Of a stretch of DNA of 53,156 nt, positions 1 to 53,156 are shown piece after piece. The translations under genes were made by a program, and so were the position numbers. This DNA is from an uncultured Ligilactobacillus sp. GTDB taxonomy: Bacteria; Bacillota; Bacilli; Lactobacillales; Lactobacillaceae. The notes under the pieces were generated by a model. The model did not search any database. It worked only from the letters and a program-made list of their open reading frames with translations, and was not told the DNA's origin. The stretch lies in NCBI GenBank assembly GCA_944326135.1, contig CALVCU010000024.1, positions 1-53,156 of the forward strand, in the 5' to 3' direction. How positions within the stretch are numbered: position 1 is the first letter of the stretch; every line of letters begins with the position of its first letter.

Positions 1-469
1 TTAATAACAGGCATAGTGTAAGACCTAATATTAAATATTCCCCAATACCACCAGTTGTATAATAAATTATTTTTTTCCTACGACGTTTTCGCTTATATGG
101 CCATAACCAATGAATTCCTTCTTTAGAAAATGCATCTTCAATCAAATGAAATAGGAAACCAAAAACTAACCAAAATGTCATATTTTGCCCTGACACAGCT
201 AAATAGTTTTGTTGAATAAACGTACCTAGTATAAAAACCAAAAACACTCCTATCAATGAATGTGTTCCACCACGATGCCCAAGCGTCTTATTTGTAATAC
301 CACTTGCAATTTTATTTCTTTTCCCTAAAAAAGAACTTGGATGGTCTATATCCGGCAAAAGACTTCCTAAGCCAAGAGCACCAATATTTATTAAACTAAT
401 TTCATTCAATCCAGCCATTAACGGCAATCCAATTGCCATTGTTGTGGCAAGGTGTGTGCGATATTTCAT
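1..469 (-). CDS. YdjM-like membrane metal-dependent hydrolase (partial)
   Basis: The gene runs off the left edge: 156 codons are visible with no in-frame stop. The translation shows LPDIDHPSS, HRGGTHS and HLIEDAFSKEGIHW, the His/Asp motifs of the DUF457 / YdjM family of membrane-bound metal-dependent hydrolases, with hydrophobic stretches between them. The start is ATG at 469 behind AAGGAG. It lies 16 nt downstream of sbcC on the same strand, so it is probably the last gene of the sbcDC transcript. The substrate is unknown; a link to DNA or phospholipid metabolism cannot be judged from sequence. Confidence 0.85.
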   Translation of the reverse strand, partial: MKYRTHLATTMAIGLPLMAGLNEISLINIGALGLGSLLPDIDHPSSFLGKRNKIASGITNKTLGHRGGTHSLIGVFLVFILGTFIQQNYLAVSGQNMTFWLVFGFLFHLIEDAFSKEGIHWLWPYKRKRRRKKIIYYTTGGIGEYLILGLTLCLLL

Positions 470-485
470 ACAAACTCCTTATACT

Positions 486-3400
486 CTATTTAATTTTATA
501 TTGAATTTCACTTTGCCCATTATGAGTAATCACATTAATTTGATCTGGGATCTGTGCATGTAATTCTTGCACATGACTAATAATACCAATCATTCTATTC
601 TGACTTTCAAGTGAACGCAATGTTTCTAAAGCAACTTGTAATGATTCTTCATCTAAAGAACCGAATCCTTCATCAATAAATAACGTTTCAATTTGTGTCC
701 CACCATTTTGACGTTGAATCACTTCACCTAATGCTAAAGCTAATGATAATGCTGCAATGAAACTTTCTCCTCCAGATAAAGTTCTTACACTACGCGTTTC
801 TCCAGCTTCATCATCATAAATATCAATTCCTAATCCTGTTTGGTTAGCAACATTTCGTTCTGCTGTTTGTTGCAAAATAAAAGTATAGCGTCCATTTGTA
901 ATTTTCTCTAAAATTTGTGATGCCACATGCAACACCTCTTTAAAGTACTCACGCAATACAAATCTTTCTAAACCTAATTTTCTTGCTGATGTCCCATTAA
1001 CTATAACTTGTGATAATTCACTTAATTCATCTAATTCTCTTTGATTTTCTTTTTGTTTCCCCCATAATTTTTCTACTTGCCGATAAATTTCATTCAATCT
1101 ATCATACTCATTTTTTATTTCTCCGCATTGTCGACTTAATTGAGAACCTTTTTCACTAGCCTCCCTTTGTTGCTTTTGAACAAGATCTAAATCAGGCATT
1201 TCTTTTCCTGTTACTTTGTCACATAATTCTTTTTGTTGTTTTTGATTAGCATATAAATTTTCTTCATACCTACTAATTTCAAATTGATTTTGTTCAATCT
1301 GTCCAACATTTTTAAGCCAATCTAAAAGTTGTTTTTCTGATACTTGTTTATCATCTAAAACTACTTTTAAATCTTTTTCATTTTTTTCCAAAATTGTACG
1401 TTCTTCAACAACAATTTCTTCCAACTGTCTTTTATTAGCCTTTAATGATGTAAAAGCTCGATCTAATTCTTGAACTTGCCCATCTTTCTTTTTTAATTGT
1501 TGATCAAACGCACTAATACTTTGTTTCATCTTTTCAATCGCTTCTTCTAAACTTTCGCGATTTAAATAATCCTTAGGTAAATTATTTTGTTGATTACGTA
1601 ATTGTGTTTTTACCTCAATATTTCTTTTTTCTAATTGATTTACTTTATTTTGTGCTTCTTGACTTGCTTCCGTTAATAGTTTAATTTCATTCTCAATCTT
1701 AGGAATTTGCTTTTTCTTTAATTCTTGAGAATGCTTTTCTTCTGATAAATCATCTAACCGGCTAGCAACCTCTTTAATTTTTTTCATCAATTCATTCTTT
1801 AGAATCGTTAAATTACTTTCCTTTGTTTGAGCTTTAATTTGATATTCTTTTAACCTTTTTTTATACTCATTATTTTTTTGAACAATTTGCTCGTCTAAAT
1901 CCTGCACTTTTGTTTTCAATTCTGAAAATTTCCGTAATGCTTTATTTTCCTTTTCCTGAGCATCCTTCACTTGTTGCTCACTGATTTGAGGAATTTTAGA
2001 ATCAAGCTTTGCTAAATGTGGATGTTCGATTGATCCACACACTGGACATGGTGTCCCCTCTTTTAACTGTTGTGCATAATAAGCAATCTGATTTTTAGCA
2101 AAATAATCTTGATAATTTTCTCTTGTTTCCTTGCACTGTTGATAAATTTTATTTTGCTGCTCAAAGTGACGCTTTTCCTCATCAAGTCCATTTTTTAATT
2201 GTTTAACCTTTAAATCATCTTCTACTAATTCCTGTAAACTTTTTTCTAACTGCTCCAGACTATCATTATTGCGTTGAATTTGATTTATTTCATTTATTAA
2301 ATCGCTTAAATCAAGAACTTCATTTCTTAATTGCAATAACCTATCATTAGTTGTCGCTAATTTCTTTTCACTTTCAAATTTTACTTCCTTTTCTTTTTGG
2401 TACTGCTCATCAATTTTATTTAACTGCAATTGTAAATCTGCAACTTGATCAAACAGAGGCAACTTCGACTGTAATTCTTGCTGTTTTAACTCTAATTGAT
2501 GATATTTTTCCTTTTGATTATTTAATTTTAATAATTCATTATTTCTAAGTTGTTTTTCATTTTCAATGTTTTCTAACTTGGTAGTAAAAGTCGTTAATTT
2601 ACGATTATCTTCATTTAATTTTTTTCGGCCTTGAGTAATTTCATTCATTAACGTTTTATTATTCAATGCCCATTTTAAATTTTGAACTTGTATCTTCAAA
2701 TTTTGAATATAATCTTGCTTTTGCTGCAATGCTTTAATTTCTTTTTCTACATTTTTCAACTTTTGCAACCGATCAGCTAATAATTTTTGTTTTTGAAATT
2801 TAAGCATCAATTGTTCAATTTTACCTTGAACTCGCTTTAATTCGCTTTGTTTTTGTACTAATATTTTTTCTTTTTCTACTACATAATTTTGAACAACTTC
2901 AAGCCAATCATTTGGTGCTTTAATTTTTTCATAATCATCATCATTCAATTTAACCGTATTCATTAACGTTTCTAACTGATTTGTTTGCATCTCACTTTGT
3001 TGTTTCTTTTTTCGAACATTTTCTTTGATTTTTTCCGTCCACTGAGCAAAAATCTCTGTTCCAAAAACCTGACGTAAAACTTTTTCTTTTTCATCGCTAT
3101 CCGCTGTTAAAAATTTACGAAATTTTTGTTGAGGCAATAACACAATCTGCGTAAACTGTTGTGCATTTAAATGTAATAAATTGCTAATAAAATTATCAAC
3201 ATCTCGCTTTTTAGTTAAAACAATCAATTCACCCATTGAATCACGATATTCAAGTGAGTTTTTAGCGGTATGAGTTGAATTTGATCCCTTATTATTTCGA
3301 TATTCATATGTTGGTTCACGTGTAATCTTGTACGTCTTTCCCTGGTGTTCAAATTCCAATATCACTTTTGTTTTATCAGTTGGTTTAGCAAATAGTGATC

Positions 3401-3596
3401 TCATTTGACTTGCAGTTCTTTCATCACCAGAAGTTTTACCAAATAATGCATAACAAATCCCATCAAAAATTGTAGTCTTACCACTTCCAGTTTTACCGCT
3501 AATTAAAAATAATGGTGCATTTAGAAATTTAGTAAAATCAATTTGAACATTTTGATAAGGTCCAAAATTTTCCAATGTTAAATTCAACGGACGCAT
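486..3596 (-). CDS. sbcC: Exonuclease SbcC (Rad50-like ATPase)
   Basis: This is the large subunit of the SbcCD nuclease, which opens hairpins and processes DNA ends during repair and replication. It has 1036 residues, normal for the family. The N-terminal Walker A is GKTGSGKTT (about residue 35). Two long Glu/Lys/Gln-rich coiled coils flank the zinc hook CPVC (about residue 516), and the C-terminal ABC half carries the signature LSGGESF and the Walker B region LFIDEGFGSLD. The start codon overlaps the sbcD stop by one base (TAATG), so the two are translationally coupled. Dimerisation through the hook is family knowledge. Confidence 0.97.
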   Translation of the reverse strand: MRPLNLTLENFGPYQNVQIDFTKFLNAPLFLISGKTGSGKTTIFDGICYALFGKTSGDERTASQMRSLFAKPTDKTKVILEFEHQGKTYKITREPTYEYRNNKGSNSTHTAKNSLEYRDSMGELIVLTKKRDVDNFISNLLHLNAQQFTQIVLLPQQKFRKFLTADSDEKEKVLRQVFGTEIFAQWTEKIKENVRKKKQQSEMQTNQLETLMNTVKLNDDDYEKIKAPNDWLEVVQNYVVEKEKILVQKQSELKRVQGKIEQLMLKFQKQKLLADRLQKLKNVEKEIKALQQKQDYIQNLKIQVQNLKWALNNKTLMNEITQGRKKLNEDNRKLTTFTTKLENIENEKQLRNNELLKLNNQKEKYHQLELKQQELQSKLPLFDQVADLQLQLNKIDEQYQKEKEVKFESEKKLATTNDRLLQLRNEVLDLSDLINEINQIQRNNDSLEQLEKSLQELVEDDLKVKQLKNGLDEEKRHFEQQNKIYQQCKETRENYQDYFAKNQIAYYAQQLKEGTPCPVCGSIEHPHLAKLDSKIPQISEQQVKDAQEKENKALRKFSELKTKVQDLDEQIVQKNNEYKKRLKEYQIKAQTKESNLTILKNELMKKIKEVASRLDDLSEEKHSQELKKKQIPKIENEIKLLTEASQEAQNKVNQLEKRNIEVKTQLRNQQNNLPKDYLNRESLEEAIEKMKQSISAFDQQLKKKDGQVQELDRAFTSLKANKRQLEEIVVEERTILEKNEKDLKVVLDDKQVSEKQLLDWLKNVGQIEQNQFEISRYEENLYANQKQQKELCDKVTGKEMPDLDLVQKQQREASEKGSQLSRQCGEIKNEYDRLNEIYRQVEKLWGKQKENQRELDELSELSQVIVNGTSARKLGLERFVLREYFKEVLHVASQILEKITNGRYTFILQQTAERNVANQTGLGIDIYDDEAGETRSVRTLSGGESFIAALSLALALGEVIQRQNGGTQIETLFIDEGFGSLDEESLQVALETLRSLESQNRMIGIISHVQELHAQIPDQINVITHNGQSEIQYKIK

Positions 3597-4726
3597 TATG
3601 AGTCACTTCTTTCTAATTCAGTTAATACTTTTTCTGCAAAATCCAATTGTTCCTTAGACAAAATGTGACCAGTGGATTCTTCAAAAAACATCTCTAGCAT
3701 TTCTACCGGTGATAGTTTCTTTATTTCTTTAGGCATTTCTTGTTCAATAATCTCTCGCCCATTTTGTCTTTTAAAACTAATAATCCTTGGATAAAATTCT
3801 CGCAAACGATTCATAATATTAGGGATAATTTCTTTATCAGTTAATTCAACCGCTACAAAATCTTCATCTGGAATTTTTTGATACATTTGTGGAGAAATTA
3901 ATGTTTCAAAATCTTCATTTAAAATTTGAATTTCATGTTTTTGTTTCAATGGAATCCATTTGGTCATTTTCCCAACAGGTTGGTCAGTATCAACAATCCA
4001 AACCCCTTTAGTATCATTTGCTTCACTGACAGAAAACTTAACTGGTGAACCACTATATTTCATCTTTTCATCATGCAATGCATTTTTGCTGTGCAAATGT
4101 CCTAATGCAACATAGTCAAAATCATTCATAATATCTAATGGAACAGCATCCAAGCCACCAACTTCAATATTCGTTTCTGAATCTTTATGTGTACTACCTG
4201 CAGCAAAAAAATGTGTTACTAAAACATGTTTTTTGTCATTATTAAATTTCATCTTCATTTTTGCTACAATTTTTTTCATTGCTTGTGCCAAGTTTTGAAT
4301 ACTGTCATCTTCAAAATAGTCACGTGCTACCGGAATTTCAAAATATGGTAATAGAAAAAACTGTGTATCTTTTATTTCAATTGGAGTAAATGCATCTTTA
4401 AGTTTCGTATTTAAAAACAACTTTGTTTTTTTAAACCACTGGCTACCAGTATCTAATCGGATTGCTGAATCATGATTTCCATTAATCATCAATATTGGAA
4501 AATGATCATTTAAGTTTAGTTCCATCAAAGCTTGATTTAACATTTTTATCGCTTCTTCACTTGGAACAGAACGATCATATAAATCACCAGCAATTACAAT
4601 TGCGTCAACTTGTTCTTCCTTAGCAATGTGCTCGATTTGTTTTAATGCTTCTTGTTGACTATCAAATAAAGAAAAATCATGTAATTTTTTCCCAATATGC
4701 CAATCTGCAGTATGTAAAAATTTCAT
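3596..4726 (-). CDS. sbcD: Exonuclease SbcD (Mre11-like phosphodiesterase)
   Basis: This is the nuclease subunit that partners SbcC. Metallophosphoesterase motifs appear in order: ADWHIGK (about residue 8), GDLYDRS (47), NGNHDS (82), VTHFFA, and GHLHS. These give the two-metal site of Mre11-type enzymes. Length (376 aa) is typical. The start ATG at 4726 follows GGAGTG. It is the first gene of the sbcD-sbcC unit, with a TAAAAT -10 and a DinR/LexA-like palindrome just upstream, which would place the nuclease under DNA-damage control if the box is real. Confidence 0.97.
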   Translation of the reverse strand: MKFLHTADWHIGKKLHDFSLFDSQQEALKQIEHIAKEEQVDAIVIAGDLYDRSVPSEEAIKMLNQALMELNLNDHFPILMINGNHDSAIRLDTGSQWFKKTKLFLNTKLKDAFTPIEIKDTQFFLLPYFEIPVARDYFEDDSIQNLAQAMKKIVAKMKMKFNNDKKHVLVTHFFAAGSTHKDSETNIEVGGLDAVPLDIMNDFDYVALGHLHSKNALHDEKMKYSGSPVKFSVSEANDTKGVWIVDTDQPVGKMTKWIPLKQKHEIQILNEDFETLISPQMYQKIPDEDFVAVELTDKEIIPNIMNRLREFYPRIISFKRQNGREIIEQEMPKEIKKLSPVEMLEMFFEESTGHILSKEQLDFAEKVLTELERSDS

Positions 4727-4742
4727 CTATTTCACTCCAATC

Positions 4743-4754
4743 AAACATTCGTTC
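4743..4754 (-). promoter_or_regulatory. Candidate DinR/LexA (SOS) box upstream of sbcD
   Basis: On the coding strand the sequence is GAACGAATGTTT, which fits the Gram-positive SOS core GAAC-RNRY-GTTY. The flanking bases (A and G) depart from the full consensus. It begins 3 nt after a TAAAAT -10 element, where a repressor would block the start site. The match is short and is not proof of binding. Confidence 0.5.
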
Positions 4755-4801
4755 TTATTTTACCATGAATCTTCTATTTAAATATAATTCTTAATTCAGT
4801 C

Positions 4802-4847
4802 AAAAAAAATGATATTTAAATAGAAATAAATCCATTTAAATATCATT
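4802..4847 (-). terminator. Rho-independent terminator of the pur-fhs operon
   Basis: A perfect 14-bp stem (AATGATATTTAAAT at 4808-4821 with its complement at 4834-4847) encloses a 12-nt loop. On the minus strand it is followed by eight T residues. It sits about 20 nt after the fhs stop and before sbcD. The stem is AT-rich but the T tract is strong. Confidence 0.85.
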
Positions 4848-4867
4848 CATTAATTTAATATTCAGTT

Positions 4868-6526
4868 TTAGTATAAACCGTTAATCTTACCATCATCCGA
4901 TAAAGTCATTCCATTTGCAGCAGGTACTTTTGGCAATCCTGGCATTGTTAATACATTACCTGTTAAAGCAACTAAGAAACCTGCTCCTAACTTAGGTACA
5001 AATTCACGAATATGAATTGTAAAGTCTTTTGGTGCTCCAAGTAATTTTTCGTTATCTGAGAATGAATATGGTGTCTTAGCCATACAGATTGGCATCTTGT
5101 CCCAACCTAATTTTTCAAATTTCTTAATTTGAGATTTAGCTTTGGCACTATATGCAACATCTTTTCCACCATAGATCTTTGTAACTAATGTTTGCACTTT
5201 ACCTTCAATTGATTCATTTGGATCATATAATGGCTTAAAGTCTGATGTTTCATCACATGCAGCAACAACTTCTCGAGCTAAATCAAGAACACCAGCTGAT
5301 CCTTCAGCCCATCCATTTGAAACTACAGCCTTAGCACCATCAGCAGCACAAAGTTCAACTACTTTATCTAATTCTGCTGGTGTATCTGTACTGAAGCGAT
5401 TTACAGCTACTACAACGGGAACATTATATTGTCTCAAGTTATTGATGTGACGTTGTAAGTTAACATATCCTTTTTCAACAGCAGCTACATTTTCTTCTTC
5501 TAAGTCTTTCTTAGCAACTCCACCATTCATCTTTAATGCACGACAAGTTGCAACTAATACGATTGCATTTGGAGTTTTACCCAATTTAGGACAAACAATG
5601 TCTAAGAATTTTTCAGCACCTAAGTCAGCACCAAAACCAGCTTCTGTAATTGTGTAATCAGCTAATTTCAAACTTGTCTTAGTTGCGATTAAACTATTGC
5701 ATCCATGAGCAATATTAGCAAATGGGCCACCATGTACTAATGCTGGTGTATGTTCAATTGTTTGAACTAAGTTAGGTTTAATTGCATCTTTAAGCAATAA
5801 AGTAATTGCATCTGTTACGCCTAATTGATCAACTGTTACAGGTTCTTTATCAAAGTTGTAACCAATAACGATGTTACCAATCCGACGTTTCAAATCTTTC
5901 AAATCAGTTGCCAAGCAAAGGATAGCCATTAATTCAGAAGCAACTGTGATATCAAAGCCATCTTCACGAGGAATCCCTTGAAGAGGACCACCTAAACCAA
6001 TCACTGTGTGACGTAATGCACGATCATTAATATCAAGTACTCGTTTCCATATAATCCGGCGTTGGTCAATATGTAATTCATTTCCTTGGTAAATATGATT
6101 ATCAATTAAAGCAGCTAATGTATTATTTGCACTTGTTAAAGCATGCATATCACCTGTAAAGTGTAAGTTAATATCTTCCATTGGAACAACTTGTGAATAA
6201 CCACCACCAGTTGCTCCCCCTTTAATTCCCATTACTGGTCCAAGAGATGGTTCACGTAAACAAATCATTACGTTCTTGCCAATTTCTTTTAATGCATCAC
6301 CTAAACCAATTGTAACTGTTGATTTTCCTTCACCAGCTGGTGTAGGGTTAACAGCTGTCACTAAAACCATTTTTTCTTTAGTTTTGTGAGCATTTTTTAA
6401 TGGTAAGTTAACTTTAGCTTTGTACTTTCCATATAATTCGATTTCATCATCTGTCAAACCAACTTTTTCTGCAATTTGTTGGATTGGTTCTAATTTAGCT
6501 TGTTGTGCAATTTCAATATCACTCAT
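4868..6526 (-). CDS. fhs: Formate-tetrahydrofolate ligase
   Basis: The enzyme makes 10-formyl-THF from formate, THF and ATP. The N-terminal region holds the P-loop-like [15 protein letters not shown], followed by the conserved [19 protein letters not shown]-type segment. I place the start at ATG 6526 (MSDIEIAQ, 552 aa), because GGAGG lies 9 nt upstream; an in-frame TTG at 6547 overlaps the purD stop and has no such site. It is the last gene of the purine operon, where its product supplies the formyl donor used by PurN and PurH. A strong terminator follows. Confidence 0.97.
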
Positions 6527-6543
6527 TGTAAGATTCCTCCTAA

Positions 6544-7800
6544 TCAATCACAAATAGCTTTGTTACCAATATCTTTACGGTAAAATGTGTCTGAAATTGG
6601 ATGTTCATTCAAAAATGAATAAACTTCTTTTTGGGCTTCTTTTAATGAAGCAGCACTACCAACTACAGATAGAATTCGACCGCCTTGATTATACAAAACA
6701 CCATCTTTTTCACTAACATTTGCATAATCAATAAAAATATTTTCAGGGATATCCGTTAAATCGATTTTTTGATTTGTAACCGGATTTTGTGGATAACCCT
6801 TAGCAGCCAAAACAACATTTATAAATGATTCGTAACTAATTATAATATTATCAATTTTTTCATTATTCGCAACTTGATTTAATAATTTTGCAAAGTCATT
6901 TTCAATTCGTGGTAGTACTACTTGAGTTTCTGGATCGCCTAAACGAACGTTATATTCGATTACTTTTGGTCCTTCTGCTGTCATCATAATTCCAGCATAC
7001 AAAATTCCTTTGTATGAAAATTTTTCTCTATGAACACCTTTCACTGTTGGCTCAACAACATCTTTCATAATCTGTTCATATTGCTGTGATGTAAGTTGAG
7101 GAACTGGACTATAAGCTCCCATCCCCCCTGTATTAGGACCTTCATCATTATCATAAGCACGTTTATGATCTTGACTAATAGGTAATACTTGATATGAATT
7201 CTGATCTAATAGAATAAAAACCGAGTACTCTTGTCCACTTAAACATTCTTGATAAACTAGTGGATGAGCAGCATCCACATCTTGCTGATCAACAAATTGC
7301 AATGCAGCTTCTTGATCAGGTGCAATATATACTCCCTTTCCTCCAGCAAGTCCGTCCTTTTTTATTACTAATGGGAAACCAAATTCAGTAATATTTTTAC
7401 GTGCTACTTCTTTATTACTAAATGTTTTACTTTGTGCTGTTGGAATATTGTTCTTACGCATAAATTTAAGCGCAAATGATTTAGAACTTTCCAATTGAGC
7501 AGCTTCTTTATCTGGTCCAATAATTTTATAATGATGTTCTTGGAATACATCAACTATCCCATTGGCCAATTCTACTTCTCCACCAACAAAAGTCCATGCA
7601 ATTTGATGAAGTTCGACTGCTTGAATCAACTTATCATAATCATTTTCTTCAATATCTAAAACTTCAACACCAATTTTGTTCATTGCCGGATTACCAGGTG
7701 CACAGAATACCTTATTAACCATTGAACTCGCTTTTAATTTGCGACAAATTGCATATTCACGTCCACCTGAACCAATTACCATTACGTTAATGTTTTCCAT
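6544..7800 (-). CDS. purD: Phosphoribosylamine-glycine ligase
   Basis: This ATP-grasp enzyme (418 aa) joins phosphoribosylamine and glycine to give GAR, step 2 of IMP synthesis. The N-terminal nucleotide-fold motif reads GSGGREYA rather than the usual GGREHA, a His to Tyr change. The ATP-grasp core shows [14 protein letters not shown] and the catalytic-domain stretch [10 protein letters not shown], and [16 protein letters not shown] is intact. The ATG at 7800 follows AGGAGG. It lies 9 nt after purH and ends 17 nt before the chosen fhs start. Confidence 0.97.
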
Positions 7801-7809
7801 TTTTTCCTC

Positions 7810-9348
7810 CTAGTGTCTGAAATGACGACGACCTGTCATTACCATTGCAATTCCATATTTATCTGCCATATTGATTGAGTCTTGATCACGAATTGATCCA
7901 CCAGGTTGTACAATCAATTTGATTCCATGTTTTGCTGCATATTCGACTGAATCATTCATTGGGAAGAATGCATCACTTGCTAATACACATTCATCATCAA
8001 TGTATTTTTGGGCATGTTCAATCGCAATTTTAACTGCATCAATTCGGTTTGGTTGACCAGCACCAACACCAAGTGTTCTTTGTGGATTAGCAACTAAAAT
8101 TGCATTTGACTTAACAAATTTCACTGCCTTCCAAGCAAATTCCATCGTCTTTAATTGTTCTGGAGTTGGTTGTTTCTTAGTAACTACTTTCCAATCTTTA
8201 ACATCATCTGCAAGGAAGTCTTGTTCTTGTACTAATAAGCCACCCATAACAGATACAGTTTCATTTCTTACAGGTTCATCTTTCCGTTCAAAATCAACTG
8301 TTAATAAGCGTAAGTTCTTTTTCTTAGCTAAAATTTCATATGCATCGTCATCATATGAAGGAGCAATAATAATTTCAAGGAATAGTTTATGTAATTTTTC
8401 AGCAGTTTTTACATCAACTGGACGGTTTAATGCAACAATACCACCAAAAATTGATACTGGGTCCCCTAAATATGCTTGATCCCATGCTTCTTCAATCGTT
8501 TCACCTTTACCAATACCACATGGATTCATATGTTTTAATCCTACTGCAGTTGGACCATCAAATTCACGGATAATTCTTAAGGCTGCGTCTGCATCTTTGA
8601 TATTATTAAATGATAATTTCTTTCCATGGAGTTGCTTTGCTTGGCAAATTGAGAATTTCTTTGGAACAACATCTTCATAGAACCATGCTTTTTGTTGACT
8701 ATTTTCACCATAACGCATTTCATCAATTAGGTTATATGTTAATGTTAAGTTTTGAGGAGCTGGTTGATTGATTTGACTATTAAAGTATGAAGAAATCAAA
8801 GCATCATAAGCTGCAGTCTTTTGGAAGACTTTAGCTGCTAATCTTTGACGTAATTCAAGACTAGTGTGTCCATCTTTTTTGATTTGATCTAAAACTACTT
8901 CGTAATCTGATTGGTCAGTAACAACAGTTACATCTTGATAATTCTTAGCTGCAGAACGTAACATTGATGGACCACCAATATCAATTTGTTCAATAATTTC
9001 ACTATTTGTTTTACTTTCATCAGTTACTGTCTTCTTAAATGGATATAGGTTTACACATACTAGATCAATTAAATCAATATTTAATTCTTTTAACGTTGCT
9101 AAATGATCATCGTTATCACGTTTAGCTAAAATTCCACCATGAACTTTTGGATGTAATGTCTTAACTCTTCCGTCTAAAATTTCAGGAAAATCAGTTACTT
9201 CTTCAATTGAGATTGTTTCAATACCATTTTCATTTAAATATTTTTGTGTACCACCTGTTGAAATAATTTCAAATCCGTTTTCAGTTAAACCTTTGGCAAA
9301 GTCTAATAAGTTTGTTTTATCAGATACACTAATTATTGCTTTTTTCAT
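7810..9348 (-). CDS. purH: Bifunctional AICAR transformylase / IMP cyclohydrolase
   Basis: This enzyme catalyses the last two steps of IMP synthesis; the formyl group comes from 10-formyl-THF. It is 512 aa, the usual length. The N-terminal MGS-like cyclohydrolase domain ([23 protein letters not shown]) is followed by the transformylase domain with KHMNPCGIG and the C-terminal motif [10 protein letters not shown]. The start ATG at 9348 follows GGAGG. It overlaps the end of purN by 20 nt, and purD follows after 9 nt. Confidence 0.98.
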
Positions 9349-9931
9349 TTTCTTCCTCCAAAATTTTCTTCAATACTTCTGGATACAATTTATGTTCGGT
9401 TTGATGTATCCTTGCCTCCAACGTATCAACATCATCATCTTTATAAATAGGAACATGTTCCTGTTTAATGATTGGACCAGTATCCAATCCTTCATCTATA
9501 TAATGGATTGTAACCCCAGTTTGCGTTCTTCCATTTTCAACATGATCTTGAAATGCTCTTTCAATTGCATGTAATCCTGTAAATTCAGGTAAATAAGCAG
9601 GATGCAAATTAATAATTTTCCCATCAAAATTATTTAAAATTACCGGGCTAATAACTCTCATATATCCTGCTAAAACCACTAAATCTATTTTTCTAGATTT
9701 CAGGATTTGCAAGATTTTCTTTTCATACTCCTCTTTGTTTCCACAAGATTTCAATGTAAACGTCGCTGTATAAACACCATATTTTTCAGCTCGTTTAATA
9801 ACAGGAGCATTGGGATGATCACAAAACAGTAGTTCAAGTTTGGCATTCTCCCCAAATTCATGGCTTTGAAATGCTTTTGCGAGAACTTCAAAATTAGTTC
9901 CATTCCCTGACGCAAAAATCGCAATTCTCAT
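9329..9931 (-). CDS. purN: Phosphoribosylglycinamide formyltransferase (folate-dependent)
   Basis: The 200-aa enzyme formylates GAR with 10-formyl-THF. Seen motifs are the N-terminal [10 protein letters not shown] phosphate loop, [11 protein letters not shown] with the catalytic His, and [13 protein letters not shown] with the catalytic Asp. Its start overlaps the purM stop (ATGA) and its 3' end overlaps purH by 20 nt, so this stretch is tightly coupled. No formate-using PurT is seen in the window, which fits the presence of fhs downstream. Confidence 0.97.
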
Positions 9932-10971
9932 TGAATATTCTTCCCACCTTTTAATAACTTGATAGCTGAATCACCTGAAGCCCTTGCTTCTAATTTTCCA
10001 ATTTTAAAGTATGTTTCATTTTCACTTTCTAATTGCGAACACACTTTTTGGTAATTATTAGGATCAACACAAAGAACTAAACCAATTCCCATATTAAAAA
10101 TACGGTAGCAGTTAGCATCATCTAATTTACCCTCTTCTTTTAAAAGTTTAAAAATTGGATTTGGTTCCCATGCATCTGTATCGATTACCGCTTGTAATTT
10201 TTCATTTAACATCCGGGGAACATTTTCAAGTAAACCACCTCCAGTAATATGAGCAATCCCGTGTATCAATTTACTTTCAAGCAATTTCTTAACTGCTTTA
10301 ACATAAATCTTAGTAGGTTTAAGAAGCTCATCTTTAAGGGATTCATTGTTTAAAATTTCTAATTTATCATCTAAAGAGTAATGATGATCTTTAAATAAAA
10401 TTTTTCGAACTAATGAATAACCATTGGAATGTAATCCGTTAGAAGGTAATCCAATTAAAATATCTCCCTCTTGAGGCAATTTATTTGTTAATAAATCATA
10501 AGTTTCACATATACCAACTGTAAAACCAGCAATGTCAAATTCATCCTTATCGTACATATCTGGCATTTCTGCAGTTTCTCCACCAATTAATTCCATTTCA
10601 GCATCAATACAACCATCAGCAACGCCCTTAACAATTTTTTCTAATTTTTCAGGATTATTTTGACCAACTGCTAAATAATCAAGGAAGAATAATGGCTGTG
10701 CACCTTGCGCTAAAATATCATTTGCACACATCGCTACACAATCGATTCCAATTGAATCATATACTTGTGCTTCTTGTGCAATCATTAATTTTGTTCCTAC
10801 TCCATCAGTACTTGCCAAAATAGATTTTGAGCCAAGTTGATATGTACCACTAAAATTTCCAATTTCATTTTCATTTTTTCTGGTTCGAGTTTGCTTAGCA
10901 ATTTTTTTAATTCGATGAACTAATTCATTGCCTGCAGCAATATCAACCCCAGCTTCTTTATATTGATCCAT
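9928..10971 (-). CDS. purM: Phosphoribosylformylglycinamidine cyclo-ligase (AIR synthetase)
   Basis: This enzyme closes the imidazole ring (FGAM to AIR, ATP-dependent). It has 347 aa and belongs to the PurM/PurL-like fold. Conserved segments include DGVGTKLMIA, CVAMCANDILAQGAQPLFF, GGETAEMPDMY and the C-terminal HITGGGLLENVPR. It starts inside the last codons of purF (14-nt overlap) and its stop overlaps the purN start. Confidence 0.97.
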   Translation of the reverse strand: MDQYKEAGVDIAAGNELVHRIKKIAKQTRTRKNENEIGNFSGTYQLGSKSILASTDGVGTKLMIAQEAQVYDSIGIDCVAMCANDILAQGAQPLFFLDYLAVGQNNPEKLEKIVKGVADGCIDAEMELIGGETAEMPDMYDKDEFDIAGFTVGICETYDLLTNKLPQEGDILIGLPSNGLHSNGYSLVRKILFKDHHYSLDDKLEILNNESLKDELLKPTKIYVKAVKKLLESKLIHGIAHITGGGLLENVPRMLNEKLQAVIDTDAWEPNPIFKLLKEEGKLDDANCYRIFNMGIGLVLCVDPNNYQKVCSQLESENETYFKIGKLEARASGDSAIKLLKGGKNIQ

Positions 10972-12421
10972 TTTCTAGTCCCTTTCTTTTTTGCTTTTTC
11001 AAAGATTTTAAGTAATCTTTTTCATAATCATAAAGTGGAGTTGGATATTCTCCATTGAAATAAGCTATTGTTAATCCACCATTAGGGGCACCCTTAGCAT
11101 CTGGAATTGGAATTGACTTAACTAAACTTTCAATACTCAAATATCCTAATGAATCGACATCAATGATTTTTTTCATTTCTTCTATTGAATAGTTAGCAGC
11201 AATCAGTTCTGAACGTGTTGAAATATCAATTCCATAAAAACATGGGAATTTAAATGGTGGGGAAGCAATTCTTAAATGAATTTCTTTTGCTCCAGCCTTT
11301 CTTAATAATTTAACAATTTGACTTGAGGTTGTCCCTCTAACAATCGAATCATCTACAATAACAACTCTTTTTCCCTGAACAACTGATTTAACTGCTGATA
11401 ATTTCAAACGTACACTTCGTTCTCTTTGTTCTTGTGTAGGTTCAATAAATGTCCGTGCAACATACTGATTTTTAACTAATCCCATTTCATAAGGCAGTTT
11501 GCTTTCCTGTGCATACCCTAATGCAGCAGCTAATGAAGAATTAGGTACTCCTATTACTATATCGGCATCAGCTGGTTGTTCCCTTGCTAATAATTGGCCC
11601 ATTTTCTTTCTTGCATCATATACACTAACACCATGAATGCTAGAATCTTGATTAGCAAAATAAATATATTCCATTGAACAAACAGCTAATTGTGTATCTG
11701 TAGTAAAATGGTCAAGATGCATTCCATCTTTATCAAAGATAATCAACTCTCCAGGTTGAACATCTCGTACATATTCTGCATCGACCGCATCTAACGCACA
11801 TGTTTCACTTGCAACAACATATGAACCATCTGTCCTCTTACCAATACATAAAGGTCTAAATCCATTAGGGTCAAGTGCTGCAATCATACAATCCTTTTTC
11901 AAAAATAGAAATGCAAAACCACCCTTTATTTCATTCAAACTCTTTTTCAATGCATCAATAAAACTCATGTTTTGTTTTTGTTTAATCAAATGAATTAGTA
12001 CTTCTGAATCAGAATCAGACTCAAATTTAGCACCGTCTTCTTTGAGTTTACGTTTTAGTGTCTGAGCATTAGTCAAATTTCCATTATGTGCTAATGCAAC
12101 ATCATTACCGTTAAAATCAAACAGAAAAGGCTGTATATTAAAAATTGAATCTGAACCACTAGTTCCATATCTAACATGACCAATTGCATTTTCTCCCTGA
12201 AGTTGTGCAATATCCTCATATTTACTGAAAACAGCTGATAGTAATCCTAGTCCTCTACGTCGAACTAAATGATTGCCCATATCGCTTACAATTCCTGCTC
12301 CTTGTTGCCCACGATGTTGAAGTGCATGTAATCCGGTATAAACAAAATCGCTAGCTTTTTCATTTCCATATATTCCGAATATTCCACAGTATTCATTTAG
12401 TCCTTTTTCTTCATTAAACAT
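10958..12421 (-). CDS. purF: Amidophosphoribosyltransferase
   Basis: This enzyme catalyses the first committed step, from PRPP and glutamine to phosphoribosylamine. I start it at ATG 12421 (487 aa), because GGGAGG lies 10 nt upstream; a TTG at 12439 contains that ribosome site within its codons. A short propeptide ([11 protein letters not shown]) precedes Cys12 of CGIFG, the Ntn glutaminase nucleophile that is normally exposed by cleavage. The glutaminase domain is followed by a PRT domain with [14 protein letters not shown]. It overlaps purL by 25 nt and purM by 14 nt. Confidence 0.97.
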
Positions 12422-14622
12422 GGAATAGCGTCCTCCCAAATTTTCTGTGCCTCATATACTGGATAAATAAATTTATCATCTGTGCAATTAATTTGAATTT
12501 TTGCACTTTGATTAACCTTGCCAATAAATTGAGCATTATCCATTAAAATTGATTCAAACTTCTTCTTATTAGCATCTGCAACTCCAACAATCATTCTTCC
12601 TGGAGTTTCACTAAAGATTTTTCTAACTGGCATTGCTAAGTCAACTGAAACACCTAATCGAGTATTAAAGAACATTTCAGATAAAGCTACGGCTATTCCA
12701 CCCTCACTAATGTCATGAGCACTACTAATAAGATTTTTATCAATTGCATTCTTTAGTAATGCTATCTTGGTTAATTCTGCATTCCAATCAAGTTCACGTA
12801 ACTTTCCGTTAATCTTTGATTGTTGCATTTTTTGGATTTCGGATCCGCTGAAATCATCCTCTGTTTTACCAATAAGATAAAGATTTTCATCCTCGTAACT
12901 GACTGAATTTTTAATATAATGGTTTACATCTTTTATTAATCCAACCATTCCTACCATTGGTGTAGGATAGATTGCTTCACCATTACTCTCGTTATAAAGT
13001 GAAACATTACCTGAAACAACAGGAGTGTCTAAGTGGCGACATGCTTCTGCCATTCCAATAATAGATTGATGTAATTCCCAGTAAACTTCTGGATCATGTG
13101 GATCTCCAAAGTTCAAGCAATCAGTTATAGCTAAAGGATCTGCTCCAACTGACAAGAGATTCATCGCAGCTTCTAATACTGCAATTTCACTTCCGATTTT
13201 GGGATCTAAGTAAACGAAACGACCATTGCCATCTGTTGTTGCAGCAATCCCCTTTTTCTTTCCTCGAACTTTAATAATTCCTGCATCATTAATACCATTA
13301 GGTCCCGCAACTGTTGAAGCCCTAACTTGAGAATCATATGTTGTAGTTAATGACTTCTTAGATGCAATTGTAGGTTGTTTTAATAACTTGTAGAAAATCT
13401 CTTTTGCATTTGTTATTTTAGGTAATTCAGCTTCTTTAGCTGTGCTAATTCGTTCTGGAATTGATTCTTTACCAATTTCTTGTAATACATCATCTGTTAA
13501 TGTCGATACCGGAATATCTGTTACTACTTTTTCCTCGTGTGTAAGTACATATCTTGTATCATCAATAACTTCACCAATTTTAGCGGCTTCAAGATTGAAT
13601 TCCTTAAATAAATCAATTACATCTTGTGTATGTTCTTTTGGTACACATAAGAGCATTCTTTCCTGTGATTCACTAAGCATAATTTCATATGCCGTCATAT
13701 TTGTTTCACGTTGTGGTACTAAATCTAAATTTAATTTCACACCTGTATGAGATTTTGAAGCCATTTCACAACTTGAAGATACCAACCCAGCAGCACCCAT
13801 ATCTTGAATCCCAATTAACCAATCTGGATGCTCTTGAATTAATTTCAAACAAGCTTCCATTAATAGTTTTTCCATAAACGGATCCCCAACTTGAACTGCA
13901 GAACGTTGAGTTTCATGTTCATCACTAAAATCAGCTGATGCGAAAGTTGCTCCATGAATACCATCACGTCCAGTTTTTGCACCAACGTAGATAATGGAAC
14001 TTTCATCACCTTCTGCACGTCCTTGTTGAATATCTTTTACATTCATAATTCCGATACTCATTGCATTCACAAGCGGATTGCCTTTATAGCAACTATCAAA
14101 AGTTGTTTCACCACCAATAGTGGGAACACCAATACAATTCCCATATCCACCAATTCCGGCAACAACTTGATCAATTAAATAACGATCATGTGCACTCTTA
14201 ATTTCATTAAAATGAAGAGAGTCAAGTGATGCAATTGGGCGAGCACCCATACTAAAAATATCCCGTAAAATACCACCAACTCCTGTTGCAGCACCTTCAT
14301 AAGGTTCAACTGCTGAAGGATGATTATGACTTTCTGCTTTAAATACAACCGCTTGATCATCACCTATATCAATAATTCCAGCACCTTCACCTGGACCTTG
14401 GAGAACCTTGCTATTCTTTTTAGGTAATAACTTTAATAATGGTTTTGACATTTTATATGAACAATGTTCACTCCACATTACTGCTAATAAGCCTGTTTCA
14501 GTATAATTTGGAAGTCTCTTTAATAACTTTTCACAAATATAGTCATATTCTTTTTCAGATAATCCCCATTCTAAATATGGTTTTTTCTCTTTAATTTCAA
14601 GTGGACTCATTACCTCATCCAT
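12397..14622 (-). CDS. purL: Phosphoribosylformylglycinamidine synthase subunit PurL
   Basis: At 741 aa this is the small Bacillus-type PurL. It needs PurS and PurQ, both encoded just upstream, to form the FGAM synthase complex. Conserved pieces include [12 protein letters not shown] near the N-terminus, [33 protein letters not shown] and the late [14 protein letters not shown]. The ATG at 14622 follows GGAGGA. The gene is intact and its 3' end overlaps purF. Confidence 0.98.
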
Positions 14623-14652
14623 TATTTATTCCTCCATATGTTTTGAAATTCT

Positions 14653-15309
14653 TTAACTTAATAATGACTGAAAAATTTTTATCCCATCTGATCCTCCCAT
14701 AATTGCTTCAGATGCACGTTCTGGATGAGGCATCATTCCTACAACATTTCCCCTTCGATTACAAATACCAGCAATATTATTAACACTTCCATTTGGATTT
14801 TCATCTGCATATCTAAACACTACTTGATTATTATTTTCTAATGCATCTAGTGTAGTTGGATCTGCATAATAACTTCCATCTGAATGCGCAATTGGTAATT
14901 CGATCTTTTCATTTTCTTTTAATGCTGATGTAAATGGCGTCTTTGTGTTTTCAGCATTTAAAGAAACCGTTTTGCAAATGAATTTTAAATTATCATTTCT
15001 TTTTAACGCACCTGGTAAAATATTTGCTTCTGTTAAAATTTGGAACCCATTGCAAATTCCAATTACTGGTTTACCCTCATCAGCAAATCGTTGAACTTCT
15101 TGCATTACAGGAGCAATACTTGCAATTGCACCACATCTTAAGTAATCTCCATATGAAAAACCACCTGGCAACATAACTGCATCATATTTGGATAAATCAC
15201 AGGTACGATAAGAAACATATTCCGCATCAGCATGACATAAATTAGTTAATACGTAATGCAAATCCGTATCACAATTTGATCCTGGAAAAACAATAATTGC
15301 TACTTTCAT
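14653..15309 (-). CDS. purQ: Phosphoribosylformylglycinamidine synthase subunit PurQ
   Basis: This is the class I glutaminase subunit (218 aa), which delivers ammonia to PurL. FPGSNCDTD marks the N-terminus. PGGFSYGDYLRCGAIA, the nucleophile elbow VIGICNGFQIL (Cys) and the catalytic MPHPERASE (His/Glu) are all present. The start ATG overlaps the purS stop by one base, with GGAGGATG as ribosome site inside purS. Confidence 0.97.
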   Translation of the reverse strand: MKVAIIVFPGSNCDTDLHYVLTNLCHADAEYVSYRTCDLSKYDAVMLPGGFSYGDYLRCGAIASIAPVMQEVQRFADEGKPVIGICNGFQILTEANILPGALKRNDNLKFICKTVSLNAENTKTPFTSALKENEKIELPIAHSDGSYYADPTTLDALENNNQVVFRYADENPNGSVNNIAGICNRRGNVVGMMPHPERASEAIMGGSDGIKIFQSLLS

Positions 15310-15551
15310 TATTCATCCTCCAAAATTTCATAATGATATGTTTCTAAATTAAAGTTAACTAATAGATTTTCTGCTAATTTTTTGATCATTTCTTCATCAA
15401 TCTTTTGATCTTTTAACTTAATATCAAAGAACTTTCCTGCTTTAATATCAGCAACATTTTCAAAGCCTAATGTTTGAGCCGCCTCTGTGATTTCTTTACT
15501 TTGAGGGTCAAATACTGAAGATTTAATATTTACAAAAAGTCTTATTTTCAT
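15309..15551 (-). CDS. purS: Phosphoribosylformylglycinamidine synthase subunit PurS
   Basis: This 80-aa protein has the PurS pattern: a beta strand, SSVFDPQSKEITEAAQTLGF, then VADIKAGKFFDIKL. It is the small structural subunit that links PurQ to PurL. It lies 2 nt after purC and overlaps purQ by one base. Confidence 0.95.
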   Translation of the reverse strand: MKIRLFVNIKSSVFDPQSKEITEAAQTLGFENVADIKAGKFFDIKLKDQKIDEEMIKKLAENLLVNFNLETYHYEILEDE

Positions 15552-15553
15552 CT

Positions 15554-16270
15554 CTATTCTCCTATCACTTTTTCAAGTCTATCTAATACAATTTTGTATG
15601 CAGCAGTTAATGAGCCTAACTTTCTACGATAAACATCTTTATCTAAATGATCTTGTGTTTTTTGGTCCCATAAGCGACAATTATCTGGTGAAAATTCATC
15701 AGCAAGAATAATTTCACCATTTGGCAATTTCCCAAATTCCAATTTAAAATCAATCAAAGTCATTCCTGCTTCACTAAAAATTGGTGTTAATAGTTTATCT
15801 ACCTTACGCGATATTTCCCACATTTTTTCCAATTCTTCATGAGTCACTACTTTTAATGCTACTGCTTGTGATTCATTAATTTCTGGATCATCCAGCGGAT
15901 CACTCTTATAACACATTTCTTCTACAGGTGTTTCAAACTTAATGCCTTCTTTTACGCCAAAACGACTTGCAAAATGTCCCGCAGAGTAATTACGAGTAAT
16001 CATTTCTAATGGAATGATTTCAACCTTTTTAACTAATTCTTCGTTATCAGAAATTGTTTTTAAATAATGAGTATTAATTCCATTTTTGTTCAAATATTTG
16101 AAAATTAAACTTGAGATTTTATTATTAATAATTCCTTTTTCATCAATTTCATCTTTTTCTTTACCATTAAATGCTGTTGCTTGATCGAGATAGACAATTT
16201 GTAGTACATTTTCATCTTCAGTACTCCAAACTTCCTTTGCTTTTCCCATGTATAACTTCTTAACTTTCAC
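15554..16270 (-). CDS. purC: SAICAR synthase
   Basis: The enzyme joins aspartate to CAIR with ATP. It is 238 aa, as in Bacillus. It shows YMGKAKEVWST, DQATAFNGKEKDEI, EMITRNYSAGHFASR, LIDFKLEFGK and DEFSPDNCRLWD. The start is GTG at 16270, because GAGGAG lies 8 nt upstream. It is the first gene of the ten-gene purine operon. purB, needed for the next step, is not in the window. Confidence 0.97.
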   Translation of the reverse strand: MKVKKLYMGKAKEVWSTEDENVLQIVYLDQATAFNGKEKDEIDEKGIINNKISSLIFKYLNKNGINTHYLKTISDNEELVKKVEIIPLEMITRNYSAGHFASRFGVKEGIKFETPVEEMCYKSDPLDDPEINESQAVALKVVTHEELEKMWEISRKVDKLLTPIFSEAGMTLIDFKLEFGKLPNGEIILADEFSPDNCRLWDQKTQDHLDKDVYRRKLGSLTAAYKIVLDRLEKVIGE

Positions 16271-16290
16271 AGTAATCTCCTCTTTGAAAC

Positions 16291-16374
16291 GTTCGTTTTT
16301 AAACGAAATTTTTTTTTATATCTGTTTACAAGACCTATGTTATTACAAAAACACGAACTATGTCAACAACGAAT
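16291..16374 (-). promoter_or_regulatory. purC operon promoter with CGAA (PurBox-like) motifs
   Basis: On the coding strand a TTGACA -35 (16361-16366) and a TAACAT candidate -10 (16337-16342) are 18 nt apart. Four CGAA cores occur here: two around the -35 (16354-16358, 16370-16374), and two forming a perfect palindrome TTCGTTT-AA-AAACGAA downstream of the -10 (16292-16307). CGAA is the invariant centre of Gram-positive PurBoxes (AWWWCCGAACWWT), but none of the four is a full match. Confidence 0.55.
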
Positions 16375-16400
16375 AACGCTTACATTCAGTTTATTTTCAC

Positions 16401-16443
16401 AAAAAATAGTGATTTAGTAAATTCGTCACTACTAAATCACTAT
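16401..16443 (-). terminator. Terminator after purE-purK
   Basis: A perfect 14-bp stem (ATAGTGATTTAGTA at 16406-16419, complement at 16430-16443) has a 10-nt loop and, on the minus strand, a run of T. It ends the purEK transcript about 70 nt after purK, making purC the start of a separate unit. Confidence 0.85.
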
Positions 16444-16512
16444 TTTAGTGTATATTATTCGTCTTTTGCTGAAAATAATTTATAATTACCATATTTACTA
16501 TAAACTAACTCA

Positions 16513-17643
16513 TCAATCCCAAATGTTAGTTTTCTCTATATCATTTAAAGTTTTTTCTATATCATTTGTTAAGATTGTAACATGTCCCATTTTACGATCA
16601 ACTCTTGCTTCAGTTTTCCAATAATCATGAAAATGATATTCTTCATTATGTGGCACTAAAGCTTTCACTTTTTCTAAATGTTGCCCCAATACATTTACCA
16701 TTACTACTGGCTTTAATAGTTTTATTTCAGGCATTTTCCAATTACAAATAGCACGATTATGAATATCAAATTGAGAATAGTTGCATGCTTCAATGGAATA
16801 GTGTCCAGAATTATGTGGTCGTGGAGCCAATTCATTGACGTAAACATTATCATCCTCACCAATAAACATTTCAATTCCCAAAATCCCACACAAATTTAAT
16901 GCTTCAGCTATTTTTCTTGCAATTAACTGTGCCTCATTTTGTAATTTTTCTGAAATTCTTGCAGGAACAATACTTTCATGAAGAATTTGATTACGATGAA
17001 TATTCTCACTTACTGGAAATACACTAACTTCTCCATCAACATTTCTGCCAACCATTACAGAGCATTCCATTTTAAAAACAACTTTTTTCTCTAAAATGCA
17101 CGGTCCCTTTTGTAGAATCGTTGTAGCTTTATCAAAATCACTAGTTGATTTTAATTGCATTTGATTTTTGCCATCATATCCACCCTCACAAGTTTTTAAA
17201 TAACTAGGATATCCAAATTCATCTAAAGCATTCTTTAGTTCTTTTTCTGTATTAATGCTACTAAATTCCGCTGTCCTTAAACCTAAATTTTTTAAAAAGT
17301 TCTTCTCATTCAAACGATCTTTAGTAATTTTCAATAAGTGTGTACCTTGAGGTAAAAGAGTTTTATTTTGAATTTTTTCTAATATATTTAAATCCACATT
17401 TTCAAATTCATATGTTAGTACATCAGCTTTACTTACTAACTTTCTTATTGCTGCCTCATCTGAATAATCAGCAACAATTTGCCCATCTGCAAATAACGCT
17501 GCTGGACAATCCTTTTGTGGATCCAAAATAATAACTTTCATACCACTTTGTCTTGCTGATTGTGCCAGCATTTGACCTAATTGTCCTCCGCCAATAATAC
17601 CAATTGTACTTCCGATTTTTATACTATTATTCAAGATTTTCAC
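16513..17643 (-). CDS. purK: N5-carboxyaminoimidazole ribonucleotide synthase
   Basis: This ATP-grasp enzyme (376 aa) makes N5-CAIR from AIR, bicarbonate and ATP; PurE then rearranges it. IGIIGGGQLGQMLAQSA marks the N-terminal fold, KTCEGGYDGKNQ the ATP-grasp lid and NELAPRPHNSGHYSIEAC the active-site region. It opens with GTG at 17643, 16 nt inside purE, so it probably depends on translational coupling; I see only a weak ribosome site. The C-terminus is intact and is followed by a terminator. Confidence 0.95.
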   Translation of the reverse strand: MKILNNSIKIGSTIGIIGGGQLGQMLAQSARQSGMKVIILDPQKDCPAALFADGQIVADYSDEAAIRKLVSKADVLTYEFENVDLNILEKIQNKTLLPQGTHLLKITKDRLNEKNFLKNLGLRTAEFSSINTEKELKNALDEFGYPSYLKTCEGGYDGKNQMQLKSTSDFDKATTILQKGPCILEKKVVFKMECSVMVGRNVDGEVSVFPVSENIHRNQILHESIVPARISEKLQNEAQLIARKIAEALNLCGILGIEMFIGEDDNVYVNELAPRPHNSGHYSIEACNYSQFDIHNRAICNWKMPEIKLLKPVVMVNVLGQHLEKVKALVPHNEEYHFHDYWKTEARVDRKMGHVTILTNDIEKTLNDIEKTNIWD

Positions 17644-18112
17644 TGCTTTCTATTGCTTGAGAAGTTTGTCTTTCACGATATTCAGTTAATCTTTGTTCAA
17701 TCTTTTGATCGTTAATACCTAATATTTGTGCTGCCATCAGTGCTGCATTTTTGGCACCTGCTTTTCCAATCGCCATTGTTGCAACTGATACTCCAGCTGG
17801 CATTTGTACAATAGAAAGTAACGAATCTAATCCATTTAAAGCATGGCTTTGTACAGGAACTCCAATCACAGGAACTAATGTATTTGCTGCAATCATTCCT
17901 GGCAAATGTGCTGCTCCACCAGCACCTGCAATAATTACTTTAATTCCATTTTTAGAAGCATTTTTTGCAAATGAAAACATTTCATCTGGCATTCTATGTG
18001 CAGAGATAACCTTTTTTACATAATCAACGTTCAATTCATCTAAAATTTGAGCAGCATGTTTCATTGTATCCCAGTCCGAAATACTTCCCATTACAATTGC
18101 AATTTTTTTCAT
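17627..18112 (-). CDS. purE: N5-CAIR mutase
   Basis: This is the class I PurE (161 aa), which converts N5-CAIR to CAIR. The N-terminal IVMGSISDWDTM and ISAHRMPDEM carry the conserved Ser/Asp and His residues, and GAGGAAHLPGMIAA follows. I start at ATG 18112, because GAGGTG lies just upstream; a TTG at 18127 would have the ribosome site inside the coding sequence. It is the first gene of the purEK pair. Confidence 0.96.
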   Translation of the reverse strand: MKKIAIVMGSISDWDTMKHAAQILDELNVDYVKKVISAHRMPDEMFSFAKNASKNGIKVIIAGAGGAAHLPGMIAANTLVPVIGVPVQSHALNGLDSLLSIVQMPAGVSVATMAIGKAGAKNAALMAAQILGINDQKIEQRLTEYRERQTSQAIESSENLE

Positions 18113-18139
18113 CAAAAAACACCTCAATTATTTTTAAAT

Positions 18140-18162
18140 AATATTCGTTTTTAATGATTATA
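18140..18162 (-). promoter_or_regulatory. purE -10 element and PurBox-like operator
   Basis: A consensus TATAAT (18157-18162, coding strand minus) has no good -35, as expected of an activated promoter. Just downstream lies AAAAACGAATATT (18140-18152), which differs from the PurBox consensus at two of 13 positions and keeps the CGAA core. An almost identical sequence, ATTTACGAATATT, precedes guaB. Confidence 0.45.
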
Positions 18163-18243
18163 CACCAAAAACAGATTTATAAAATTAAAATATATTTACA
18201 AATACCGTACATTAAGTTTGACACTTAACAATATAATACATAA

Positions 18244-18272
18244 ATAAAAAGACGCGAATAAATTCACGTCTT
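18244..18272 (-). terminator. Terminator of ackA
   Basis: The minus-strand stem AAGACGTGAATTTATTCGCGTCTT (18249-18272, shown in parts: AAGACG with CGTCTT, and GAAT with ATTC) is followed by TTTT. It begins about 10 nt after the ackA stop. Confidence 0.8.
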
Positions 18273-18282
18273 AAAAAATATC

Positions 18283-19461
18283 CTATAAAACTTTTTTAAT
18301 TTGTTGAACCATTGCTAATTCTTCATTTGTTGGAATTAATAACGTTTTAATTTTTGCATCATCTGGCGAAATAATTCCTTCTTGATTTGCTTGATTCTTT
18401 TGAGCATCAACTTGAATTCCTAAAATACTTAATTCCTTCAATAAATCAGCACGCAAGTCAATTTGATGTTCCCCAATGCCACCAGCTAATACAATAGCAT
18501 CAATACCACCTAATTCAGTATAGTAACTTCCAACATATTTAACTACACGATTAATAAAGATTTCACGAGCAAGTGCTGCTCTCTCATCATTTTGAGCACA
18601 TCTAGCTTCAATATCGCGCATATCAGAACTAAATCCTGAAATTCCTAAAATCCCTGATTTGTCATTTAATAAATTCATTACATCATCAGCAGACATACCT
18701 TCTTTATCCATTAAGAATTGTACAATTGACGGGTCAATATCTCCTGAACGTGTTCCCATTGTTAGTCCTGGAAGTGGTGTAAAGCCCATTGAACTATCAA
18801 AGGCTTTTCCATTTTTAATTGCTGCAACTGATGCTCCACTTCCTAAATGTAAAGTGATAATTTTTAATTCTGATAGTGGACGATCAAGAATTTCAGCAGT
18901 TCTTTTACTTAAATAACCATGACTAATTCCATGTTCCCCATAACGCCGAATACCATATTTTTCAGACATTTCATATGGCAAACTATAAATTGCATTCATT
19001 TCCGGCATATCAGTGAAAAACACACTATCAAAAACAGCATATTGATCAACATCTGGCAAGATTTTTTGCATTAACTCAATAAAATGAGCTTCATGTGGGT
19101 TATGTAATGGTGCAAAATCCTTTAAATTTTTGATTTCTTCTAAAACTTCTGCGTTAATTTTTGTTGCTTTAGTAAAACGTCGATCTCCAGCAACAACACG
19201 ATGACCAACCGTAGAAATTTCATCTAATGTCGCAATTTTTAATTCTTGGATTTTCTTTAAAATTAATCGAACGGATGCTTCATATCCTAAATCAGGTTCA
19301 TTATTAACAATCTTTTCGCCATTATATTTAATAGTAATCATTGCCTTAGGTGTATTTATCCGTTCCACTTCACCTTCAGCGATCATCTTTTCATTCGTTA
19401 ATTCAAAAACTTTCCATTTTACTGATGAGCTTCCAGCATTTAACAATAAAATTTTTGCCAT
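18283..19461 (-). CDS. ackA: Acetate kinase
   Basis: The enzyme interconverts acetyl phosphate + ADP and acetate + ATP, the ATP-yielding step of acetate formation. It is 392 aa. The N-terminal LLNAGSSSVKWKVFE phosphate loop, GHRVVAGD, LHLGSGASVAAI, GFTPLPGLTMGTRSGDIDP and AGGIGEH are all conserved. The start ATG at 19461 follows GGAGGA. A TATAAT lies at 19501-19506 on the coding strand with a poor -35. It is a single-gene unit with its own terminator. Confidence 0.98.
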   Translation of the reverse strand: MAKILLLNAGSSSVKWKVFELTNEKMIAEGEVERINTPKAMITIKYNGEKIVNNEPDLGYEASVRLILKKIQELKIATLDEISTVGHRVVAGDRRFTKATKINAEVLEEIKNLKDFAPLHNPHEAHFIELMQKILPDVDQYAVFDSVFFTDMPEMNAIYSLPYEMSEKYGIRRYGEHGISHGYLSKRTAEILDRPLSELKIITLHLGSGASVAAIKNGKAFDSSMGFTPLPGLTMGTRSGDIDPSIVQFLMDKEGMSADDVMNLLNDKSGILGISGFSSDMRDIEARCAQNDERAALAREIFINRVVKYVGSYYTELGGIDAIVLAGGIGEHQIDLRADLLKELSILGIQVDAQKNQANQEGIISPDDAKIKTLLIPTNEELAMVQQIKKVL

Positions 19462-19682
19462 CCAATATTCCTCCGTAATTCTCTATTACTTTTGCGTTAA
19501 ATTATACCTTATTTTGTTACATTGAGCGAAAAAAATTGCTCTTTTTCAAATAAAATTCGCATTATTTTGAAAAAATTTCATAAAAAAAGCAATTATTTCA
19601 AAATTTATAAATCCTTATATATCAAAGATTATGAGCGTTTTATTACAAAATAAATGCATTTTGTAATAATTAGTAATATAAG
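19462..19682. other. AT-rich intergenic region between ackA and apf
   Basis: No gene is seen here. The ackA -10 lies at 19501-19506 (minus). A perfect 10-bp inverted repeat, ATTACAAAAT/ATTTTGTAAT with a 6-nt loop, occupies 19642-19667. It lies upstream of the apf promoter and has no T tract, so it could be a regulator site instead of a terminator. Confidence 0.5.
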
Positions 19683-19715
19683 TGCTACATCGTTGTTATA
19701 TTAAATTCGTATACT
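19683..19715 (+). promoter_or_regulatory. apf promoter with WalR-like direct repeat
   Basis: TGCTAC (19683-19688), five bases, TGTTAT (19694-19699), ten bases, then a TATACT -10 (19710-19715). The hexamer pair with 11-bp period resembles the WalR/YycF site TGTWAH-N5-TGTWAH, with C for T at position 3 of the first half. The second apf gene has the same arrangement with the same spacings. No good -35 is present, consistent with an activated promoter. Confidence 0.55.
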
Positions 19716-19748
19716 ATTAATCGTTGAATCGATAAAACGTCGGTTTTT

Positions 19749-19792
19749 TATTTTTCAAATCAATTACATAAATTAATATAAATTGAAAAATA
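19749..19792 (+). other. Stem-loop in the apf 5' leader
   Basis: TATTTTTCAA at 19749-19758 is perfectly complementary to TTGAAAAATA at 19783-19792. It lies in the roughly 110-nt leader before the coding start. A role in mRNA stability or presentation of the ribosome site is possible but is inference. Confidence 0.45.
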
Positions 19793-19832
19793 AACAGATA
19801 GAAGATAGAAATTTTTAGGAGTGGATATATTT

Positions 19833-20435
19833 ATGAAGATGAAAAAGGTTTTAGTTTCTGCTGCAGCATTAACAGGTTCAATTGCAGGTGCTACTGTTGT
19901 TGCAAATGCTGACTCAATCACTGTTCAAGCTGGTGACACAGTTTCAGAACTTGCAGAAAAGTACAACACAACTGTTAATAAAATTCAAGAAATGAACAAC
20001 CTTGATAATCCTGACTTGATTTTTGTTGGTGAAAAGTTAGAAGTTAGCGCTGAAAACACAGCACAAGCTTCAACAACAAACGTTGCTCAACAACAATCAA
20101 CAACAAACAACAGTCAAATGCAAGCAGCAACTCAAACTGCTACATCAACACAAAGTACACAACAAAACACACAACAAACTTCAACACAAAGTTACACATC
20201 AAATGTTTCAGGTGATGAAGCTTCAGCACGTAATTGGATTATGCAACGTGAATCAAGTGGTAACTACAAAGCTCGTAACGGACGTTACTATGGTGCATTC
20301 CAATTAGATGAAAGCTACTTAAATGGTGATCTTTCAAAAGCAAACCAAGATAGAACTGCTGACAGTTATGTAAAAGGTCGTTATGGTTCATGGGTGAACG
20401 CTAAGAACTTCTGGTTAGCAAACGGCTGGTACTAA
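19833..20435 (+). CDS. Apf-type LysM surface protein (aggregation-promoting factor-like)
   Basis: This is a secreted cell-wall protein of 200 aa. A signal peptide (MKMKKVLVSAAAL..., likely cleavage after ANA) is followed by one LysM domain (SITVQAGDTVSELAEKY...), a Gln/Ser/Thr-rich linker and a C-terminal lysozyme-like fold (NWIMQRESSGNYKARNGR, GAFQLDESYLNGDL, RYGSWVNAKNFW). That C-terminal pattern is typical of lactobacillus Apf proteins. I start at ATG 19833, because AGGAG lies 11 nt upstream; the GTG at 19821 is part of that site. A paralogue lies at 21629-22270 in the opposite orientation. Family members affect aggregation, cell shape or adhesion; the enzymatic activity is not proven. Confidence 0.9.
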   Translation: MKMKKVLVSAAALTGSIAGATVVANADSITVQAGDTVSELAEKYNTTVNKIQEMNNLDNPDLIFVGEKLEVSAENTAQASTTNVAQQQSTTNNSQMQAATQTATSTQSTQQNTQQTSTQSYTSNVSGDEASARNWIMQRESSGNYKARNGRYYGAFQLDESYLNGDLSKANQDRTADSYVKGRYGSWVNAKNFWLANGWY

Positions 20436-20454
20436 AATTTAAATTATAAATTTA

Positions 20455-20485
20455 AAGAACTATGATTAATCATAGTTCTTTTTAT
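20455..20485 (+). terminator. Terminator of the first apf gene
   Basis: A perfect 11-bp stem, AAGAACTATGA (20455-20465) with TCATAGTTCTT (20470-20480), has a TTAA loop and ends in T residues, 20 nt after the apf stop. Confidence 0.9.
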
Positions 20486-20490
20486 ATCAA

Positions 20491-20523
20491 AAAAGAGATG
20501 GAAATAAATATTCCATCTCTTTT
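20491..20523 (-). terminator. Terminator of the cytochrome b5-like gene
   Basis: AAAAGAGATGGAA (20491-20503) pairs with TTCCATCTCTTTT (20511-20523) across a 7-nt loop. T residues follow on the minus strand, about 17 nt after the stop at 20540; on the plus strand it could back up the preceding terminator. Confidence 0.85.
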
Positions 20524-20539
20524 CTTTTTAAAAATAATT

Positions 20540-20776
20540 TTAAATTAGTTTACCAACTTTTGTTAATTTTGAAAGTACTCGTGTTCCATGAGGTGACTTA
20601 TTTAAAAGTGCATCAGTTACATCATTTCCAGCTAAATTTCCATGATGTTCACCATTTTTCCACCCTGGAATATCTGTAACATCATAAACATCACCTTCGA
20701 TTGCAACATATGCCTTGTGACCATTTTTGCCATCGAATTGCTTTAATTCTTCTTTAGTAAATTCTTTTAAACTCAT
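20540..20776 (-). CDS. Cytochrome b5-like heme-binding domain protein
   Basis: This 78-aa single-domain protein shows FTKEELKQFDGKNGHKAYVAIEGDVYDVTDIP, then EHHGNLAGNDVT and SPHG. The first is the entry motif of the cytochrome b5/steroid-binding fold, and the two His-containing segments are candidate heme ligands. The start is ATG 20776 after AAGGAGG; a TTG lies one codon earlier. It is 21 nt from the deoxyribosyltransferase gene and probably in the same transcript. Partners and electron donors are unknown. Confidence 0.85.
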   Translation of the reverse strand: MSLKEFTKEELKQFDGKNGHKAYVAIEGDVYDVTDIPGWKNGEHHGNLAGNDVTDALLNKSPHGTRVLSKLTKVGKLI

Positions 20777-20797
20777 CAAAAATCCTCCTTCACCATT

Positions 20798-21280
20798 TTA
20801 ATATACATCGCCATTATATGTTCCACTAGTTACATGACGAAAATCAAAAGTTGCTAATTCTTTCATTCTAATAATACGTGTAACACCAATTGCAACCATC
20901 AAATTTAATGGTTCATCAGCATCATCTGGAATTACCATTACTGTTTGCTTTCCTGATGCGCGTAAATATCCCATTTCATAAGCTACACCGTCATCAATTT
21001 GAGCAGGATTGTATAACATAATTCCAAGATCTGCTCCCATCATTCCTTCAATATCAGAAACATATGTCCGATTTTGCCATTCAACATCATGAATTAATTC
21101 AGGATGTTCATTAACATCTAAACCTTTATATTGATGATCTAATGGAAAATGAGAAAATTCTCGTGAAACTGAAGGATTTGCTTCGATTGCTTTTAATCCT
21201 TGCTCTAACTGCGCACGTTGTTCAGGAGTAAACCAACTACATGCAATATATGCTTTTACTGGACTAGGTTCATTTGCCAT
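20798..21280 (-). CDS. ndt: Nucleoside 2-deoxyribosyltransferase
   Basis: This enzyme swaps the base of deoxynucleosides, a salvage route typical of lactobacilli. It is 160 aa, normal length. YIACSWF opens the fold, and NPAQIDDGVAYEMGYLRASGK contains Asp96/Asp97 and the expected catalytic Glu102. The C-terminal region (about residues 145-160) matches the family, whose C-terminus completes a neighbouring active site. It lies upstream of the b5-like gene on the same strand. Confidence 0.93.
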   Translation of the reverse strand: MANEPSPVKAYIACSWFTPEQRAQLEQGLKAIEANPSVSREFSHFPLDHQYKGLDVNEHPELIHDVEWQNRTYVSDIEGMMGADLGIMLYNPAQIDDGVAYEMGYLRASGKQTVMVIPDDADEPLNLMVAIGVTRIIRMKELATFDFRHVTSGTYNGDVY

Positions 21281-21304
21281 ATAATTCTCTCCATTCTTTT
21301 GAAT

Positions 21305-21484
21305 TTATCTTGTAATATAACGCACAAACAAATAAACGCCGGCGCATAAACTCAAAATCCCTAAAATAGTAATTATAATTCTCATTAAAATGGCATCTCG
21401 TTCCTTCATTCCAAATGAATTGTAAATCATCAAAAACCCAATTACAATTAGTAATAAAATAATTAAAACAATTGAAATTCGCAT
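21305..21484 (-). CDS. Small two-helix membrane protein, unknown
   Basis: This 59-aa open frame starts at ATG 21484 behind AGGTGG. The translation has a hydrophobic helix from the start (MRISIVLIILLLIVIGFLM), a short polar loop (about YNSFGMKERDA) and a second helix (IIITILGILSLCAGVYLF), ending in RYITR. It lies 24 nt upstream of ndt in the same orientation and may be its operon leader gene. I do not recognise a family. Confidence 0.7.
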   Translation of the reverse strand: MRISIVLIILLLIVIGFLMIYNSFGMKERDAILMRIIITILGILSLCAGVYLFVRYITR

Positions 21485-21583
21485 CTTGACACCACCTAAC
21501 TTCCTATATAATTATCTTATCTTACATTAACTTTGAATGCTATGATTTTTGTTAAAAATATAAAAAGTTATTTTTTTTATAAT

Positions 21584-21611
21584 AAAAAAGCTATGACCAA
21601 TGTCATAGCTT
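21584..21611 (-). terminator. Terminator of the second apf gene
   Basis: AAGCTATGAC (21588-21597) pairs with GTCATAGCTT (21602-21611) over a 4-nt loop. Six T residues follow on the minus strand, 18 nt beyond the apf stop. Confidence 0.9.
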
Positions 21612-21628
21612 CTCTTAATTCTTTTATT

Positions 21629-22270
21629 TTAGTACCAACCACATTGTTGCCAGTGTTGTTGTGCACCTTGCCATGAACCGTAACGTGAAGTTACATATTC
21701 ATCAGCAACTTTATCTTGGTTAGCTTCTGAATAATCACCATTTAAGTATGATGTACTTAATTGATATTTACCAATGTATTGACCATTACGTGCGTTGTAG
21801 TTACCGCCTGATTCGCGTGCAACAATCCATGCACGTGCTGCTTCTTCACTACTTGAAAGATTTGATGAGTAGTTATTGTTACTACTTGTTTGATTATTAT
21901 TTGATGTAGTAGTTGTGTTATATGAAACTTGTTGAGCAGCTGGTTGAGTTGTTTGTGTATTTGTTGCTTGTACATTTTGAGTTTGTGTAGCTTGACTTGC
22001 TGTTCCATTATTCACAGCAGTTGTTGTTGCAACTTGTTGTTCACCATTATTATTAACCTTCAATTGTTGACCAGCATAAATCATGTTGATGTTTGATAAA
22101 CTATTTAATGATTGAAGGCTTGAAATTGATGTATTGTATTCTTTAGCAATCTTTGAAAGTGTGTCACCACTTTTTACTGTAATTGTATCAGCATTAACTG
22201 CTGCGGCACTAACAGTAGTAACTCCTAAAGCTGTAGCAACTGTTACAAATAATTTTTTCATATTCTTCAT
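21629..22270 (-). CDS. Apf-type LysM surface protein (second paralogue)
   Basis: This 213-aa secreted protein has the same plan as 19833-20435: signal peptide ending near VNA, one LysM domain ([18 protein letters not shown]...), a long Asn/Gln/Thr linker and the C-terminal domain with [31 protein letters not shown] and RYGSWQGAQ. It ends in CGWY where the first ends in NGWY. ATG 22270 follows AGGAG with a rather long 12-nt gap. It has the closer match to published Apf proteins (GKYQL). The two genes face each other. Confidence 0.9.
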
Positions 22271-22308
22271 AAATTAAATTCACTCCTGTAAAATTTGTCT
22301 TATCTATT

Positions 22309-22360
22309 TACTAAACTCTATACTTTGTTTCGCCTTCCATCGAAACAACATAGTTTAGTA
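22309..22360 (-). other. Nested inverted repeat at the apf start site and leader
   Basis: The inner arms TTGTTTCG (22325-22332) and CGAAACAA (22341-22348) would form an 8-bp hairpin near the mRNA 5' end. The outer arms TACTAAACT (22309-22317) and AGTTTAGTA (22352-22360) are perfectly complementary, and the upstream one overlaps the TATACT -10. The inner hairpin may protect the 5' end; the outer repeat could be an operator. Confidence 0.5.
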
Positions 22361-22389
22361 TAAGAGGTCTGTGTAACAATAAAATAGCA
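22357..22389 (-). promoter_or_regulatory. apf (second) promoter with WalR-like direct repeat
   Basis: On the minus strand: TGCTAT (22384-22389), five bases, TGTTAC (22373-22378), ten bases, TATACT (22357-22362). Hexamers and both spacings equal those of the other apf promoter, while the bases between them differ, which argues for selection on the motif. Confidence 0.55.
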
Positions 22390-22592
22390 AATGAATTACT
22401 ATTTCCCCCATTTCTGTAATATTTATATTACTCTTGTAATAATTCGCAACAAATTTCAACAATATATTTTGATATATATCAGCTTATTCCCTTACCTATG
22501 GTATTTGTAGAAATTCGCTAAAATATGACAAAAAATGCACTTTTTACCTAATATTCAAACTTATTTTGCTCAAAAAAATTATTTTTTATTAA
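22390..22592. other. AT-rich intergenic region upstream of apf
   Basis: I see no gene here. It lies between the apf promoter and the terminator of the VTT-family gene. Several TGTAAT/ATTACA words occur (22415-22440), without an obvious repeat period. Confidence 0.4.
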
Positions 22593-22632
22593 AAAAATAG
22601 CGAAAAAACATCTTTAAATGTCTTTTTCGCTA
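22593..22632 (-). terminator. Terminator of the VTT-family gene
   Basis: On the minus strand TAGCGAAAAAGACAT pairs with ATGTTTTTTCGCTA across a short loop, followed by seven T residues (22632 down to 22591). It begins about 30 nt after the stop at 22662. Confidence 0.85.
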
Positions 22633-22661
22633 CTTTAAACCCTTATTTTGTAACAGTTTTG

Positions 22662-23366
22662 TTATTTTAAAACTTCATCTTCGCGTCTTTTTTTACTAAA
22701 TTCATGATAAATTTTTACTAATCCAGCAAAAATAATAACAATTAATACTACTGCGATAATCATTCTTAATGTATTTCCTTTAAATACAGCATCACCACCA
22801 AATGCATAAAGTAATGATGTTGGTAATGTTCCAATTGCAATACATGTTACTAATTTCGACAACTTCATTTTTAATTTAACCGCCATATAACTAGTAAAAC
22901 TTGATGGAATAAATGGAATTGCATATCCCAAAATGATCGCTAAAGCTGGATTCTTAAAGCGTTTAAATGAAGCCATTTGTTTCTTAAAGTTCTTTGATTT
23001 CTTAATAAAGTTAAAATGAGCCAACAAGTAAACTACTAATAAATCTCCTAAAACATACCCAATTAAGTTCATTAAAATTCCAGCCCATGGCCCATATAAT
23101 ACTCCATTAAAAATACATATTACAGCCACAGGTGCTCCTGGAATTGCTGTTAAAATTGCCGTTAATCCAATTAACAAGCATGCATCCTTTAATCCGTGAT
23201 GACGAAATGCTTGTTTCAAATATGCCCGATCAGCATTTGGATTAAATAGTTCTTTAATTTGAGGATAATAATCTTGAATTAAAAGAGTCAATAATCCAAG
23301 AGCTAATATAATCCCAAATGTTACTGCAGTATATAAGAAAATTTTACGTCTTGTTTCTTTTTTCAT
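22662..23366 (-). CDS. VTT-domain (TVP38/TMEM64, DedA-like) membrane protein
   Basis: This 234-aa integral membrane protein has an N-terminal helix followed by the VTT core: LTAILTAIPGAPVAVICIFNGVLYGPWAG, then GYAIPFIPSSFTSYMAVKLKMK with the conserved Pro/Ser pattern. Related proteins act in lipid carrier or phospholipid movement, which is family knowledge; the substrate here is unknown. The start ATG 23366 follows AAGGGATAGG. It is transcribed away from the TetR-ABC unit. Confidence 0.85.
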   Translation of the reverse strand: MKKETRRKIFLYTAVTFGIILALGLLTLLIQDYYPQIKELFNPNADRAYLKQAFRHHGLKDACLLIGLTAILTAIPGAPVAVICIFNGVLYGPWAGILMNLIGYVLGDLLVVYLLAHFNFIKKSKNFKKQMASFKRFKNPALAIILGYAIPFIPSSFTSYMAVKLKMKLSKLVTCIAIGTLPTSLLYAFGGDAVFKGNTLRMIIAVVLIVIIFAGLVKIYHEFSKKRREDEVLK

Positions 23367-23464
23367 AACCTATCCCTTAACTCATATATTTTCAAGTACA
23401 ATCATATCATTTAGCAACCAATATTTACACCTAACATCAAAGAATAACAAGTAAATTTAAAGAA

Positions 23465-23519
23465 TTGACACAGTGTCACCTTAAATAATATAATCAAATT
23501 AAAAAGTGACACAATGTCA
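23465..23519 (+). promoter_or_regulatory. TetR promoter with two operators
   Basis: TTGACA (23465-23470) and TATAAT (23489-23494) are 18 nt apart. Two near-identical palindromes flank the -10: TGACACAGTGTCA (23466-23478), overlapping the -35, and TGACACAATGTCA (23507-23519), between the start site and the ribosome site. The arrangement indicates autorepression of the regulator and its transporter. Confidence 0.85.
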
Positions 23520-23533
23520 ACCAGGAGGAAATT

Positions 23534-24037
23534 ATGCCTACAACTACTTTTGAACATTTAAATAATTTAAAAAAACAACGAATTGAACAAGCTCTTCTAA
23601 TCGAATTTTCTCATTATTCAATCAATGATGCTCAAGTCGCCCGAATTATCAAAAAAGCTGAAATTGCTCGTGGAGCATTTTATAAATATTTTGATAATTT
23701 AGAGGATGCTTATCAATATTTATTAAATAAAGCATTTAAAGAACTTCATAATGATTTATCTCTTGAGAATTTTCAAGATTCTTCATTTTTAATCGATAAA
23801 ATGAAAAAATTTATTGCTGAAGCTAATTCTAGTTCTTATTTTGATTTATTTAGAATGCATTTTAAAAGCAATGAACAATTGCTACATCCATTTATATCTA
23901 CTATAAAGTTTACTAAAAAGGAATGGATAATTTTCACATTAAGTCACGAAACTTTACGTGAGATTTTCTTAGATTATCCGCATCACACATTTTACTTAAA
24001 TCGTTTTGCAAATATTATTCAAAATATGAAGGAGTAA
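23534..24037 (+). CDS. TetR-family transcriptional regulator
   Basis: This 167-aa regulator has an N-terminal TetR helix-turn-helix: INDAQVARIIKKAEIARGAFYKYFDNLEDAYQYLL, with the typical Y-x-Y/F-F motif after the recognition helix. The C-terminal ligand domain is short and unlike any I can name. ATG 23534 follows AGGAGG. It is the first gene of a three-gene unit (next gene 5 nt on) and has two TGACAC-type operators at its promoter. The likely inducer is a substrate of the exporter. Confidence 0.9.
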   Translation: MPTTTFEHLNNLKKQRIEQALLIEFSHYSINDAQVARIIKKAEIARGAFYKYFDNLEDAYQYLLNKAFKELHNDLSLENFQDSSFLIDKMKKFIAEANSSSYFDLFRMHFKSNEQLLHPFISTIKFTKKEWIIFTLSHETLREIFLDYPHHTFYLNRFANIIQNMKE

Positions 24038-24042
24038 TAGTT

Positions 24043-25101
24043 ATGTTCTTAGCACTTAAAGAAATTAAACATGAAAAACTTAGATATAGTCTCGTTATTT
24101 CTATGGTTGTCTTAATTAGTTATTTAATTTTTATTTTAACAAGCCTAGCACAAGGACTCTCAAGTCAAAATACTGCAGCAATTGATACCTGGCATGCTCA
24201 ACAAATTGTATTAAATAAAAATTCAAATATCAGTATGCGACAGTCTTTTATTACTAAACAACAAGGAAAACAACTTAAACAAGGCAAAAATGAAGCATTA
24301 ATTGGACAAGCTAATGTTGTTGTTAAGCATCCTAATGCCAAAAAAATTTCTGCAACTTTTATTGGTATAAAATCTTCACAATTTATCTATCAAGATATGA
24401 AATTGACCAGTGGACATTTACCTAAAAATAATCATCAAGTTGTTTTAGATTCTTCTTTTCAAAATGATGGATATAAACTTAATCAATGGATTAAACTAAA
24501 CTCTCTTGAACAAAAATACCAAATAGTTGGATTTACTAATAACGCCAAAATTAATATTTCCCCTATTGTTTATGGTTTTTTAAGCGAATGGAATGAAATT
24601 AGTAATTTAAACACTAATTTCATTGGTAATGCATTAGTTACTAAATCAACTTCGTATAAAGTAAATTCTTCCGATTTACAAGTTTATTCTATTAACAAGT
24701 TTATAAATAATTTACCTGGATATACTGCACAAAATACAACATTTGAATTTATGATTGGTTTTTTAATGGTAATTTCTCTCATTGTAATTGCAATTTTCTT
24801 ATATATCATTACAAATCAAAAATTACCAAATTATGCTGTTTTAAGAGCACAAGGTATTCCTGCTAAAACTTTAGTAATTAATACAATTTCACAATCACTT
24901 ATATTAGTTATTAGCGGAATTTTAATCGGAGCATTACTAACATACCTTACAAGTATCTTTATTCCAGCTAGTGTGCCAATGACATTTAATCTTCCTATAC
25001 TAAGTGCAGTCGGATTAGGTTTAACACTTACATCTATATTAGGTGCTATTTTACCAATCTGGACTATCTTGAAGATTGATCCAATTAAAGTAATCGGGTA
25101 G
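24043..25101 (+). CDS. FtsX/MacB-type ABC transporter permease
   Basis: This 352-aa permease has one N-terminal helix (about residues 15-38), a large extracellular region (about 40-225) and three C-terminal helices with the FtsX signature (YAVLRAQGIPAKTL, then SAVGLGLTLTSILGAILPIW). That is the MacB-like mechanotransmission architecture. The ATPase partner follows 14 nt downstream and a TetR regulator precedes it. The natural cargo, such as an antimicrobial peptide or lipid, is not evident. Confidence 0.9.
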   Translation: MFLALKEIKHEKLRYSLVISMVVLISYLIFILTSLAQGLSSQNTAAIDTWHAQQIVLNKNSNISMRQSFITKQQGKQLKQGKNEALIGQANVVVKHPNAKKISATFIGIKSSQFIYQDMKLTSGHLPKNNHQVVLDSSFQNDGYKLNQWIKLNSLEQKYQIVGFTNNAKINISPIVYGFLSEWNEISNLNTNFIGNALVTKSTSYKVNSSDLQVYSINKFINNLPGYTAQNTTFEFMIGFLMVISLIVIAIFLYIITNQKLPNYAVLRAQGIPAKTLVINTISQSLILVISGILIGALLTYLTSIFIPASVPMTFNLPILSAVGLGLTLTSILGAILPIWTILKIDPIKVIG

Positions 25102-25115
25102 AAAGGAGTTTTAAT

Positions 25116-25790
25116 ATGGCTACGTTATTATTACAAAACGTGAATAAAATTTTTGGACAAGGAAGTGCTCAAGTTAATGCTTTAACTGATATTAATTTTA
25201 GTGCTGATTATGGAAAACTTTCACTCATTTTAGGACCATCAGGTTCAGGTAAAAGCACCTTTTTAACAATTGCAGGTGGTTTACAAACTCCAACTAGTGG
25301 CAAAGTTCTAATTAATGACAAAAATGTTCAAACACTAACCAGCAAACAGCGTGAAAAAATTCGTCTTAATCATATTGGCTTTGTATTACAATCATACAAT
25401 TTAGTCCCTTATTTAACTGTTGCGGATCAATTTAAATTAGTTGATAAAATAAAAAAGAAAAATAACATGTCAGCAGATCAATTAACAGCATTACTTAAAC
25501 AATTAGGTATTAATAATTTAATCAATAAGTATCCTGATGAGTTATCAGGAGGACAAAGTCAAAGAGTAGCCATTGCACGTGCTCTTTATCCTAATCCCGA
25601 AATAATATTAGCTGATGAACCAACTGCCGCTTTAGATACTGAACGCGTTGAAGAAGTTGGTAAAATCCTTGCTGAATTAGCCCATACACAACAACGTGCT
25701 GTCATTGTAGTAACTCATGATCTTCGTTTACGTAAATTTGCTGATAATATCTATAACATAATTGATGGTAAAATGACTCAAGAAAAATAA
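25116..25790 (+). CDS. ABC transporter ATP-binding protein (MacB/LolD-like)
   Basis: This 224-aa ATPase shows Walker A GPSGSGKST, the Q-loop region, signature LSGGQSQRVAIARAL and Walker B IILADEPTAALD, followed by VVTHD. It completes the exporter with the FtsX-type permease upstream. ATG 25116 follows AAAGGAG. No hairpin terminator is obvious between this gene and corA. Confidence 0.95.
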   Translation: MATLLLQNVNKIFGQGSAQVNALTDINFSADYGKLSLILGPSGSGKSTFLTIAGGLQTPTSGKVLINDKNVQTLTSKQREKIRLNHIGFVLQSYNLVPYLTVADQFKLVDKIKKKNNMSADQLTALLKQLGINNLINKYPDELSGGQSQRVAIARALYPNPEIILADEPTAALDTERVEEVGKILAELAHTQQRAVIVVTHDLRLRKFADNIYNIIDGKMTQEK

Positions 25791-25859
25791 TTTTTTTATT
25801 CATTCCCTCTCGTTTTTTTGTTACAATAATGAAGATATTGTTTAAAGAGGTGAAACATT

Positions 25860-26789
25860 TTGATCAAACACGAGGATTTACCAGAATTAGCATCTAATAA
25901 TTTTAAGTGGCTAGATGTTGTTGATATTGATGAAGCTGATATTCGTGAATTAAAAAAGACTTTTAAATTAACACCAGAAATTACATCATATATTTCTGAC
26001 TTAAATGAACGTCCGCACTATGACTATGATGAACACACTGATAGTCATTTGCTGGTATACGACGTTCCGTTATGGCCCAGTGTTGAAATTAATCACTTTA
26101 CAACACGTCCAATCGTCTTTTTGATTTATCAATCAACAGTCTTTACATTTCACACACATCGAACAAATTATGTGTTTGATCAATTTGTGGAATCTGACAT
26201 GCACAATCGTCTTGAAAATGTTAAAAATATTGTAGAATTTGTAATGTTGTTTTTATTTCATTCTACTCAATATTTTCAACGTGCACTTACTCAAATTAAT
26301 ACTGAACGAAACCAACTAGACCGTGCATTGAATAGCGAAATTGCTAACCGTGATTTACGAGAATTAGCACAAATTGAAAAAAGTTTAGTATATCTTTCTA
26401 GTAGTATTAGTACAAATTTAATGATGCTTGAGAGTTTGAATAAGACTCCATTGTCTTCTAAATTTACTACAGCCGCTTTAGAAAGATTAGATGATATTCT
26501 AATTGAATCGAATCAATCATCTCAAATGGTAAAAATTTCAAATGAAGTAACTGAGATGCTTTCTAAAACATCTAATAATATTTTGAATAACAACTTGAAC
26601 GATACCATGAAGTTCCTTACAGTATGGTCCTTGTTATTAACTATTCCAACTATTATTACTGGATTTTTTGGAATGAACGTTAATTTACCGTTAATGAATA
26701 ACCATTGGGCATGGTTAATAATTATTGTATTAAATATTGCCTTTATGATTTGGCTGTTTGTTTATATGAAAAAACATCACTTTATATAA
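25860..26789 (+). CDS. corA: CorA-family magnesium/divalent cation transporter
   Basis: This 309-aa protein has the CorA fold: a long cytoplasmic N-terminal part and two C-terminal helices, the first ending in the invariant GMN (FFGMNVNLPL). It forms pentameric channels for Mg2+ in known members. The start is TTG 25860 with GAGGTG 7 nt upstream; no ATG fits the conserved N-terminus. It is a single gene with a bidirectional terminator shared with codA. Confidence 0.92.
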   Translation: MIKHEDLPELASNNFKWLDVVDIDEADIRELKKTFKLTPEITSYISDLNERPHYDYDEHTDSHLLVYDVPLWPSVEINHFTTRPIVFLIYQSTVFTFHTHRTNYVFDQFVESDMHNRLENVKNIVEFVMLFLFHSTQYFQRALTQINTERNQLDRALNSEIANRDLRELAQIEKSLVYLSSSISTNLMMLESLNKTPLSSKFTTAALERLDDILIESNQSSQMVKISNEVTEMLSKTSNNILNNNLNDTMKFLTVWSLLLTIPTIITGFFGMNVNLPLMNNHWAWLIIIVLNIAFMIWLFVYMKKHHFI

Positions 26790-26791
26790 AA

Positions 26792-26823
26792 AAAAAGACT
26801 ATGTTTTAAAACATAGTCTTTTT
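26792..26823. terminator. Bidirectional terminator between corA and codA
   Basis: A fully palindromic stem (AAAAAGACTATGTTTT and its complement) centred at 26807/26808 has A and T runs at the ends, so it can serve corA on the plus strand and codA on the minus strand, both of which end here. Confidence 0.85.
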
Positions 26824-26825
26824 AT

Positions 26826-28061
26826 TTAGAATAACCGTTTAATATGTTTAGGTTCAGTTTCAACAATTAATTTACCATTTCTAATTGAAAATAGAACTTC
26901 TGCATGACAGTTCAATACATCATAAAAATTATTACCATTTAAAATAATACAATTAGCTGGTTTCCCTACTTCAATGCCGTAATGATCCATTATATGCAAA
27001 GTTTTTGCCGCATTATTCGTTACGAAATTATATGAATTAAGAATATCTTGATGTCCCATAATATGTCCTACAACTAATCCCATATATACAGGATCAAGCA
27101 TATTTCCATCCCCCATTGGATACCATGGATCTTTCAAATCATCTTCACCAAAGGAGACATTGATGCCTGCATCTTTCAATTCTTTTACTCTAGTCATACC
27201 TCTTCGTTTAGGATAAGAATCAAATCTTCCACCCAAATGAGTATTAACTAGAGGATTTGCAACAAAATTAATTTCAGACATTTTTAGTAACTTAAATAAT
27301 TTAAAACAATATGCATCATTATATGATCCCATCGCAGTTGTATGGCTTGCAGTTATTTTATTTCCCATACCAGTCTCATATGCTAATGTTGCTAGTGTCT
27401 CTAATCCACGCGCCTGTGGATCATCTATCTCATCACAATGTACATCAACTAATAAATCATTTTTTTCAGCTAAATTAACCGCATATTTAAGCGATTCTAC
27501 TCCATATTCACGTGTAAATTCATAATGTGGAATTCCTCCAATCGCATCTACACCCATTTTTACAGCTTCTTGCATTAATTCTTTCCCATTAGGAAAAGAT
27601 AAAATACCCTCTTGAGGGAATGCAACCAACTGTAATTCTACAATATCTTTCAATTCTTCTTTAATTTCTAATAAAGCTTTTAATGCTGTAAAATTAGGAT
27701 CTGTGACATCAACATGACTCCGAATAAATTGGATTCCGTTTTCTACTTGGCGATAAATTGCCTTTCTTGCTCTTTGCTTGACATCTTCTACCGTCAAAGT
27801 TTGTTTCCTTTCAGACCAAATATTAATTCCTTCAAATAAAGTTCCACTTTCATTCCATCTCGGTTGTCCGGCTGTTTGTGTTGCATCTAAGTGTACATGT
27901 GAATCAATATATGGTGGTAATATTAATTTATCATGTGCATTAATTACCCTTTCGTTTTCATAAGGCTTTATCTTTTCTGAAATTTTTTGAAACTTACCAT
28001 CCTTAATCCTAATATCTACTAATTCTTTTCGATTAGGTAATTTTACTTCTCTTAATAACAT
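26826..28061 (-). CDS. codA: Cytosine deaminase
   Basis: This metal-dependent amidohydrolase (411 aa) resembles E. coli CodA and makes uracil from cytosine. Metal ligands HVHLD (His55/His57), HCDE and SHTTAMGSYND are present, and the catalytic stretch reads SFGEDDLKDPWYPMG. E. coli has GHDD there, so a Glu replaces a His beside the catalytic Asp. ATG 28061 lies inside the codB end (10-nt overlap), so the pair is coupled: import then deamination. Confidence 0.93.
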   Translation of the reverse strand: MLLREVKLPNRKELVDIRIKDGKFQKISEKIKPYENERVINAHDKLILPPYIDSHVHLDATQTAGQPRWNESGTLFEGINIWSERKQTLTVEDVKQRARKAIYRQVENGIQFIRSHVDVTDPNFTALKALLEIKEELKDIVELQLVAFPQEGILSFPNGKELMQEAVKMGVDAIGGIPHYEFTREYGVESLKYAVNLAEKNDLLVDVHCDEIDDPQARGLETLATLAYETGMGNKITASHTTAMGSYNDAYCFKLFKLLKMSEINFVANPLVNTHLGGRFDSYPKRRGMTRVKELKDAGINVSFGEDDLKDPWYPMGDGNMLDPVYMGLVVGHIMGHQDILNSYNFVTNNAAKTLHIMDHYGIEVGKPANCIILNGNNFYDVLNCHAEVLFSIRNGKLIVETEPKHIKRLF

Positions 28062-29431
28062 TTATTTTCTCTCCTTAAAATGATATTTTGTGTAATAAAA
28101 TATATTATTGATGTAATTATCATTGCAATAAATGTTGCTCCAGTATAGTTTACAATAAATGAAATTTTTAGAAGTAAATTATAAATAACAATTCCAATTA
28201 CCCAAATTATAAATGCACTAATATTGAATCCTTTGAAATACCAATATTTTCCATGATCAATTGTCAATTCTTCTATATTATAATTTTGTTTATGTACAAA
28301 ATAAAAATCAGTAACAATAATTCCAATCATTGGTCCTAAAATCATTCCAATATAGTTTAAAAAAGCTTCAAAAGTATCTAAAAAGCTTCCAACAATTAAA
28401 GGAATAAATGTAACAAAAGTTGCTAAAATAGTAACAATCCATAACGCAGGTTTTAATTTTATTTTATGAAAAATATTATTTACAGCCGAGGCCGCCGCCA
28501 TTAAATTAGCAGCATTTGCAGTCATACTAGTTAGTACAATCACAATCATTGCAATTATTCCTAAACCTAATTTATTTGCAATTGTACTTGGATCAGAATT
28601 ATTAGGATTAAATTTACCAGATGTGATTGCAATACTAATTGTCGAAACCACACCAATTAGTGCAAACCATAATACACCAATTAATGCTCCCCAAAACGGA
28701 GCATGAGTTGAATTTTGTTTTTTACTTGTAAATCGAGTAAAATCAGCTCCTGCAGTAACCCAAGCCAAATTAAATGCAGCTAAAATATCCATTGCATCAC
28801 CGGCACTTAATTTTTCTGAAGTAGGAACAACCCAATCTACTAATTGCTGAAATGAAACTGTTTTAAATACAACAATTGATTCCCAAATAACAAATCCAAT
28901 TACAAAAATTATTCCAATTCTTTCAATTAATTGTACAGACCTTTCTCCCATTGATACACTAACTAAATGCAATATGCTCATTACCAGAATCCCAATAATC
29001 ACTCCTAGTAATCCTGTATTAGAAGTAGCATCATAAATTTTCCAACCAAATAAGTCATGAAAAATAATACTCAAAGAAGTAGCAGCAATAAAAGTATTTA
29101 CAGCTGTCCATCCAACAAATTGGATAACATTAATTAATGAGGGGATATAGCTTCCACGAACACCAAATGAACTTCGCGTTAAAGCCATCGTACTAATTCC
29201 AGTTACATATCCCATAAATCCCACTAATGAAAGTAGAAAATATGAAAGAACGGAAGATGCAAGTAGTACTTTAGTAGCTAAAACCAAACCACATGCTGCA
29301 ATTACTCCACCAATATACCATGTACCATTATTCGCATTTGCACCAATCCAAGTTGCAAACATATCCCAAAAAGACATGTGTCGATTGTCAAGTGGAATCT
29401 GCTCTACAGGATATTTCTTTTTATTTTCCAT
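28052..29431 (-). CDS. codB: Cytosine permease (NCS1 family)
   Basis: This membrane transporter (459 aa, about 12 helices) has the NCS1 motif MSFWDMFATWIGANANNGTWYIGG and the downstream NLAWVTAGADFTRF. Its position before codA supports cytosine as substrate. I prefer ATG 29431, because GAGG lies 8 nt upstream; ATG 29434 and a GTG at 29440 are also in frame, but the GTG is part of the ribosome site. A hairpin-terminator leader precedes it. Confidence 0.92.
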   Translation of the reverse strand: MENKKKYPVEQIPLDNRHMSFWDMFATWIGANANNGTWYIGGVIAACGLVLATKVLLASSVLSYFLLSLVGFMGYVTGISTMALTRSSFGVRGSYIPSLINVIQFVGWTAVNTFIAATSLSIIFHDLFGWKIYDATSNTGLLGVIIGILVMSILHLVSVSMGERSVQLIERIGIIFVIGFVIWESIVVFKTVSFQQLVDWVVPTSEKLSAGDAMDILAAFNLAWVTAGADFTRFTSKKQNSTHAPFWGALIGVLWFALIGVVSTISIAITSGKFNPNNSDPSTIANKLGLGIIAMIVIVLTSMTANAANLMAAASAVNNIFHKIKLKPALWIVTILATFVTFIPLIVGSFLDTFEAFLNYIGMILGPMIGIIVTDFYFVHKQNYNIEELTIDHGKYWYFKGFNISAFIIWVIGIVIYNLLLKISFIVNYTGATFIAMIITSIIYFITQNIILRRENKCY

Positions 29432-29446
29432 CATATACACCTCTTA

Positions 29447-29533
29447 ATAAAAAAAGCCCATACTGCACCCATTGTGACAGTATGGACTCTCCTATAAGTC
29501 TATAATGTTCAAAATGAATGCTCTCTGACACTC
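29447..29533 (-). promoter_or_regulatory. codBA leader: terminator plus PyrR-like hexaloop
   Basis: On the minus strand GAGTGT-CAGAGA-GCATTC (29516-29533) forms a 6-bp stem closing the hexaloop CAGAGA, as in PyrR-binding hairpins. About 30 nt later CCATACTG (29478-29485) and CAGTATGG (29458-29465) form a terminator stem followed by seven T, directly before the codB ribosome site. This is a transcription attenuator arrangement. A clear antiterminator partner could not be assigned by eye. Confidence 0.6.
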
Positions 29534-29570
29534 TTAATTTTGATTCTATTATTTAAATATTGCTTTACCC

Positions 29571-29598
29571 ATTATACATCAAAAAATGAATTTAACAA
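29571..29598 (-). promoter_or_regulatory. codBA promoter
   Basis: TTGTTA (29593-29598) and a consensus TATAAT (29571-29576) are 16 nt apart on the minus strand, just after the guaB stop and upstream of the leader hairpins. Confidence 0.65.
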
Positions 29599-29605
29599 TT
29601 AAAAT

Positions 29606-31123
<1,518 letters not shown>

Positions 31124-31129
31124 CTATAT

Positions 31130-31193
31130 AGATTACAAAAAATCCGTACAAATTTCAAGTATTTTCTCTTTAAAAATATCATTTACGAATATT
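31130..31193 (-). promoter_or_regulatory. guaB promoter and PurBox-like site
   Basis: TTGAAA (31153-31158) and TAATCT (31130-31135) are 17 nt apart on the minus strand. Upstream, ATTTACGAATATT (plus strand, 31181-31193) matches the PurBox pattern except at two positions and nearly repeats the purE site. Confidence 0.45.
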
Positions 31194-31243
31194 TTTTCTA
31201 ATTATCTGTTTATATTTAATTTTATATTGAATATTTTGAATTT

Positions 31244-32026
31244 TTACTCCAAATAAATCGAACGTAATTTTTTTAATTGGATTGCATCTAAATTCAAATA
31301 TTTTTTTAAATAATCATCCATTGATGAAGCCACTACATTACATGTTTTTTCTAAAATAGCAAAATTATCAGCACTAACAGCTAAATTAGCATTTAATTTA
31401 TCTGCCAAAGCATTTCTTTGATCATTTGTTACTAATTCATTGATTTCTTTTGCAGAATTACCTTGAAAAAATAAGTTTGTTAACAAATAATCGTTTAATA
31501 TTTCGTCAGGTTTAACTTGAAGAGCATTTAAAATTAAAAATGCAGCTACTCCTGTACGATCTTTCCCTGCTGTACAATGAAAAACTAAACTTTGATTTTC
31601 TTTTTCATTAGCTAACAACAAATCAAAGACTTTGCGATAAGCACACCGTGCATGCTTATCAACAAGCATTTGAACATAACTTTGATCAGCATAATTATTA
31701 TTATCTAACTTTAATTTCATATAATTTACTATTCCTAAATTTTTAAATACATCTTTACTAAAAGGATAAACAGGTATATTTACATACGCTGTTCCCTTTT
31801 GATAACGATCAGGATAATATTCTACTTCTGATTCTGAACGTAAATCTACATCAATTCGTAAACCATAATTATATAGATAATTTAAATCCTGATCTGTTAA
31901 ATCATTCATATTACCTGAACGTAATAGCTTATGATATTTAACAGTCTTACCCGTAATTGTATGATATCCTCCAAGTTCGCGAAAATTAACTCCACCTTGA
32001 AGTTCTAACATGCGTTTTAATACCAT
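31244..32026 (-). CDS. Tyrosine/dual-specificity protein phosphatase
   Basis: This 260-aa cytoplasmic protein has the PTP loop HCTAGKDRTG (Cys151, Arg157) and the N-terminal NFRELGGY and LRSGNMNDLT motifs of the LipA/IphP-like (COG2365) phosphatases. Members remove phosphate from tyrosine or other residues, or from phosphoinositides. A paralogue lies at 33491-34279, with the CNNM/CorC gene between. ATG 32026 follows AAGGAGG. The target is unknown. Confidence 0.88.
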   Translation of the reverse strand: MVLKRMLELQGGVNFRELGGYHTITGKTVKYHKLLRSGNMNDLTDQDLNYLYNYGLRIDVDLRSESEVEYYPDRYQKGTAYVNIPVYPFSKDVFKNLGIVNYMKLKLDNNNYADQSYVQMLVDKHARCAYRKVFDLLLANEKENQSLVFHCTAGKDRTGVAAFLILNALQVKPDEILNDYLLTNLFFQGNSAKEINELVTNDQRNALADKLNANLAVSADNFAILEKTCNVVASSMDDYLKKYLNLDAIQLKKLRSIYLE

Positions 32027-32045
32027 TTTTTGCCCTCCTTTTTAA

Positions 32046-32078
32046 CAAAAAAAGGTCATGGTTCCCACCATAACCTTT
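32046..32078 (-). terminator. Terminator of the CNNM/CorC gene
   Basis: On the minus strand AAAGGTTATGGT pairs with ACCATGACCTTT over a GGGA loop (32051-32078, one G-T pair) and ends in T residues. It begins right after the stop at 32082, so the phosphatase downstream needs its own promoter or read-through. Confidence 0.85.
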
Positions 32079-32081
32079 CCT

Positions 32082-33416
32082 TTATTCTGATTTTTCATTC
32101 TTTTTTAAAGGTTTTACTTTCATCCAATCAATGTAATTACGCTTAAAATCAGTAACTTCAACTTCTACATTTCCAAGCGTAATTTTTGTTCCTAATTTGA
32201 CTTTGTAATTTTCAAGTAAGTAACCCGCTAGTGTAACACTATCTGATTCTTGAAATTCTTTGTCTTTAAACTTAAAGAAACGTTCAAAATCATATAATGT
32301 CGTTTTCCCAGAAACTGTGTATGAACCATCTTTATTGGAGATAATATCATCAGATGAAACATCATCAGCCTCATCTTTTACCGTTCCAAATAATTCTTCA
32401 TAAATATCGCGATCAGTTACAATCCCACTAGTCCCACCATATTCATCTAAAATCACAACTAATGGTACATGTTTTTTAATCATCTGTTGTAATAGTTTTT
32501 GAATTGGTGTCATTTCTGGGGCTGTAATAACAGTCCGCATTACACGAGCAACCTTAACTGTATCATCAACTTGAGCTTGACGAATCATATCATAAATGTA
32601 CACATAGCCTAAAATATTATCTTTATCATTGTTAGCAACAACTGGATAACGTGAGTATTTTGTCTGTAAATATTTATTTATTACATCACGTACTGTGTCA
32701 GTAACATCTACAACTTCTAAACTTGTTCGATCAACCATTATGTCTTTGGCCACTTTATCATTAAATTCAAAAGCCCGTTCCATATAAACATAATCTTCTT
32801 GATCAATTGCTCCGCTGTCAACAGAGTTTTTAGAAACGTTTAAAATTTCATTCTGCGACATTACGTCTTCTTCTTCGCCAGCTGGTTTTAAGCCTAACAT
32901 TTTGACAATTCCAGAAGCTGAAGCATTTAGTAACCAAACGAATGGATAAAAAATCACATGAAAATAATGTAATGGTCTAACAATGAACATCATCATTTTC
33001 ATTGGCATATCAATACTAATATTTTTAGGAACAATTTCCGTTAAAACAACTTCTAAATAAGTTAAAATTGCAACCCCTAAAACTGCACTAACAGCTACAA
33101 TAGTTGCATGATTTATTGGTAAATGTCCAAATAAGTTTGTTAAAACTTGCGAAAGAGTATCTGCACCAATCCAACCTAAAATGATTCCAGTCGTTGAAAC
33201 CCCTACTTGAGTCGTTGACAGGTACTCATTCATATTCGTGACCATTTGCAATGCTAGTTTTAATTTCTTTTTGTTTCCCTTGCCTTCTTCCAAAGCACTT
33301 TCAATCGCACTTTTACGTACAGAAACAATTGCAAATTCCGCGGATACAAAAAACGCCGCAAAGTAAAATACGATCACTACAATAATCAAGTTGATTATCG
33401 CCTGACCACTTGACAT
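32082..33416 (-). CDS. CNNM-type membrane protein with CBS and CorC domains
   Basis: This 444-aa protein has the DUF21/CNNM membrane domain (about residues 5-190, four helices), two CBS motifs (about 215-335; IMVDRTSLEVVD, VILDEYGGTSGIVT) and a C-terminal CorC_HlyC domain. The family (TlyC/YrkA/PaeA) takes part in divalent cation, mainly Mg2+, export or tolerance; the old hemolysin label has little support. The start ATG 33416 has only a moderate ribosome site, GGGGAA. Confidence 0.9.
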   Translation of the reverse strand: MSSGQAIINLIIVVIVFYFAAFFVSAEFAIVSVRKSAIESALEEGKGNKKKLKLALQMVTNMNEYLSTTQVGVSTTGIILGWIGADTLSQVLTNLFGHLPINHATIVAVSAVLGVAILTYLEVVLTEIVPKNISIDMPMKMMMFIVRPLHYFHVIFYPFVWLLNASASGIVKMLGLKPAGEEEDVMSQNEILNVSKNSVDSGAIDQEDYVYMERAFEFNDKVAKDIMVDRTSLEVVDVTDTVRDVINKYLQTKYSRYPVVANNDKDNILGYVYIYDMIRQAQVDDTVKVARVMRTVITAPEMTPIQKLLQQMIKKHVPLVVILDEYGGTSGIVTDRDIYEELFGTVKDEADDVSSDDIISNKDGSYTVSGKTTLYDFERFFKFKDKEFQESDSVTLAGYLLENYKVKLGTKITLGNVEVEVTDFKRNYIDWMKVKPLKKNEKSE

Positions 33417-33490
33417 TTAGTCATTCCCCATTTCTCAATAAAGTTTATATAACTAATAATACCACCTTTTACATGGTATGTTTGAAAAAA

Positions 33491-34279
33491 CTATCTATTT
33501 ATTAAGTAAATTTTCTTTAAATCTTTTTGTTGTTCAGGTGTTACTTTAATAACATCTTCTAGATATTTTACAATCGATCCATATTCATTCTTAATGATAT
33601 TTAATGCAGTATCCAGGTATTCATCACAAACCATTGTTAAAGCTTCAATATTTTTTAGGAAAACCTCTCCTAAGTCTTTATACATTTCTTGTTTATTTTG
33701 TTGATTAATAATTAAATGTTTATTTGAAGATAAATAATCTTTACGGATTATTTCAAATGGAACACCTAATATGCTCATTAGATAAACTGCACCCATTCCT
33801 GTTCGATCTTTTCCAGCTGTACAGTGGAACAATACTGCTTCATCCTCATTAGTATTTGCTAATAATTCATCAAAGAAGAGGCGATAAGCTTTATGTGCAC
33901 TTGGTGCTAGAACAATATCTTTATATGATTGAATCATATTTTTATAACCTGCATTAGGATCTTCTAAAAATGCCTTTTTGCGCAATTGTGCTTTTTCAGT
34001 ACTATTAGTTTCATCTGCAGGAAAAACCGGATCTGAGATATATTTAGCTGCTGTTGGAACTTTATCAGGAAAAGATTCTTGTTCTTCTTTTGAACGAAAA
34101 TCAATATCTACTCTAACCCCATAATCATTTAAATAGTCTAAATCATGTTGATTAAGATTATAAAGCATTCCCGAACGAACTGCCTTATGCAATTTAATTA
34201 TTTGACCATCTTTAGTTTCATAACCACCAATATCACGAAAATTAAATCCTTCTTGAATATCTAAAACGTGTTGTTCCAT
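33491..34279 (-). CDS. Tyrosine/dual-specificity protein phosphatase (paralogue)
   Basis: This 262-aa protein is clearly related to 31244-32026: GFNFRDIGGYETKDG, AVRSGMLYNL and the PTP loop HCTAGKDRTG (Cys153, Arg159). Sequence divergence is large outside these motifs, so the duplication is old or the two were acquired separately. ATG 34279 follows AAGGGTG. It lies 11 nt after the unknown gene at 34291 and is probably co-transcribed with it. Confidence 0.88.
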   Translation of the reverse strand: MEQHVLDIQEGFNFRDIGGYETKDGQIIKLHKAVRSGMLYNLNQHDLDYLNDYGVRVDIDFRSKEEQESFPDKVPTAAKYISDPVFPADETNSTEKAQLRKKAFLEDPNAGYKNMIQSYKDIVLAPSAHKAYRLFFDELLANTNEDEAVLFHCTAGKDRTGMGAVYLMSILGVPFEIIRKDYLSSNKHLIINQQNKQEMYKDLGEVFLKNIEALTMVCDEYLDTALNIIKNEYGSIVKYLEDVIKVTPEQQKDLKKIYLINR

Positions 34280-34290
34280 CTTACACCCTT

Positions 34291-34761
34291 CTAATTTTTA
34301 TTTTCAGTTTTCATTTCAATATTTTTTTGAATATCCTCGATGTTTTTATGCACCATCTCAGATACCATCGATGCCGTTTTAGCTGGATGGTTTATTAAGT
34401 CATCAATCGAACAAACTTCATCAATTCTAAACTTAGATGCATTTAAATCGTCTGCTTGTGTAATTAAATATAGGTTCACTGGTGCATTATCATCTGGATT
34501 TTCAAAAAAATTATCTACTTTACTAATGTTTGCAAACGGAAGATTTATAATCCCACTTTCTAAGCTAAGTTGAATTTCTTCATTAAATTCCTGTACGAAA
34601 AGTGTCTGCTTACTCAATTTATTTTGTGAAACAGAAAGTTGAAAATCTGATATGACTTGTTTTAATGCAGAGTCTAAATCTTCAATTGCAACTTGCATTT
34701 CACTATTAATAAATTTTCCATCTACAATATCGTCAATAAAGTCTTTAACTTTAATTTCCAT
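34291..34761 (-). CDS. Hypothetical protein
   Basis: This 156-aa acidic soluble protein is not one I recognise. Predicted from composition, it is a mix of helices (IDDIVDGKFINSEMQVAIEDL, then a C-terminal helix AKTASMVSEMVHKNIEDIQ) around a beta-rich middle, with no signal peptide or membrane helix. I start at ATG 34761, because AAGGTG lies 6 nt upstream; the GTG and ATG before it overlap that site. It sits between the L,D-transpeptidase-like gene (20 nt) and the phosphatase. Confidence 0.75.
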   Translation of the reverse strand: MEIKVKDFIDDIVDGKFINSEMQVAIEDLDSALKQVISDFQLSVSQNKLSKQTLFVQEFNEEIQLSLESGIINLPFANISKVDNFFENPDDNAPVNLYLITQADDLNASKFRIDEVCSIDDLINHPAKTASMVSEMVHKNIEDIQKNIEMKTENKN

Positions 34762-34781
34762 TCTCATCACCTTAACTGTGA

Positions 34782-35540
34782 CTAATCTTTTTTCTGCTCA
34801 TAATACTTTTTCAAAGTTTGATAAGGATCTGTTTTTTCTTTTTGACTTTGAATAATAATGATTGTCTTAGCAGGAATATTTTCGACTAACCATTTGGCAT
34901 CTGGTGCACTTAACCAAATTGCACCATTAGTTTTTACAACATGTTTATGCTTGTATCGCTTACCTAAGACATCGGTTATCTTCTTAATTTTGCCACCATT
35001 TTCAGTAGTTGGAACTGATTGAATCATAGAATTTCCATGTTTACCAAAAGATAGCCATGCATGATAGAAATATCCTTTTGGTGCATCATAGTAATCAGTT
35101 CCTCGATTTTTATGTATTTTGAAAATACCAGTTGGCGTTCTTTGATTGTCACTCATCTCATCATAATCTCGATTAGCATAAGCATACATTGTATAAATAG
35201 TATATGGTCCTTGATGCACATATAGTCGTTCTGCTTTTAAATCAACTGATAACCATACTCGATTATATGTTTTATAGTTTTTGTATTTTTTTATATCAGG
35301 ATATGGCAAAGTTTCACTAGGTTGGTCCCATGAAATTGGTTTTGTCATATTTTTCTTTTGCTTTTTTATCAACTTTTTGTTTATTTTTTCATTTTTTTCA
35401 TCGATTTTCTTTTGTTTTGTTATTTTCACTTCTTTAATCGATTCTAAATGATGTACATATACATATGTCCCAACAGTTGCTCCTACTAATAAAATTGCAA
35501 CTAACCAAGAAAGCCATAAATGGCGTTTTTTCTTTTCCAT
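34782..35540 (-). CDS. L,D-transpeptidase-fold protein lacking catalytic residues
   Basis: This 252-aa protein has an N-terminal membrane anchor (about residues 9-28), a Lys-rich stalk and an extracellular YkuD-type domain (about 93-232). The fold is recognisable from RVWLSVDLKAERLYV, TPTGIFKI and SAPDAKWLVENIPAKT. Where active enzymes have S-H-G-C-x-R, this one reads T-N-G-A-I-W (residues 204-209). The catalytic Cys is Ala207, the His is Asn205 and the Arg is Trp209; the earlier HG(T/S) is QSV. It is therefore probably a non-catalytic binding protein. No frameshift is seen. Confidence 0.85.
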   Translation of the reverse strand: MEKKKRHLWLSWLVAILLVGATVGTYVYVHHLESIKEVKITKQKKIDEKNEKINKKLIKKQKKNMTKPISWDQPSETLPYPDIKKYKNYKTYNRVWLSVDLKAERLYVHQGPYTIYTMYAYANRDYDEMSDNQRTPTGIFKIHKNRGTDYYDAPKGYFYHAWLSFGKHGNSMIQSVPTTENGGKIKKITDVLGKRYKHKHVVKTNGAIWLSAPDAKWLVENIPAKTIIIIQSQKEKTDPYQTLKKYYEQKKD

Positions 35541-35621
35541 AATATTTCCTCACTTTTATTTGTTACATAATAAATATACCTAAATCCGTAAATTTTTCAA
35601 ATTTTTACTCAAAAAAACAAA

Positions 35622-37166
35622 TTAATTTTCCTTTTGTAAAGACTCTACATTTAACACATGATCAACCCATTCTTCATAAAATGATGGTTCATGACTTACT
35701 AAAATGATATTTCCTGGGAAATTAATACATGCATCTTGTAAGGCATTTTTGGTTTCATCATCTAAATGATTAGTAGGTTCATCTAAAATCAGAAAATTAG
35801 ACGATACTAATTCAAGCATACATAACTTAACTTTGGTTTGTTCACCACCACTAAGCAATTTAATTGGTTTCATTATATTAGAAGCATTTATTCCAACTCG
35901 TGCTAATTTTTGACGAATCAATTTAGGCTCTAACTTTGGATACTCATTTTGGATAATCTGCAATGGAGTTAACTGTGGATTTTGCCACACTAAATCCTGA
36001 TTAAAATAATTGATTGTCACATTATCAGCAAATTTTGCTGTTCCATTAAAAGTCTTAATTTGTCCTAAAATCGATTTGATCAAAGTTGATTTACCTACCC
36101 CATTAAACCCCTTCAAAACGATTTTTTCGCCATGTGTCATAGAAAAGGTAACTGGAGATAATAATGGCTTATCATAACCTACAACTAAATCTTTAACAGT
36201 AAGAGTATTTGTCGATAATATTTCAATATAAGGAAATTTAAAATGAGCCTGTAAATTATCACTTGGAGGAGTAATACGTTCCATTTTGGCTAATCTTTTT
36301 TCACGTGATTTTGCCATATTAGAGCGGCTTCCCGCTTTATTTTTCCTAATATAAGCCTCATCTTTTTTAATTTGTTGCTGCTGCTTTTCAAAAGCTTTTT
36401 GTTGCACTTCTTTTTTTATTTCTTTTTGTTTGATTGCAGCTTTAAAACTCCCTGTATATTTAGTGATTTTTCCCCATGCTACATCAATAATTGTATTAGT
36501 TACTTTTTCTAAGAAATCGTAATCGTGGGATATAACCATCAAAGCACCACTAAAGTCATTCAAAAAATCAGTTAACCAATCAATATGCTCTGTATCCAGA
36601 TAATTCGTAGGTTCATCAAGCAATAATACATCTGGATTTTCTAATAATAGTTTAGCTAAAATAATTTTTGATCGTTGTCCTCCTGAACATTGACTAACTT
36701 CCCTATCTTTTCCAAGAGCATTTATTCCTAAACCTTGCATTACTTGGTCAATTTTAGTATCCAAATTATAAAAATCAGCAGCTTCAAGTTTTTCTTGAAT
36801 TCTTCCCGCTTTATCTAATAATTTCTCATCTAAATTTTCTGCATATTCCGTATAACATTGGGCTTGTTGCTTCTCCAACAAATATAAGTCCTTAAAAGCA
36901 CTTCTTAAAAATTCAATTATAGTTAAATCATGTGCGTTTTGAGCATATTGATCTAAATAACCAATTTTAATATTATTTTGCCACTTAATCTTCCCTTCAT
37001 CTGGAAAAATCTGTTTAGTAATTAATTTAATCAATGTTGATTTACCGGCACCGTTTTGTCCGATAACCCCCATATGATCCGTTTTATTTAAACTAAATGA
37101 CGCATCTGAATATAACTGCTTATCTGCAAAGCTCATTGAAAGATGCGTTACTTCTAAAATACCCAT
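35622..37166 (-). CDS. ABC-F family ATPase
   Basis: This 514-aa soluble protein has two ABC domains in tandem and no membrane helix. The first has GQNGAGKST and CSGGQRSKIILAKLL with DEPTNYLD; the second has GFNGVGKST and LSGGEQTKVKLCML with DEPTNHLD. The linker (about residues 240-300) is Lys/Gln-rich. Such proteins bind the ribosomal E site; some protect against antibiotics and others are translation factors, and I cannot say which applies. The start ATG 37166 has no good ribosome site, and a terminator ends about 30 nt upstream. Confidence 0.93.
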   Translation of the reverse strand: MGILEVTHLSMSFADKQLYSDASFSLNKTDHMGVIGQNGAGKSTLIKLITKQIFPDEGKIKWQNNIKIGYLDQYAQNAHDLTIIEFLRSAFKDLYLLEKQQAQCYTEYAENLDEKLLDKAGRIQEKLEAADFYNLDTKIDQVMQGLGINALGKDREVSQCSGGQRSKIILAKLLLENPDVLLLDEPTNYLDTEHIDWLTDFLNDFSGALMVISHDYDFLEKVTNTIIDVAWGKITKYTGSFKAAIKQKEIKKEVQQKAFEKQQQQIKKDEAYIRKNKAGSRSNMAKSREKRLAKMERITPPSDNLQAHFKFPYIEILSTNTLTVKDLVVGYDKPLLSPVTFSMTHGEKIVLKGFNGVGKSTLIKSILGQIKTFNGTAKFADNVTINYFNQDLVWQNPQLTPLQIIQNEYPKLEPKLIRQKLARVGINASNIMKPIKLLSGGEQTKVKLCMLELVSSNFLILDEPTNHLDDETKNALQDACINFPGNIILVSHEPSFYEEWVDHVLNVESLQKEN

Positions 37167-37196
37167 TTAATTCATGTCACAAATTCTTTATTATTA

Positions 37197-37233
37197 TAAA
37201 AAACGCCACATAATCGCATCTGCGACCATGTGG
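37197..37233 (-). terminator. Terminator between the 46-aa gene and the ABC-F gene
   Basis: On the minus strand CCACATGGTCGC pairs with GCGATTATGTGG (12 bp including two G-U) around AGAT, followed by CGTTTTTT. The left arm can also pair with the upstream segment 37310-37320. Confidence 0.85.
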
Positions 37234-37342
37234 AGCTTCTTATCGTATTCAATTAATTGAAACTCTTTTTAATAATGTAACTCCTCGAGAAAGCTCACAT
37301 TATTACTGAGCTCCACGTGGCACAATAACCGCGTTAGCTCAA
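37234..37342 (-). promoter_or_regulatory. Candidate attenuator RNA upstream of ABC-F gene
   Basis: This 109-nt segment follows the 46-aa gene and precedes the terminator. TGAGCT occurs twice (37336-37341 right after the stop codon, and 37292-37297), with AGCTCA between (37307-37312), so AGCTCA can pair with only one. TAATAATGT (37297-37305) can pair with ACATTATTA (37270-37278), excluding the second. CCACGTGGAGC (37310-37320) can pair with GCTCCACATGG (37226-37236, one mismatch), which breaks the terminator. No known RNA family was recognised. Confidence 0.55.
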
Positions 37343-37483
37343 TTATTTAGCAGCCTTGTCAGCTTCATCACGTTCCTTTAAGAAGTCTAATACAGCTTCA
37401 TGTTGCTTACGACGTTTCTTAATGTTCTTGTGGTTTACTGGACGACGATCATTAGCTACACCGATATGTGTATTTTGTGACAT
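37343..37483 (-). CDS. Small basic protein, 46 aa, unknown
   Basis: ATG 37483 follows GGGAGG at an ideal 8 nt. The product is very basic in the middle (HKNIKKRRKQ) and acidic/amphipathic at the end (DFLKERDEADKAAK). Codons are those of highly expressed genes: five Arg codons are all CGT, and AAC, AAG, TTC and GAC are common, unlike most neighbours. It has its own promoter. It could be a ribosome- or RNA-associated small protein, or a translated leader for the ABC-F gene; I do not recognise a family. Confidence 0.75.
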   Translation of the reverse strand: MSQNTHIGVANDRRPVNHKNIKKRRKQHEAVLDFLKERDEADKAAK

Positions 37484-37518
37484 ATGAATAACCTCCCTTC
37501 AGACATTAACAACCATTC

Positions 37519-37547
37519 ATTTTACCGAAAAATTTAAAAAATTTCAA
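37519..37547 (-). promoter_or_regulatory. Promoter of the 46-aa gene
   Basis: TTGAAA (37542-37547) and TAAAAT (37519-37524) are exactly 17 nt apart on the minus strand, 35 nt upstream of the start codon. It lies just after the TerC stop, separating the small gene from terC control. Confidence 0.75.
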
Positions 37548-37556
37548 GTTTACTTT

Positions 37557-38306
37557 CTATTCTTGAATCTTCTTTGCTCTAATTTGATGAACTATTAATG
37601 TAATTACGACAGATGCAAGTACAATCATGCCAAATACTCCAGCAGGAATTTCGATATCAATTGCTGGGATTGATAAAAATAGTTTAACTGCAATAATCGC
37701 AATTAATGCATATGCCATAACTTCTAGTTCAGGTATTTTTTCCATTAATTTCATAATAACTTCTGCGATTCCACGCATACATAAAATCCCAATCATTCCA
37801 CCAATTAACACAATAACTGGGTTAGGAGAAATTGCTAGTGAAGCTAAAATTGAATCCACAGAAAATACGATGTCCATCATTTCAATTGAAATAACTACTG
37901 ACCAGAATAATGGTAGTATTCTCTTTTTAGTTTTTTGTTTCTTAGCTTCTTTTTCAGAATCTGGATGAGCCATTTTCCAAAAATGTTTTATAGACAAGTA
38001 TAATAAGTAACCTGCACCAATAACTTTGATCCACCAGAATTTAATTAAGTATGTTCCAACACCAATTAAAAGGAATCTAAATAAATATGCTCCCCAAAGA
38101 CCATAAAATAATGATTTTTCCTGTTCTTCTTTTGTTGGTAATTTTTGTGTTTGAGCTGCTAGTACAATTGCATTATCAACTGATAATAGACATTCAATCA
38201 ATACCAACGAAAAAATAATCATCCAATCTTGTCCTGATTCAATTACCATTTTCCAATTTTCTAAATCAAAAAATGGTCCGTATAAATTTTGTAAAATATG
38301 TAACAA
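37557..38306 (-). CDS. TerC-family membrane protein
   Basis: This 249-aa protein has about seven to eight helices and the TerC motifs LVLIECLLSVDNAIVLAAQ and IEMMDIVFSVDSILASLA, whose buried acidic residues are shared by the family. Members export manganese (MeeF/MeeY in Bacillus) or relate to tellurite resistance. The start is TTG 38306, because GGGAGA lies 7 nt upstream. The 88-nt region upstream is too short for the Mn-sensing yybP-ykoY riboswitch often found before such genes, and I see none. Confidence 0.9.
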   Translation of the reverse strand: MLHILQNLYGPFFDLENWKMVIESGQDWMIIFSLVLIECLLSVDNAIVLAAQTQKLPTKEEQEKSLFYGLWGAYLFRFLLIGVGTYLIKFWWIKVIGAGYLLYLSIKHFWKMAHPDSEKEAKKQKTKKRILPLFWSVVISIEMMDIVFSVDSILASLAISPNPVIVLIGGMIGILCMRGIAEVIMKLMEKIPELEVMAYALIAIIAVKLFLSIPAIDIEIPAGVFGMIVLASVVITLIVHQIRAKKIQE

Positions 38307-38394
38307 TTAAAATCTCCCTATCTTTTAAATTTCTACATAACCGTAACACATTTTAAATCCTTTTTTATCCAATCTAGCATTATATTAACAAAAT

Positions 38395-38811
38395 TTAAAT
38401 TTTGTCCAATGGTAATGTCAGTTCACCACTTTGAACCTTCTCATGATTAGTTTCTAGCTGTTTTCCATGCAAATAACCTTTAATCATTCCATAAATAGCC
38501 ATCTTATCTTTAGAACTTAATTGATGACCATCAAAATTCAATTTAGCAGTAGAAACAAACAAATCATCAAGTTCAATTTCCGTATATTCACGGCCTGTCA
38601 AAAAATCCAATGAAACATCAAAATAATCAGCCAGTTTCATCATTTCGATATATGAAGGAGCATTGACGCCTCTTTCCCAACTACCAATTTGAGGGCCTGT
38701 ATTAGCTCTTTCTCGTGGATAATCTGTTAAAGACTGATTTAAGGCATCTGCCAATTCAGGTAAAGATAATCCTCTACCCTGTCGGAGTGCTCGTAAACGT
38801 TCAGGAAACAT
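38395..38811 (-). CDS. XRE-family transcriptional regulator
   Basis: This 138-aa protein has an N-terminal helix-turn-helix (MFPERLRALRQGRGLSLPELADAL ... IGSWERGVNAPS ... LADYFDVSLDFLTG) and a C-terminal tail of unknown role. The loop between helices is unusually long (SLTDYPRERANTGP). ATG 38811 follows GAGGTG. A 12-bp perfect hairpin lies 40 nt upstream. The target genes are not known. Confidence 0.85.
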   Translation of the reverse strand: MFPERLRALRQGRGLSLPELADALNQSLTDYPRERANTGPQIGSWERGVNAPSYIEMMKLADYFDVSLDFLTGREYTEIELDDLFVSTAKLNFDGHQLSSKDKMAIYGMIKGYLHGKQLETNHEKVQSGELTLPLDKI

Positions 38812-38851
38812 TTTTTCACCTCATCTGATATATTTTTAATTACATATTAAA

Positions 38852-38879
38852 TGAGACTGTGACGAATGTCACAGTCTCA
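38852..38879 (-). terminator. Perfect hairpin between XRE gene and DUF6574-like gene
   Basis: TGAGACTGTGAC (38852-38863) and GTCACAGTCTCA (38868-38879) form a 12-bp stem with GAAT loop. It follows the membrane-protein gene by about 48 nt but has only three T residues after it on the minus strand. It may be a weak terminator or a processing or protein-binding site. A second small palindrome, TGAATGTA/TACATTCA, lies at 38890-38909. Confidence 0.5.
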
Positions 38880-38926
38880 AAATAACCAATGAATGTAAAA
38901 ATACATTCAAATTGCCATGGTAGAGG

Positions 38927-39688
38927 TTATTGTCCACTAAACATCATTTGCATTAAAACAGACATTCCGATTGATAAAATTCGGAGTAAGATTTGAGATG
39001 CTAAAATGTAGAATACAAAGTATCCTAAACCAATAATTAAGCCTGTAACAATTCCAGCATAAACCTTATCTAATCCTTCTTCATTTGAATGTCCTACAAC
39101 TGCGATCAAAATTGCAATTCCAAAGATGAATAGTGAAAAGATTGTTAAAATTGAAATTACACGACCGCCAGTACCAATTAATCCTAAAATTAAAATAACT
39201 AGGGCAAAAATCACGTTTAAGCCACAATATTGTGCAACACGATTCATATAATCCCAAAAACTTTCTTTTTCTCCAGATACTAGGTAACGGTTTACCAAAT
39301 ATGTACCACCGAGAATAATTGCTGCAGCAATTAAGCTATATCCAAATAATTTTGAATAAACTAAAAGTTCTGCAATATTTGACTTACTTCCATTTAATGT
39401 ATAAAAAATGTTATCAATATCAAACATTGTATTAGCTAATACTTTATGGAAGAAAGCATATAATGAGCCAAAGAATACTAATAATTCAGCAATTATTGTT
39501 GTAATACCAAACCATTTTGCTCCTTGGCATTTAGTACCTGGGTGAATCCATGAATTAACCAACCATTTGAAATAATTTACTGATTGGTTTTTTTCATTAT
39601 TTTCACTTGAATTATTAGTAACTTTACTTGCAACTTTTTCTGATCCATCTGGATAGAAAACTACTGTTTGTAATTTGTTTTGTGACAT
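38927..39688 (-). CDS. Membrane protein (DUF6574-like), unknown
   Basis: This 253-aa protein begins with a polar Ser/Asn-rich region of about 40 residues, followed by WIHPGTKCQGAKWFG and about five hydrophobic segments (near residues 62-82, 110-132, 155-175, 178-200, 215-245). It is a polytopic membrane protein of unknown role; the plan is reminiscent of DUF6574/Yip1-like proteins, which is a weak assignment. ATG 39688 has a poor ribosome site (GAGCGG). Confidence 0.75.
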   Translation of the reverse strand: MSQNKLQTVVFYPDGSEKVASKVTNNSSENNEKNQSVNYFKWLVNSWIHPGTKCQGAKWFGITTIIAELLVFFGSLYAFFHKVLANTMFDIDNIFYTLNGSKSNIAELLVYSKLFGYSLIAAAIILGGTYLVNRYLVSGEKESFWDYMNRVAQYCGLNVIFALVILILGLIGTGGRVISILTIFSLFIFGIAILIAVVGHSNEEGLDKVYAGIVTGLIIGLGYFVFYILASQILLRILSIGMSVLMQMMFSGQ

Positions 39689-39823
39689 CAAAACCCGCTC
39701 TCTTTCTTTATCATTACATCCTTATTGTAAACTAATCGTAACATTTTTTAAAGAATAGGGTATCAATTTTCATTAAAAGTTTTTATAATATTCTTTGAAA
39801 ATTCATGGGAGGATCAACTACTA

Positions 39824-40936
39824 ATGAGAAAAAGACTTTATATTATATTATTAACGATAATCACCATCATTACTTCAATATCACTTTCATCTAATACTAC
39901 TGAAGCATCAAATTCAAATAATTTAATGAAAGTAGTTAAAAGAATGTCCTTAAGGGATCGAATTGCACAAATGTATTTTGTTCCTAGTAATGGCGATTCA
40001 GCTCAGATGGAAAAAGATATCCAGCAATATCATTTCGGAGGAATCCTCTTATTTGGTAGTGATTTTCAAAACGAAACTCAACAAACTTTTAAGGATAAGA
40101 TTAATCAATTTCAAAAAGTAAGCAGCATTCCTCTATTTATTGGAACAGATCAAGAAGGTGGTACCGTTTCTCGTCTTTCTGATAACCCACAATTAACAAA
40201 CAACCGGCAATTTCCATCTCCATTAAATTTGAATCAAAACTTAAAACAAGAAACAACTGAAGCAACAGAAACTGCCAAAATATTAAAAAACCTAGGCATA
40301 AATTGGAACTTTGCACCTGTGGCAGACGTTTCAACTGACCCTAACAGTTTTATTTACAACCGTACATATGGTAAAAACTACACTGAAACTGCAAAATACA
40401 TTTCAAAAGTTGTTCCTGCAATCCAAAAAGAAAAAGTCGTTGCTACATTAAAACATTTCCCAGGTTATGGAAACGCTAATGATACACATACCGGATTTGC
40501 AACAAGCGACAAGTCATTAAGTGATCTAAAAAAGCAAGATCTTTTACCTTTTAAAGCTGGAATCAAAGCTAAAGTTGATGCAATTTTAATTTCTCATATT
40601 TTAATTAGTCAGATAGACAATCAATTGCCAGCATCATTATCACCCAAAGTAAATCGATTTTTGCGTAAAAATTTGCATTATAGTGGAATCATTATTACTG
40701 ACGATTTAGGAATGGATGCTATTACAAAATTTGCACAAGAAAAACAAATAAACGCTGATGTTACTGCAGTTAAAGCAGGCAATGATATGCTTATTAGTAA
40801 AAACTACGCTAGTGGAATCCCAGCAATTGAAAAGGCTGTACAAAATCATGAGATCTCAGAAAAACAAATTAATCGTTCTGTTTATCGCATTTTGAAATTA
40901 AAACAAAAACTTGGAATTTATCATATTCATAAATAA
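39824..40936 (+). CDS. Secreted glycoside hydrolase family 3 (NagZ-like)
   Basis: This 370-aa protein starts with a signal peptide (cleavage near TTEA-SNS). The GH3 N-terminal domain follows, with GGILLFG, IGTDQEGGTVSRL, NFAPVADVSTDPNSFI, the signature KHFPGYGNANDTHTGF (Asp/His dyad) and GIIITDDLGMDAI, whose Asp is the expected nucleophile. NagZ-type enzymes release N-acetylglucosamine from muropeptides; an extracellular location suits wall turnover or glycan use. ATG 39824 follows GGGAGGA. Confidence 0.92.
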   Translation: MRKRLYIILLTIITIITSISLSSNTTEASNSNNLMKVVKRMSLRDRIAQMYFVPSNGDSAQMEKDIQQYHFGGILLFGSDFQNETQQTFKDKINQFQKVSSIPLFIGTDQEGGTVSRLSDNPQLTNNRQFPSPLNLNQNLKQETTEATETAKILKNLGINWNFAPVADVSTDPNSFIYNRTYGKNYTETAKYISKVVPAIQKEKVVATLKHFPGYGNANDTHTGFATSDKSLSDLKKQDLLPFKAGIKAKVDAILISHILISQIDNQLPASLSPKVNRFLRKNLHYSGIIITDDLGMDAITKFAQEKQINADVTAVKAGNDMLISKNYASGIPAIEKAVQNHEISEKQINRSVYRILKLKQKLGIYHIHK

Positions 40937-40967
40937 AAACAGGGAACCAAATTGGTTCCCTGTTTTT
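40935..40967. terminator. Bidirectional terminator between GH3 gene and degV
   Basis: AAAAACAGGGAACCA and TGGTTCCCTGTTTTT face each other across a tiny loop, with A and T runs on both sides. Two convergent genes end here, so it works in both directions. Confidence 0.9.
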
Positions 40968-40972
40968 AATAA

Positions 40973-41839
40973 CTATCTAAATTCTTCTGGTTCTTTCTTC
41001 TCTGCAAGAGTTATTACTCCAATTGCATTTAATCCAGTATGAGTCATAATAATAGGACTTGTTAATCGTGCAATATATTTAGCATCTTTACTATTTTCTG
41101 GCAAAACTGCATCCTTAACTCGTTCTAAATAATCTTCATCACATGCAACATTTGACAATGATAATTCTTGAATAGGGTTATCTTCATGAAGTTTCTTTAA
41201 TTCTTCACAGTATTTAAAGAACACTTTACGACTACGTCCCTTTTTAGCTATATCTAATTTGTCTTCACGCAAACGGACAACAACCTTTAAGTTAATTAAT
41301 TTTGTAAGCATGCTAGCCATTTTACCTAAACGACCACCAGATAAAATATTATCTAAACCGTCAACTAACACATCTACAGTTGTTCGTTCCAAGATATCTT
41401 CACAATGTTTTTTAATTTCTTCGATTGATTTGCCTGCTTCAGCATCTCTAGCAGCCGCAAGCACTTGAAAGGCTTCACCACGGTCAGTTGATTTACTGTT
41501 AATTACAGTAACTCTTGATTTAGACATTTCTGCAGCTGACACGGCTGTTTGATATGTTCCACTTAAAACATCAGATAAGGTAATTGCAATTATTTCACTA
41601 CCATCTTCACCTAAACGATCAAAAGTATCTACAAATAAACCAACAGGTGGTTGACTTGTTTTAGGTTTATTACCTCTCTTCAATTCTTCAACAAGTTCTT
41701 CACGAGTGATTGTTTCACCATCAATAAAGTTTTCGCCGTTAATTTCAACAGTTAAGGGAACAATTGTAATATTATATTTTTCAATTTCTGCAGGTGTTAA
41801 TTGAACAGATGAATCTGTCACAATTTTAATCTTTGCCAT
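40973..41839 (-). CDS. DegV-family fatty-acid-binding protein
   Basis: This 288-aa protein shows the DegV pattern: KIVTDSSVQLTPAEIEKYNI, TSQPPVGLFVDTF, ITLSDVLSGTYQTA and HTGLNAIGVI near the C-terminus. Members bind a fatty acid, and FakB proteins present it to the kinase FakA for phospholipid synthesis; FakA is not in this window. ATG 41839 follows AAGGAGA. A long palindrome lies at its promoter. Confidence 0.92.
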   Translation of the reverse strand: MAKIKIVTDSSVQLTPAEIEKYNITIVPLTVEINGENFIDGETITREELVEELKRGNKPKTSQPPVGLFVDTFDRLGEDGSEIIAITLSDVLSGTYQTAVSAAEMSKSRVTVINSKSTDRGEAFQVLAAARDAEAGKSIEEIKKHCEDILERTTVDVLVDGLDNILSGGRLGKMASMLTKLINLKVVVRLREDKLDIAKKGRSRKVFFKYCEELKKLHEDNPIQELSLSNVACDEDYLERVKDAVLPENSKDAKYIARLTSPIIMTHTGLNAIGVITLAEKKEPEEFR

Positions 41840-41874
41840 GTCAAATTCTCCTTAAGCAAGTTTATTATACTTCA

Positions 41875-41933
41875 ATTATATATATTATATTTAATAAGTC
41901 AACTATATCTAGATTTTAAATCTAGATATAGTT
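41875..41933 (-). promoter_or_regulatory. degV promoter with 33-bp perfect palindrome
   Basis: TTGACT (41897-41902) and TATAAT (41875-41880) are 16 nt apart on the minus strand. Overlapping the -35 by two bases is a 33-bp palindrome: AACTATATCTAGATTT (41901-41916), one central base, and its exact complement (41918-41933). There is no T tract, so an operator is more likely than a terminator. Confidence 0.6.
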
Positions 41934-42040
41934 AAATAATAAGCATAGTGCTATTATAATCGATTACTTAATTTTTTTATAGTACTTATTTACATCTTTA
42001 AGAAATAATAACAGGGTTTTACCAAAACGTATCTATTAAC

Positions 42041-42073
42041 AAAAAGAGATCATAATAATTTATGATCTCTTTT
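42041..42073 (-). terminator. Terminator of scrA
   Basis: AAAAGAGATCATA (42042-42054) pairs with TATGATCTCTTTT (42061-42073) over a 6-nt loop, directly after the scrA stop and followed by T on the minus strand. Confidence 0.85.
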
Positions 42074-42078
42074 CCTTA

Positions 42079-44019
42079 TTATTGATGTGCGATTACTTTA
42101 ATAAAATCATCACCATGATGGATTTCATCAACTTTTCTATGACCAACCTTTATATAATTAGCAGTATTAGTAATTACCGTCATTACTGTTGGGTCATATC
42201 CTTCTTTTTGAACCGCATCAACATCAATCGTTCCTAATTTGTCACCTTTTTTGACTACTTGACCTTGGTTAACAAAGCTTTCAAAATGTTTTCCTTTTAA
42301 ATTAACAGTATCAATTCCAATATGAACTAAAACTTCAGCGCCCTTATCAGATTGAATTCCATATGCATGTTTAGTTTCATATGCAACTGTAATTTTACCG
42401 CTAACTGGTGCATAAATTGTATTATCACTTGGAATAATTGCTGCACCATCGCCCATCATTTTCTTTGAAAAGACTTGGTCATCAACACTCGCTAAATCTT
42501 TAACAGTTCCATTTACAGGTGCTGCAATAACTTCATTTTGTAAAGAAATTCCTTCTTTTTGAATAGGTTTTTCGTCTTCTTTCATTTCGAGTGCCTGAGC
42601 TTCTGAAGCAGCTACAGGAACTGGATTTACTAATTGTTCATGAGTTTTTCCATAAACAAAAGTAACAATAAACGCAATAACAAAACTAATTAATTCACAA
42701 ATAATATATACAACGATTGATTTTGGATTAACTGATAAAAATCCTAAAAATCCTGCTGATCCTAAAGCGATTGCTCCTACTCTGAAAATTCCAGCAACGA
42801 ATGAAGCAATACATGAACCAACTAAAGCACAGAAGAATGGGAATTTCAATTTTAAGTTAACACCAAAAATAGCAGGTTCTGTAATTCCTAACAATGCAGA
42901 AACCCCAGCTGAAGAAGATAATCCTTTCATCTTCTTATCTTTGGTTAAAGTTGTAATTGCAAATGTAGCGGCACCTTGAGCAACATTTGCCATTGAAGCA
43001 ACGATAAAAATAAAATCACCAACACCTTGATGGTGTGCTGTAAATGCCGAAATCAATTGCACTTCTACCGCTGGGAAACTTTGATGCAAACCAGTTAAAA
43101 CAATTGGCGAATAAACCGCACCAAAGACACCCATTCCGAATGCACCAGTTGTATTATAGAGCCATACTATGCCGTCAGTAATCAAATTTGAAACTTCACG
43201 CATTACTGGACCAATTGCGATAAATGTTAAAAATCCAGTTATAATTACCGAAAGTAATGGAGTAAAGGTGAAATCAACGGCAGTTGGTAAATGTTTATGA
43301 AAGAATTTTTCTAAAATAGAAAGTACCCAAACAGCAACCAAAACAGGAATTACCTGATAAGTATAAGGAGTTTGAGAAACATGCATTCCAAACAAATTCC
43401 AAAAATGACCATCAATTAAACTTGGTGAAGTCATCATCATTCCAATTACTCCACCTAAGAATGGATTAGCCCCAAATCTTTTAGCAGCAGAAAAGCCAAC
43501 CATGATTGGTAAGAAAATAAATGGTGCTGAAGCCATTACTTGAATCATTTCAGAAACAGCTTTTAATTCAGGAACCATCTGAACTACAGATTTTGGTCCA
43601 AATAAACCTGCTGATGTAATAAAACTATTTAATGCCATTAATAGCCCACCAGCAACTAATGCTGGAATTAATGGAACAAAAATATCAGATAATAGTTTTA
43701 CAAATGCCATAATAGGATTAGGCTTTTTCCCTTTTTGAGCAATTTCTTTTAAATCTTCAGTAGATGCTTCTTTGACACCTGTCTGCTTAACAAACTCATC
43801 ATAGACATTATTAACATCCCCAGGTCCAATAATAACTTGATACTGACCATCCGTTTTGAACGTTCCTTTTATATCATCATTATTATCTAAAGCGGTTTGA
43901 TTAACTTTAGAATCATCTTTTAGTACCAAACGCAATCTAGTTGCGCAATGAGCTGCAGCAACAATATTATCCTTGCCAACAGCTTTAATTACTTCTGAAG
44001 CAACTTTCTTGTGATCCAT
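42079..44019 (-). CDS. scrA: Sucrose-specific PTS transporter EIIBCA
   Basis: This 646-aa permease takes up and phosphorylates sucrose to sucrose-6-phosphate. The N-terminal EIIB domain has [12 protein letters not shown] with the phosphorylated Cys (about 25). The membrane EIIC domain follows (about 100-450). The C-terminal EIIA domain (about 495-640) has IYAPVSGKI and the active His in [13 protein letters not shown] 44019 follows AAAGGAGG. It diverges from scrB and scrR, which encode the hydrolase and the repressor. Confidence 0.93.
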
Positions 44020-44038
44020 AGTTGAATATCCTCCTTTT

Positions 44039-44102
44039 TGAAAACGCTTTATAAATTATATCTCTATCATAAACCTTTTATTTTATATGTCAAACGTTTA
44101 TC
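44039..44102 (-). promoter_or_regulatory. scrA promoter with LacI/CcpA-type operators
   Basis: On the minus strand TTGACA overlaps an AAACGTTT core (44092-44099) and TATGAT lies 16 nt downstream. A second site, TGAAAACGCTTTAT (plus strand, 44039-44052), lies between start site and ribosome site; it fits the cre consensus except at one position and could also be a ScrR site. Confidence 0.65.
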
Positions 44103-44175
44103 ACATAAATGTTTTATTTTTATGATGTAATCGTATTCAATGTTATAATTAAAGTAAATATAAATTATTGTACGA

Positions 44176-44204
44176 TTGACACAAATAAATATTTTAATTA
44201 CTAT
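44176..44204 (+). promoter_or_regulatory. scrB promoter
   Basis: TTGACA (44176-44181) and TACTAT (44199-44204) are 17 nt apart, about 40 nt before scrB. The operator core at 44092-44099 is about 80 nt upstream, shared with scrA. Confidence 0.6.
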
Positions 44205-44245
44205 AAGTACAAATTGTCTTCAATAATGAGAGGAGTTTTATTTTT

Positions 44246-45736
44246 ATGAATTGGTCAACCGAAAAAAGATATTTAAAATATAATCAGTGGGACGCTGAAA
44301 CATTATTAAAATTACAAAAGCAAGCTGATCTTTCTAAGTATCAATTACATTATCACATACGCCCTAGTTCAGGTTTGTTAAATGATCCTAATGGTTTTTC
44401 ATATTTCGATAATCAATGGCATGTATTTTATCAGCAGTTTCCATTTGGAGCCGTTCATGGTCTAAAATCATGGCATCATATGAAATCATCAGACTTGGTT
44501 CATTGGTCAGATCAAGGAATCGCTATTTTACCTGATTCTAAATATGACAGTCATGGTGCTTATTCCGGCTCAGCAATGGCAATTGATGATAATCTTTTTT
44601 TAATGTACACAGGCAATGTTCGTGATAAAAACTGGATTCGACACTCATATCAAAATGGTGCTTGGATGGATAAAGATGGAAAAATAACTAAAATACCTCA
44701 ACCATTATTTAATGCTCCAAAACATGTTACAGAACATTTTCGCGATCCTCAAATATTACGTTTTCGCGATAAATACTATGCAATTCTTGGTGCACAAGAT
44801 AAGGATACAAAGAAAGGAAAAATTTCACTTTTCACCGCTGATGATATTACTTCTCAATGGAAAGATTTAGGTTATATTGATTTTACATCTGATGATATGG
44901 GATATATGATTGAATGTCCTAATTTAGTCTTTATTGATGATCAACCTATTTTAATCTTTTGTCCACAAGGTTTATCACATAATGTTTCTGAATATCAGAA
45001 TATTTATCCAAATATGTACTTTATTGGAGAAAAATTTCACTTTGATTCCGGTAAATTTACTACTACACAAAAAAAGCCTTTAAATCTAGATGATGGTTTT
45101 GATGTTTATGCTTCTCAGGCAATAAACGCTCCAGATGGTAAAGTTTATCTAATTAGTTGGGTTGGCCTTCCAGATGTTTCTTATCCATCTGATCATGAAA
45201 ACTGGGCTAATTGTCTAAGTCAAGTTAAACAACTTTCATTGAAAAATGGCCACTTAATTCAACGTCCTGTAAATACAATCACCAAATTACGTAAAGATGG
45301 GCATAGCATTCACTCTGAAAAAAATATTAATGGACACCAAATAATCCATAAACATGCATCCCAACAATACGAATTGAAACTAACTATTAGTGCTAATCAA
45401 AATGGAACATTACATTTAGTTAGCGATAAAACCTCAACTAACAGTCTTCAATTAAAATTTGATACTCAAAAAGGAACTTTTAAGGTTGATCGCGCTAACT
45501 GTGGCATTAGTTTCAATCAAAAGTATGGAACTTCTCGTTGTATTGAATTACCTAAAAATCAAAGTTTAGATCTCGACATTTTCATTGATCATTCACTAGC
45601 TGAAATATTTATTAATAATGGTGAACATGTAATGACCTTACGTTATTTTACCGATAGTAAAAATAATCAAATTATTTTAGAAGCAGATCAGAAATTAAAT
45701 TACTACGGAACATATTGGAATTTAGCAGATATGTAA
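44246..45736 (+). CDS. scrB: Sucrose-6-phosphate hydrolase (GH32)
   Basis: This 496-aa intracellular enzyme splits sucrose-6-phosphate into glucose-6-phosphate and fructose. GH32 motifs are in order: LLNDPNGFSYF (nucleophile Asp), HFRDPQI (transition-state stabiliser) and MIECPNL (acid/base Glu). A C-terminal beta-sandwich (from about 365) completes it. There is no signal peptide, as expected for a phosphorylated substrate. ATG 44246 follows GAGGAG. Confidence 0.95.
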   Translation: MNWSTEKRYLKYNQWDAETLLKLQKQADLSKYQLHYHIRPSSGLLNDPNGFSYFDNQWHVFYQQFPFGAVHGLKSWHHMKSSDLVHWSDQGIAILPDSKYDSHGAYSGSAMAIDDNLFLMYTGNVRDKNWIRHSYQNGAWMDKDGKITKIPQPLFNAPKHVTEHFRDPQILRFRDKYYAILGAQDKDTKKGKISLFTADDITSQWKDLGYIDFTSDDMGYMIECPNLVFIDDQPILIFCPQGLSHNVSEYQNIYPNMYFIGEKFHFDSGKFTTTQKKPLNLDDGFDVYASQAINAPDGKVYLISWVGLPDVSYPSDHENWANCLSQVKQLSLKNGHLIQRPVNTITKLRKDGHSIHSEKNINGHQIIHKHASQQYELKLTISANQNGTLHLVSDKTSTNSLQLKFDTQKGTFKVDRANCGISFNQKYGTSRCIELPKNQSLDLDIFIDHSLAEIFINNGEHVMTLRYFTDSKNNQIILEADQKLNYYGTYWNLADM

Positions 45737-45757
45737 TGTAAGGAAGGAGCCTCTATA

Positions 45758-46744
45758 ATGCGTCCTAAATTAACTGATGTTGCAAAAAAAGCTGGAGTTT
45801 CACCAACAACAGTTTCTCGAGTAATTAATAATTATGGATACCTGAGCAAGCAAACAAAAAATAAAGTTTATCAAGCTATGAAAGAATTAAATTATCAACC
45901 TAACTCACTCGCTCGTTCACTACAAGGTAAACGAACAAATTTAGTTGGGGTAATAATTCCTAGTATTGATAATCCTTTTTTTGCAGAATTAGTTGCTAAT
46001 ATCGAAAAGAAACTTTTTGAAAAAAATTACAAAATGATCCTATGTAATGCAAATTACAATAAAAACAAAGAACAAGAGTATCTTAGAATGTTAATCGCTA
46101 ATCAAGTTGATGGCATTATCACTGGCACACATAATTTAGATATTGCAGAATATGATAAAGTTGGACTTCCTATAATTTCATTTGATCGTACACTTTCTGA
46201 TCAAATTCCAATTGTAAGTTGTGACAATTACCAAGGAGGACAACTTGCAACAAATGAATTATATAACGCTGGATGTCGTCACATTGCGTTCTTGGGAAAT
46301 CCTTATTCCATTTCTAATCCCACAAACGAACGGCTACAAGCATATCAAGATACTATTAGTAAACTTGGATTAAAGTCATATATTCATACTGTAAAATTCT
46401 CTGAGTCAGCTGCATTAAAAACTGCATCCGTTCGTCAATTATTAGAGCAACACACTATTGATGGAATTTTTTGTTCAGATGACCTAACTGCTTTATTAGT
46501 ATTGCAAGAAGCAAAAAAAGAAAAAATTGATATCCCACATCAATTAAAAGTAATTGGTTTTGATGGCACTAAACTAATTCAAACTTACTATCCAGAATTA
46601 TCAACGATTGTTCAACCTATTGCTGAAATTGCAGAACTTTTAACTGATCTTCTATATCAAAAAATTGAAAAAGAAGACCTTACTTTTAAAATCAATCATT
46701 TTAAACTACCAGTTAAAATTTTACGTAATGAAACAACTTTATAA
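45758..46744 (+). CDS. scrR: Sucrose operon repressor, LacI family
   Basis: This 328-aa regulator has a LacI-type N-terminal helix-turn-helix (LTDVAKKAGVSPTTVSRVINNYGYLS) and a periplasmic-binding-like ligand domain (GVIIPSIDNPFFAELV, then ICSDD-like IFCSDDLTALLVLQ). It is 21 nt after scrB with its own AAGGAGG, so it is probably co-transcribed. It should bind the AAACG-type sites between scrA and scrB; the inducer is likely sucrose-6-phosphate or fructose, by family analogy. Confidence 0.93.
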   Translation: MRPKLTDVAKKAGVSPTTVSRVINNYGYLSKQTKNKVYQAMKELNYQPNSLARSLQGKRTNLVGVIIPSIDNPFFAELVANIEKKLFEKNYKMILCNANYNKNKEQEYLRMLIANQVDGIITGTHNLDIAEYDKVGLPIISFDRTLSDQIPIVSCDNYQGGQLATNELYNAGCRHIAFLGNPYSISNPTNERLQAYQDTISKLGLKSYIHTVKFSESAALKTASVRQLLEQHTIDGIFCSDDLTALLVLQEAKKEKIDIPHQLKVIGFDGTKLIQTYYPELSTIVQPIAEIAELLTDLLYQKIEKEDLTFKINHFKLPVKILRNETTL

Positions 46745-46745
46745 T

Positions 46746-46783
46746 AAAAAATGCAAGAAACAATATAGTTTCTTGCATTTTTT
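46746..46783 (+). terminator. Terminator of scrBR
   Basis: AAAAAATGCAAGAAAC (46746-46761) and its complement (46768-46783) form a 16-bp stem with a 6-nt loop and terminal T run. It starts 2 nt after the scrR stop and could also serve the convergent flavoprotein gene. Confidence 0.9.
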
Positions 46784-46803
46784 AGATTTAACACTACATC
46801 AAA

Positions 46804-48087
46804 TTAAAAAATAAATCCTTCAGTGATAATATTCTTATCCTTTACACCCAATCTCTGCAAGTCTTTTGTAACACTTTTGGTCATTGGTGCAGGACCACAA
46901 ATAAAGCAATCAATCATTTTATGCTCATCTAACTCTGGAATTTCATTTCTTAATTGTTTTGCATTTAAATGTCCCATCTGAGAAGAATTATGATAAATAA
47001 CTTTAACATTTGGATGAGTTTTTTGTAATTTTTGAAATTCATTTTCAAAAACTTTATCATTTTCAGAATGAATACTCCAAATTAAATATCCCTTTCGTTT
47101 TTCGGATAAGGATTGCATCAAACTAATACATGGAGTTACTCCAATTCCACCAGCAATTGCAACAACAGGAGCCTTTCCTCTAGGTGCTGTAAAATGACCA
47201 TATACACCTTTAATTTTAGCAATTGTGCCTGGTTGTACTTCAGCTAGTTTATCAGTAAAATCTCCTACCGCTTTTATTCCCAACTTTATATGTTTTCCTT
47301 TTTCAGTATTTTCTAATAAAGAGAAAGGATGATATTCATCCATTTTAGCAAAAGGTAATTGAATAAAGACAAACTGTCCACCCTTTATTTTCAATCTTCT
47401 TCCTTTTACATAATTTAAACTTATTTCGTACGTATTTTGATTCAATCTGTTGATTGTTTCGATCTTATATTTTGCAACACGTAATTTGCGATAAACTCCA
47501 TAATATAAATAGGCAACAACAAAGAATACAAAATATCCTTCAAAAAACATCATAAAACTTGGTCGTTGACTAAATTCAGGAATAAATAATACATGCAAAT
47601 AAATGAAAACAACAATCAATGGTGATAACACATGTATTAACAAGTTTAATTCACGTGTTACTGCAAACATTGAACAGACCTTACGTACCATATTAATAAT
47701 ATGACGAACAATTGGGATTTCCCCTAAAAACTGATTAGTCAAAAATAGTAAAGCTAATATTGTTATTAAAATAGAACCATAAAAAGCCATATTCCCAACT
47801 AATCCTGATATACCATCTATATGACTCATTTCAACATGTAGCCCACTAAAAATTACTGCTAAAATAGCCATAATTCCATGAATAAAATAAACTTGTTTTA
47901 ATTCAATTAATTTTTCAATCCACTCTGGACGTAAACCTAAAATTACATCAAAAATAAATAAGCAGTAAGCAAATTCTCCTAAAAAATATTTGATATCTGT
48001 TTTGCCCAAAACAAATAACGGAATTGTCATTAATAATGGAATACTAGAGAATATAATCATTGCTATCTTATTTGTTTTCTTTTTCAC
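46804..48087 (-). CDS. Ferric-reductase-like transmembrane flavoprotein
   Basis: This 427-aa protein has about six N-terminal helices with several His (HGIMAILAVIFSGLHVEMSH, HVLSPLIVVFIYLH), as in heme-binding ferric-reductase domains. A FAD domain (EYHPFSLL) and an NAD(P) domain (AIAGGIGVTPCISL, FICGPAPM) follow. It may move electrons across the membrane, for example to iron or quinones. I start at GTG 48087, because AGGTGG lies 6 nt upstream; TTG 48090 is closer to that site. Confidence 0.85.
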   Translation of the reverse strand: MKKKTNKIAMIIFSSIPLLMTIPLFVLGKTDIKYFLGEFAYCLFIFDVILGLRPEWIEKLIELKQVYFIHGIMAILAVIFSGLHVEMSHIDGISGLVGNMAFYGSILITILALLFLTNQFLGEIPIVRHIINMVRKVCSMFAVTRELNLLIHVLSPLIVVFIYLHVLFIPEFSQRPSFMMFFEGYFVFFVVAYLYYGVYRKLRVAKYKIETINRLNQNTYEISLNYVKGRRLKIKGGQFVFIQLPFAKMDEYHPFSLLENTEKGKHIKLGIKAVGDFTDKLAEVQPGTIAKIKGVYGHFTAPRGKAPVVAIAGGIGVTPCISLMQSLSEKRKGYLIWSIHSENDKVFENEFQKLQKTHPNVKVIYHNSSQMGHLNAKQLRNEIPELDEHKMIDCFICGPAPMTKSVTKDLQRLGVKDKNIITEGFIF

Positions 48088-48179
48088 CAAATACCACCTC
48101 AGAGTACTATAATATAGGACATTTTGGAAAACATCGGGGATAATTGATGAATCTTTTAAGAATTTAGTCTATAGCTGGG

Positions 48180-48824
48180 TTAATCTTTTCTTAATTGTTT
48201 CTTAATTATACTTACATAGGATATAACAGTCATAATTATCGCTCCAATAATTCCCAAAATAGTTAATGAAGAATAAACATTATGACTAATAAAGTTTGCA
48301 TAACTTTGTAAAATTTTTCCGTGTGTACTTGCAAAAATAACCCATCTAAGTGAGCATACCCAAGTTAAAAACATTAATGCTGCACCCACTAAAATTTTAA
48401 TTCTTCTACTAAACAATGAAAAGAAACTGGTAAATGCAAAAAAAGATACATATATATCAAAAATCACTAATAACATAATCCAATTATAGATTGTTTCAGA
48501 AAATCCATTTTCTAATAAAAATAAACACCAAGTAATTAAAGACATAATTATTAATTCAATATATTTTTCTTTCCATAAGGTTTTTCGTGAAAAGCCAAAT
48601 TGAACTGCTATTTTAAAATCTGAATAATGCATTCCTAAAACTACTGTCACAGTAATCAAAACCAATAGATTTACTAAATATGTTATAACTCCTTTGAGAT
48701 TAAATGAACTACTATCACCAATAAAACTAATTAAATAAAAAAACGAAATTAGTAGAAATGCATTTCTAATGTACCAAATTGAATTTTTGCCTGTGCACTT
48801 AAATAAAGCCCATTCTTTTTTCAT
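48180..48824 (-). CDS. Membrane protein of ABC unit (permease-like)
   Basis: This 214-aa protein has about six hydrophobic segments and a short polar N-terminus. It follows the ATPase gene by one base and carries the shape of ABC-2/YtrC-type permeases without a clear signature. ATG 48824 follows AAAGGAGG. With the GntR and ATPase genes it forms a YtrA-type unit. Substrate is unknown; such units in other Firmicutes answer cell-wall antibiotics. Confidence 0.8.
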   Translation of the reverse strand: MKKEWALFKCTGKNSIWYIRNAFLLISFFYLISFIGDSSSFNLKGVITYLVNLLVLITVTVVLGMHYSDFKIAVQFGFSRKTLWKEKYIELIIMSLITWCLFLLENGFSETIYNWIMLLVIFDIYVSFFAFTSFFSLFSRRIKILVGAALMFLTWVCSLRWVIFASTHGKILQSYANFISHNVYSSLTILGIIGAIIMTVISYVSIIKKQLRKD

Positions 48825-48825
48825 T

Positions 48826-49692
48826 TTAATGTCCTCCTTTTTCCCTTGTTAACATGATAAAAGCTGTTTGTAAATCTACATGATCAATAGTAATATTTTT
48901 AGAAAATTTCAATTGGTCAGTATCTCCCATAACATATGCAGTTTGAATATTACCGATTGATTTCTGATAATAAATATCTAATTGATTGTCGAGTTTTTCG
49001 ATTTCATCTTTAGGCCCACTAATTTCAACCACGCGGTTTAGCAAATCATCTACAGTACTATTACAAATTAAAATTCCATCTTTAACGATTAGCACCTCAT
49101 CTAATAAATTTTGAATTTCTTCAATTAAGTGAGTTGCTAAAACAAATGTTCGTGGATGTTCAGTAAACGTGTGCATTAACTCTTTATAAAAAATTTGGCG
49201 TAAATTTGCATCCAAACCTAAAGTAGGTTCATCTAAGAAAATGAACTTTGCGTTAACACAGAAAGCACATATAATTTTAACTGCAGTTTTTAACCCTGTT
49301 GATAATTTACTTAATTGAATATTTTCATTAATTCCAAATTCCTCTGCTAAACGATGTGCTTCTTCAAAATCAAAATCTCCATATGCGAAATTAGCATTGT
49401 TGAAAATTTCTTTTACTTTCATCCATTTTGGAAATATATGATCATCATCATTAATTAAAAACATTTCCTGAAGTAAATTAGTATTGTTATGAACATCATG
49501 ATGGTCAATTTGAACAGTTCCATTTGATGCTAAAATTCGATCAGTCATTATATTTAATAATGTACTTTTACCAACGCCACTTCTTCCTAATAATCCATAT
49601 ATTTTATTTTCTTTCAATTCAAAATTAATATCATTTAAAATTTTTCTCCCTAAAAAATTCTTTGAAAGATTTTTTACAGAAATTTCTGCCAT
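48826..49692 (-). CDS. ABC transporter ATP-binding protein (YtrB-like)
   Basis: This 288-aa ATPase has GRSGVGKST (Walker A), FLDEPTLGLD (Walker B) and a C-terminal extension of about 80 residues after LATHLIEE. The signature is degenerate: LSTGLKTAVKI instead of LSGGQ. I start at ATG 49692, because AAAGGAG lies 8 nt upstream; the TTG 49710 lies inside GntR. It begins one base after the GntR stop. Confidence 0.9.
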   Translation of the reverse strand: MAEISVKNLSKNFLGRKILNDINFELKENKIYGLLGRSGVGKSTLLNIMTDRILASNGTVQIDHHDVHNNTNLLQEMFLINDDDHIFPKWMKVKEIFNNANFAYGDFDFEEAHRLAEEFGINENIQLSKLSTGLKTAVKIICAFCVNAKFIFLDEPTLGLDANLRQIFYKELMHTFTEHPRTFVLATHLIEEIQNLLDEVLIVKDGILICNSTVDDLLNRVVEISGPKDEIEKLDNQLDIYYQKSIGNIQTAYVMGDTDQLKFSKNITIDHVDLQTAFIMLTREKGGH

Positions 49693-49693
49693 T

Positions 49694-50056
49694 TTAATAT
49701 CTCCTTTCAATTAAATCAATTAACTGTTGTTTAGTTAATCCTAAGTTTTTAGACTCACTAATTAAATTATCTATATATTCACTACAAAATTCTTCTTGTC
49801 GTTTAGCAATTATTTTTTCTCGTGCTCCTTTTTTTACAAATAATCCCATTCCTCTGTGTTTTTCTAACAATCCATCATCTACAAGAATATTCATTCCTTT
49901 TAAAACAGTAGCTGGATTAATCTTTAATTCTTGCGATAACTGCGTTGTTGATGGCACTTGTTCACCTTCATTAAGTAAGTTTAAAAAGATCATTTCTTTA
50001 AGTTGTTTGGCAATTTGACGATAGATTGGTTCTGATTGATTAAATTTAAATTTCAT
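49694..50056 (-). CDS. GntR-family regulator, YtrA subfamily
   Basis: This 120-aa regulator has a winged HTH (PIYRQIAKQLKEMIFLNLLNEGEQVPSTTQLSQELKINPATVLKGMNIL) and a short C-terminal helical tail, without a large ligand domain. That is the YtrA plan. It precedes an ABC transporter in the same unit. ATG 50056 follows AGGGGTG. A GTTAC-N4-GTAAC palindrome right after the -10 suggests autorepression. Confidence 0.9.
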   Translation of the reverse strand: MKFKFNQSEPIYRQIAKQLKEMIFLNLLNEGEQVPSTTQLSQELKINPATVLKGMNILVDDGLLEKHRGMGLFVKKGAREKIIAKRQEEFCSEYIDNLISESKNLGLTKQQLIDLIERRY

Positions 50057-50077
50057 AATTCACCCCTTCTCTACTTC

Positions 50078-50122
50078 GTTACTTATGTAACTAAGTATAT
50101 AAGCGCAGTGATTAAATGTCAA
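50078..50122 (-). promoter_or_regulatory. gntR-ABC promoter and operator
   Basis: TTGACA (50117-50122) and TATACT (50094-50099) are exactly 17 nt apart on the minus strand, close to consensus. The palindrome GTTAC-N4-GTAAC (50078-50091) begins 2 nt after the -10, covering the start site. Confidence 0.75.
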
Positions 50123-50123
50123 C

Positions 50124-50157
50124 AAAAAAATCCCTATGACAATGTCATAGGGATTTT
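50124..50157 (-). terminator. Terminator of bsh
   Basis: AAAATCCCTATGAC (50127-50140) pairs with GTCATAGGGATTTT (50144-50157) and is followed by seven T on the minus strand, 13 nt after the bsh stop. Confidence 0.9.
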
Positions 50158-50170
50158 AGTAACATCTATT

Positions 50171-51121
50171 CTAGTATAAAGTTACTTCTTTAGCGTTCAT
50201 GTTTTCGTCTGTTAATTGAACACTCTTCATTGTAAAGTCATCGTAACGGTTGTAGTAGTATGTCTTAGTATTTGATGAGTAGCAAGCAGTATAAACTGTA
50301 AATTCATCTTGTCCTTGTTCGTTAATTACACTACCATCAATCATTGCAACTGATTTAAGAATGTTAAAGAATTTAGCAACATTTGCTTCTTCGCCTTCTA
50401 CTGTTGGATAGTTAGCATTTAAGTATGCAACCTTAACAAAACGTGAAGCAGGAATACTGTCACCAGGTAAACCTAAACTACCAGTACCTACACCTAATGG
50501 TCTAACTTCTTGCTTATTCCATTCTTGAGCTTTTGCATCATGTGGTGTTAAACCAGCATAATTGTTTAAGTTTGTCATATGCCAAGCATAATCTGGGTTG
50601 TTTGTTAATACGCCAACATAGTTATCATAAACTTTTAAGCCGTTTTCTTTTGTTTGTTCTACAACGATTGAAGCATCTTTATCACTGATGATCCAGTGTA
50701 ATGGAGCAACTGGCATTTGTGGTGAGAATGGTGCATCAACAAGATTTAATTCTTCTAAACCTTTTTTAGCTTCAGCAACTGTATCAAATTCTTCCATTAA
50801 CCAAACCATAAATTCATATGGTGCCATGTTAGTTTTGCCATCAACTGGTCCTTCTGTAAAGTATGCATAACGTGGGAAGTTTAATCCTGCAATGCAAAGG
50901 CCATTTTCGTTGCAAGCATCAAAATACATTGGATAGTCACCAGCCATGATACCCATTCCGATAATTGCTTTTGTTGTTTTACCATTTTCTAAAAAGCGGT
51001 ATGGTAATTCGTAATTTCTTGGTGTTACAAGAACTTTTTCACCGTATGATGATTCTACATCAAGGTTACGACCAAAATATAAGTTACCTTCTGCGTCATT
51101 AAAACGTAAACCTGTACACAT
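50171..51121 (-). CDS. bsh: Conjugated bile salt hydrolase
   Basis: This 316-aa Ntn hydrolase deconjugates glycine- or taurine-linked bile acids. Cys2 becomes the nucleophile after removal of Met1; Arg18, Asp21 and Asn81 (GLNFP), LTNNPDYAWH and a conserved GLPGDSIPASRF complete the active-site pattern. The N-terminus MCTGLRFNDAEGNLYFGRNL is, from memory, much closer to the L. johnsonii/gasseri group enzymes than to the best-known L. salivarius one. ATG 51121 follows AAGGAGA. The transporter gene lies 186 nt upstream on the same strand. Confidence 0.95.
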   Translation of the reverse strand: MCTGLRFNDAEGNLYFGRNLDVESSYGEKVLVTPRNYELPYRFLENGKTTKAIIGMGIMAGDYPMYFDACNENGLCIAGLNFPRYAYFTEGPVDGKTNMAPYEFMVWLMEEFDTVAEAKKGLEELNLVDAPFSPQMPVAPLHWIISDKDASIVVEQTKENGLKVYDNYVGVLTNNPDYAWHMTNLNNYAGLTPHDAKAQEWNKQEVRPLGVGTGSLGLPGDSIPASRFVKVAYLNANYPTVEGEEANVAKFFNILKSVAMIDGSVINEQGQDEFTVYTACYSSNTKTYYYNRYDDFTMKSVQLTDENMNAKEVTLY

Positions 51122-51161
51122 AATTGTTTTCTCCTTTAAGTTAAATAATTATCTAACGTAG

Positions 51162-51177
51162 ATATTATCAATAATAT
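51162..51177 (-). promoter_or_regulatory. Palindrome upstream of bsh
   Basis: ATATTAT-CA-ATAATAT (51162-51177) is a perfect inverted repeat in the AT-rich bsh upstream region, about 40 nt before the start codon. It may be an operator or overlap the promoter; AT-rich repeats of this size can occur by chance. Confidence 0.3.
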
Positions 51178-51227
51178 TTCAAAATTTATTAAACATAATC
51201 TTGATTTTTCTTTATATTAAATGTTTT

Positions 51228-51288
51228 AAAAATAGCCATCAATCAGGGGGATATTTAAGTTATTAACTTGATACCTTTCCGATTGATG
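51228..51288 (-). terminator. Long hairpin terminator between CbsT-like gene and bsh
   Basis: CATCAATC (51237-51244) and GATTGATG (51281-51288) close a long stem-loop with an inner AAGT/ACTT hairpin (51257-51268). Five T follow on the minus strand (51228-51232). It lies 20 nt after the transporter stop and should limit read-through into bsh. Confidence 0.75.
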
Positions 51289-51307
51289 ACTGAATTAGTT
51301 TTTATTC

Positions 51308-52648
51308 TTATTTGTTAGCTTTTTCTGCTTCGAATTGTTTTTGCATTCCTTTAATCTTAATAACTGAGATTACTAATAGGATGAAACCAATTACTACACA
51401 ACCTAACATTACATCCCATGCAACTGTAAAGTCAGATAAGCCTTTGATTACACCGAATAATGGAGCACCAATACCAAAACCAATAGCATATGCAAGACCA
51501 ACAAGACCAAGCATTACACCTTCATCTTTGGCACCAAATAAGTCTTTGGCCATAAATGCAGGACCTGACATGTAACTAAATACTGCTAAACCACAGAAGA
51601 TAGCGTATGCGATTCCGGCAACTTTACTTTGAGGTGCACCAAATGGTTGGAATGAAATGAAGATCATCATTGCAATTGAAACAACATACATTACACCAGC
51701 AAATGTCATTGCTTTTGCTGTTCCTAATTTATCAAATAAAATACCACCTGATACATTACCAATTAAGCAACCTACACCATACATTGATCCGATGAAACCA
51801 ACGTCAGTAAGTGATAATTTTGTATCTAAGAAAGCAGCATAATCTTCGTTAAGAGCAGCTAAACCTAAACCAATGATTAAGAAACCAGCACTGAATACCC
51901 AGAACCATTTCATTTTCATTACTTCTTGAGCTGACCAGCCTTCAAATTCTGCTGCCTTTGCTTCAGCTGCTGCTGCTTTAGCTTCTTTTAATTCAGCTTC
52001 TGAAATAACAATTTCGTCTTCTTTTGGTATGCGAATAAAGAATGTAATAATTAAACCAATTACAAACAATGCGATTGCAAAAATGAAGAATGGTTGCATT
52101 GAAATTAAGTGACCATGTTTTGTGCCACCAACCATGTAGTGTTTCAAAATTGCTTGTGTAGTTGGTTGTAAGAAAATGTTACCGATTGAGCCACCACAGA
52201 AAGCAATACCTAAAGCTGTTCCACGTCCTTTTCCTGGGAACCAGTGGTTAATTACCCAAGGAACACCTTGTCCTGAGAAGAATGTTGAACCAATCATACA
52301 TAGGATTGCTGCACCGTAGAATTCAGGTAATTTTGAACTAAAGCCAAAAAATACATATGCAAGTGCTGCTAATGCAATACCAATAAAGTACATTAACTTG
52401 AAGTTATATTTACCTAAACCTTTACCAATAAATGGAGATGCTACAGCAGCTGCAACAGCACCAAATGTAAAGATTAATGTGTATGAAGCCAAGCTAAAAT
52501 GGAATGTATTAACAAGTGGGTGCACAAACAATGGTTGAATGTTTTGTGCAATTCCATAAGGAATAGCTTGAGTAAACATACATAGGAAAACCATGAAATA
52601 CTTGTAACCGTTACTTACAACTTTTTTATCGTTAACAGTAGTATTCAT
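51308..52648 (-). CDS. MFS transporter, OFA type (CbsT-like bile salt transporter)
   Basis: This 446-aa protein has about 12 helices and MFS motifs (SPFIGKGLGKYNFKLMY, HWFPGKGRGTALG, GGILFDKLGTAKA), with a charged central loop rich in Ala/Glu/Lys (about residues 215-240). Its type is the oxalate/formate antiporter family, but in lactobacilli this subgroup sits beside bsh and is called CbsT. Import of conjugated bile acid or export of the product is the likely role. ATG 52648 follows GAGAGGGG. Confidence 0.85.
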   Translation of the reverse strand: MNTTVNDKKVVSNGYKYFMVFLCMFTQAIPYGIAQNIQPLFVHPLVNTFHFSLASYTLIFTFGAVAAAVASPFIGKGLGKYNFKLMYFIGIALAALAYVFFGFSSKLPEFYGAAILCMIGSTFFSGQGVPWVINHWFPGKGRGTALGIAFCGGSIGNIFLQPTTQAILKHYMVGGTKHGHLISMQPFFIFAIALFVIGLIITFFIRIPKEDEIVISEAELKEAKAAAAEAKAAEFEGWSAQEVMKMKWFWVFSAGFLIIGLGLAALNEDYAAFLDTKLSLTDVGFIGSMYGVGCLIGNVSGGILFDKLGTAKAMTFAGVMYVVSIAMMIFISFQPFGAPQSKVAGIAYAIFCGLAVFSYMSGPAFMAKDLFGAKDEGVMLGLVGLAYAIGFGIGAPLFGVIKGLSDFTVAWDVMLGCVVIGFILLVISVIKIKGMQKQFEAEKANK

Positions 52649-52992
52649 AATTAAACCCCTCTCTATAAATAAATTAATAATAAAAATAATTGCAAACTAA
52701 ACCAAAATAATTTAGATTTTCGAATTTTCATCAAAAATTAAAAATACCTAAGTTTAGATCTCAAACTATGCCATTTTCCCACACTCGTTATTTAGTGTCA
52801 AATATTATTGCCTACAACTTTTATAATTTTTATTTAAGTTATATTTTTTTTATTAAATTAGTTTTAAACACAGTGGGTAAAACCACTAAAATCATTGATA
52901 TAAAGGCATTTAAACACGGAGAATCTTTAAAATTAATTACTATTTTTAAAATAAATATATATATCAATATAATTAATAGATAATATTTTTAT
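52649..52992. other. AT-rich intergenic region between the MFS gene and 5S rRNA
   Basis: No credible gene is seen. A plus-strand frame at 52768-52983 has no ribosome site, extreme Ile/Phe/Asn content and no family features. The promoter of the MFS gene must lie here, but I cannot place it with confidence. Confidence 0.5.
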
Positions 52993-53026
52993 AAAAAAAA
53001 GACTATGGCATTAACCATAGTCTTTT
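52993..53026 (-). terminator. Terminator after 5S rRNA
   Basis: AAAAGACTATGG (52997-53008) pairs with CCATAGTCTTTT (53015-53026) over a 6-nt loop, followed by T on the minus strand. It lies 7 nt after 5S and should end the rRNA operon. The core resembles the corA/codA terminator. Confidence 0.9.
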
Positions 53027-53032
53027 AACATT

Positions 53033-53149
53033 GCACGGCGACTTCCTACCCTTGCAAGAGGCGTTCCTCTAACTACTATCGGCGTTTTGAAGCTTAACTT
53101 CTGTGTTCGGAATGGAAACAGGTGTATCCTTCAAGCCATCATCACCGCA
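53033..53149 (-). rRNA. rrf: 5S ribosomal RNA
   Basis: The minus strand reads TGCGGTGATGATGGC at the 5' end and contains the universal 5S core CCGAACACAGAAGTTAAGC and the late GTAGTT and GGTAGGAAGTCGCCG. The 5' CGGTGA and 3' TCGCCG ends pair as helix I. About 117 nt. Ends may be off by one or two bases. The 16S/23S genes of the operon must lie beyond the right edge. Confidence 0.95.
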
Positions 53150-53156
53150 CTGTGTG

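Follow-up and report, generated by a model that had tools for sequence, protein, structure and literature searches.

A candidate ribosome-settable terminator behind a conserved small-protein gene of Ligilactobacillus

We propose a model in which the mRNA of S46, a gene for a small basic protein, carries at its 3′ end a genus-specific conditional terminator that a ribosome could set, and in which this terminator has become coupled secondarily to an ABC-F gene in a single clade. The model is drawn from comparison of sequences and predicted folds, and we hold it tentatively, at a shade under an even chance. The window is a stretch of 53,156 nucleotides from an uncultured Ligilactobacillus sp., whose genome amounts to 1.52 Mb in 25 contigs; S46, its promoter-like site, every part of the element and the ABC-F gene lie on the minus strand. 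As long as no ribosome occupies the S46 stop codon, strand 1 would pair with strand 2 to form the hairpin P1, and transcription would end. Were a ribosome to dwell at or near that codon during the synthesis of strand 3, it would cover strand 1 and leave strand 2 to pair with strand 3, and RNA polymerase would read on. In the window's clade such read-through would lead straight into the ABC-F gene, and since that gene has neither a visible promoter nor a visible Shine-Dalgarno sequence, the switch probably sets its transcription there, read-through being the likeliest source of the ABC-F transcript. In the rest of the genus the output of the switch is most likely the 3′ end, the length or the stability of the S46 transcript. 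As several relatives keep the element without an ABC-F gene behind it, control of ABC-F is probably not its main job and is hardly the reason for its genus-wide conservation.

The S46 gene and the element behind its stop codon

S46 (37343 to 37483) encodes 46 amino acids behind a strong Shine-Dalgarno sequence, AAGGGAGG, a feature shared by nearly all S46 loci. The gene is present in all 24 genus genomes of other species and, in a family-wide sample, in 102 of 397 genomes and 15 of 40 genera. When the window gene is compared with 22 relatives of the same length (leaving aside G008 with 45 aa, G019 with 44 aa and the identical G100), pN/pS is 0.04 to 0.40. These values mark S46 as a real protein that evolves under purifying selection, as a preliminary description of this DNA had allowed, and the ratios together with the breadth of occurrence speak against a mere leader peptide. 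It matches no Pfam or NCBIfam model at E-values up to 1. Two kinds of ion-related membrane gene adjoin S46 in different species, TerC upstream in the window (37557 to 38306) and a P-type cation ATPase downstream in locus L064, and ATPase-like reading frames, judged by eye, lie near S46 at other loci. The promoter-like site TTGAAA-17-TAAAAT (37519 to 37547) is exact in 16 of the 25 loci compared, a set in which L074 comes from another genus, and has one-letter variants in 7; L059 and L063 have a different best site upstream of S46. Promoter-like sites in the region as a whole occur in chance number (17, against 17.3 in shuffles), but the near-consensus promoter described earlier is a site that is kept before S46 across loci. 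A short TGCATGA-like motif recurs between the -10 box and the S46 Shine-Dalgarno sequence in many of the loci compared.

The 158-nt stretch that holds the element has a folding energy of -56.4 kcal/mol, where shuffled versions average -31.5 (sd 3.3; z -7.5) and 0 of 200 do as well. The element was recognised in 20 of the 30 S46 loci of the initial set L001-L030 (L001-L006, L008-L014, L016, L017, L020, L023-L026), the elements of L002-L005 being identical, so that the 20 loci represent 17 distinct sequences. P1, the anti-antiterminator hairpin (37305 to 37343), begins at the S46 stop codon. When P1 is folded alone and nucleotides are numbered from the start of the stop codon, the first to be paired is nt 4 to 11 in all 20 loci and nt 6 in the window, which puts the start of P1 0 to 7 nt 3′ of that codon throughout; folding of the whole element adds P1 pairs from nt 3. 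The 3′ side of P1 contains the strand GTGGAGCT (37309 to 37316), which can instead form the 5′ side of an antiterminator with AGCTCCAC (37230 to 37237), itself part of the 5′ arm of the intrinsic terminator. The terminator with its T run occupies 37197 to 37241, its hairpin spanning 37233 to 37206, and was recovered by a terminator scan.

Two further hairpins are enclosed by the antiterminator pairing. P2 (37271 to 37304) shows exchange of bases, all 8 pairs of helix 2 having changed on both sides with 89% of cells paired, and in its upper part it bears the self-complementary CTCGAG (37284 to 37289), found in 16 of 20 loci. The motif reads CTCGCGAG in 3 of the 20 and CGCGCG/GCGCGC in 1, so that a self-complementary hexamer or longer is present in every locus despite the letter changes in 4, three of which are in related species. 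In L023-L025 the CTCGAG position falls outside the apical loop in the best fold, and the argument from the P2 apical loop is suggestive only. P3 (37248 to 37261) is a palindrome hairpin, TTCAATTAATTGAA, preserved through G-U pairing with 100% of helix 4 cells paired. CTCGAG and P3 are constant, yet both are superfluous to a plain ribosome-set attenuator, which counts against the conditional terminator. The self-complementary motif kept in every P2 and the constancy of P3 speak for a binding partner of some kind, perhaps a second molecule of the RNA itself. Up to one mismatch, the only copy of GTTTCAATTAATTGAA in the window's genome is the element's own; the backwards control also gave one. Membership of a described Rfam RNA family was considered and rejected on the lack of a covariance-model match: at gathering scores the window matched only 5S rRNA, and at E-values up to 1 the only match among six loci was a weak one that lay outside the element in L001.

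Alternative pairings and their predicted timing

Strands 1-2 (P1) and 3-4 (the terminator) are mutually exclusive with strands 2-3 (the antiterminator), and the architecture that the preliminary description had proposed, with P1 directly past the S46 stop codon, is to this extent borne out. The sequences it named are present on the minus strand (the S46 frame at 37483-37343, TGAGCT at 37341-37336 and 37297-37292, AGCTCA at 37312-37307), and TAATAATGT/ACATTATTA and CCACGTGGAGC likewise lie where it had placed them. Its competing pairing through the second TGAGCT fared less well, as the nearest relatives read GTGAAACT and GTGCACTT there; this pairing is not conserved and is probably due to chance.

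The duplex between the upstream RNA and the terminator arm is unlikely to arise by composition. In the window its energy was equalled in 0 of 1000 shuffles and its uninterrupted 8-bp helix in 23 of 1000; per locus the energies were attained in 0 to 29 of 1000 shuffles. The longest uninterrupted helix (8 bp in 18 of 20 loci, 7 in L017, 6 in L016) is the less telling measure, being reached in 9 to 42 of 1000 shuffles in 18 loci, 146 in L017 and 625 in L016. Across 16 rows, 125 of the 128 cells of the eight core pairs are paired, with 1 unpaired and 2 gaps. The sole co-change in the antiterminator is in L016, where the terminator arm AGCTCCCTAGG is matched by the upstream strand CCTAGTGGAGCT. For the element as a whole, 16 aligned rows give a covariation score of 0.322 against 0.129 (sd 0.011) when shuffled and 0.039 to 0.074 when slid, with 86.7% of cells pairing and 23 pairs changed on both sides, and much of this signal comes from P2. 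Both alignments, A1 and A5, consist of 16 hand-chosen rows: A1 was made without L003-L005 (identical to L002) and L011, and A5 without G007 (L071; E-value 0.023) and without L060, L082, L004 and L005, whose scores equal those of retained rows. The model to which A5 was fitted came from three sequences of the window's clade, and the pair counts of A5 are biased towards the structure of that clade. On A5 the antiterminator core is nearly invariant, 0 of 12 pairs having changed on both sides, and it shows no covariation of its own because it hardly varies.

We compared folds of the nascent transcript, cut 4 nt past the terminator 5′ arm, with and without a mask over the first 13 nt as a crude stand-in for the ribosome. 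With the mask, the antiterminator came out best in all 20 loci (17 distinct sequences). Without it, P1 won in 11 loci and the antiterminator in 9, and those nine count against a conditional terminator. Where ABC-F comes next, P1 was ahead in 10 of 11 loci, as against 1 of the 9 others; since the 11 loci form two sister clades, this contrast amounts to one evolutionary observation. At full length the terminator formed in all 20 loci when unmasked and was retained in 18 when masked, the antiterminator appearing in 1 (L016) and neither in 1 (L024). The antiterminator core, when forced, lay 0.6 to 12.9 kcal/mol above the best fold (11.4 in the window). The finished RNA favours the terminator, so any switching must be kinetic and decided before the polymerase passes the T run. 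This result took our confidence in the conditional terminator from an even chance to slightly less, and raised marginally that in an RNA with a second function, discussed below. Measured against a ribosome-set transcription attenuator, the S46 element has the mutually exclusive anti-antiterminator, antiterminator and intrinsic terminator, the terminated state being preferred at full length. It also has an upstream frame on which a stalled ribosome would, on grounds of geometry only, occlude the anti-antiterminator. A conserved regulated gene downstream is not found, as the next gene varies among the 20 loci.

Occurrence of the element and the genes that follow it

The element is present in 21 of 26 genus genomes, including a second genome of the window's species (G100). 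The preliminary description had regarded relatives that keep the gene without the pairings as evidence against its proposal; five such genomes exist (G002, G004, G005, G013, G024), but four of them lie outside the element-bearing part of the tree. Four of the five share terminator parts, and the model matches weakly where S46 ends in G024 (E 0.0021), G004 (0.0042) and G005 (0.33), with the terminator part CCACAT in common; as the remaining motifs are missing, these three were scored as lacking the element. When a model from three sequences was run on a draw of 25 genus genomes, it found a single copy in each of 19; G008 was not part of this draw, and G007 was missed by the model. In two of the loci without the element, L007 (G005) and L018 (G013), TTTCCTTGGA stands soon past the S46 stop codon and shares 10 nt of complementarity with TCCAAGGAAA in the loop of the terminator, which would suit a possible pseudoknot or other alternative structure of independent origin.

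One change of state suffices for the element on an rpoB tree that joins 24 genus genomes with three outsiders (G000 and G009 are absent, their rpoB domain not having been found). It is in every row of two clades of 9 and 10 rows, 19 of 19 in total, and G004, G005, G013 and G024 fall outside the branch (support 89) that unites both clades with G002. The tree is a quick one in which no branch sets the outgroup apart, and it leaves the fork between G002 and the two clades open; a loss of the element in G002 is conceivable. Outside the genus, weak model matches occur in 9 genomes (E up to 0.01). The element was rejected there for the five loci inspected (L093-L097, one from each of five of the nine genomes, G165 having a second match), none of which carries both antiterminator strands on one strand.

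The element persists through at least four downstream contexts. Behind it in the 20 loci come ABC-F in 11, a P-type ATPase in 4, a GATase gene in 2 and no convincing same-strand gene in 3. In the window the ABC-F gene (35622 to 37166; 514 aa) starts about 30 nt past the T run, and a distance of about 20 to 30 nt is found in 6 loci, the window and five others, all of the window's clade. There the preliminary description's remark that ABC-F has no clear promoter of its own holds true: inspection found no conserved promoter-like hexamers, and a Shine-Dalgarno sequence is lacking in the 4 loci compared (37166 to 37196 in the window; L059 and L060 are nearly identical). At other loci AGGAG or GAGG precedes the ABC-F genes in the 7 found, 1 not being found. 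In 5 loci ABC-F starts 363 to 406 nt past S46 and has AGGAG, and in 4 of these, by eye, common hexamers TTGCAG/TTGTAG-17-CATAAT/CATACT lie between; L016 is without them. In L008-L011, L013 and L014 ABC-F is on the opposite strand, on the far side of S46. The P-type cation ATPase, assigned by Pfam on L064 only and elsewhere from first residues, is the next same-strand gene in 4 loci, and TGATACGAT sites, seen by eye, precede it. Pfam was run on one of the two GATase genes (L067), and in a GATase locus, G019, ABC-F is third on the same strand, 2.4 kb on. In G008, G020 and G023 there is no convincing same-strand gene within about 1.2 to 1.6 kb; the gene that comes next in G023 and G008 is oriented towards the element, and the 1,416 nt up to the contig end in G020 hold no convincing reading frame. 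A separate ABC-F promoter, which would have weakened the earlier proposal, is thus not visible in the window's clade, whereas the sister genus g30 has a conserved promoter-like site; together with the genomes that keep S46 but lack the element, this makes the outcome of the earlier description's own test a mixed one. The 12 g30 loci, drawn from 14 genomes with S46, carry S46, an apparently simple terminator and ABC-F on the same strand, the ABC-F gene being preceded by TATGATATAAT in 11 and by TGTTATAAT in one. The g30 S46 terminator itself (L019, L099-L109) is largely conserved in sequence between species, a constancy that plain terminators do not seem to show as a rule.

The closest named relatives of the window ABC-F are seven Ligilactobacillus records, 71 to 83% identical. 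In PDB it scores highest against YheS, YbiT, Uup and EttA, lower against PoxtA and lower still against VmlR and Lmo0919; the entry deposited as ExpZ we take to be VmlR. An NCBIfam ribosomal-protection-like model is only just passed (383.5, threshold 380). As the best solved relatives are not VmlR or Lmo0919, an antibiotic trigger is not indicated.

Competing readings and implications

The main rival, which we consider a good deal less likely than the conditional terminator, is that the terminated S46 mRNA, or a processed 3′ part of it, is a structured small RNA with a role in trans. It might pair with itself through the self-complementary P2 motif, and the alternative pairing would then be no attenuator but a conformational change or a by-product. 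This reading would account for an element present in all 19 sampled clade members whatever gene follows, for a constant CTCGAG on a variable stem with some self-complementary hexamer in every locus, for a constant P3, for a single copy in each of the 19 genus genomes with a model match, and for a finished RNA that favours the terminated fold. The three-state arrangement and the placement of P1 at the stop codon would be superfluous to a small RNA, however, and three of the four letter changes in P2 are in related species. Parallels exist in kind. SR1/SR1P of Bacillus subtilis is reported to be a small-protein mRNA that acts as RNA too, although for S46 action in trans is a candidate property. 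Rli51 of Listeria is reportedly an attenuated transcript possibly active in trans, but it sits in a 5′ UTR (PMC11394854) whereas the S46 element follows a coding gene. Effects in trans have also been noted for the terminated greA leader (PMC2965389). The two readings may be joined: an unlikely view is of a genus-specific module that originated on the 3′ end of the S46 mRNA and was fixed at that place, at once a bistable ribosome-settable terminator and a dual-function RNA whose released transcripts may pair with each other via the P2 motif, with the neighbouring ABC-F gene in one clade having shed its promoter and come to depend on read-through.

The proposal of the preliminary description, taken as a vmlR-like attenuator that senses antibiotics and serves ABC-F alone, we regard as improbable. 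Its architecture stands, ABC-F does adjoin the element without a visible promoter in the window's clade, and the topology equals that of vmlR; to these may be added the lead of P1 where ABC-F is next, which counts as one event. According to PMC9226507, the vmlR leader of Bacillus subtilis comprises an anti-antiterminator, a hairpin at the antiterminator apex and an intrinsic terminator before an ABC-F gene, the identical order of structures, and the ribosome at the upstream frame that we propose here has been studied there. That leader, according to the same paper, is a dedicated one with a three-codon uORF inside SL-1, whereas our element lies past the stop codon of a conserved gene that encodes a 46-aa protein. 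Furthermore, at 9 of 20 loci ABC-F does not come next, and the element also occurs where ABC-F is on the other strand; the PDB scores place the protein nearer YheS, YbiT, Uup and EttA, and the ribosomal-protection-like model is barely passed. The msrD leader (PMC10314930) is similar in preceding an ABC-F gene whose regulation was studied under a ribosome-targeting drug, and differs in that the frame upstream of our element encodes a protein under purifying selection that occurs in 15 of 40 sampled genera. A switch in which P2 and P3 in the antiterminator junction form a binding site for a ligand or protein, possibly the small and basic S46 itself, is the least probable reading, for though the constancy of CTCGAG and P3 within the junction and the help that the antiterminated state needs at full length would suit it, S46 is found in 15 of 40 genera while model matches outside the genus are weak and the five inspected lack both antiterminator strands, no Rfam family matches, and the downstream genes suggest no ligand. 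A literature search, most subscription papers being beyond its scope, did not find the S46 element in print and returned nothing apt on kissing or palindromic loops in attenuators.

Returning to the conditional terminator, attenuators are usually recognised as leaders, and here an attenuator-like RNA trails a real protein gene. The element is present in 19 of 19 sampled clade members while the gene downstream of it changes, and ABC-F was apparently captured in one branch, which cautions that one genome is insufficient for naming the target of an attenuator. If the model is true, related species would let one trace how a 3′ UTR gave rise to a new regulatory link.
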